A stretch of DNA of 33,765 nucleotides, taken from the NCBI GenBank assembly GCA_902627635.1, contig CACOKA010000009.1, forward strand, positions 1 through 33,765. The letters run 5' to 3'. Of this stretch, positions 1-33,765 are shown piece after piece (the stretch's first letter is position 1; each line of letters opens with the position of its first letter). Both the position numbers and the translations under genes were made by a program. This stretch comes from an uncultured Candidatus Actinomarina sp. (GTDB lineage: Bacteria > Actinomycetota > Acidimicrobiia > Actinomarinales > Actinomarinaceae). A model generated the notes under the pieces. It saw only the letters and a list, made by a program, of their open reading frames with translations. It was not told the DNA's origin and did no database searches.

Positions 1-30
1 GTTTTGAGTATATAACGTATTGAGGGAAAC

Positions 31-624
31 TTGTTAAATTTTATTTTTGTAAATCGATACAAAATCGGAGTAGCATTAATTTTTGCTGGAGTCGGTGGTA
101 TCACAATTGGTGTAATAATTGCTCACTTTGCTGGATTTCCAGAAGGTCAAGTTATAGATTATTTCAATTGGATGCCAAGAGGTTGGCTCATGCAAACTAT
201 AGGTCAACTAATAGCTTTTGGTGCAGGACAATTCCTATTGATCGGAATGGCAATGCTTGCATGGCAAGATTCAGAATTAACTTGGGCTAGAGCAACATAC
301 CTAGCATTTCTAAGCTGGATACAGTTTGCACTTATATTTGGTGTATTGCCTTCAGAGTGGTTAAACCTATCTCAAGGACCCCTTGAGTGGACAAACCAAA
401 GAGAGTTTATTAATTTTCCTCCAATTCTCTTCTTAGGTAACGAAATAGGAATGAGTCTCGGAGCTTTGAAGGATATTATTCAACTTGGTATATCGGGTGG
501 AGCATTAGTCACATCATTTGTGGTTGGATATTTGATTCAGGATATAAATGAAGCAAAAGAAAGAGGAAAAACGAGAGTTTCAGACTATGGAAAACAAGTA
601 GTAAAGGTGGGTGCTGATGGCTAA
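31..624 (+). CDS. Four-helix membrane protein of the bc-type operon
   Basis: I do not recognise the family of this 197-aa protein. Four hydrophobic segments are visible at about residues 12-34, 52-78, 88-107 and 150-170, followed by a charged cytoplasmic-looking tail. It has no heme-binding CxxCH or Fe-S motif. The start is TTG; an in-frame stop lies just upstream at 13-15 and a GAGGG sequence lies 4 nt before the TTG, so little extension is possible. Its end overlaps the next gene, a ferredoxin, by 8 bp, which indicates translational coupling. Its position at the head of a ferredoxin/cytochrome b/Rieske/cytochrome c operon suggests a membrane anchor or quinone-interacting subunit, but that is inference. 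Bases 1-23 probably carry the last codons of an upstream gene, with stops available at 5-7, 13-15 or 21-23. Confidence 0.7.
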   Translation: MLNFIFVNRYKIGVALIFAGVGGITIGVIIAHFAGFPEGQVIDYFNWMPRGWLMQTIGQLIAFGAGQFLLIGMAMLAWQDSELTWARATYLAFLSWIQFALIFGVLPSEWLNLSQGPLEWTNQREFINFPPILFLGNEIGMSLGALKDIIQLGISGGALVTSFVVGYLIQDINEAKERGKTRVSDYGKQVVKVGADG

Positions 625-1066
625 ATCAGAAGTACTTATTGAAATGCCCGAATTTGAAAAAAAATATAATTTGGCCATGGTAGAGGCAGAAAAAGTTTCT
701 GCAAGAGTAAGACCAAAACAATTCTTACACATTGACGAAGCCGAATGTATTTTATGCGAAGGCTGTGTTGATATTTGTCCTTGGAAATGTATACATTATT
801 TATCAACTGATGCCATTGAGGATTCAATAAATGTTGAAGCTCCAAGTATGGAAGATAACGAAACAGGGTTTTTTGTTGTAGATGAGGAAGCGTGCACACG
901 ATGTGCTTTATGTGTAGACAGATGTCCAACAGGGGTTATATCACTTGGTAAGTTTGCTGGATCACTAGCTGATGCTGCAATAAAGAATGGCGTTTATGAA
1001 TCCCCATGGGATGAAGACTCTGGGGAGCGAAGCGATCGTCATGGATATATTTACGGAAGACTTTAA
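617..1066 (+). CDS. Ferredoxin-like protein with two [4Fe-4S] clusters
   Basis: A 149-aa soluble protein with two complete cluster-binding motifs, CxxCxxCxxxCP: CILCEGCVDICP and CTRCALCVDRCP, about 50 residues apart, as in 2x[4Fe-4S] electron-transfer subunits. The ORF track starts at GTG 611, but ATG 617 is preceded at 6 nt by AGGTGG, so I choose ATG. It overlaps the upstream membrane-protein gene by 8 bp and its TAA shares one base with the ATG of the cytochrome b6-like gene (TAATG). It has no signal peptide, so it should sit on the cytoplasmic face. Inferred role: passing electrons between a soluble donor or acceptor and the membrane complex encoded by the same operon. Cluster binding is well supported; its partner is not known. 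Confidence 0.85.
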   Translation: MAKSEVLIEMPEFEKKYNLAMVEAEKVSARVRPKQFLHIDEAECILCEGCVDICPWKCIHYLSTDAIEDSINVEAPSMEDNETGFFVVDEEACTRCALCVDRCPTGVISLGKFAGSLADAAIKNGVYESPWDEDSGERSDRHGYIYGRL

Positions 1067-1845
1067 TGAAAAACGAAAAAATTAAATTTAGAGATAGATT
1101 AAAAGACATCAGTGCTGGTCTTGGCGATTCCTTAAAAGAAAGTACCCTTTGGGGAAGTATTTTCAGACCTGGTTCCCCTTTTAGAAAAGGCTATTCCGAT
1201 AGCCCAAGAAACAGATCATATGTTGTTATGAATAATGTTTTATATCACCTACACCCTGTAAAAGTTAAAAGACATGGTGTACGGCTATCATATACTCTCT
1301 GCTTAGGTGGACTAAGCTTCTTTACTTTTATTGTTCTGACCATTACAGGTATCTGGCTCATGTTTTACTTTAGGCCAACAGAAATGGCCTATGTTGATAT
1401 TCAAACATTACAAACAAGTATCGCCTTTGGATCGCTTGTTAGAAATATGCATAGGTGGGCAGCCCACATTATGGTCTTGGTTGTATTTCTTCACATGTCT
1501 CGAGTTTTTTATCATGGAGCTTACAAAGCACCTAGAGAATTTAATTGGGTGATTGGAGTTATCTTATTACTTCTTACACTCTTACTTTCATTTACTGGCT
1601 ATCTGCTTCCATGGGATCAGTTAGCTATTTGGGCCGTGACAGTGGGTGGAAATATGGCAGGTTATACACCTGTTTTTGGTGCTCAAGTTAAGTTTGCATT
1701 ATTTGCAGGATTAGAAGCAACAGAAGCAACACTTCTTAGATTTTATGTTTTACACGTTCTATTTTTCCCTTTCATAATTGTAATCTTTATGGCAATTCAT
1801 TTTTGGAGAGTTAGAAAGGATGGCGGGATTTCCGGTCCTCTATAA
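1066..1845 (+). CDS. Cytochrome b6-type subunit (N-terminal half of cytochrome b)
   Basis: A 259-aa di-heme b subunit of a quinol:cytochrome c oxidoreductase. Four core helices carry the bis-histidine ligands H129/H143 and H230/H245. Thirteen residues lie within the first pair and fourteen within the second, which is the spacing of b6-type cytochromes (bc1-type has thirteen in the second pair). HRW before helix B, the TGYLLPWDQ stretch and the terminal ISGPL also match cytochrome b6, and the protein ends where b6 ends, so the cytochrome is naturally split. An N-terminal extension of about 60 residues is basic and cytoplasmic. It is translationally coupled to the ferredoxin gene through TAATG and followed after 6 nt by the subunit IV-like gene. 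It should bind hemes bL and bH and form the quinone sites with subunit IV. Confidence 0.92.
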   Translation: MKNEKIKFRDRLKDISAGLGDSLKESTLWGSIFRPGSPFRKGYSDSPRNRSYVVMNNVLYHLHPVKVKRHGVRLSYTLCLGGLSFFTFIVLTITGIWLMFYFRPTEMAYVDIQTLQTSIAFGSLVRNMHRWAAHIMVLVVFLHMSRVFYHGAYKAPREFNWVIGVILLLLTLLLSFTGYLLPWDQLAIWAVTVGGNMAGYTPVFGAQVKFALFAGLEATEATLLRFYVLHVLFFPFIIVIFMAIHFWRVRKDGGISGPL

Positions 1846-1851
1846 ATTTAT

Positions 1852-2703
1852 ATGGTTGATATTCCTGAACACTTATTATTAAAAACTGCTCAAGCAAGAG
1901 CTAAAGCTCTTGGTATTTCTGTTGAACAAGCTTTAGCAGAAATGAAGGGCGAAGTTGAGCCTACCAAGATTGAAAAAGAACCTGACATAATTGAAGTTAC
2001 TCCAATTGAGGTAGAAGTCAAAGAAGCACCAGCACCTGCAGCTGAGGTCAAAGAAGCACCAGCACCTGCAGCTGAGGTCAAAGAAGCACCAGCACCAGCC
2101 GCAGCAGCAGTAAAAGAAGCACCGGCACCAGAAAAAACAAATGGACAGGTACCCACTGAAGTAGATTTTGCACCTGAGACAAAGGTTACACAAAGGTTAT
2201 TGACTGTTGTTAAAGCAAAACCAATACAGAAACCCACTTCTGAACCAGTTGATAAAGTAAATACATGGCCTCACTTAATGTTGCCAGAATTTATTTCCCT
2301 AATGGCAATGACTGCATTTTTAATATTTATTAGTGCAATTTTGCAGGCTCCTTTATTGGAAGAAGCAAACCCAAACATTACTCCAAACCCTGCAAAAGCA
2401 CCTTGGTACTTTTTAGGCTTGCAAGAATTATTATCTTATTGGGATCCACAAATTGCTGGTGTGATGATACCTCTACTAATTGGAGTAGCAGCATTTATGG
2501 CAATTCCATACATCGATAGAAATAAAGAAAATAAACCTTCAAAAAGAAAATATGCAATAATGTTGTGGACATTTTTCCTTGCCGGGGCAGGAACACTAAG
2601 CCTTATTGGTATTTTGTTTAGAGGCCCAGGTTGGAACTGGACATATCCATGGATTGATGGTGTATGGTTCGATGACTTACTTGACTGGGTCCATTTCGAA
2701 TGA
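1852..2703 (+). CDS. Subunit IV-like C-terminal half of cytochrome b with repeat-rich N-terminal extension
   Basis: A 283-aa protein whose last 145 residues are the three-helix C-terminal part of cytochrome b (helices about 145-165, 202-220 and 234-255). The Qo-site motif PEWY appears as APWY (183-186), with a glutamate seven residues on in the LQELL stretch. This PxWY variant occurs in some low-potential quinone systems. Ahead of it lies an unusual cytoplasmic extension of about 135 residues: a short helical module (IPEHLLLKTAQARAKALG) followed by an Ala/Pro/Glu/Lys-rich region with tandem VKEAPAPAAE repeats. Subunit IV proteins are normally about 160 aa, so the extension is the odd feature. 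Its TGA overlaps the ATG of the Rieske gene (ATGA). The assignment of the C-terminal half is firm; the function of the extension is unknown. Confidence 0.88.
   Translation: MVDIPEHLLLKTAQARAKALGISVEQALAEMKGEVEPTKIEKEPDIIEVTPIEVEVKEAPAPAAEVKEAPAPAAEVKEAPAPAAAAVKEAPAPEKTNGQVPTEVDFAPETKVTQRLLTVVKAKPIQKPTSEPVDKVNTWPHLMLPEFISLMAMTAFLIFISAILQAPLLEEANPNITPNPAKAPWYFLGLQELLSYWDPQIAGVMIPLLIGVAAFMAIPYIDRNKENKPSKRKYAIMLWTFFLAGAGTLSLIGILFRGPGWNWTYPWIDGVWFDDLLDWVHFE
2011..2130 (+). repeat. Four tandem 30-bp units coding VKEAPAPAAE-like repeats
   Basis: Units at 2011-2040, 2041-2070, 2071-2100 and 2101-2130 share the core tcaaagaagcaccagcacc. The middle two are almost identical and the outer two diverged. 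The period is ten codons, so copy-number change would keep the frame. It encodes a flexible Ala/Pro linker in the subunit IV-like protein. Confidence 0.9.
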
Positions 2704-3575
2704 CTCTTGTTGAACTTTCATTCATCGCAATAGCATTTATAGGTATTTTTGGTGTTGTCGGGATTGCAGCTGTAGTTACTGGAAGAACTCCAAAAACTGT
2801 TACAAAAAAATTAAATTGGAAAAAGAATTTAGATAAAAAAGCATTAAAAGCTGACAAGTCTTCGACAAATTTCCTTGCCCCAGATGAACCAGATATAGAA
2901 GAAGAAAATGTATCCGAAGATATTGAGCAGGAAGAAGAAATTCAAACTGATGGATCTATATCAATAAAAGAAGAAATTATTTATGAAGAAATTTCAGAAG
3001 AGGAAGCCGGAATGACTCGTAGGCAATTTTTGGGTAAAGCTCTTGGAATTACGTTTGGAGCATTCGCAGGTATACAATTAATTTCTTGGCTTGGCTTCTT
3101 TTATCCAAAAGTTTCTGGAGGTTTTGGTTCAAAAATAGATGCTGGAAGAATTGATGATCTTAAAGATCAAATTTTTCAATCAGATGGTTCGGTTATTCCT
3201 GCATTTATTCCTGAAGCAAGGGCCTATGTTTTACCTTTTGACGATAATGGTCAATCTCAGTTTTCTGATAGTGGAACTATTGCAGACGGTTTAGTTGCTG
3301 TTTATCAGCGATGTGTCCATTTAGGCTGCCGTGTCCCATGGTGCAATACTTCTCAAGGATTTGAGTGCCCGTGTCATGGTTCAAAATATAACATGGTTGG
3401 TGAGTATTATGCAGGTCCCGCACCAAGAAACTTAGATAGATTTATTGTAAGTGTTTCAGGAGGAAAATTAATCATTGATACAGGATCAGTTATTGAGTCA
3501 CCTCGAGCTGATGGTATGTCTGTCAAATACCCACAGGGTCTTTCGTGTATTACAATCGCTGAGACTGAGGAATAA
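2700..3575 (+). CDS. Rieske [2Fe-2S] protein with two membrane segments
   Basis: A 291-aa Rieske subunit. Box I is CVHLGC (C205, H207) and box II is CPCHGS (C223, H226); these are the four cluster ligands, and C210/C225 would form the stabilising disulfide. Helix 1 (about 4-27) is followed by an acidic linker (about 60-103). A second helix (about 112-135) is preceded by TRRQFLGKALG, a twin-arginine-like motif, suggesting Tat-dependent translocation of the C-terminal Rieske domain. Canonical actinobacterial QcrA has three helices, so this two-helix form with an acidic linker differs. It starts in an ATGA overlap with the subunit IV gene, and the cytochrome c gene follows after 2 nt. Role: electron transfer from quinol at the Qo site to the di-heme cytochrome c. 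Confidence 0.93.
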   Translation: MTLVELSFIAIAFIGIFGVVGIAAVVTGRTPKTVTKKLNWKKNLDKKALKADKSSTNFLAPDEPDIEEENVSEDIEQEEEIQTDGSISIKEEIIYEEISEEEAGMTRRQFLGKALGITFGAFAGIQLISWLGFFYPKVSGGFGSKIDAGRIDDLKDQIFQSDGSVIPAFIPEARAYVLPFDDNGQSQFSDSGTIADGLVAVYQRCVHLGCRVPWCNTSQGFECPCHGSKYNMVGEYYAGPAPRNLDRFIVSVSGGKLIIDTGSVIESPRADGMSVKYPQGLSCITIAETEE

Positions 3576-3577
3576 AA

Positions 3578-5002
3578 ATGAATAGCTCATTTTTTATAAC
3601 ATTAATTGCTTTGGCAGTAGTTGGTGCAATAGCTTATTTTTCTGCAGTTGGTTTTAGAGGTGCTGGAAAGATTAAAAAGGTACCTAGAAATTTACAAAAA
3701 TATCTTCCAGATGATGAATTAGAGACAACCCATCTTGACAAGACATTATCAATAGCGGTTGTGTTAGCTTCGTTACTCACAATTATGATTCCACTTTATT
3801 ACCTTGGTGAGCCAGCAAGGCAAGAGGGTTTTGTAGAAGAGTTTGATGATGTCTCAGTCGAGAGAGGACATCATCTTTATGAAGAGTTTGGGTGTGGAAA
3901 CTGTCATGGAGTAGATGGTAGTGGTGGAGCAGCTTCATATGTTGAAAAAAGAAGTGGTGTCAGTGTTACATGGACAGCCCCTGCCATAAATAATGTGTTT
4001 TATAGATATGATGATGAAGAAGTTAGGTACTGGCTAATATACGGTAGAGCAAATTCACCTATGCCTGCTTGGGGTCTAAAAGGTGGTGGTCCAATGAATG
4101 ACGGACAGCTTGACGACTTAATAGAATACTTGCATTATTTTCAAATTCCTCAAAGTGAAGAACTTCAACAAATTGAACAAAATATAAACTCATCTTTACT
4201 ACGAATTGAAAATTCTGATTTACAAGTTGAAAGTGAAATTGATAAACAAAATGAACTTATAGAAAATATTAAGGCAGCTCCTGAAAGATTACCTGTAGCA
4301 ATTGAAGCTGTTGAAATTGTATCTGCTATCTTAGCAAGGCAAAATGGAATAGATACAGATGAAGACGGACTTTTTGACTCTGTAGAAACAGATATATCAG
4401 TCTACAGCGAGAGCATTGCAGATGTTTTGGGTACTGCAATTTTAAATCTAAACCCAGATGAAGAAGAATCAACCCCTGGAAGGAAAGACTCCTCAGTTGT
4501 TAGGGGATATCTCTCTGACCTTGAAACGAGTGTAATTAATTTAGGGATCCTTACAGATGGGTATGACAAATTTATGCTGGAAGCAGAAAAAGGTTTGGCA
4601 TTTCTCGAGAATGCTTATGAACAAAAGTTATGGCTCATTGATTTCCAAGACATTGCAGATTCAACTTTTGATGGAGATTATGACAAAGCAACAAGAGCGG
4701 TAGGGATATTTAATGCTTATTGTGCAAGATGTCATACTGCTGGTTATTCTGCGGGAGCTGCATACACAAAAACAATTGGTTCCGGCGGCTTAGGTCCTGC
4801 ATTAAAAGGTGGACGAGTAAATATTCAATTTAAAGAAAGAGATGACTTTATTGATTTTATTATTAATGGCTCTGTAAATGGTAAAGGATATGGAGTCAAT
4901 GGAGTTGGTGGAGGAAAAATGCCAGGTTTTGGTGCTGTACTTCCACAGTCAGATATAGAATTGGTTATAGACTATTTGAGAGGAATGACACCTGATGCGT
5001 GA
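3578..5002 (+). CDS. Membrane-anchored di-heme cytochrome c
   Basis: A 474-aa protein with two c-type heme sites, CGNCH (C106, C109, H110) and CARCH (C382, C385, H386). Likely sixth-ligand methionines are M162 (SPMPAWG) and M448 (KMPGFG). Two N-terminal hydrophobic segments (about 4-22 and 57-76) anchor it. The two cytochrome domains are separated by an insert of about 190 residues that is partly coiled-coil-like and contains DTDEDGLFDSVE, which resembles a calcium-binding thrombospondin type 3 loop. GAGG lies 7 nt before the ATG. It is the last redox gene of the operon and presumably accepts electrons from the Rieske protein. Its architecture differs from canonical actinobacterial QcrC, where the two heme domains are adjacent. 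Confidence 0.9.
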   Translation: MNSSFFITLIALAVVGAIAYFSAVGFRGAGKIKKVPRNLQKYLPDDELETTHLDKTLSIAVVLASLLTIMIPLYYLGEPARQEGFVEEFDDVSVERGHHLYEEFGCGNCHGVDGSGGAASYVEKRSGVSVTWTAPAINNVFYRYDDEEVRYWLIYGRANSPMPAWGLKGGGPMNDGQLDDLIEYLHYFQIPQSEELQQIEQNINSSLLRIENSDLQVESEIDKQNELIENIKAAPERLPVAIEAVEIVSAILARQNGIDTDEDGLFDSVETDISVYSESIADVLGTAILNLNPDEEESTPGRKDSSVVRGYLSDLETSVINLGILTDGYDKFMLEAEKGLAFLENAYEQKLWLIDFQDIADSTFDGDYDKATRAVGIFNAYCARCHTAGYSAGAAYTKTIGSGGLGPALKGGRVNIQFKERDDFIDFIINGSVNGKGYGVNGVGGGKMPGFGAVLPQSDIELVIDYLRGMTPDA

Positions 5003-5363
5003 GATCATGAGAACCCTGTTGTCATCTAATTTGACATTTACTGGAATTTTTCTTTTTGTATTTTTTGTTCTCTCATTTTTTGGATCAACTTTTATCTTGA
5101 ACGCTACCAATTTAGGTAGAAGGCTGGGTTTTCTTGTTGTTGGAGCTGCAACTTTTGGATGGCTGGTAATAAATTCTTTTCTATTTATACTCTATGCTCC
5201 CAGGGGACCAGCCCCATCTTCAATAGATGGTCTTAACGCTCTAGAAATCAGAATTATTCCAATTACTTACTTTGCTGGATCTTTAATACTTTTTATTATG
5301 TTTATGCTTGCCCTAAATAGATACGAGCAAGAAGAAAAGGATACAGAAGAAACAAATAGTTAA
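4995..5363 (+). CDS. Three-helix membrane protein at the end of the bc operon
   Basis: A 122-aa protein (118 aa if the second in-frame ATG at 5007 is used) with hydrophobic segments at about 14-36, 43-68 and 86-107 and a short acidic tail. I recognise no motif and no metal-binding histidine or cysteine pattern. It overlaps the end of the cytochrome c gene by 8 bp, so it belongs to the same transcript. AGGA precedes the first ATG by 10 nt, while the second ATG has GTGAG 3 nt upstream; the start is undecided. It may be a small structural subunit of the complex; this is inferred only from position. Confidence 0.65.
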   Translation: MREIMRTLLSSNLTFTGIFLFVFFVLSFFGSTFILNATNLGRRLGFLVVGAATFGWLVINSFLFILYAPRGPAPSSIDGLNALEIRIIPITYFAGSLILFIMFMLALNRYEQEEKDTEETNS

Positions 5364-5392
5364 TCTGTATTAGCGTATATCCCTTTCATGAA

Positions 5393-5398
5393 TAGAAT
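5393..5398 (+). promoter_or_regulatory. -10-like TAGAAT before the SPFH gene
   Basis: TAGAAT ends 6 nt before the ATG at 5405. With normal -10 to +1 spacing, transcription would begin at the start codon, giving a leaderless mRNA. The same arrangement recurs at most operon starts in this window. No clear -35 element was seen. Confidence 0.45.
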
Positions 5399-5404
5399 AA
5401 AATT

Positions 5405-6352
5405 ATGGAATTTATTATATCAATAATAAGAAGTGTCATATTATTTGGTCTTTTAATATTTATTGCATTCAGAATATTCAGAATTTTAAGACCATTCGAA
5501 AAAGGATTAGTTGAAAGATTTGGTAAGTATAATCGTGAAGCTACAGCAGGTCTCAACATTGTAATTCCTGGAATAGAAAAATTAATCATCGTAGATATGA
5601 GGGAACAAGTAATTGATGTTCCACCGCAAGAGGTTATCACTAAAGACAATGTGACAATCACCGTTGACGCAGTTATTTACTATGAACCAACTGATCCCAA
5701 AAAACTTGTTTATAATGTCGGAGATTTTATCACTGCAGCAACAAAATTAGCACAAACTAACTTAAGAAATGTTGTTGGTGATCTTGAATTAGATGCTGCT
5801 TTAACTTCAAGAGAGACTATCAACACATCTTTAAAGCTAATACTTGATGAAGCAACTGATAAGTGGGGTACAAGAGTTGTCCGTGTAGAAATACAAAGAA
5901 TTGATCCACCACAAGATGTCCAAGATGCAATGAACAAAGTTATGAAAGCTGAAAGAGACAGAAGAGCAGCTGTTACAGAAGCCGAGGGTGAAAAAAGAGC
6001 TGCAATTTTGACAGCTGAAGGTGAAAGGGAATCACAAATCCTCAGTGCACAGGGTGAAGCTGAAGCATTAAAACAAGTTGCCGATGCTGAGAAATATGAA
6101 AGAGTAGTCACAGCAGAAGGTGAAGCTGAAGCTATCCAGAAAGTTTTTAAAGCTATTCACGAAGGTGATCCTACAAATGATTTGATAGCAATTAAATATT
6201 TAGAATCATTAGAAAAAGTTGCTGATGGAAATGCTACAAAAATATTTCTACCAGCAGACTTATCTGCAACTTTAGGTAGCATTGGAGCAATTTCAGAATT
6301 GTTTAAGGATGAAAGAAAAGATTCTACTGATTCCGAAGACAAAGAAGAGTAA
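5405..6352 (+). CDS. SPFH/stomatin-like membrane protein
   Basis: A 315-aa protein of the stomatin/prohibitin (SPFH, QmcA-like) family. It has one N-terminal membrane segment (about 3-22), then the SPFH core from about residue 28, recognisable from [14 protein letters not shown], the [12 protein letters not shown] stretch and [16 protein letters not shown] long Glu/Ala-rich coiled coil follows (about 175-255) with repeated AEGE motifs, then a short hydrophobic/acidic tail. Family members oligomerise in membrane microdomains and often modulate proteases; no FtsH or NfeD partner is adjacent here. A 41-bp gap and its own -10-like element suggest transcription separate from the bc operon. It is convergent with the nucleoside hydrolase gene, only 4 bp apart. 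Confidence 0.9.
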
Positions 6353-6356
6353 CGGG

Positions 6357-7343
6357 CTAAATCAAACTACTTTTTAACAACTCAAAAAACTTATCAGGAT
6401 CACACCTTTGCACAATTCTTGTCTTATGTGTTTCAGGCTCAATATTCATGTAATCAATAACACAGCCTCCCCTAGTCATACCATCTCGAACATCAACTCT
6501 CACATTAGCTTCTGCTGACTGGCTGATTATCGTCTCATCCAAAAAAACTGACATTGCCAATGGATCTGGTAGATCATAAGCATCTTGATTAAGCAATTCT
6601 TTCATCATTTTCCTTAAAACAACTTGGATATCATTTGTGAACTTAGAAAATTTTGTGTTTATAGATTCAATTTCATTAATTTTGTTTATATCAATCATTG
6701 CATCGTATAGAGACGGATCCCAACCAATCATCGTTGTAGGTATCCCTGCGTTTAGAACTATATCTGCTGCTTCTGGATCAACCCAAAAATTATATTCCGC
6801 AAATTTTGTTACATTACCCAATGCATTTGAGCTTCCACCCATTATGTAAATATGCTTTATTGAATCTAAACTTTCTTTATTTTCCTCAATCATATTTGCA
6901 ATATTTGTCAATGGACCAAGAGTTACAATTTCCAAATTAGTTTCTCTTTTTAGAACTTCTTTATAAAATTCAGACGCAGTTTTGCTTTCTACCTCTTTAT
7001 TTTTAGGAGATAATCCTATATCACCTAAACCATCAATACCATGTACATGCTGAGCTGAAGTAGACTCATTTTTGTAACTAAGAGCAATGTTTGTTGCAGT
7101 TTCCGAATCGAAAACTTCAATATATTCTCTATTTAATGGTTTGTCAGCACCTTTAAAAATCGGTATGTCAATTTCACATAATTCATTTACATAAATGGTA
7201 TTTAAAACAGCCTGATCAAGAGGAACATTTCCTGACACGAGTGTAACTCCCAATATATTCTCTTTTTCTAAATTTCTATAAGCCATTAACAAGGCAACAG
7301 CATCATCTGAACCTGTATCAGCGTCGATAATAATTTTTTTCAT
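6357..7343 (-). CDS. Nucleoside hydrolase (IunH family)
   Basis: A 328-aa enzyme of the inosine-uridine-preferring nucleoside hydrolase family, which cleaves the N-glycosidic bond of nucleosides for base salvage. The calcium/ribose-binding motif DADTGSDDA (residues 7-15), HGIDGLG (101-107), EYNFWVDPEAA (183-192) and the late aspartate of DPLA (D260) are all present. Odd point: the position normally occupied by the catalytic His just before DPLA is Pro (LPDPLA), so leaving-group activation may use another residue. The length is typical. Its ATG overlaps the stop of the upstream 92-aa gene by 1 bp (TAATG), so the two are coupled. The substrate cannot be told from sequence. Confidence 0.9.
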   Translation of the reverse strand: MKKIIIDADTGSDDAVALLMAYRNLEKENILGVTLVSGNVPLDQAVLNTIYVNELCEIDIPIFKGADKPLNREYIEVFDSETATNIALSYKNESTSAQHVHGIDGLGDIGLSPKNKEVESKTASEFYKEVLKRETNLEIVTLGPLTNIANMIEENKESLDSIKHIYIMGGSSNALGNVTKFAEYNFWVDPEAADIVLNAGIPTTMIGWDPSLYDAMIDINKINEIESINTKFSKFTNDIQVVLRKMMKELLNQDAYDLPDPLAMSVFLDETIISQSAEANVRVDVRDGMTRGGCVIDYMNIEPETHKTRIVQRCDPDKFFELLKSSLI

Positions 7344-7621
7344 TAATCTTTTACTTTAGTAATTTCTGGTATACCTTGTCTCCAAATTACTTCACAATCT
7401 TTATATTCCTTTGAAATTTGGTCACCTATAATCATTAACATTTCTAGTGCATCTTCTTTTTTTCCTTTGGCAGAACCAAAAGAATTTGGAGCTATTGAGT
7501 AGGTTTTTTTAATCATTTCAAAAACCTCCAAAGCCTCTTTTTTATTGAAATTGCTATCTAAAGGTTTTCCAGATATTGTTTGAAAACTTTTTCTTTGTCT
7601 TCGAGGTAATGTAAATTTCAT
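7343..7621 (-). CDS. Small soluble protein of unknown function
   Basis: A 92-aa protein that I do not recognise. The N-terminus is basic (PRRQRKS) and the rest is predicted helical and charged, with one Cys and no membrane segment or metal motif. It sits between the GNAT acetyltransferase gene (20-bp gap) and the nucleoside hydrolase gene (1-bp overlap), all on the minus strand. The overlap makes it a likely real gene in a three-gene operon. AGGA lies 11 nt before the start, farther than ideal. Confidence 0.65.
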   Translation of the reverse strand: MKFTLPRRQRKSFQTISGKPLDSNFNKKEALEVFEMIKKTYSIAPNSFGSAKGKKEDALEMLMIIGDQISKEYKDCEVIWRQGIPEITKVKD

Positions 7622-7641
7622 TAATATTTATATCCTAATAC

Positions 7642-8157
7642 CTAAAGAATTCTCTTTTGTAATGAAACTTCATAATCGTCACTGTACTTTTTTGTATCAA
7701 TTTCAACGAAATTAAATTTTTCATGAAAATTAAAAGATACTTCATTTCTTGAGGGTAGTATATTTATTTCTGCAGTCAGATTTTCAATATTACTCTCTAA
7801 ACAAAATTCAAGAAGTTTATCGTAAATTGATGTTGCTATTCCATTTTTTCTAAATTTGGCATCAATTGCAATTCGGTCGATATACATAAAATTTTTAATT
7901 CGATTTCTAAATTCATTAAAATTTTTATGTTTTAGGTTATACATGAATGATTTAGTTTTTGACGAGTCCTGGAAACAAATGATAAATCCAATAACTTTGT
8001 TTTCATGAATGATACATTTATGAAAATCAGAGTTTTCTACCAAATTTTCAAACTCATCAAAAGTTGTTGTGCCTACATTAGGAACATTGTTTTCATTTAA
8101 AGCATAACACCCATCAACATTTGAATTATCTATAGGTAAAAGCTTGATGTTATCCAT
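7642..8157 (-). CDS. GNAT-family N-acetyltransferase
   Basis: A 171-aa protein with GNAT motif A, visible as the IDRIAIDAKFRKNGIATSIY stretch: a beta strand followed by the acetyl-CoA pyrophosphate-binding loop (R/K)xxGIA and its helix. The preceding strand IIHENKVIGFIICFQD and the later NEVSFNFHEKFNFVE (motif B, the usual xxxFYxxxGF position) fit the fold. The substrate is unknown. It is the first gene of a minus-strand operon and is divergent from the DDAH-family gene across 44 bp. That gap contains a 17-bp palindrome and a TATATT hexamer 7 nt before the ATG. Confidence 0.8.
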   Translation of the reverse strand: MDNIKLLPIDNSNVDGCYALNENNVPNVGTTTFDEFENLVENSDFHKCIIHENKVIGFIICFQDSSKTKSFMYNLKHKNFNEFRNRIKNFMYIDRIAIDAKFRKNGIATSIYDKLLEFCLESNIENLTAEINILPSRNEVSFNFHEKFNFVEIDTKKYSDDYEVSLQKRIL

Positions 8158-8164
8158 GTATGAA

Positions 8165-8170
8165 AATATA
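8165..8170 (-). promoter_or_regulatory. -10-like TATATT before the GNAT gene
   Basis: On the minus strand TATATT ends 7 nt before the ATG at 8157, consistent with a leaderless start. It overlaps the palindrome at 8167-8183, so a protein bound there would block it. Confidence 0.4.
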
Positions 8171-8183
8171 CATTTAATGTATA
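8167..8183. promoter_or_regulatory. 17-bp perfect palindrome in a divergent promoter
   Basis: TATACATT-T-AATGTATA has perfect 8-bp arms around a single central base. It lies midway between the divergent GNAT and DDAH-family genes. A further TATACAT half-site overlaps the DDAH start (8197-8203). Size and position are those of an operator for a dimeric regulator controlling both genes. The alphabet is AT-rich, so chance cannot be fully excluded. Confidence 0.5.
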
Positions 8184-8189
8184 AAATTG

Positions 8190-8195
8190 TAAAAT
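8190..8195 (+). promoter_or_regulatory. -10-like TAAAAT before the DDAH-family gene
   Basis: TAAAAT ends 6 nt before the ATG at 8202, the leaderless spacing seen across the window. It lies just right of the 17-bp palindrome, which occupies about the -35 to -20 region. Confidence 0.4.
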
Positions 8196-8201
8196 ATATA
8201 C

Positions 8202-9002
8202 ATGCAAAATAGCGTTGTCTTAATGAGTTCCCCAGAATATTTTAGAATTGAATATTCAATTAACCCGTGGATGATTGAAGGCGTTGAAGTCAATTTAGAA
8301 CTAGCAAAAGATCAATGGAGTGGACTTAAATCAACTATTGAAAAATGTGGAGCTGAAGTCAAAGTTATTCCAGGAAACACTGTTTATCCTGACTTAGTTT
8401 TTACAGCAAACTCAGGCATAATAAATGAAAAATCAGTTCTTATATCAAACTTTAAATTTCAAGAAAGACAGGGAGAAGAAGTCATTTACGAGAACTGGTT
8501 CAAAAAAAATGGTTATGATGTTGCCCGCATTCCCTCAGAACACAAATTTGAAGGACGAGGAGATGCTTTTGTTTATGGCGAATATTTAATTGGTTCATAT
8601 GGAATTAGAAGTGATAAAGAAGCTTTGATTTATATAGCAGAACAATTTGAACTAACTCCAAAAATTGTGAAGCTAGTAGATGAGAAATTTTATCACCTTG
8701 ATACATGTTTTCAAAAGCTTCCAACAAAAAATAATGATGCAATTTTTTATCCACAAGCATTTGAGGACTCGTCGTTAAATGAATTTTCTGATTTATTTAA
8801 TTTAATTCCTGTAAGTGAAAACGACGCAAACAAACTTGCCTGTAACAGTGTTGTAATAAATCAATCTGTTATTTTTCCATCAGAAGACATAGATATTATT
8901 GAAACCGTTGCTGATTTAGGTTGTAATATAAGGATATCAGATGTTTCGGAATTTCTTAAATCTGGCGGTGCATGTCAGTGTCTTGTAATTACATTACAAT
9001 AA
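8202..9002 (+). CDS. DDAH/arginine-dihydrolase family amidinohydrolase
   Basis: A 266-aa member of the amidinotransferase superfamily (dimethylargininase-like). The family signatures are PDLVFTANSGII (63-74), FEGRGDAF (116-123), the catalytic His in YHLDTCF (H165) and the nucleophilic Cys near the C-terminus in SGGACQCL (C260 by alignment to SGGxxxC). Members hydrolyse guanidino groups of arginine, methylarginines or related compounds to citrulline or ornithine plus an amine or ammonia; which substrate is used here cannot be told. The downstream membrane protein gene begins 4 nt after its stop and may be cotranscribed. Likely role: use of arginine or methylarginine nitrogen. An arginine-dihydrolase activity is an equally good reading. 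Confidence 0.85.
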   Translation: MQNSVVLMSSPEYFRIEYSINPWMIEGVEVNLELAKDQWSGLKSTIEKCGAEVKVIPGNTVYPDLVFTANSGIINEKSVLISNFKFQERQGEEVIYENWFKKNGYDVARIPSEHKFEGRGDAFVYGEYLIGSYGIRSDKEALIYIAEQFELTPKIVKLVDEKFYHLDTCFQKLPTKNNDAIFYPQAFEDSSLNEFSDLFNLIPVSENDANKLACNSVVINQSVIFPSEDIDIIETVADLGCNIRISDVSEFLKSGGACQCLVITLQ

Positions 9003-9006
9003 ATTT

Positions 9007-9444
9007 GTGAGGATTATAAAAGCAATACTTTGGCCAATTAGAAAAGTAATTTTTTTTCCAATTAAAATATTTTTTTACACCGCAGTATTGTTTATCGTCA
9101 TTGTTTTATTTTTTCAATATAGAACAGACTATGGCGTCGATGTTAGTCCACTTTCTGTCAATGAATATGAAAACTGTATCAATGTGATTGAAGACTATGA
9201 AATTACAGTTTCTCTACTTTCTGAATATGTTGAAAAATTAGATAGTGAGCAAAAATCCTTTTTAGAAAGGAATTTACCAAATCCATTAAATGTATTGACT
9301 ACTCCACAGGAGATTTCAAATGATGATTTTAGAAGTGTCCGAACTTTCTTAAAATATTATTTACAGGCTGGTAGATTTCCTGGTCTAAATGGTAAAGCTT
9401 TCTCACCCCAAGCAGCAAGTTTATGTAGAGATGGATTGAGTTAG
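9007..9444 (+). CDS. Small single-pass membrane protein, unknown
   Basis: A 145-aa protein starting with GTG. A basic N-terminus (MRIIKAILWPIRKVIFF) precedes one strong membrane segment (about 19-38). The remaining 105 residues would lie outside the membrane, are mostly acidic and helical, and contain two Cys. I recognise no family. It follows the DDAH-family gene by 4 nt, probably in one operon, without a visible Shine-Dalgarno sequence. Its last 24 bp overlap the 3' end of the convergent YbaK-like gene, so both C-termini are encoded by the same DNA. Confidence 0.65.
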   Translation: MRIIKAILWPIRKVIFFPIKIFFYTAVLFIVIVLFFQYRTDYGVDVSPLSVNEYENCINVIEDYEITVSLLSEYVEKLDSEQKSFLERNLPNPLNVLTTPQEISNDDFRSVRTFLKYYLQAGRFPGLNGKAFSPQAASLCRDGLS

Positions 9445-9912
9445 TTCAACAACCTCTCCACAGGTTAAATCTTTTAAATCAGACGGTTTCAAGAAAAATT
9501 TACTTATCCTATTACCACCACCTATAAAGACTTTATTTCTTAACATCACATTTTTATCAATGTATACCTTAATTTCATCTGGTAACCCAAGAGGACTTAT
9601 TCCTCCATAAATTTGGTTTGTAATTGCCTCAGCTTCATCTCTAGAAGCAAAACTTACTTTTTTTGCGTTTAACAGTTTTTTTGCTCTATGATTTACATCC
9701 AATCTGTCTGATCCCAAAACACAAAATAATGCATAAAATTCTTCTGGTTTTTTTGATTTGAGTAATATTGCATTACAAGAATCTTCAATTTTAAATCCAT
9801 AATGGTCACAAAAACTTTGTGTATCTGAAAACTCATCTTTACACTCGAAAGCTTCAAGTTTTTCTATATTACTTTCAAATATTTTTTCAATTGTTTGATG
9901 TATTTCAATCAT
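9421..9912 (-). CDS. YbaK/ProX-family aminoacyl-tRNA deacylase
   Basis: A 163-aa protein of the YbaK/Cys-tRNA(Pro) deacylase superfamily, which hydrolyses mischarged tRNAs. Supporting features are the central strand NAILLKSKK (candidate catalytic lysine), LDVNHRAKKLL, the family signature YGGISPLGLP (102-111) with following VYID, and the late GGGNRISKFFLKPSDL segment. The length is typical of the stand-alone family. Its 3' end overlaps the convergent membrane-protein gene by 24 bp, and it is divergent from the tryptophanase-like gene over 42 bp. The tRNA specificity is not determinable here. Confidence 0.85.
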   Translation of the reverse strand: MIEIHQTIEKIFESNIEKLEAFECKDEFSDTQSFCDHYGFKIEDSCNAILLKSKKPEEFYALFCVLGSDRLDVNHRAKKLLNAKKVSFASRDEAEAITNQIYGGISPLGLPDEIKVYIDKNVMLRNKVFIGGGNRISKFFLKPSDLKDLTCGEVVELTQSIST

Positions 9913-9916
9913 AAAG

Positions 9917-9932
9917 ATAATGATATCGTTAT
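9917..9932. promoter_or_regulatory. Imperfect palindrome in the ybaK-like/tryptophanase divergent region
   Basis: ATAATGATATCGTTAT is a 16-bp inverted repeat around GATATC with one mismatched pair. It overlaps a TATCAT hexamer that lies 7 nt before the YbaK-like start on the minus strand. Possible operator; weak on its own. Confidence 0.25.
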
Positions 9933-9942
9933 TAAAGTCAGT

Positions 9943-9948
9943 TACAAT
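9943..9948 (+). promoter_or_regulatory. -10-like TACAAT before the tryptophanase-like gene
   Basis: TACAAT ends 6 nt before ATG 9955. This supports ATG 9955 as the true start, rather than the ORF-track start at 9895, and a leaderless transcript. Confidence 0.45.
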
Positions 9949-9954
9949 CTCTGT

Positions 9955-11334
9955 ATGAAGTTCAAGACAATTATTGAACCGTTTAAAATCAAATCTGTAG
10001 AGTCTCTTCCCATAACTACTCCAGAAGAAAGAAAAAGTTTTTTAGAAAGAGAACATTGGAATGTATTTGGTTTGAAATCACAAGAGGTAACTGTTGATTT
10101 ACTGACAGACTCAGGAACAGGTTCAATGTCTTCTGAACAATGGGCTGCGATAATGCGTGGCGATGAGGCATATGCAGGATCTCACTCTTGGCAAAGATTT
10201 CATGATGTTGTTTCAGACCTGACAGGTTATAAACATATAATCCCAACACACCAAGGTAGAGCCAGCGAGAAAATATTAGCAACAGTGACCGTAAAAGAGG
10301 GAGATATAATACCAAGTAATAGTCACTTCGATACAACAAGAGCTAACTTTGAATTCGTAAAAGCAGAACCTGTAGATTTACTTTGTAAAGAAGGATTAGA
10401 CTTACTCTCACCTGCTCCATTTAAAGGGAATATTGATCTTGAAAAGCTTGAAGATATTCTAAAGGAGAAGAGTGAAAAAATTCCTTTTGTTTTGATGACA
10501 ATTACAAACAATACAGGTGGTGGTCAGCCAGTCTCGATGGATAATCTAAAAAATACGAAAAAACTTTGTGAGAAATATAACAAAATGCTTTTATTAGATG
10601 CTTGTAGGTTTGCTGAAAATGCGTGGTTTGTTTCACAGAGAGAAGAAGACTATAAAGATGTAGATATAAGAGAGATAACAAAAGAAGCTTTTAGACTTGC
10701 CGATGGTTGCACAATTAGTTTGAAGAAAGATGGTTTTGGTAATATTGGAGGAATTTTAGCCTTTAATGATGATGAGCTAGCTGAAGCTTCAAGAAACCTT
10801 TTAATTTTGACTGAAGGTTTTCCAACATACGGGGGCCTCGCTGGAAGAGATCTTGATGCACTTGCACAAGGTCTCAAAGAGATTACAGATAAAAATTATC
10901 TTGAATATAGAGCAAGATCGATTTCATATTTGGGCGAAAAAGCTTTGAGTTACGGCATACCAATTGTTCAGCCTGCAGGGGGCCACGCATTATATATAGA
11001 TGCAAAAACTTTTGTACCACACATACCTTCTTATCAATATCCTGGCCATTCAGTTGCATGTGAGATATATTTAATTGGTGGTGTAAGAGCCGTTGAATTA
11101 GGTACTTTGGCATTTGGAGTTGCTGGAGAAAATGGTGAACCAGATAAACCCGCTACTCATGAATTAGTGAGACTTGCAGCTCCGAGAAGAACATATACCC
11201 AAAGCCATTTTGATTATGTAGCTGAAGTTCTTGAAAAATTAGCTAAAAGTAAGGAAAAACTTAAAGGCTATGAAATTATTGAGCAACCAAAACAGTTAAG
11301 ACACTTTACCGCTAAATTAAAACCGCTGAAATGA
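9955..11334 (+). CDS. tnaA: Tryptophanase (beta-eliminating PLP lyase)
   Basis: A 459-aa PLP enzyme of the tryptophanase/tyrosine phenol-lyase family, which cleaves tryptophan to indole, pyruvate and ammonia, or tyrosine to phenol. Seen: the IPTHQGRASEK stretch, the cofactor Asp/Arg region LLLDACRFAENAW, and the Schiff-base lysine in SLKKDGFGNIGG (K258 in this numbering). The C-terminal LRHFTAKL has His where tryptophanases have their substrate-specific His (E. coli H463); tyrosine phenol-lyases have Phe there. GGVRAVELG also resembles tryptophanase, although the NIGG after the lysine is more like tyrosine phenol-lyase. I choose ATG 9955 because the earlier start would overlap the divergent gene and a -10-like box precedes 9955. 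Trp specificity is likely but not proven. Confidence 0.85.
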   Translation: MKFKTIIEPFKIKSVESLPITTPEERKSFLEREHWNVFGLKSQEVTVDLLTDSGTGSMSSEQWAAIMRGDEAYAGSHSWQRFHDVVSDLTGYKHIIPTHQGRASEKILATVTVKEGDIIPSNSHFDTTRANFEFVKAEPVDLLCKEGLDLLSPAPFKGNIDLEKLEDILKEKSEKIPFVLMTITNNTGGGQPVSMDNLKNTKKLCEKYNKMLLLDACRFAENAWFVSQREEDYKDVDIREITKEAFRLADGCTISLKKDGFGNIGGILAFNDDELAEASRNLLILTEGFPTYGGLAGRDLDALAQGLKEITDKNYLEYRARSISYLGEKALSYGIPIVQPAGGHALYIDAKTFVPHIPSYQYPGHSVACEIYLIGGVRAVELGTLAFGVAGENGEPDKPATHELVRLAAPRRTYTQSHFDYVAEVLEKLAKSKEKLKGYEIIEQPKQLRHFTAKLKPLK

Positions 11335-11405
11335 CGATATAAAAAGAATCTCTACAAATCCTTACAAACAACTACTTAAATCTTTATTCTCACAATAAAT
11401 TATTT

Positions 11406-11411
11406 TATAAT
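11406..11411 (+). promoter_or_regulatory. -10 TATAAT before the GH57 gene
   Basis: A perfect TATAAT ends 6 nt before ATG 11418, which places the expected transcription start on the start codon. The 83-bp gap after the tryptophanase gene holds no ORF and no hairpin that I could find. Confidence 0.55.
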
Positions 11412-11417
11412 TGCCAA

Positions 11418-13127
11418 ATGAAAAAGTATTCAATACTGTTGATACTCTTTTTTACTTTTTGTTCACAAACTACAAGTAATGAAACTGTAGAGGAAGCTAT
11501 CATTTCAACAACGGAGTCAATCACTAAAGAATCTGAAGAGACCCCAGAACTTTATGTGATGTTACTATGGCATCAACACCAGCCTTATTATCCAAAAGAC
11601 GATGACGGAAATTTTTCAAAACCATGGGTTAGACTTCACGCAACAAAAGATTATCTTGATATGGTTGAGCTGGTGCAAGATTTTGAAGGTCTGCAGGTTA
11701 CATTTAATTTGACTCCAACATTAATGAATCAGTTAAATGAGCTCTCAAATGGATCTAAGGATATTTATTGGGTTCACACAGAGATTGAAGCTAACAAACT
11801 TACAGATATACAAAAAGATTTTTTAAGGGATAGATTTTTTGATATCAACTCAAGAATTATCAACACATACCCGCGTTATGTTGAGCTAAGAAACCTGAGA
11901 CAAAACCCTCAAGAGTGGACTTTACAGGAATACACCGACCTTCAAGTTCTATTCAACCTTGGATGGACTGATCCAAAATACTTATCAACAGAACCATTAA
12001 ATAAAATTGTAGAAAAAGGTAGCAATTTTTCCGAGGCTGATAAGAAATTAGTTCTAGAAATTCATAAAGAGCTTATTGATAAAGTAATACCTGAGCATCT
12101 TTACGCATATAAAAATAATCACATAGAGCTTATTACAACACCTTTTGCTCATCCCATTCTTCCATTAATACATAACTCAGACTTAGGAAAAATAGGAGAT
12201 ACAACATCAGATTTTCCAAAAAATACATTTAGCTTTGAAGATGATGCAAGAGCCCATGTGAGGAAAGGGAAAGATGTTTTCTTTGAAAATTTTGGACATT
12301 ACCCAAATGGTATGTGGCCTGCTGAGGGAGCTGTTGCCCAGGAAGTTCTAAAATATTTCAATGATGAGGATATTTTCTGGATAGCAACTGGACAAAACCC
12401 TTTAGAGAAATCATTAGATGTAAAAATTCAAAGATGGGTTGGAGGAGTAGCATCAAAGCCAGAATTACTATATAGACCATGGAACACAGTTCTTCCTAAC
12501 GGTGAAACAATACCAATATTTTTTAGAGATAATTACCTATCTGATAAGATGTTTGGTTACTCAGAAAAAAGAACAGATCTCTCTATTCAAGAATTTGAAA
12601 ATACTATTTTAAAATTGCGCGAAAAGACCTCAGATTTAGATTTTATTCCAGTTGTTTCGATAATTGCTGATGGTGAAAATTTTTGGGAAAATTATTCAAA
12701 TGATGGAATCGACTTTTTAAATGGAATGTACACAGTCCTTACTAAGTACGATTGGTTAGAAACTATAACTCCTACTGATTATCTAAAAATGTACGGTGAT
12801 AATTTAGAGACAATTGATGAACTTTATCCTTCATCTTGGTTCCAACCAAATTTTGCAACCTGGATAGGAGAGACGGATGAAAATCGAGCATGGGATCACC
12901 TTTATCAAACTAGGATAGATTTTGAAGAAGCAAAAAAATCAGGTAATTTCTCTGATGAACAAATAAACCAAGCATACGAGTACATGTTGTTAGCGGAAGG
13001 TTCTGATTGGTTTTGGTGGTATGGATTAGATCAAGACTCTTCAGTTGATTATTATTTCGACCAAGCATTTAAAGACTTACTAAGCATGGTTTATGTAAGT
13101 CTTGGTTTGGAAAAACCAAGTTTCTAA
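11418..13127 (+). CDS. Secreted glycoside hydrolase family 57 protein
   Basis: A 569-aa protein with an N-terminal signal sequence ([15 protein letters not shown]). Cys15 could be lipidated, although Phe at -1 is not a canonical lipobox. A low-complexity Thr/Glu stretch follows, then a GH57 domain from about residue 45. GH57 marks: [10 protein letters not shown] (49-58), [17 protein letters not shown], the nucleophile region GMWPAEGAV (E303) and the acid residue region [10 protein letters not shown] (D418). GH57 enzymes act on alpha-glucans (amylase, 4-alpha-glucanotransferase, branching) or alpha-galactosides. An extracytoplasmic location suggests degradation of external or cell-surface alpha-glucan. 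A perfect hairpin lies in the last codons, and its stop overlaps the stop of the convergent DUF1289 gene. Confidence 0.88.
13101..13120. terminator. Hairpin inside the 3' codons of the GH57 gene
   Basis: CTTGGTTT-GGAA-AAACCAAG is a perfect 8-bp stem with a 4-nt loop, followed on + by TTTCTAATCTT. It ends 4 nt before the overlapping stop codons of two convergent genes, so it can terminate GH57 transcription and, read from the other side, stop transcription from the DUF1289 gene. The T-tract is better on the + side. Confidence 0.6.
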
Positions 13128-13372
13128 TCTTGTAATTTCTGTTTTTTTAAGGGACTTGTTCCAGTTTCAACTTTTTCTTTATATGCTTTGTCAAACGCTT
13201 TACGCTGCCACCCATCCATCCTATTACGACTTGTTTCAATCACTTTTAACTGTTCCTCATCATTGTATTTTGACCATTCTTTGATTTCTTTAGTAGTTCT
13301 CGAACATCCATAACACAAATCAGTATCCGGATCAGTTACACAAACATTAATGCATGGGGAAGTGATACTCAT
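13124..13372 (-). CDS. DUF1289 family small cysteine-motif protein
   Basis: An 82-aa protein with the DUF1289 signature [19 protein letters not shown] followed by RTTKEIKEW. The four cysteines (C7, C11, C20, C23) could bind a metal or Fe-S cluster. The biochemical role of the family is not established to my knowledge. It starts 1 nt after the end of the glycerate kinase gene, so the two form an operon. Its TAG and the TAA of the convergent GH57 gene occupy overlapping bases (cTAa). Confidence 0.88.
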
Positions 13373-13373
13373 C

Positions 13374-14414
13374 TTAATTACTTATCTTCTTAGCCAACTT
13401 ATAGGCCGAGTCTCTCAATGCTTTTTTTGAATCTTTCATACCTTTATTACCTAATTCAAATATATCTGTAAAAATGCTTTCATCATTGTAGTCAAACTTT
13501 CCTCCTAAAAAATAAGAGTGACCCGTATGAAGTTTTAAAATCTCTCCAAGTACTTTTCCACTCATGGATGAAAAATCAAATTTTCCCTCACATAAAATCG
13601 CAATTTCAAAATCATTTATTTTGTTAAATAGTTTTGTCTCGTTCAAAAAGAATTGAGGACCTGAGATTATTTCACATCCAAGAACCTCACCCATTGCAAA
13701 ACTTAAACCGCCAGAGGCACCAGTTCCTTCCTTAAATGGATCTAATGAACTACCCATCTCCTTAGATAGTAAATTGAAAATTCTCTCAACATTTTTTTCT
13801 AAAAATTTAATTTCACCATTTGCCAATCCTTTTTGAGGTCCAAACACTTTAAAAGCATTATTGTCACCAAGTAGTGGAATATTTGTATCGACTATGACTT
13901 TTTTATCAATTTTTTTAAAACTCTCATTAATTTTTATATTATTTATTAAATTAAAATCTTTTGGCTTAGGATCCTGTATTACAATTTCATTATTTAGAAA
14001 ATCGATTCCCATTTTGCTAAGCAGACCTATTCCAGCATCATTTGTTTTAGAACCACCCATTGACAAAATATCTACACCCTCAATAATTTTTGCAAGGCAT
14101 GATGTATTTAAATCTAAAGATAAATCATTAGTGTTTTTGATACCTATCAGCTGAGAGGTTTCAAAATATATATTTTTATTTATTTTTAGAGTCTCGATAG
14201 GTAACCATTTCCCAGAAAAATTTTTTTTCATAGTCATTTCATATGATTCAAATCCGTATTCTTTAAATATTTCTGTTGAGTTCTCACCACCATCTGTGAC
14301 AGGAAAGAATGATGATTTAATATTGTTGTATTTAAATATCTTTTTTACCTCACCAATCACTTCATCGGATGTAAGTGTGCCAGAAAATTTATCAGCAAAT
14401 ACAGCAATTCTCAT
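13374..14414 (-). CDS. Glycerate kinase (GlxK/GarK family)
   Basis: A 346-aa member of the glycerate kinase type 1 family, which phosphorylates D-glycerate to phosphoglycerate with ATP. Seen: the N-terminal FADKFSGTLTSDEV stretch (usual D-KGSLTA-EA), PVTDGGENS (39-47), MGGSKTNDAGIGLLSKMG and GTGASGGLSFAMG. The family usually has 370-380 residues, so this copy is slightly compact, and the first motif reads FSGT rather than the usual FKGS/FKGT. It heads a two-gene minus-strand operon with the DUF1289 gene and is divergent from pntAA. Its product enters lower glycolysis/gluconeogenesis, linking it loosely with PPDK and GAPDH in the same window. Confidence 0.88.
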   Translation of the reverse strand: MRIAVFADKFSGTLTSDEVIGEVKKIFKYNNIKSSFFPVTDGGENSTEIFKEYGFESYEMTMKKNFSGKWLPIETLKINKNIYFETSQLIGIKNTNDLSLDLNTSCLAKIIEGVDILSMGGSKTNDAGIGLLSKMGIDFLNNEIVIQDPKPKDFNLINNIKINESFKKIDKKVIVDTNIPLLGDNNAFKVFGPQKGLANGEIKFLEKNVERIFNLLSKEMGSSLDPFKEGTGASGGLSFAMGEVLGCEIISGPQFFLNETKLFNKINDFEIAILCEGKFDFSSMSGKVLGEILKLHTGHSYFLGGKFDYNDESIFTDIFELGNKGMKDSKKALRDSAYKLAKKISN

Positions 14415-14420
14415 CTTTTA

Positions 14421-14426
14421 AGTTTA
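14421..14426 (-). promoter_or_regulatory. -10-like TAAACT before the glycerate kinase gene
   Basis: Minus-strand TAAACT ends 6 nt before the ATG at 14414, again the leaderless spacing. Confidence 0.35.
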
Positions 14427-14450
14427 TTTATATATAACTCTTAATAGGAA

Positions 14451-14456
14451 TAAAAT
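14451..14456 (+). promoter_or_regulatory. -10-like TAAAAT before pntAA
   Basis: TAAAAT ends 6 nt before ATG 14463. The local sequence is very A-rich, so the exact hexamer is uncertain. AGGA at 14446-14449 is too far upstream (13 nt) for a normal ribosome binding site. Confidence 0.4.
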
Positions 14457-14462
14457 AAAATA

Positions 14463-15476
14463 ATGAATATTGGGTTTTTAACAGATGTTAATGGATACAG
14501 GGCTCCAATACATCCTGAATCGTTTGATAAATATTCTATGGATGTTCATTTAGAAAAAAATATATTTGATTACCTTAATTATCCAAATTCTAAACAAGAA
14601 AACGTAAAGAATATTTCTAAATTAAGTGACTTAGATATTGTTGCCTGTGTAGAAAATATTGAAAATAAAACAATAAAGGATTTAAAAGAAGAGGCAGTCC
14701 TTATTGGTATATTTGATTTTGAAAAGATTGAAGAAATTAAAAATTTAAGACCAGATATCAATATATTAAGTTTCTTCAAACTACCTAGAATTTCAAGAGC
14801 TCAAAATTTAGATGCTCTTTCATCTCAAGCAAACTTACTTGGGTATGCATCAGTTTTAAGAGCTGCAAAAGAGACATCTGATGTAGTACCAATGATGACT
14901 ACTGCTGCAGGAAATATTCAACCTTCTAAGGTCTTGATTTTAGGAGTTGGAGTTGCAGGCCTTCAGGCAATTGCAACTGCAAAAAGACTTGGGGCTAGAG
15001 TGTGGGCTTTCGATATTAGAAAAGAGGCCAAGGACCAAGTGGAGTCTTTAGGTGCTAAATTTGTTGAAGCAAGCACTAAAGCACAAGATAGCGTATACGC
15101 ACAAGAAGTCTCAGAAGAAGAGAACCAGAAAATTCAAGAAGCATTACAGAAACAAGTAATTGATAGTGATATCGTTTTAACATTTGCTCAAATACCAGGA
15201 AAGAAAGCACCTGTCTTGATTGAAAAGTCAACTGTTGAAAACATGAAAGAGAATTCTGTAATTATTGACTTAGCTGCTGGTACAGGTGGAAACTGTGAAG
15301 GCACAGAGGTGGACAAAGTTGTTGAGATTAATGGTGTAAAGATAGTTGGTGAAACAGATATCTTAAACACTGTTAAACACGCAGCTACAAAGCTGTATTC
15401 AGAGAATGTGAGAAATTTAATCGAACTATATATAGAAAATAGTGATGATGAGATTTTTGTGGAGATGAGTTCATAA
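14463..15476 (+). CDS. pntAA: NAD(P) transhydrogenase alpha subunit, part 1
   Basis: A 337-aa soluble NAD(H)-binding domain I of proton-translocating transhydrogenase. Seen: KLPRISRAQNLDALSSQANL (usual RISRAQ-DALSSQA), the NAD Rossmann loop LGVGVAGLQAIATAKRLGA (160-178) with acidic D185 in AFDIRKE, and GGNCEGT near the C-terminus. The usual length is about 380; the shortening is at the N-terminus, where the conserved RRVALTP segment is reduced to GYRAPIHPESFDKY. The TAA shares a base with the ATG of pntAB. The separate AA/AB/B arrangement is that of Rhodospirillum and many actinobacteria. Role: hydride transfer from NADH to NADP+ driven by the proton gradient. Confidence 0.92.
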   Translation: MNIGFLTDVNGYRAPIHPESFDKYSMDVHLEKNIFDYLNYPNSKQENVKNISKLSDLDIVACVENIENKTIKDLKEEAVLIGIFDFEKIEEIKNLRPDINILSFFKLPRISRAQNLDALSSQANLLGYASVLRAAKETSDVVPMMTTAAGNIQPSKVLILGVGVAGLQAIATAKRLGARVWAFDIRKEAKDQVESLGAKFVEASTKAQDSVYAQEVSEEENQKIQEALQKQVIDSDIVLTFAQIPGKKAPVLIEKSTVENMKENSVIIDLAAGTGGNCEGTEVDKVVEINGVKIVGETDILNTVKHAATKLYSENVRNLIELYIENSDDEIFVEMSS

Positions 15477-15763
15477 TGGAAGCAACATTTTTACTGACAT
15501 TATTGATAACTTTTTTAGCAAGTTTTATTGGATATGAACTTATATCTAAAATTCCACAGACATTACACACTCCGTTGATGTCCGGTTCCAATGCTATTTC
15601 TGGAATTACATTGATTGCAGCAATTCTTATATACCCAGAAGTAGGCGAGTCTCAATTACTTAAAATTATTGTTTTAATAGCAATAGCATTCGCAACCCTT
15701 AATATTGTTGGCGGGTTTTCAGTAACTGGTCGAATACTAGAAATGTTTAAGAAAAATGATTGA
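15476..15763 (+). CDS. pntAB: NAD(P) transhydrogenase alpha subunit, part 2
   Basis: A 95-aa membrane protein with three hydrophobic segments (about 4-20, 35-56 and 60-82). It contains the family motif IPQTLHTPLMSGSNAISGIT and is the alpha-subunit part of transmembrane domain II. It starts in a TAATG overlap with pntAA and overlaps pntB by 8 bp, so the three subunits are translationally coupled. Length and motif are typical. Confidence 0.95.
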   Translation: MEATFLLTLLITFLASFIGYELISKIPQTLHTPLMSGSNAISGITLIAAILIYPEVGESQLLKIIVLIAIAFATLNIVGGFSVTGRILEMFKKND

Positions 15764-17087
15764 AATAATACTACTTGTCTCATCTGTACTCTTTATCTTT
15801 GCTTTGAAACTCTTTGGAAGACCGTCAACGGCACATAGAGCAAATACTTTTGCTATGTTGGCCATGGCATTAGCTGTTTTTAGCGCATTTAATTTTGATT
15901 TTTCAAAATATGATTCTACTTTTTATATAACAATTGTTGCTTCAGGACTTCTTGGAGTTTTAATATCAAAACGTGTTCAGATGACACAAATGCCAGAACT
16001 AGTTGGTTTGTTTAATGGCTTTGGTGGAGGAGCCTCTGGTGCAATTGCATATGTTGAGCTCTCCGGTAATTCTTTACCACTTTCTGATGTTTTTGTAGCA
16101 ATCTTTTCAATGGTTGTCGGAGTATTTACTTTCTCAGGAAGCCTTGTTGCAGTAATGAAACTACGCGGCAAATTAAATAACTTTAATAAAAAATTAGCAG
16201 ATATATTTTCAGTATTTTTACCAACGATTATATTAATTCCGGCAGTTTTAGAAATGGATGACCTTCTAATTGAATTTATTATATTAGTTGCATTAATTGC
16301 TGGAATAATTCGAGTTGCGGTAATTGGTGGAGCAGATATGCCAGTTGTTATAGCATTCTTAAATTCACTTTCTGGAATTGCTGCTATGTCAGCAGGGTTT
16401 ATTGTGAATAGTATTATTTTGATCGTAGCTGGTGCTCTAGTAGGTGCATCAGGAATAATTCTCACACTCCTTATGTGTGCTGCAATGAATCGTACACTTG
16501 TAGATGTTCTAAAGGGTGGTTTCGGTGGTACAGATGTTAACAATGAATATGATAAAGATCCAATTAGCACTTCCCCAGAAGATGTTGCAATTCAGTTAAG
16601 CTATGCAGAATCTGTAGTTATTGTTCCAGGATATGGAATGGCAGTAGCTCAAGCACAGGCTGCTGTTAAAGAATTAACAAATACCTTAAAAGATAAAAAC
16701 ATTGAAGTGAAGTTTGCTATACATCCAGTTGCTGGAAGAATGCCTGGGCATATGAATGTACTTTTAGCTGAGGTAGATATTGATTATGAAGATATGTATA
16801 CCTTAGAAGATATAAATTCTGAGTTTTCCTCAACAGATGTTGTAATAGTTCTTGGTGCAAATGATGTTGTTAATCCATTGGCTAGAACTGATGAAGACTC
16901 TCCAATTTATGGAATGCCAATACTTGATGTAGACCTAGCAAACCAAGTCATCGTGATAAAAAGATCTATGTCACCAGGCTATGCAGGTATTGCAAATCCA
17001 CTATTTATAAATGACAATGCAAAAATGTTGTTTGCAGATGCAAAAGAAGGCTTAGAAAATATTATTAAGTCTTTTGAACTTGTCTAA
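15756..17087 (+). CDS. pntB: NAD(P) transhydrogenase beta subunit
   Basis: A 443-aa subunit. The N-terminal part (to about 255) has eight or nine hydrophobic helices of proton-conducting domain II, including GLFNGFGGGASGAIAYVEL. The C-terminal domain III binds NADP(H): VIVPGYGMAVAQAQ, IHPVAGRMPGHMNVLLAEV, VLGANDVVNPLA, IYGMPILDVD and KRSMSPGYAGI are all present. Length is close to the norm (about 460). It overlaps pntAB by 8 bp. It provides NADPH, which the reductive steps of the fatty-acid genes in this window could use. A TetR regulator gene follows after 64 bp. Confidence 0.95.
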   Translation: MIEIILLVSSVLFIFALKLFGRPSTAHRANTFAMLAMALAVFSAFNFDFSKYDSTFYITIVASGLLGVLISKRVQMTQMPELVGLFNGFGGGASGAIAYVELSGNSLPLSDVFVAIFSMVVGVFTFSGSLVAVMKLRGKLNNFNKKLADIFSVFLPTIILIPAVLEMDDLLIEFIILVALIAGIIRVAVIGGADMPVVIAFLNSLSGIAAMSAGFIVNSIILIVAGALVGASGIILTLLMCAAMNRTLVDVLKGGFGGTDVNNEYDKDPISTSPEDVAIQLSYAESVVIVPGYGMAVAQAQAAVKELTNTLKDKNIEVKFAIHPVAGRMPGHMNVLLAEVDIDYEDMYTLEDINSEFSSTDVVIVLGANDVVNPLARTDEDSPIYGMPILDVDLANQVIVIKRSMSPGYAGIANPLFINDNAKMLFADAKEGLENIIKSFELV

Positions 17088-17108
17088 CATTAATTAATCA
17101 TCAAATAA

Positions 17109-17130
17109 ACATATTGCTATCAATGTATGT
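17109..17130. promoter_or_regulatory. Imperfect inverted repeat upstream of the TetR gene
   Basis: ACATATTG-CTAT-CAATGTATGT has two related arms with a 2-nt insertion in the right arm. It lies just upstream of the likely -10 region (TATTAT/TATCAT, 17135-17143) of the TetR gene, where an autoregulatory operator would sit. The symmetry is poor, so confidence is low. Confidence 0.25.
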
Positions 17131-17151
17131 CCATTATTATCATGACTACAA

Positions 17152-17784
17152 ATGGAAGAAAACGAACAGATAGACGGTAGGTCCTTAAGAGCAGAGAAGC
17201 TATATAAAGCAACTCATGATTTACTTATAGAGTCCGCAATTGAGTTGTTAAATAACTCCAAAATAGACCCAGAGAAAGTTACACTCTCCCAGATTGCTAA
17301 AAACTGTAAGCTCTCACAAGCTGTAGCCTACAAACATTTTCCTGACAGAATGATGGATGTCTATGGTGCGGTTATTGGAAAAAGAGTTGATGAAATGTTA
17401 GAACAAATGAGAGTTGCCTCATTACAAGAGAAAGATCCAATTAAATTGTTAGAGAAATTTATAGTTATCTTTACCAATGCCTCAATTAATACGGGAAATG
17501 CAACAAGAGTCGCATATTCAAACAGACATATACTTTTAAGAGATGGTAAGTGGTTTCAGAGTCGACCAGTTGACACTATGACAGAGATTCTAAAGTCTGT
17601 TCCAGGCTTAAAAGAAAAACCAAGAGAGATAGCAAGGCGTATACATTTTATGTGGAGTGGCTTACTGTTTTTATGGATAAGTTATCAAAAAGGAGATCCT
17701 ATTTACGGAGCATACTCTGATGCCTGGTTTAGAAAAGAATCTAAGAATATTGTCTCTTTAGCTTTGAAGAACTATAGAGTTTAA
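17152..17784 (+). CDS. TetR-family transcriptional regulator
   Basis: A 210-aa regulator with an N-terminal three-helix DNA-binding domain. The helix-turn-helix is visible as VTLSQIAKNCKLSQAVAYKHFPDRMMDVYGAVI (about 42-75), with the family's YxHFxxR..L/M pattern. The C-terminal ligand-binding domain is helical and poorly conserved, as usual; its ligand is unknown. A TATCAT hexamer lies 8 nt before the ATG. It is on the same strand as pntB but separated by 64 bp with an inverted repeat, so it probably has its own promoter. It could control itself, pnt, or the surface-protein locus downstream. Confidence 0.85.
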   Translation: MEENEQIDGRSLRAEKLYKATHDLLIESAIELLNNSKIDPEKVTLSQIAKNCKLSQAVAYKHFPDRMMDVYGAVIGKRVDEMLEQMRVASLQEKDPIKLLEKFIVIFTNASINTGNATRVAYSNRHILLRDGKWFQSRPVDTMTEILKSVPGLKEKPREIARRIHFMWSGLLFLWISYQKGDPIYGAYSDAWFRKESKNIVSLALKNYRV

Positions 17785-17921
17785 GCATTAAATAAGTAAA
17801 GTGCTCCAACTACGAGCAAAACAATTACAAGTGGCATTACAACTGCTATATATTTTTTTAAATTTTTATTTTTAACACTGATTATTACTGCAAAGACTGA
17901 AATGAATAATCCTATGAGCAT
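17781..17921 (-). CDS. 46-aa two-helix membrane peptide (not in the ORF track)
   Basis: I translated the 153-bp gap between the TetR gene and the surface-protein gene on the minus strand. It contains ATG to TAA for 46 residues: MLIGLFISVFAVIISV, a KNKNLKKY loop, then IAVVMPLVIVLLVVGALYLF. Two hydrophobic segments around a basic loop are the pattern of a small hairpin membrane protein, and they fill the gap exactly, with the stop overlapping the TetR stop. It begins 16 nt after the end of the surface-protein gene and could be cotranscribed with it. No clear ribosome binding site was seen. AT-rich DNA can give such hydrophobic ORFs by chance, so this is moderate. Confidence 0.5.
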   Translation of the reverse strand: MLIGLFISVFAVIISVKNKNLKKYIAVVMPLVIVLLVVGALYLFNA

Positions 17922-17937
17922 ATAAACTTTTTTATAG

Positions 17938-19731
17938 TTAATTCATTGCTACGATATGACCAAAAATCCAGTCTTCACTGCCCATTCCATTACAGCTGTA
18001 AGTTATGTTACCACCACTTGGAGCAAATATCGTTACACCCGCTGCAGCTGCCTTCTGTTCAAATAAATCTAGAGAAGCCTGCACTGTTCCAACAGTCATG
18101 CTTCCTGAATTATCAATGCATAATGCAATTTTTGCACCACTTGGTAGAACATCTGCACCAATCAAATCCCACCAATCTGATCTGTTTGAAATATTTCCAC
18201 TATCTCTATTAACCATATATTGAAATGCTGTTCCTGCTGTAACTTCATCAGCCCATGAAACTCCGTTATAGGATAATTGGCCTGTCTTTAAGGCTATTGA
18301 ACCCACAGATACGCCAGGGCCAAGTAAATGAAAACACCTATCTGGATAGCTTCCTCTAAAGCTATTCCATCTAGTATTAGGAAAACCAAAAGAACTATCC
18401 TCATCAATTACAGAGACAACCCATCGATTAGCACTTGTTGTTGAGTCACCACAATCTGCAAGTTTTCCTGTGGGTACAATAGTAGTAGTAGTAGTAGTAG
18501 TAGTAGCTGATCCTGAGCTTGTTGCTACTGAACATTCTAAACTTGTCATTAAATTCCTTGTAAATTCAACAACAGGACTCTTTGAAAACTGACCTATTGA
18601 GTCGTAAGCCAAAACGTATAACTCTTGTGGTCCACAATGAGTGTCATAATTAGGTAAAACAAAAAGACGGGTATCAGAGATAGTTCTAAATGTTGAAAGT
18701 GCACCATTTACATAAACTTCGTAATAGGAAAACTCAATATCATCTGACACAGCACCAACTGGAATATTTAAATCTAATCTAGTTCCCATCGGAGTGACAG
18801 TTAGAGGATGATGTTCATTCCATACAGGTGGTTTATCAACAGTAGTTAGAGTTGCAGTTGGGTTATCTACGGAACAATTGCCTGCTTTATCGCAAGCCAC
18901 TACTTTAAACTCATAGGAGGTATTAACAGTTAAATTTGTAACTGCAAATCGCATATTATTAGTGGTACTGCTGCAACTAGCCAAACATTCATCAGCATTA
19001 AGTGTTGTATGGAGTTCTTCATCAACGTAAAGATGCATCTTGTCAATGCCTGTTTCATCAGTTACATGACCCCACAAAACATCTAAGTATGTTCCATTGA
19101 CTCTCATAAACTTAAGTTGAGTATCTCCCCATATTGGAGCTTTTGAATCTGAAGTGGGTGAGGCAGTAGTTGTATACGCTGCCTTTCCGAGTAGCAACTT
19201 AGAAAAGGTTTCGGGCCCAACCATTCCGTCTATCTTTTTTAGACCAGCCTTCTCTTGAAAGGACATAATGGCTTCTTGTGTTTTCTTGTCATTTACTCCT
19301 GTAGCCGAGGTGTTTAAGAGTCCTAAATTAATAAGCTTTTCTTGAACCATGACAGTGAAAGGATCCTTGATTGCGACAGATGTAGTAACAATATTTTTTT
19401 TGAAAGCAAGTAAAGAATCTGCTGTTGGTTCAGAAGGTGTAGAATCTGCATACTCAGTATCCTGAGTAGTGGTAGCGGTATCATTTGCAAAAACTTTTTC
19501 ACCGTTAATACTTAGAATTAAAGTCAAAGAAATTACAGCAGAAATAAAGAAAGAAAGATTTTTACTTGAAAAGCTGCGTCTTTTATTAAATTTTGATCTA
19601 ATTATTTCAGCATCATTTTTTGATACTGTCGGGTTAGGAAGCTCAACGGGCATACCCAATTTTTTCATTATTGAAATGATTTCAATTGATGAAACTCCTA
19701 GCTCATCAGAAAGTTTATAAACCTCCACCAC
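17938..19731 (-). CDS. Surface protein: IF2_N domain, TM, peptidoglycan-binding and Fn3-like domains, MIDAS-like motif
   Basis: A 597-aa multidomain protein. Residues 1-48 (VYKLSDELGVSSIEIISIMKK and on) match the IF2_N helical domain known from initiation factor 2. A basic stretch and membrane segment follow (58-77), then a Thr/Ser-rich linker. A peptidoglycan-binding-1 domain lies at about 124-183 (VQEKLINLGLL, TQEAIMSFQEKAGL, DGMVGPETFSKLL). Two Fn3-like domains lie at about 200-297 and 302-392, with paired cysteines. A poly-Thr tract (409-417) leads to a Cys-containing C-terminal region with CIDNSGSM (538-545), like the MIDAS of VWA domains but only about 55 residues from the end. The GTG start has TATAAT 7 nt upstream. 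It is probably anchored in the membrane and bound to the wall; its function is unknown. Confidence 0.75.
   Translation of the reverse strand: MVEVYKLSDELGVSSIEIISIMKKLGMPVELPNPTVSKNDAEIIRSKFNKRRSFSSKNLSFFISAVISLTLILSINGEKVFANDTATTTQDTEYADSTPSEPTADSLLAFKKNIVTTSVAIKDPFTVMVQEKLINLGLLNTSATGVNDKKTQEAIMSFQEKAGLKKIDGMVGPETFSKLLLGKAAYTTTASPTSDSKAPIWGDTQLKFMRVNGTYLDVLWGHVTDETGIDKMHLYVDEELHTTLNADECLASCSSTTNNMRFAVTNLTVNTSYEFKVVACDKAGNCSVDNPTATLTTVDKPPVWNEHHPLTVTPMGTRLDLNIPVGAVSDDIEFSYYEVYVNGALSTFRTISDTRLFVLPNYDTHCGPQELYVLAYDSIGQFSKSPVVEFTRNLMTSLECSVATSSGSATTTTTTTTIVPTGKLADCGDSTTSANRWVVSVIDEDSSFGFPNTRWNSFRGSYPDRCFHLLGPGVSVGSIALKTGQLSYNGVSWADEVTAGTAFQYMVNRDSGNISNRSDWWDLIGADVLPSGAKIALCIDNSGSMTVGTVQASLDLFEQKAAAAGVTIFAPSGGNITYSCNGMGSEDWIFGHIVAMN
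18481..18506. repeat. AGT/ACT trinucleotide microsatellite
   Basis: About 26 bp of pure AGT repeats, read on the minus strand as ACT codons for a poly-Thr linker. Slippage by whole triplets would change linker length without a frameshift. Confidence 0.85.
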
Positions 19732-19738
19732 AAATTAA

Positions 19739-19744
19739 ATTATA
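19739..19744 (-). promoter_or_regulatory. -10 TATAAT before the surface-protein gene
   Basis: Minus-strand TATAAT ends 7 nt before the GTG at 19731. This supports the GTG as a leaderless start, and so the IF2_N-like N-terminus as translated. Confidence 0.5.
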
Positions 19745-19770
19745 ATAGAATAGAAATTTTTCTACTATAT

Positions 19771-19805
19771 TTTTTAATATTATGTTTTAAAAATAATATT
19801 AAAAA
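19771..19805. repeat. 13-bp AT-only inverted repeat in a divergent intergenic region
   Basis: TTTTTAATATTAT and ATAATATTAAAAA are perfect 13-bp complements separated by GTTTTAAAA. The element lies inside the 152-bp region between the divergent surface-protein and b561 genes, so it is not a convergent terminator. It could be an operator, a nucleoid-protein site or chance in AT-rich DNA. The rest of the gap is AT-rich with no ORF. Confidence 0.5.
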
Positions 19806-19883
19806 CTGTGGTAAAAAGCTAGATATTCTTGAAAATATAATAAAATCTTTTTTAATGGTTTAATTTAATATTTTAATGAGATT

Positions 19884-20450
19884 GTGAAAACCCATACCAA
19901 AACATCTAAGTTCATACACTGGACATTTTCTTTGTTGTACGCCTATGGAATATTTAAACAAGTAGAAGAGTTAGATCAATTGAATGATCCGTCAATACTC
20001 ATGGTTGAAATTGTCTTTGCTCTAATGTTTCTGGGGATTGTTTTTATTAGATACTTCTATATGAAAGATGTTGATACTTTATTAGGTGCTAAAGTTGAAA
20101 TACCAAAAGGACATCTATTTATTGCTAAAACTGTCCATAGGCTTGTTTATTTAACTTTAATTTTATTGCCAACTACAGGTTTGATTATTGCTGCTTTATT
20201 TGCATACAGTCTTCCTGGAATTGATTTTGCGGTCGCAATTCATGAGTTTTCAGCATTTCTCAGCTACGCGTTGATCGGCATACATATAGCTGCCTCTATT
20301 TATTCACGACTAAAAGGTGAGGGGGTATGGGATGCCATGGTTCCAATCTGGAAAGAGAAAGAAAAAATAGATTCTGAAATTTTATCTAATTTAGAAACAA
20401 TTGAGGATAAAATTTATAAAAAAACAGAAGAAATCTTTAAGATAAAGTAA
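19884..20450 (+). CDS. Prokaryotic cytochrome b561-type membrane protein
   Basis: A 188-aa four-helix protein of the b561/CybB superfamily. Candidate heme-ligand histidines are H12 (SKFIHWTFS), H85 (TVHRLVYL), H120 and H134 (IHEFSAFLSYALIGIHIAA). Hydrophobic segments lie at about 10-24, 38-59, 84-107 and 115-140, followed by a charged cytoplasmic tail. Such proteins move electrons between quinol and periplasmic or oxidant partners; the partner here is unknown. The start is GTG; TTTAAT lies 6 nt upstream. It is convergent with an unknown gene, with only one base between stop codons and a shared hairpin in the final codons. Confidence 0.82.
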   Translation: MKTHTKTSKFIHWTFSLLYAYGIFKQVEELDQLNDPSILMVEIVFALMFLGIVFIRYFYMKDVDTLLGAKVEIPKGHLFIAKTVHRLVYLTLILLPTTGLIIAALFAYSLPGIDFAVAIHEFSAFLSYALIGIHIAASIYSRLKGEGVWDAMVPIWKEKEKIDSEILSNLETIEDKIYKKTEEIFKIK

Positions 20451-20466
20451 TTTACCTTAAAGATTT
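20431..20466. terminator. Bidirectional hairpin spanning two convergent stop codons
   Basis: AAATCTTTAAG pairs perfectly over 11 bp with CTTAAAGATTT. Inside, after one A/C mismatch, TAAA pairs with TTTA around a GTAA tetraloop. The structure covers the last codons and stops of both convergent genes (20450 and 20452), followed by TTTT on + and TTTCTTC on -. It looks like a shared terminator encoded within the coding ends. Confidence 0.65.
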
Positions 20467-20967
20467 TGCAAGATTTAGTACCTCATGCATAGTATTTACA
20501 ATTTCTTCTGGTTTGTAATATTTTATAAATAATATTTTCCTAGAATTTACAACAGTATCAGACACTCTCAATTTTCTGAGAGTTTTTTGCGCCTCTTCAA
20601 CTTTTGAGTCATTTCTTTCTATAAATAATTCTGTGAGATGCTCATCATCACCGTCAATTTCACCCTTCCAGTTGATTTTGATACCCATATCTAAGCTTTG
20701 TTGAAAAAATGCATAGAAAGAAACATACGTTGTTGAGGAACGACCATTACTTCTGGTAAAAACTTCTATTTGACACCTATATCCATCTATCTCTCCAAAT
20801 ATTTTCTTTTTTCTGAAGATATTTCCTGGAATATCAATCTGGAAATTCAAAATTTCTGAAGCTTTTTCTAAGGCTTTATTAATTTTTTTATTTAATGTAA
20901 CAATCAGCCATGTTATTGGTACCAAAACGACTGTGATAACAGTAATTATTGAGAAGGCATCTTCCAC
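20452..20967 (-). CDS. Membrane-anchored protein of unknown function
   Basis: A 171-aa protein not recognised. One N-terminal membrane segment (about 7-26) precedes a cytoplasmic-looking domain with alternating strands (GEIDGYRCQIEVFTR, TYVSFYAFFQ, MGIKINWKGEIDG) and a C-terminal helix. It follows the GAPDH-like gene by 5 nt on the same strand, so it is probably cotranscribed. Its 3' end forms half of the shared terminator hairpin with the b561 gene. Confidence 0.65.
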   Translation of the reverse strand: MEDAFSIITVITVVLVPITWLIVTLNKKINKALEKASEILNFQIDIPGNIFRKKKIFGEIDGYRCQIEVFTRSNGRSSTTYVSFYAFFQQSLDMGIKINWKGEIDGDDEHLTELFIERNDSKVEEAQKTLRKLRVSDTVVNSRKILFIKYYKPEEIVNTMHEVLNLAKSLR

Positions 20968-20972
20968 GACAA

Positions 20973-22016
20973 TTAAATATTTTTAAATATGTATTTATTG
21001 AATACGCTCATTTTGTCTTTCCAGCTATCCTCATAAAAATAATTTACCGAAGCTGCAACAGATGACAATAGTGCATTTCCATCTTGTGGAGTAAAACAAT
21101 ACCCTGTTAGATTGTTATTTTTAACATGTAATGATTCCTTTGCAATAATTCCATGTGATAATAGTCTTCCGTGATAACCATGATCTCTCCCAAATGAAAA
21201 AACTTTATTTGAGGAGAGTTTTTCAGTGGATGTTAAAAATTCACTATTCTCTAAGTCATCTGAAATATTTTCTAATTTAATATTCTCCTGAAAAGATAAA
21301 TTAAACCATAAAGTGTGCATATATTGAGTTGGTAATTTGATTGCTGAAGAAAATAAGTTTAAATCTTCTCCTTCTTGTTGAAATAATTCAAAAACATCTC
21401 TTGCATGATGAGTCCCAAATTCCTGATTGTCATGTTTTGTAATTGTTGGGGAAGGTGAAAATGAATCATTTTGGGAAACATCGTTAGCTCTTCTCAAACA
21501 GACAAAACGGCCTTCATTTAGATTTCTGCTCTTATCTAAGGAAAATGTTTTTATTATTGATGCAATATTGTGTGTATTACAAGATGCTATTAAATATTTA
21601 TTTTGCTCTTGATTTAAAGAATCATTATTTATGCCCCAGGCAAAGAAAGGACCAAATCCATGTTCGGATCCCTGTGCCAAAAATCTTTTATCTTTGTCTA
21701 AATTTGAATAAATTTCATCCCAATTTTTATTACCAGATGGGGTACAGTCAATAATTACTTGGTTTTCTTCATAACTCTTATCTAATTGTTCAACATTGAA
21801 TCCCATTGATACAAAATCATTTTTTGCTTCGGAAGTGGCAACAAGTTTTGCGCCTTTTCTAATTAAAGCTTCTACCTTTCCTTTTTCATCTGATAGTGGA
21901 GTTCTTTTGAAAAATGAGACATTGTCGATTCCTAGTTCTTTCCTATGTTGCGCAAGAAGACCAATGAGTGGCTCACCAATTGTTCCTGTACCAACGATTA
22001 ATATATTTTTCATCAC
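20973..22016 (-). CDS. Type II (archaeal-type) glyceraldehyde-3-phosphate dehydrogenase homologue
   Basis: A 347-aa Rossmann-fold enzyme whose motifs match archaeal type II GAPDH rather than the usual bacterial GapA. Seen: NAD(P) loop IVGTGTIGEPL (7-17), VIIDCTPSGN (87-96), FLAQGSEHG (usual FQGGEK), the catalytic Cys in IASCNTHN (C146; archaeal VSCNTTGL), LRRANDVSQ (usual RRxADP), THHARDV (archaeal SHHGPDV; H203/H204) and LPTQYMH (usual VPTTLMH). Spacing and length fit the family. Start: GTG 22016 has TATCTT 6 nt upstream; ATG 22013 is the alternative. It lies divergent from pyruvate phosphate dikinase across 27 bp. Phosphorylating or gluconeogenic use is not decidable here, and substantial divergence leaves room for a different substrate. 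Confidence 0.75.
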   Translation of the reverse strand: MMKNILIVGTGTIGEPLIGLLAQHRKELGIDNVSFFKRTPLSDEKGKVEALIRKGAKLVATSEAKNDFVSMGFNVEQLDKSYEENQVIIDCTPSGNKNWDEIYSNLDKDKRFLAQGSEHGFGPFFAWGINNDSLNQEQNKYLIASCNTHNIASIIKTFSLDKSRNLNEGRFVCLRRANDVSQNDSFSPSPTITKHDNQEFGTHHARDVFELFQQEGEDLNLFSSAIKLPTQYMHTLWFNLSFQENIKLENISDDLENSEFLTSTEKLSSNKVFSFGRDHGYHGRLLSHGIIAKESLHVKNNNLTGYCFTPQDGNALLSSVAASVNYFYEDSWKDKMSVFNKYIFKNI

Positions 22017-22043
22017 TATATTAAGATAAGAATATCAAACCTC

Positions 22044-24695
22044 ATGAATAAAAAGCTCATTTACCAATTTTCCTCAACCAAAACTGAAGGTGATAAATCG
22101 ATGTTGGATTTACTTGGAGGTAAAGGAGCAAATTTAGCAGAGATGTCAATCCTCGGAATTAATGTCCCCCCTGGGTTTACAGTAACAACAGAGGTCTGTA
22201 ATTATTTTATAGAGAACAAATCTTTTCCAGATCAATTTGATAGTGAATTAGAAAAAGCATTAGCTGACTTAGAAAAAATAACAAAAAAGAAATTTAATGA
22301 TGATACAACACCTCTCTTACTTTCTGTTAGATCAGGAGGAAAAGTATCAATGCCAGGAATGATGGATTCTATTTTAAATATTGGAATTAATGACAAAAAT
22401 GTAGATGCTTTAGCATCTAATTTTAATGATGAAAGATTTGCGCTTGATTCATATCGTCGCTTAATTCAAATGTATGGAAATGTTGTTCTCGAAATTGATA
22501 TGGACAGGTTTGAGGCCATTATTGATAATAAAAAAAGGATTGATGGAGTTGAGAAAGAAAATGATTTTGATTCTGAACAATTGAGTTGGATTATTGATGC
22601 TTTTAAAACCACTGTTGAAAGATTTGCTGGAAATCCTTTTCCACAAGACCCTGTTATTCAACTCAAAGGGGCAATTGAAGCAGTATTTAAAAGCTGGTTA
22701 AACAAACGAGCTGTTACTTATCGAAAAATTAATAATATACCTAACAATTGGGGTACTGGAACAACTATTCAATCTATGGTTTTTGGAAATTTAAATGAAT
22801 CTTCTGGAACAGGTGTTGCTTTTACGAGGTTTCCGTCTACAGGAAAAAACAAATTGTATGGGGAGTATTTAATGAATGCTCAAGGAGAAGATGTTGTTGC
22901 AGGAATTAGAACACCATTTCCGATAGGAAAACATGAAAAGAACACTCAACCCTCCCTTGAGGAAGAAAACCCAGTTCTTTTTAATGAAATAAAGTCTATT
23001 GGAGATAAATTAGAAACTCACTACAAAGATGTACAAGATATAGAGTTTACGATTGAAGATGGAGAATTATTTATTCTTCAAACTAGAAATGCAAAAAGAA
23101 CAGCCCAAGCGAGTGTAAAAATTGCAGTTGATATGCATAATGAAAAAATCCTAAGTAAACAAGAAGCAATCAATATGATTGATGCAGATCAGATTACTTC
23201 AGTTCTCCACCCTCAGTTTGTTGACTCAGATAATAAAAAATTGTTTGAAAAAGGTTTAAATGCCTCACCTGGAGCTGCTGTAGGTGAAATAGTTTTTGAC
23301 CCAGAAAAAGCTGAGATTGAAGCGGCAAGAGGAAAAAAAGTCATTTTAGTAAGAGATGAAACTAGTCCAGAGGACATAAGTGGAATGTTTGCATCAGTAG
23401 GAATATTGACAACAAAAGGTGGAATGACGAGCCATGCTGCAGTTGTCGCTAGAGGAATGGGCAAACCTTGCATAGTTGGAGCAGAAAATCTCAAAATTGA
23501 CAAAAATGATAGAAAAATATCTAATGGTCAAATAACTGTTGAAGAAGGTGATTTAATTTCATTAGACGGATCTACTGGTGAGATATTTCTTGGGGAAGTT
23601 GAGCTAGAATCTGCAAAATTGACAGATGAATTTAATACTTTGATGGCATGGTGTGATGATTTTAAAAAACTTTTAATTAGAGCAAATGCAGAAACAATAA
23701 ATGACACGGCCAAGTCTTTAGAGTTTGGTGCTGATGGTATTGGTTTATGCAGAACAGAACATATGTTTTTTGAAGGTGAAAGAATACTTCCTATGAGAGA
23801 GATGATTATGGCAAACAATAAGCAAGGTAGAAAAAGAGCATTAAATAAAATTATTGATTTTCAAATAAATGATTTTGTTGAAATATTTAAGCTTTTAAAA
23901 GACAAACCTATAACTGTTCGACTACTTGATCCACCAATGCATGAATTCTTACCAAAAAGTGATATTGAAATTACTGAGTTAGCTAATTCTTTAAGAGTTT
24001 CATCAGCATATGTTTCAGAAGTTTTATCGAGGATTAGTGAAAGTAACCCAATGTTAGGTCATCGAGGTGTACGTTTAGGTTTAAGTTATCCAGAAATTTA
24101 TAAGATGCAGGTTGAGGCAATTTTTAAAGCTAGTTATGAAATTCATCAAAAAGAAAAGATCATGATTAAACCTGAAATAATGATTCCTTTAATAATGAAC
24201 GCAAGTGAATTTACAAAAATGAAAAAAATTATAACAAAAAAAATTGAGAGCTTGAAGAAAGAATCAAACTTCAATTTTCAGTATTCCATAGGAACTATGA
24301 TTGAATTACCTAGTGCTGCCTTGAATTCATCGGAAATTGGAGAACATGCAGATTTTTTTTCATATGGAACAAATGATTTAACTCAAACAACCCTCGGTTT
24401 ATCAAGAGATGACGCATCTAAATTTTTAAACGAATATGTAGAAAAAAATATTTTTGATGTTGATCCTTTTATTACAATTGATGAAAATACTGTGGGAAAT
24501 TTAGTTGCTTCATCTGTTGTAGCTGGAAAAAAAGTAAATAAAGATATCAAGATAGGTGTTTGTGGTGAACATGCGGGTGATCCAAAATCAATCAAATTTC
24601 TAAATACATTGGATATTGACTATATCTCTTGTTCACCTTTTAGAATTCCAACTGCAAGATTAGCTGCTGCACAAGCAGAAATATCTAAAACTTAA
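22044..24695 (+). CDS. ppdK: Pyruvate, phosphate dikinase
   Basis: An 883-aa enzyme interconverting pyruvate + ATP + Pi and PEP + AMP + PPi. Domain order is typical: N-terminal ATP-grasp with LLGGKGANLAEM (23-34), VPPGFTVTTE and SVRSGGKVSMPGMMDS; the phosphohistidine domain GGMTSHAAVVARG with catalytic H464 and regulatory-type T462; then the PEP/pyruvate barrel with GADGIGLCRTEHMF, GHRGVRLG, the SYGTNDLTQTTLG motif (as FSYGTNDLTQ) and the catalytic Cys in GVCGEHAGDP (C840). Length matches the family. No PPDK regulatory-protein gene is adjacent. It is divergent from the GAPDH-like gene, suggesting joint use in glycolysis/gluconeogenesis at the PEP-pyruvate node. No clear leaderless -10 box was found at this start. 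Confidence 0.96.
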   Translation: MNKKLIYQFSSTKTEGDKSMLDLLGGKGANLAEMSILGINVPPGFTVTTEVCNYFIENKSFPDQFDSELEKALADLEKITKKKFNDDTTPLLLSVRSGGKVSMPGMMDSILNIGINDKNVDALASNFNDERFALDSYRRLIQMYGNVVLEIDMDRFEAIIDNKKRIDGVEKENDFDSEQLSWIIDAFKTTVERFAGNPFPQDPVIQLKGAIEAVFKSWLNKRAVTYRKINNIPNNWGTGTTIQSMVFGNLNESSGTGVAFTRFPSTGKNKLYGEYLMNAQGEDVVAGIRTPFPIGKHEKNTQPSLEEENPVLFNEIKSIGDKLETHYKDVQDIEFTIEDGELFILQTRNAKRTAQASVKIAVDMHNEKILSKQEAINMIDADQITSVLHPQFVDSDNKKLFEKGLNASPGAAVGEIVFDPEKAEIEAARGKKVILVRDETSPEDISGMFASVGILTTKGGMTSHAAVVARGMGKPCIVGAENLKIDKNDRKISNGQITVEEGDLISLDGSTGEIFLGEVELESAKLTDEFNTLMAWCDDFKKLLIRANAETINDTAKSLEFGADGIGLCRTEHMFFEGERILPMREMIMANNKQGRKRALNKIIDFQINDFVEIFKLLKDKPITVRLLDPPMHEFLPKSDIEITELANSLRVSSAYVSEVLSRISESNPMLGHRGVRLGLSYPEIYKMQVEAIFKASYEIHQKEKIMIKPEIMIPLIMNASEFTKMKKIITKKIESLKKESNFNFQYSIGTMIELPSAALNSSEIGEHADFFSYGTNDLTQTTLGLSRDDASKFLNEYVEKNIFDVDPFITIDENTVGNLVASSVVAGKKVNKDIKIGVCGEHAGDPKSIKFLNTLDIDYISCSPFRIPTARLAAAQAEISKT

Positions 24696-24702
24696 TTGAT
24701 TA

Positions 24703-24720
24703 CAAAGATGATTATCTTTG
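24703..24720. promoter_or_regulatory. 7-bp perfect hairpin/inverted repeat after ppdK
   Basis: CAAAGAT-GATT-ATCTTTG forms a perfect 7-bp stem. It lies 7 nt after the ppdK stop and 2 nt before the TATAAT of the next gene. No T-run follows, so it is either a weak terminator or an operator overlapping the next promoter. Confidence 0.45.
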
Positions 24721-24722
24721 GA

Positions 24723-24728
24723 TATAAT
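24723..24728 (+). promoter_or_regulatory. -10 TATAAT before the small membrane-protein gene
   Basis: A perfect TATAAT ends 7 nt before ATG 24736. It lies inside the longer ORF-track version starting at TTG 24718, which argues that ATG 24736 is the true, leaderless start. Confidence 0.55.
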
Positions 24729-24735
24729 TGCATTT

Positions 24736-25131
24736 ATGAGTTATAAAATTATAAATAGAGTTGATCCGACTCTTTATTTGATATTATCTGTTGTTGGATT
24801 TGTTATTCCCGAACAAATATATAAGTTGTTTCTTTTGAATCCTGATGCAGTTTTATCATCCACTGAAGCAACCATTGTACGAGCCAATGGTGTCGGAGTT
24901 ATATTTGCTGCACTAATAATTTTTTTGCTTGGAGGCGAAGAAGAAAATGCAAGACAAATAAATATCGTTCGTTATGTGGGAGGGTTACTTTTAATAGGAT
25001 TTGCTGTGTTTACAAACTTCAATGGATTTTTAATATTTGGTGTTACAGAAATTGCACTTGCTTTGTATACAGGAAGGCAATTAAGACCATCCTCTGGCAG
25101 TGAGAGTTACACCCCAAACGTCGAAGATTAA
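24736..25131 (+). CDS. Small membrane protein, unknown
   Basis: A 131-aa protein with four hydrophobic stretches, near residues 13-28, 48-66, 76-92 and 93-110, and a polar C-terminus. No signature residues were recognised. The ORF-track start (TTG 24718) would place the TATAAT box inside the gene, so ATG 24736 is chosen. It lies between ppdK and the enoyl-ACP reductase gene on the same strand, with 42 bp before the latter. Its topology resembles small DUF4345/DoxX-like proteins, but I cannot assign it. Confidence 0.65.
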   Translation: MSYKIINRVDPTLYLILSVVGFVIPEQIYKLFLLNPDAVLSSTEATIVRANGVGVIFAALIIFLLGGEEENARQINIVRYVGGLLLIGFAVFTNFNGFLIFGVTEIALALYTGRQLRPSSGSESYTPNVED

Positions 25132-25161
25132 AAAAATTATTCTAAGTAATTTAGTAATCAG

Positions 25162-25167
25162 TAACAT
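25162..25167 (+). promoter_or_regulatory. -10-like TAACAT before the enoyl-ACP reductase gene
   Basis: TAACAT ends 6 nt before ATG 25174, consistent with the leaderless spacing elsewhere in the window. The hexamer itself is weak. Confidence 0.35.
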
Positions 25168-25173
25168 TAAATT

Positions 25174-25953
25174 ATGATTTTAAAAGATAAAACTTTTGTT
25201 ATTACTGGCATATTGACTGATAAAAGTATCGCTTTTGCCACAGCAAAAATTGCAATTGATAATGGTGCAAAAATTATTGCCACAGGTTTTGGAGACGGAC
25301 TTCGTATAACACAACGTGCTGTAAAAAGACTTGATGATGAAATTGATGTATTAGAGATGGATATTGAAAATACTGTTCAAGTACAAGAAGTAGTAAATCA
25401 AATCAAAGATAAATACGCAAGCTTAGATGGTGCTCTTCATTCAATTGCATTTTCCCCAACTGAGGCAATGGGTGGTAATTTTTTAAATACAAATGTTGAA
25501 GATGCAATTAAATCCTTTGAGGTTTCAGCTTTTTCACTAAAAACTTTAACTAATGAATTTTTACCAATATTGAAAGAAGGAGCATCGATAGTAGCAGTCG
25601 ATTTTGACAACTCTCAGGCATGGCCGGGTTATGACTGGCAGGGTGTTGCAAAATCATCACTGCAATCGATTGTTAGATATCTTGCATATTATGTTGGTAA
25701 AAACAAGGTTAGGGTAAATGCGGTTGCCTCTGGACCTCTTTTAACAACAGCAGCAAAAAATATTCCTGGATTTTCAGCGATGAATGAGGAATGGAATGAA
25801 AGAGCACCTCTGGGTTGGGATACAAAAAATGCTGAACCAGTTGCTAAGGCCATTAATTTCTTACTTTCAGATTATTCTGAATCCATAACTGGTGAGATAA
25901 TCCATGTTGATGGTGGCGCTCATGCTATTGGTGGCTCTATGTTGCCTGAATAA
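25174..25953 (+). CDS. Enoyl-[ACP] reductase (NADH), InhA/FabI type
   Basis: A 259-aa short-chain-dehydrogenase-fold enzyme that reduces trans-2-enoyl-ACP. The glycine motif is TGILTDKSIA (11-20), characteristic of FabI/InhA. HSIAFSP (89-95) matches the InhA HSIGFMP segment. The catalytic pair Y153 and K160 lie in YDWQGVAK, spaced Y-x6-K as in FabI/InhA. AVDFDNSQAWPGYDW closely follows InhA's MDFD..RAMPAYNW, favouring the actinobacterial InhA branch. It completes the elongation cycle of the fatty-acid operon, which ends convergently 3 bp away, but is on its own promoter. No clear terminator separates them. Confidence 0.92.
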   Translation: MILKDKTFVITGILTDKSIAFATAKIAIDNGAKIIATGFGDGLRITQRAVKRLDDEIDVLEMDIENTVQVQEVVNQIKDKYASLDGALHSIAFSPTEAMGGNFLNTNVEDAIKSFEVSAFSLKTLTNEFLPILKEGASIVAVDFDNSQAWPGYDWQGVAKSSLQSIVRYLAYYVGKNKVRVNAVASGPLLTTAAKNIPGFSAMNEEWNERAPLGWDTKNAEPVAKAINFLLSDYSESITGEIIHVDGGAHAIGGSMLPE

Positions 25954-25956
25954 TTT

Positions 25957-27195
25957 TTATTGTTTACTGAATATCAAAACAGCATTATGACCACCAAAAC
26001 CAAATGAATTAGACATTACGTGGTCCATATTTTTATCTACAAAATGATTAGGTGTATAATTTAAATCACAATCCTCATCTGAGTCATTTAAATTTATCGT
26101 TGGTGGAATTTGATTATTTTTCATTGTTAATAATGATGCCATTGCTTCAAAAGCTCCGCCACCTCCAAGTAAATGTCCTGTCATTGATTTGGTAGAAGAT
26201 ATGTTAACTTCATATGCGTAGTCATTCATAAGTGATTTAATCGCAAGAGTTTCATTTAAATCATTAGCTGGCGTTGATGTTCCGTGTGCGTTGATATAGT
26301 CAATCTTTTCGTTACTTATATCAGCGTTTGAGATTGCCTTTTCCATTGCTCTCAAAGCACCAACTCCACCCTCTGAGGGAGCAGTTATATGATATGCATC
26401 TGTTGAGGATCCATATCCAGAAATATATCCGTATACTTCTACATTCCTATCTTTTGCTGAACTTTCACTTTCGAGTATTAAAACTGTTGATCCTTCTGCC
26501 ATTACAAATCCATCTCTGTTTTTATCAAATGGTTTACATGCCTTTTGAGGCTCATCATTCTGTTTTGAAAGTGCTTTTATTTGTGCAAAAGCTCCGATTG
26601 TCATTGAAGTTGTACCAGATTCTGTTCCTCCAACAAGAACTTTGTCGACAATGTTTTGTTCAATCATCCTCTTAGCTTCTCCAATTGCATTTGCAGATGC
26701 TGCGCAAGCAGTTGTAATCGTTAACGAAGGACCTTGTATTCCGTATTTAATTGCAACTTGACCTGTACTTGAATTGGGCATTAATTGTGTAATAGCAAGA
26801 GGACTTATTCTTGTTGAACCTCTTTCATCGTAAACTCTAACAGCGTCTTCCGTTGCTCCTATTCCACCAATGCCAGTTCCAAATACAATACCAAAATCTT
26901 CACCAAGAGGTTTACTTAAATCAAATCCAGCATCTTGAATTGCCTCCTCTGCTGCAAAAATAGATAAATGGCCAGACCTATCAAGCTTTCTTGCATTTTG
27001 TTTTCCCATATATTCATTTGCATCAAAGTTTTTAACTTCTCCTGCAAACGTCACAGGTAAATCTGAAGCATCAAATAAAGTAATATAATCTATTCCAGAA
27101 ACTCCACCAACTAATTTTTTCCATGTATCAGATACATTATTTCCAAGTGGATTTATGGTTCCCAAACCTGTTACAACTACTCGTTGTTTAGTCAT
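25957..27195 (-). CDS. fabF: Beta-ketoacyl-ACP synthase II
   Basis: A 412-aa condensing enzyme that elongates acyl-ACP with malonyl-ACP. The Cys-His-His triad is intact: C164 in TTACAASANA, H304 in NAHGTSTPAND and H341 in KSMTGHLLGGGG, with K336. The GFGGHN stretch near the C-terminus and the overall length are typical of KAS II. It begins 3 nt after the acpP stop and is the last gene of the minus-strand fatty-acid operon. Confidence 0.97.
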   Translation of the reverse strand: MTKQRVVVTGLGTINPLGNNVSDTWKKLVGGVSGIDYITLFDASDLPVTFAGEVKNFDANEYMGKQNARKLDRSGHLSIFAAEEAIQDAGFDLSKPLGEDFGIVFGTGIGGIGATEDAVRVYDERGSTRISPLAITQLMPNSSTGQVAIKYGIQGPSLTITTACAASANAIGEAKRMIEQNIVDKVLVGGTESGTTSMTIGAFAQIKALSKQNDEPQKACKPFDKNRDGFVMAEGSTVLILESESSAKDRNVEVYGYISGYGSSTDAYHITAPSEGGVGALRAMEKAISNADISNEKIDYINAHGTSTPANDLNETLAIKSLMNDYAYEVNISSTKSMTGHLLGGGGAFEAMASLLTMKNNQIPPTINLNDSDEDCDLNYTPNHFVDKNMDHVMSNSFGFGGHNAVLIFSKQ

Positions 27196-27198
27196 GGT

Positions 27199-27438
27199 TT
27201 AGAGTTTTGAATGTAAAAGGTTTACAGCTTGACCAACTGTTCCGACATCTGTGAGCTCTTCGTCGTCAATTTCAATCTCAAACTCATCTTCAAATGCCAT
27301 TACAACTTCAACAATGCCTAGTGAGTCAATTTCTAGATCCTCTTCTAATTTTGCATCCATATTGATTTTTTCAGAATCGATACCTAATTCTTCTTCAAAA
27401 AGGGTTTTAACCTTCTCAAAAACTTCATTTACTTCCAT
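27199..27438 (-). CDS. acpP: Acyl carrier protein
   Basis: A 79-aa acidic protein with the 4'-phosphopantetheine attachment serine in EIDSLGIVEV (S39). The ORF track starts at GTG 27450, but ATG 27438 has GGGAG 5 nt upstream and gives a normal ACP length, so it is preferred. It lies between fabG and fabF, the classical order, and its activating enzyme AcpS is encoded in the same operon. Confidence 0.95.
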   Translation of the reverse strand: MEVNEVFEKVKTLFEEELGIDSEKINMDAKLEEDLEIDSLGIVEVVMAFEDEFEIEIDDEELTDVGTVGQAVNLLHSKL

Positions 27439-27443
27439 ATTCA

Positions 27444-27448
27444 CTCCC
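27444..27448 (-). promoter_or_regulatory. Ribosome binding site that decides the acpP start
   Basis: Minus-strand GGGAG lies 5 nt before ATG 27438, supporting this start over the GTG four codons upstream. Internal operon genes such as this use Shine-Dalgarno sequences, unlike the operon-leading genes. Confidence 0.6.
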
Positions 27449-27449
27449 A

Positions 27450-28178
27450 CTAAGTTGTAAGTCCACCATCTATAGGTATTACTTGCCCTGTTATATATTC
27501 TGACTCATCTTTGCATAAAAAAGATACCATGTTTGCAATATCTTCTGGCATACCCATGCGTTTTATTGAAAGTTGTTCTATAATATTTTCTTTATTTTCA
27601 TCATTAATAAATGATGTCATGTCTGTTTCTATATATCCGGGGGCTACAACATTAGACGTAATATTTCTGCTACCTACTTCTTTACTAATTGATTTTGATA
27701 ACCCAATCAAACCTGCCTTTGATGCAGCATAATTTGCTTGGCCTTGATTACCAGATATCCCTACAACAGAAGATATAAAAATTAACCTTCCCCATTTGTT
27801 TTTAATCATTTTTTTTATGGCTCTTTGAGATGTATAGAAATTGCCAGTTAGGTTTGTTTGAATAACATCATTCCACTCATCATCCTTCATTCTTGGTAAT
27901 ATATTGTCTTTTGTGATTCCTGCATTATTTACCAAAATATCAACATTTTTATATGTTTTTTCTATTAAGTTAAACGCCTCATCAACTGAATTTCTATCTG
28001 CAATATTTAATTGAACAGCAAGACTTTCACCACCTAATTTTTTTATTTCTTCTACTACTTCATCAGCCTTATCTTTAGAATTTGCGAATCCTACAATAAC
28101 TTGATAATCTTTTCCAAGCTCCAAAGCTATAGATTTTCCAATACCTCTTGAAGCACCTGTTACAAAAACTGTTTTCAT
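27450..28178 (-). CDS. fabG: 3-oxoacyl-ACP reductase
   Basis: A 242-aa short-chain dehydrogenase reducing beta-ketoacyl-ACP with NADPH. Seen: cofactor loop TGASRGIGKSIA (7-18), NNAGITKDN (84-92) and the catalytic S137, Y150 and K154 (NYAASKAG), with the C-terminal YITGQVIPIDGGL typical of FabG. It overlaps fabH by 4 bp (ATGA) and is followed by acpP after 11 nt. Confidence 0.96.
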   Translation of the reverse strand: MKTVFVTGASRGIGKSIALELGKDYQVIVGFANSKDKADEVVEEIKKLGGESLAVQLNIADRNSVDEAFNLIEKTYKNVDILVNNAGITKDNILPRMKDDEWNDVIQTNLTGNFYTSQRAIKKMIKNKWGRLIFISSVVGISGNQGQANYAASKAGLIGLSKSISKEVGSRNITSNVVAPGYIETDMTSFINDENKENIIEQLSIKRMGMPEDIANMVSFLCKDESEYITGQVIPIDGGLTT

Positions 28179-29269
28179 ATTTTGTCTAATTTATCTGGAA
28201 CTTGATACTCAATTGCTCTTTTAATTGTGTCGGTTGCAGTTCCATCAAAATCTGGAAGTTTTGCATCTGATTTGTTTATTGGAGTTACACGATCTCCTAA
28301 TCGAACCGCACAAGCTCCCCAGGCAAGACCAGCTCCGACGGCCGTAAAGACTGCAATTTCTCCACCTTTTATCTCACCCTCCTCAAGAGCATCTACAAAT
28401 GCTGTTGGTATAGAGGCTGCCGAGGTATTTCCGTATCGATGAACTTTTTTGATAGTAGTTGCATTAGGAAGCCCAAGTTTTTTCTCAAGTGCTTCAACTA
28501 TCCTAATATTTGCTTGATGTGGAATAAAAATGTCTACGTCTTCTTTTGACAATCCTGATTTTTCAATAGCTTCTGCTGATGCTTGTGCCATTGCTCTAAC
28601 ACCAGATTTAAATATTTCCTGTCCATCAAAAGTCCAACGCACTCTAGCTGCTTCATCAGGATTAAACCTATCCATTGCTGAACCAAAATTAGGAATTTCT
28701 AAGATTTCTAGATTGTCTGAACTTAGGCCATTTGAGAAAGAATATATTTCACCGTCTGATTCATTTTTACTTTCTTCAATAACCACTGCACCTGCACCAT
28801 CACCAAAAAGCACTGCGGTATTTCGATCAGACCAATCAAGTAACCACGTAATATGCTCTGCCCCTATTACCAAAGCCCTTTTATAAAGATTACTTTCAAC
28901 GAATGCTTTTCCTTGCTCAAGTGCATAGAGAAAACCTGCACAAGCAGCATTTACGTCATATACAGAAGCATTTACAGCACCAATTTTTTTTTGGACATGA
29001 GCTGCTGCAGATGGAACAATACTGTCTGGAGTACATGTAGCCAAGATTACGACATCAATATCTTCTGGATTTAAACCGGCACAGGCTATCGCATGTTTAC
29101 CTGCAATTTCGGCCATATCTGAAGTGTTAACATGGCTAAATCTTCGTTCTTTAACACCTGTTCTTTGTTGAATCCACTCATCAGAAGTATCAACAAACTT
29201 TGATAAATCATCATTAGTCATAATGTTATCGGGCGTACATTTACCCCAACCTGTTATTGCTGATTTCAA
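28175..29269 (-). CDS. fabH: Beta-ketoacyl-ACP synthase III with C-terminal tail
   Basis: A 364-aa initiating condensing enzyme joining an acyl-CoA with malonyl-ACP. The Cys-His-Asn triad is complete: C110 in NAACAGF, H251 in IPHQANIRI and N281 in YGNTSAASIP; also DTSDEWIQQRTGVKER near the N-terminus and FGDGAGAVV. The usual length is about 320-335; here about 38 extra residues (after AVRLGDR, about 327-364) form a tail containing DFDGTATDTIKRAIEY of unknown role. The ATGA overlap with fabG and the 9-bp gap after fabD place it in the operon. Confidence 0.95.
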   Translation of the reverse strand: MKSAITGWGKCTPDNIMTNDDLSKFVDTSDEWIQQRTGVKERRFSHVNTSDMAEIAGKHAIACAGLNPEDIDVVILATCTPDSIVPSAAAHVQKKIGAVNASVYDVNAACAGFLYALEQGKAFVESNLYKRALVIGAEHITWLLDWSDRNTAVLFGDGAGAVVIEESKNESDGEIYSFSNGLSSDNLEILEIPNFGSAMDRFNPDEAARVRWTFDGQEIFKSGVRAMAQASAEAIEKSGLSKEDVDIFIPHQANIRIVEALEKKLGLPNATTIKKVHRYGNTSAASIPTAFVDALEEGEIKGGEIAVFTAVGAGLAWGACAVRLGDRVTPINKSDAKLPDFDGTATDTIKRAIEYQVPDKLDKI

Positions 29270-29278
29270 AATTTCCCC

Positions 29279-30184
29279 TTACTTTGATGATTCTAAAGAG
29301 TTTATTATCTTTAAATCCTTATATGATATAGACTTTCTCACCATTCCAGCAGTTACACTTCCAGGCCCAATATGACACCATAAATCTGGATTTATATCCT
29401 TGTTAACTAACTCGATTTGCTGGTTAAAAAGGACTGAATTATCTATTTGATTGACAAGATTTTCTTTCAAAGTTGACACTTCAACCTTTTTTGCATCAAC
29501 GTTCATATAAACAGGAATCTTCCCTTCGGAAATATCAATCTCATTTAAAGAACTCTCAAGTGGTTTTTTTGCAGAGCTTACAATTTCAGTATGAAATGCT
29601 CCTGCTACTTCAAGTGGAAGTACTCTTTTTGCACCAAGTGCTTTGGGATTAGACTTTAAGTAGTTCATATCATCAATGTATGAACTAATAACTATTTGTG
29701 AAGGATCATTAAAATTTGATATCCATATTTGAATTCCTTGATTATTTAATTTCTCTATTTCTTCAATTGTTGTTTCCAAATCACCTGTTAGAACAGCTGC
29801 CATAGTTGTATTGGAGTTTTCTACAGCTTTATGCATCTCCTCACCTCTAACTGCTATTACTTTTAGTGCATCTTTATAATCTAAATATCCTGATAGACAT
29901 AAAGCTGTATATTCGCCAAGAGAATGTCCGATAAGCGCAGCAGGATTTCCTAAATTATTAATTGCTTCAATTCCGTAACAATAAGAGACTGAGAATATAT
30001 AAGGTTGAGCAATATTTGTTTTTTTAATTTTCTCAGGATCTTCTGAATTTATGATATCTTTTAGGCTCCATCCCAAAGTTTCTTCGAAAGTATTTATTAA
30101 TAGATCGTCATACTTTTCAAGTAGTTCATTACCCATTCCTATTTCTTGAGAGCCTTGACCTGGAAACATTCCAACCCACTGCAT
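29279..30184 (-). CDS. fabD: Malonyl-CoA:ACP transacylase
   Basis: A 301-aa acyltransferase moving malonyl from CoA to ACP. Seen: FPGQGSQ (7-13), the active-site GHSLGEYTAL with S88, the VRGEEM arginine region and AGAFHTEIV with the catalytic His. The length is typical. It is separated by 2 nt from acpS and 9 nt from fabH, in the order expected for a fatty-acid operon. Confidence 0.95.
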   Translation of the reverse strand: MQWVGMFPGQGSQEIGMGNELLEKYDDLLINTFEETLGWSLKDIINSEDPEKIKKTNIAQPYIFSVSYCYGIEAINNLGNPAALIGHSLGEYTALCLSGYLDYKDALKVIAVRGEEMHKAVENSNTTMAAVLTGDLETTIEEIEKLNNQGIQIWISNFNDPSQIVISSYIDDMNYLKSNPKALGAKRVLPLEVAGAFHTEIVSSAKKPLESSLNEIDISEGKIPVYMNVDAKKVEVSTLKENLVNQIDNSVLFNQQIELVNKDINPDLWCHIGPGSVTAGMVRKSISYKDLKIINSLESSK

Positions 30185-30186
30185 GA

Positions 30187-30564
30187 TTAACTATCCTTTT
30201 CTGAGATAGCAAATGCTATTGCATTTTCATTTTCATGTGAAAGTGAAATATGAATATTTGTAATTTTTTTTTCTTTAACAGTATCCGATGCTCTACCAAA
30301 AGTATTAATTGTTGGCTTACCTCCACCAGTAACTTCTATATCTTTCCAACTTATTTCTCTCCATCCTTTTCCTAAAGATTTCATTACTGCTTCTTTTGCT
30401 GCAAACCTTGCCCCAAGCCTTTTTGATGGATCTGAAAATCTTTTAGCATATTTAATTTCTTGCTCAGTAAAACATCGTTTTAGGAATTTATCTTCAGATT
30501 TATTCAATAATCTTTTCACTCTTTTGAGATCAACTTGGTCTACTCCAATGCCATAAATACTCAT
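30187..30564 (-). CDS. acpS: Holo-[acyl-carrier-protein] synthase
   Basis: A 125-aa phosphopantetheinyl transferase of AcpS type that converts apo-ACP into holo-ACP. The Mg2+-binding residues D9 (GIGVDQVD) and E58 (ARFAAKEAVMKSLG) are present, as is CFTEQEIKYA. It lies 2 nt from both the biotin carboxylase gene and fabD, so it is fully embedded in the operon that also encodes its substrate, ACP. Confidence 0.95.
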   Translation of the reverse strand: MSIYGIGVDQVDLKRVKRLLNKSEDKFLKRCFTEQEIKYAKRFSDPSKRLGARFAAKEAVMKSLGKGWREISWKDIEVTGGGKPTINTFGRASDTVKEKKITNIHISLSHENENAIAFAISEKDS

Positions 30565-30566
30565 AT

Positions 30567-32255
30567 TTATCCTATTTCAACCAATATATCGCCCTTATTT
30601 ACAGGCTGTCCTTTTTTTATATTAAATTCTTTAATAACTCCACCAATAGGTGCAGTAACTACATTTTCCATTTTCATAGCTTCTAAAACGAACAAGGAAT
30701 CTCCTTTTTGTACTTTTTTCCCTTTTTTTGTCATCGTATCCATAATTGTTCCTTGCATATCTGCTTTGATAATCCCAGGATTTCTTATATTGCCAGTTAG
30801 ATCCATACCAATCTTTTTAGGTCTCTGGGGTGCCAGTGATTGACTTTCATTATCGTCAAGAGAAATATTAACTTTACTTGGTCTGTCACTAATTATTTCC
30901 TCTTCAGAAATATCTTTGATTTTGAAATTTTCTTCCAAAAATTTAACATGTATCTGACTCTCTTTAAATTCTTTTGTTGATATCACTTGTGAAAGTAAAG
31001 AAATTGTCGTTGGTATTCCACCAATTATGTATTCATCTAAGCATCTTTTTCCTTTAGAGATAGCTTCTTCTCTAGACACTCCCCAAACAACTAATTTCGA
31101 AATTAGATTGTCATAAAAATGTGAAATTGACGTACCTGTTTTTACCCACCCATCAACCCTTACACCATTGCCCATTGGTTCTCTGTATTCAGTAATTGTT
31201 CCAGGTGTAGGTAAAAAGTTATTGTTTGGGTCTTCTGCATTTATTCTAAACTCTATGCTGTGCCCTCTTGCTTCTGTTTCAAAATCTTCTAAGGAATTAC
31301 CAAGTGCTATTTTTATTTGTTCTTTAACTATGTCAATTCCATATCTCATTTCAGTCACTGTATGCTCAACCTGCAACCTTGTATTCATTTCCAAAAAATA
31401 AAAGTTTTCGTCATTATCAGCCAAAAATTCTACTGTACCTGCATTAACGTAATTAGATGACTCAGCAATCATAAGTGTTGCTTTTTTTAATTCTTCTCTT
31501 CCAAATTCAGATAACCACACAGGAGGACTTTCTTCTATTAGTTTTTGGTTTCTTCTTTGTAATGAACAATCTCTTTCACCGAGATAAACATGATTTCCAT
31601 ATTTATCACTTAATATCTGGGTTTCCACATGTCTTGCAGGTTTTATAAATTTTTCGACATAAATTTGGTCTGATCCAAAATATGCTTCGCTTTCACGTTT
31701 CACAATCTCATAATTCTGATTCAATTCTTTCTCATTATTAACAATTCTTAAACCTTTTCCTCCACCTCCATGAGCTGCTTTTAGTGCAACTGGGTAGCCA
31801 AAGGTATTAGCATCTTTTATTGCTTCCCTTTTTGTTCTGGATGGCTTCAACTGACCAGGGACAGGCATTAAACCAGCTTTAGAAATTAATTTTCTCGATT
31901 CAATTTTGTCTCCCATAGATTTTATTGTTTCTGGATTTGGTCCAATCCAAATCACATCTTTTTTTTGAACTGCTTTTGCAAAATCAGCATTTTCGGCCAA
32001 AAAACCATACCCTGGATGAACCATGTCCGCTTTTGTTTCTATTACAGCTTTCATTAAATTTTTTAAGTTTCTGTAGCTATCAGCTGGAAGTGAACTTCCT
32101 AAATAAAATGACTCATCAGCACGTTTTACGTGCAAAGAATCAGCATCAATATCTGAATAAACTGCAATTGCATGCATGTCCATTTCTTTAACCGATCTGA
32201 TTATTCTTAATGCAATCTCTCCACGATTTGCAATTAGTACTCTTTTTTTAGTCAT
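30567..32255 (-). CDS. Acyl-CoA carboxylase alpha subunit: biotin carboxylase fused to BCCP
   Basis: A 562-aa subunit of an actinobacterial-type acetyl/propionyl-CoA carboxylase. The biotin carboxylase part (about 1-450) has IANRGEIA (8-15), HPGYGFLAEN (80-89), the ATP glycine-rich loop HGGGGKG (162-168) and EMNTRLQVEHTVTE. The C-terminal biotinyl domain carries LEAMKMENV with biotinyl-lysine K528. Between them, about 460-490 is a low-conservation linker. It is compact compared with mycobacterial AccA3 (about 600). It is 6 nt after bioY and 2 nt before acpS. With the carboxyltransferase encoded upstream it should produce malonyl-CoA for FabD. Confidence 0.95.
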   Translation of the reverse strand: MTKKRVLIANRGEIALRIIRSVKEMDMHAIAVYSDIDADSLHVKRADESFYLGSSLPADSYRNLKNLMKAVIETKADMVHPGYGFLAENADFAKAVQKKDVIWIGPNPETIKSMGDKIESRKLISKAGLMPVPGQLKPSRTKREAIKDANTFGYPVALKAAHGGGGKGLRIVNNEKELNQNYEIVKRESEAYFGSDQIYVEKFIKPARHVETQILSDKYGNHVYLGERDCSLQRRNQKLIEESPPVWLSEFGREELKKATLMIAESSNYVNAGTVEFLADNDENFYFLEMNTRLQVEHTVTEMRYGIDIVKEQIKIALGNSLEDFETEARGHSIEFRINAEDPNNNFLPTPGTITEYREPMGNGVRVDGWVKTGTSISHFYDNLISKLVVWGVSREEAISKGKRCLDEYIIGGIPTTISLLSQVISTKEFKESQIHVKFLEENFKIKDISEEEIISDRPSKVNISLDDNESQSLAPQRPKKIGMDLTGNIRNPGIIKADMQGTIMDTMTKKGKKVQKGDSLFVLEAMKMENVVTAPIGGVIKEFNIKKGQPVNKGDILVEIG

Positions 32256-32261
32256 AAAAAT

Positions 32262-32801
32262 TTATTTTAACTTTTGAGCAATTCCAATTGCTAAACTTGC
32301 TTTAATCAAATCTCCAACAATAAATGGAACAACACCAATACCAATAGCTTCAACTATGGAAATGTTTAATGTAATCATCAAACCTAGAACCCCACATATG
32401 TAAATTGCTAGAGTGCCAGTAACTATACCCAGTGTTGGTTTTTGTGACATAATTCCTATTATTTGTGCAGCAATAAAAAAACCAATTATATAACCAATTG
32501 TTGGACTTTTTAATATAGCTAAACCTGAAACACTTCCTGAGAAAAAAGGAAAACCTGCAAGACCTGTAAATAAATATAAAAACATACTGAATGAACCAAA
32601 CTTACTTCCTAGAAGTAAGCCTGATAAAATCACTACAAAAGTTTGTGCTGTTATAGGCACTGGAGTAAATGGAAGTTCAAATCTTATCTGTGCACTAAGA
32701 GCAGTTAAAATCGCAAAGCCAAAAGATAAAGATAAATTTCTTATTAAAGAGCCTCTTTCAACCCAGTCTATTGATATATTTTTAGAGGGGAATGTTTCCA
32801 T
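32262..32801 (-). CDS. bioY: BioY biotin transporter substrate-binding subunit
   Basis: A 179-aa membrane protein of the BioY family, the S component of ECF biotin transporters. Seen: AQIRFELPFTPVPITAQTFVVILSGLLLG (typical PFTPVPVTAQT), PTIGYIIGF and about six hydrophobic helices. The start has a clear TAGGAG 6 nt upstream, the best Shine-Dalgarno in the window. The first 20 bp overlap the 3' end of the carboxyltransferase gene. Placed between two subunits of a biotin-dependent carboxylase, it couples cofactor uptake with its main consumer. No EcfA/EcfT genes are in the window; some BioY proteins act alone or use shared modules. Confidence 0.92.
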   Translation of the reverse strand: METFPSKNISIDWVERGSLIRNLSLSFGFAILTALSAQIRFELPFTPVPITAQTFVVILSGLLLGSKFGSFSMFLYLFTGLAGFPFFSGSVSGLAILKSPTIGYIIGFFIAAQIIGIMSQKPTLGIVTGTLAIYICGVLGLMITLNISIVEAIGIGVVPFIVGDLIKASLAIGIAQKLK

Positions 32802-33765
32802 GTTTGTCTCCTACATTTGTTTTATTTATAAGTTCTTTAAAAGCTTCAGTAACAATTTTTCTTGTTTCACTTGGTTTTATTATTTTATCTACTAATCCAA
32901 GTTTTGCCGCAATGTCAGGATTACTGAATTTTTGATTGTATTCATTAACAAATTTTTGTTTTAGCTCTTCGGGGTTATCACTATCTTTTAATTCTTTTCG
33001 ATTAATTACATCTACCGCACCTTCCGCACCCATTACTGCAATTTCTGCAGATGGCCATGCGAAAAGTTTGTCTGCTCCTAAACCCATCGAATCCATAACT
33101 ATATAAGCACCACCATATGCTTTTCTTATTACTACGCAGACTCTTGGAACAGTAGCTTCTGAGTATGCATATAAAAGTTTTGCCCCACTCCGAATAATTC
33201 CCCCATGTTCTTGCTCTACACCTGGCAAAAATCCCGGCACATCAACAAGAGTTAGTAGGGGTATATTAAATGCGTCACAAAATCTTACAAATCTTGATGC
33301 TTTAATTGATGAATTGATATCTAAAACTCCAGCAAGTTCTGTCGGTTGATTTGCAACAACTCCAACTGTATTTCCATTTATTCTTACAAATGAAGTAATG
33401 ATATTTAAAGCATAGTTGGCATGAATTGGATACTGTTCTCCATCATCAACAATGTTATTTATTACTTCATTCATATCATATGGTTGATTTCTGTGTTCTG
33501 GAATTAAGGAATCCAAGGAATCCACATTTCTTGATGGATCATCTTCAGTGATAAAATTTGGTGGCTTCTGATCTGATGATTGAGGAAAAAAACTAAGTAG
33601 GTATCTTACTTCTTCAAAAGCTTGTTCCTCAGTTTCACAAATTTGATGACTCACTCCTGATTGAGTTCCATGTGCCTCAACGCCACCTAATTCTTCATAA
33701 GTAACTTCTTCCCCGGTAACTGTTTTTACTACATTAGGACCGGTCACATAAAGTTGTCCTATATC
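32782..33765 (-). CDS. Acyl-CoA carboxylase beta (carboxyltransferase) subunit, 5' end beyond window
   Basis: The ORF track starts at GTG 33747, but the frame stays open to the window edge (translation DIGQLYV before TGPNVV), so this is the C-terminal 327 residues of a protein usually 510-540 aa. Seen: TGPNVVKTVTGEEVTYEELGG, a PccB/AccD5 hallmark, then the second carboxyltransferase half with LVDVPGFLPGVEQEHGGIIRSGAKLLYAYSEA, RKAYGGAYIVMDS and AEIAVMGAEGAVDVI. The acetyl- versus propionyl-CoA preference cannot be read reliably. It is upstream of, and overlaps, bioY by 20 bp and leads the visible part of the fatty-acid operon; the promoter lies outside the window. Confidence 0.95.
   Translation of the reverse strand, partial: DIGQLYVTGPNVVKTVTGEEVTYEELGGVEAHGTQSGVSHQICETEEQAFEEVRYLLSFFPQSSDQKPPNFITEDDPSRNVDSLDSLIPEHRNQPYDMNEVINNIVDDGEQYPIHANYALNIITSFVRINGNTVGVVANQPTELAGVLDINSSIKASRFVRFCDAFNIPLLTLVDVPGFLPGVEQEHGGIIRSGAKLLYAYSEATVPRVCVVIRKAYGGAYIVMDSMGLGADKLFAWPSAEIAVMGAEGAVDVINRKELKDSDNPEELKQKFVNEYNQKFSNPDIAAKLGLVDKIIKPSETRKIVTEAFKELINKTNVGDKHGNIPL
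32808..32813 (-). promoter_or_regulatory. Shine-Dalgarno sequence of bioY
   Basis: Minus-strand TAGGAG lies 6 nt before ATG 32801, inside the 3' codons of the carboxyltransferase gene. It fixes the bioY start and indicates reinitiation or coupled translation. Confidence 0.65.

Follow-up and report, generated by a model that had tools for sequence, protein, structure and literature searches.

The locus analysed here raises the question of what type of Rieske/cytochrome b complex is encoded together with a ferredoxin (Fd) gene, and in which direction electrons would pass between that ferredoxin and the membrane. The window is the whole 33,765-nucleotide stretch examined, contig 9 of the genome (0.81 Mb, 77% complete) of an uncultured Candidatus Actinomarina; the genomes of this genus are AT-rich and small. 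All seven ORFs at 31-5363 on the plus strand were confirmed, and the key residues of the complex were re-read directly from the DNA (Table 1). As the sequence-only reading had stated, the seven genes overlap or nearly touch, with overlaps of at most 14 bases and gaps of at most 6. For Fd, the start at 617 is favoured over 611 by comparison with relatives. The Pfam scan assigned genes 2 to 6 to Fer4, Cytochrome_B, Cytochrom_B_C, Rieske and Cytochrom_C, respectively, and the proteins of 197 aa (hereafter m197) and 122 aa, which had been called unfamiliar membrane subunits, indeed belong to no Pfam family above the cut-off. The window begins within the upstream flank of the operon, and consequently the neighbouring oxidase falls outside it. 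Like many of its phylum, this marine actinobacterium encodes a quinol:cytochrome c complex with its own cytoplasmic ferredoxin.

Table 1. Coordinates of the seven genes and of selected motifs and codons in the window.
Feature	Position	Strand	Remarks
m197, 197-aa membrane protein, ~4 TM helices	31..624	+	TTG start
2x[4Fe-4S] ferredoxin (Fd)	617..1066	+	Pfam Fer4
Fd cluster motifs	746-790 and 893-925	+	two CxxCxxCxxxC
Cytochrome b6-like subunit	1066..1845	+	PF00033; matches b6 in PDB
b6 His61 codon	1246..1248	+	invariant in Fd-type and NAD(P)-type
b6 Cys79 codon	1300..1302	+	aligned with b6f Cys35
Subunit IV-like protein, three TM	1852..2703	+	PF00032; ExtQ-like
Subunit IV N-terminal IPEHLL...ARAKALG motif	1852..1956	+	recurs in oxidase c subunits and KorA
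Subunit IV Glu146 codon	2287..2289	+	candidate axial ligand of heme cn
Qo motif APWY in subunit IV	2398..2409	+	
Rieske protein, one N-terminal TM	2700..3575	+	Pfam Rieske
Rieske cluster ligands	3312-3389	+	CHGSKY; extra Cys215 + Cys283
Diheme cytochrome c	3578..5002	+	Pfam Cytochrom_C
CxxCH motifs of diheme c	3893-3907 and 4721-4735	+	
Diheme c insert with DTDEDGLFD	4352-4378	+	
122-aa membrane protein, three TM	4995..5363	+	conserved downstream of the c subunit

The heme ligands of b6 are His129/His143, with 13 residues between them, and His230/His245, with 14 residues between them. This bears out the earlier description of a cytochrome b split like b6 plus subunit IV with fourteen residues inside the second pair, and the Qo motif APWY, also named there and now read from the DNA, is nearly invariant among relatives. 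Compared with cytochrome b6f, the complex shares a four-helix b6 split from subunit IV, the 13/14 ligand spacing, the heme cn cysteine and the one-TM Rieske protein, and b6f, too, is suspected of ferredoxin input at heme cn. On the other hand, the complex of the window has a diheme cytochrome c of the cbb3-III/QcrC type and no cytochrome f, and it also differs in the APWY motif, the co-encoded Fd and m197, and its long N-terminal extensions. With canonical qcrCAB (NF050120, NF050121 and NF050122) a respiratory role is presumably shared, but the split cytochrome b of the window reaches 116 bits where NF050120 requires 500, and its Rieske protein reaches 29 bits where NF050121 requires 275, with one predicted TM segment rather than three helices. 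The Rieske protein of the window type also has an extra Cys and a CHGS.Y pattern, whereas a canonical class member has CHQS.F. The claim that qcrCAB does not fit therefore stands for the split b and the one-TM Rieske protein; it fails for the diheme c, which is not foreign to QcrC, being weakly related to it (E 5e-5). Its hemes are bound at residues 106 and 382. Many relatives have a spacing of 101-180 residues between the two hemes; the clade of the window carries a long insert.

The best NCBIfam match is ExtP of Geobacter, at 288.1 bits just under the cut-off of 290, and subunit IV matches ExtQ with 51.9 bits (cut-off 150). The Geobacter extHIJKLMNOPQS cluster is described with a porin, a rhodanese and 4- to 12-heme cytochromes, and ferredoxin is unmentioned (PMC5877670). 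The split b6 is also shared with Firmicutes QcrABC (PRK03735, 195.7 bits, cut-off 325), and a menaquinone type is expected for both. In the Firmicutes menaquinol:cytochrome c reductase, subunit IV and cytochrome c form one fusion protein. In the window, by contrast, subunit IV is separate from c, and the Firmicutes complex is without ferredoxin. The complex is a new variant within the Rieske/cytochrome b family, and its function, which we infer, is open to test. The suggestion that it had not been described as such agrees with the open literature searched (some subscription papers were outside reach), in which no earlier description of the gene set was found.

Gene order in relatives, which had been proposed as a check, proved to be kept. 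In the genus, m197 was found in 19 of 22 congeners, exactly those 19 that have a cytochrome b; each of them has one, and no other cytochrome b was found in the genus. All 18 congener loci read (L003-L020) keep the order m197-Fd-b6, so that Fd and m197 are conserved beside the cytochrome genes. Upstream of these 18 loci lies a divergent gene of approximately 450 residues and 8-11 TM segments, COX1-like where scanned (L051). In relatives, the divergent neighbour is an oxidase of cbb3-like type that has two c subunits of one heme each; it scores far under the ccoN cut-off and is thus a divergent member. Fd is directly upstream of b6 in 13 of the 14 other Acidimicrobiia genomes read that have this b6; where the sequence could be read further, subunit IV, Rieske, diheme c and the small membrane protein come next. 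Across the phylum, the Fd profile matched 84 of 297 Actinomycetota genomes (E<=1e-25). Twenty loci were taken from Fd-positive Actinomycetota; b6 is immediately 3' in 18, and a contig end cuts the other two, giving Fd-b6 adjacency in 18/18 resolvable loci of other families. The position of Fd directly before b6 is kept in more than 20 families, and the conservation of the gene set is far beyond chance. A search for Fd in plasmids gave no match, and 248 genomes from the phylum to which L180 belongs (its record is titled Bacteroidota) contained no stand-alone Fd, the one match lying within a 661-aa frame.

It follows from this fixed slot, and from the fused equivalent in a sister complex described below, that Fd is quite improbably a free cellular carrier for KOR and other enzymes that is merely co-transcribed with the bc genes, although the KOR of the organism does require a ferredoxin. 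The exception to the usual order is G037, in which m197 stands directly before b6 with approximately 50 bases between them. Here Fd was lost and its neighbours m197 and b6 were kept, so that Fd is dispensable in at least one genome. In the phylum sample, the Acidimicrobiia comprise 21 genomes with the Fd complex alone, 6 with canonical QcrB alone, 2 with both and 1 (G037) with neither; the two are complementary within the class (Fisher p = 3e-4, with relatedness uncorrected), and the Fd complex seems to replace the usual complex III in Acidimicrobiia. A canonical qcrCAB elsewhere in the genome, which might have carried out the normal role, was not found in the genus, though its genomes are incomplete. 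In many families outside the class, canonical QcrB and the Fd complex occur together, and the role there may consequently differ. Both this co-occurrence and the dropping of Fd by G037 would suit a reversible or regulatory appendage, in which Fd senses the cytoplasmic redox state or equilibrates it with a normal Q-cycle complex and carries no main path. We regard such a role as rather unlikely, since all eight cluster cysteines of Fd are very strongly conserved, as is an invariant ninth after CPW, and since the equivalent domain sits in an electron-transfer fusion of the sister.

In the alignment with cyanobacterial b6, Cys79 falls on Cys35, the covalent anchor of heme cn/ci, and is present in 33/33 sequences of Fd-type complexes. 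In subunit IV, the Glu of a WPHxxxxE motif lies near the place that Phe40, the residue capping heme cn, occupies in subunit IV of b6f (PMC9342900), and Glu ligation of heme cN has been reported for low-potential complexes (PMC12954380). This Glu is found in 27 of 28 sequences, the sole exception being of the sister type. From these residues, the complex is predicted to carry heme cn. Fd itself has neither a TM segment nor a signal and is acidic in every member (-14 in the window), and the n-side extension of b6 is basic and nearly invariant; the simplest reading of these features is a cytoplasmic port onto heme cn/bN. His61, judged by its conservation, may serve as a ligand or as a docking point on the cytoplasmic side; aligning it with His43/His62, the interfacial heme ligand in models of the anammox complexes, would need an insertion in the spacing to the C-terminal Arg/Lys. 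On the membrane side, m197 represents a phylum-wide family, and W85, P107, D148 and Q170 occur without exception in a diverse set of its members. Its AlphaFold2 model from the single sequence has a mean pLDDT of 51, and its profile gave nothing convincing against the PDB. It is a candidate anchor of Fd, which is probably held by m197 and the basic N-terminal extension of b6.

A second complex also involves a ferredoxin. G038 and G028 carry, besides the Fd complex, a sister complex whose genes run from a GltD/NfnB-like NAD(P) flavoprotein to b, subunit IV, Rieske and c, and the C-terminus of the NAD(P) protein is a 2x[4Fe-4S] domain homologous to Fd. A contig scan for the NAD(P) module gave 395 candidate loci; the best 80 of these came chiefly from Acidimicrobiia and other Actinomycetota, and b genes lay downstream in nearly all of the 80 with enough sequence. 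When 20 named genomes were searched with the Fd profile, a stand-alone Fd was found in 17 (E<=2e-45), and the only other matches were frames of approximately 600-740 residues, which in L171 and L169 coincide by coordinates with the Fd domain of the sister. The heme cn Cys occurs in 0/75 and His61 in 75/75 of the NAD(P)-type b sequences, and the corresponding subunit IV has His in place of Glu (67/68). In the b tree, the Fd type groups with a support of 0.65 and the actinobacterial NAD(P) type with 0.99. A cytoplasmic ferredoxin beside this b family is thus seen twice, stand-alone and fused, and we consider that it probably predates the split of the two types.

Small accessory genes beside a complex often serve assembly, and Fd and m197 could accordingly help to assemble the complex, for instance by attaching heme cn or inserting clusters, rather than being subunits of it. 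This is highly improbable, because the sister, without the heme cn Cys, retains the ferredoxin domain, and because the fusion of that domain to an NAD(P) oxidoreductase speaks for electron transfer. A role of Fd solely in heme cn maturation was rejected on the first of these grounds.

The anammox complexes Kuste4569-4574 and Kustd1480-1485, for which NAD(P)H production by quinol bifurcation has been proposed, have in common with the complex of the window a b6 and subunit IV with a cytoplasmic Fe-S protein, a heme cN with Glu, and a high-potential Rieske pattern (PMC12954380). In anammox, however, the Fe-S protein belongs to an NAD(P) oxidoreductase and multiheme (6-8) c subunits are present, whereas the window has a plain Fd, no flavin domain in its seven genes, and a c subunit with two CxxCH motifs. 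The closer analogue of the anammox complexes is the sister complex of L038/L048, in which an NAD(P) oxidoreductase is present.

The metabolism of the genus suggests a source of electrons for such a port. KorB was detected in the genome of the window and in nearly all congeners, and searches for the E1 of OGDH in the genus gave weak matches only; the genus is without 2-oxoglutarate dehydrogenase and uses a ferredoxin-dependent KOR instead. The sister order UBA5794 is likewise reported to have KOR and to lack OGDH (PMC12008989). Consequently, 2-oxoglutarate oxidation should give reduced ferredoxin, which needs a sink. MenA in the genus scored under the cut-off, and menaquinone is taken over from the class as an assumption. 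Our preferred reading, to which we give somewhat less than an even chance, is a respiratory menaquinol:cytochrome c complex with a cytoplasmic Fd port that serves here for electron entry from KOR. It builds on the observed gene order, residues, distribution and motif sharing, and from these we infer heme occupancy, quinone type, docking, transfer and direction. Quinol would be oxidised at Qo and its electrons would pass through Rieske and the diheme c to the cbb3-like oxidase. On the cytoplasmic side, Fd would exchange electrons with hemes cn/bN and the Qn site; KOR, replacing 2-oxoglutarate dehydrogenase, would reduce Fd, and the electrons would move through cn/bN to menaquinone and then enter the Q-cycle and the oxidase. 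The heme cn Cys and Glu, kept with Fd and absent in the NAD(P) sister, appear to favour entry; the presence of complex I with NuoF counts against it. The Fd port may be reversible.

The Rieske motif fits electron exit as well, which is the main rival to entry. In that case, the low-potential electron of a bifurcated quinol would pass through the b hemes to Fd, at the cost of O2 reduction. CHGS.Y is found in nearly all members and resembles the pattern of high-potential Rieske proteins, which has been used as an argument for anammox bifurcation to NAD(P) (PMC12954380), and the NAD(P)-linked sister occurs within the same class. In addition, an aerobic roTCA autotroph of the Acidimicrobiia has POR and OGOR, with electron entry by sulfide:quinone reductase (PMC11697166); its electrons enter at the quinone level and it still needs reduced ferredoxin, which, as we see it, the Fd complex might supply. 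On the other hand, a heme cn with Glu, kept here and missing from the NAD(P) sister, suggests that the site at the cytoplasmic face is functional in quinone reduction, and KOR already yields reduced ferredoxin if the TCA cycle runs oxidatively. Exit is considered unlikely.

If electrons do enter through Fd, the complex may pass them directly to the quinone pool, an activity long suspected yet unproven for plant b6f. Ferredoxin entry via heme cn has been suggested, without proof, for b6f in cyclic electron flow, and it has long been asked what heme cn does and which enzyme is the ferredoxin:quinone reductase of that process (PMC9342900, PMC10931702). An Fd-encoding b6-type complex and an NAD(P)-module sister without the heme cn ligands offer a natural experiment on these two questions. 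The respiratory chain as drawn for many actinobacteria would also be altered, as genome papers on this group list an ordinary complex III (e.g. PMC12008989).

A further connection between KOR and the complex lies in the N-terminus of subunit IV, which is long, A/P/E-rich and cytoplasmic. Its first 33 residues, IPEHLLxRSAEARAKALGxxVEQxLAEM, are also found at the N-termini of oxidase c subunits, where they are sometimes repeated. Subunit IV and oxidase sequences were combined into a profile, and in the 16 genomes searched with it the matches were almost only subunit IV, oxidase c subunits, KorA and one membrane protein; the 33-aa motif gave nothing convincing against Pfam and the PDB. In the genome of the window, KorA (L210:2039-4702; TIGR03710, 654 bits) carries the motif twice, at residues 1-38 and 759-792, and these two copies may be counted in favour of entry. 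The motif is present in subunit IV of 8/8 further congeners checked. Its restricted occurrence in KorA (7/16 congeners checked, and absent from four of four other class genomes) counts against entry. We suggest that, in the clade of the window, the motif acts as a dock through which KOR is clustered with the respiratory complexes. The fuller proposal, a dedicated ferredoxin:menaquinone/cytochrome c oxidoreductase with KOR docked on the cytoplasmic face of complex III, clustered with the oxidase by the same motif and sending TCA electrons via Fd and heme cn directly into the Q-cycle, is possible but doubtful. The motif-bearing membrane protein adjoins CtaG in the genus, and given this neighbour and the oxidase subunits, the motif may be a general clustering signal.

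Acidimicrobiia also carry a large family of Rieske/cytochrome b complexes that are linked to NAD(P), represented here by L038, L048 and the best 80 of 395 candidate loci (L102-L181). In these complexes, the gene order is GltD/NfnB-like flavoprotein, b, IV, Rieske and c, and the 2x[4Fe-4S] domain forms the C-terminal part of the flavoprotein. Sequence comparison showed that the Cys and Glu of heme cn are both absent. The family resembles the anammox complexes and looks like their actinobacterial counterpart. An NAD(P)-type complex is also present in L180, a contig titled Bacteroidota, where the Rieske gene precedes b6 and b6 lacks the heme cn Cys. In addition, L150, L151 and L156 contain a further Rieske/b6 cluster upstream of the NAD(P) module; it includes a c-like protein of approximately 790-870 residues and is distant from both the ferredoxin type and the NAD(P) type.

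In the ferredoxin type, two extra Rieske cysteines, Cys215 and Cys283, are kept in all 28 of 28 sequences and may form a second disulfide. The calcium-binding-like motif of the c subunit recurs in L032, L033 and L035. In the Acidimicrobiia genome G037, the ferredoxin gene is absent between the genes for the 197-residue membrane protein (m197) and b6, both of which are retained.

A 33-residue motif is common to subunit IV, c subunits of cbb3-like oxidases, KorA (of 2-oxoglutarate:ferredoxin oxidoreductase) and a CtaG-adjacent membrane protein. It has no convincing match in Pfam, and it could be a respiratory clustering tag.

Coordinates of the features discussed
Feature	Position	Remark
NAD(P)-linked Rieske/cytochrome b complex	L038:4780-8943; L048:4403-8678; L102-L181	
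DTDEDGLFD, calcium-binding-like (thrombospondin type 3) motif	window 4352-4378	inter-heme insert of c subunit
Extra Rieske Cys215, Cys283	window 3342-3344, 3546-3548	
m197-b6 locus without ferredoxin	L034:514-2355	G037
33-residue motif, loci	window 1852-1956; L210:2039-4702; L050:11995-13738; L215:1859-2974
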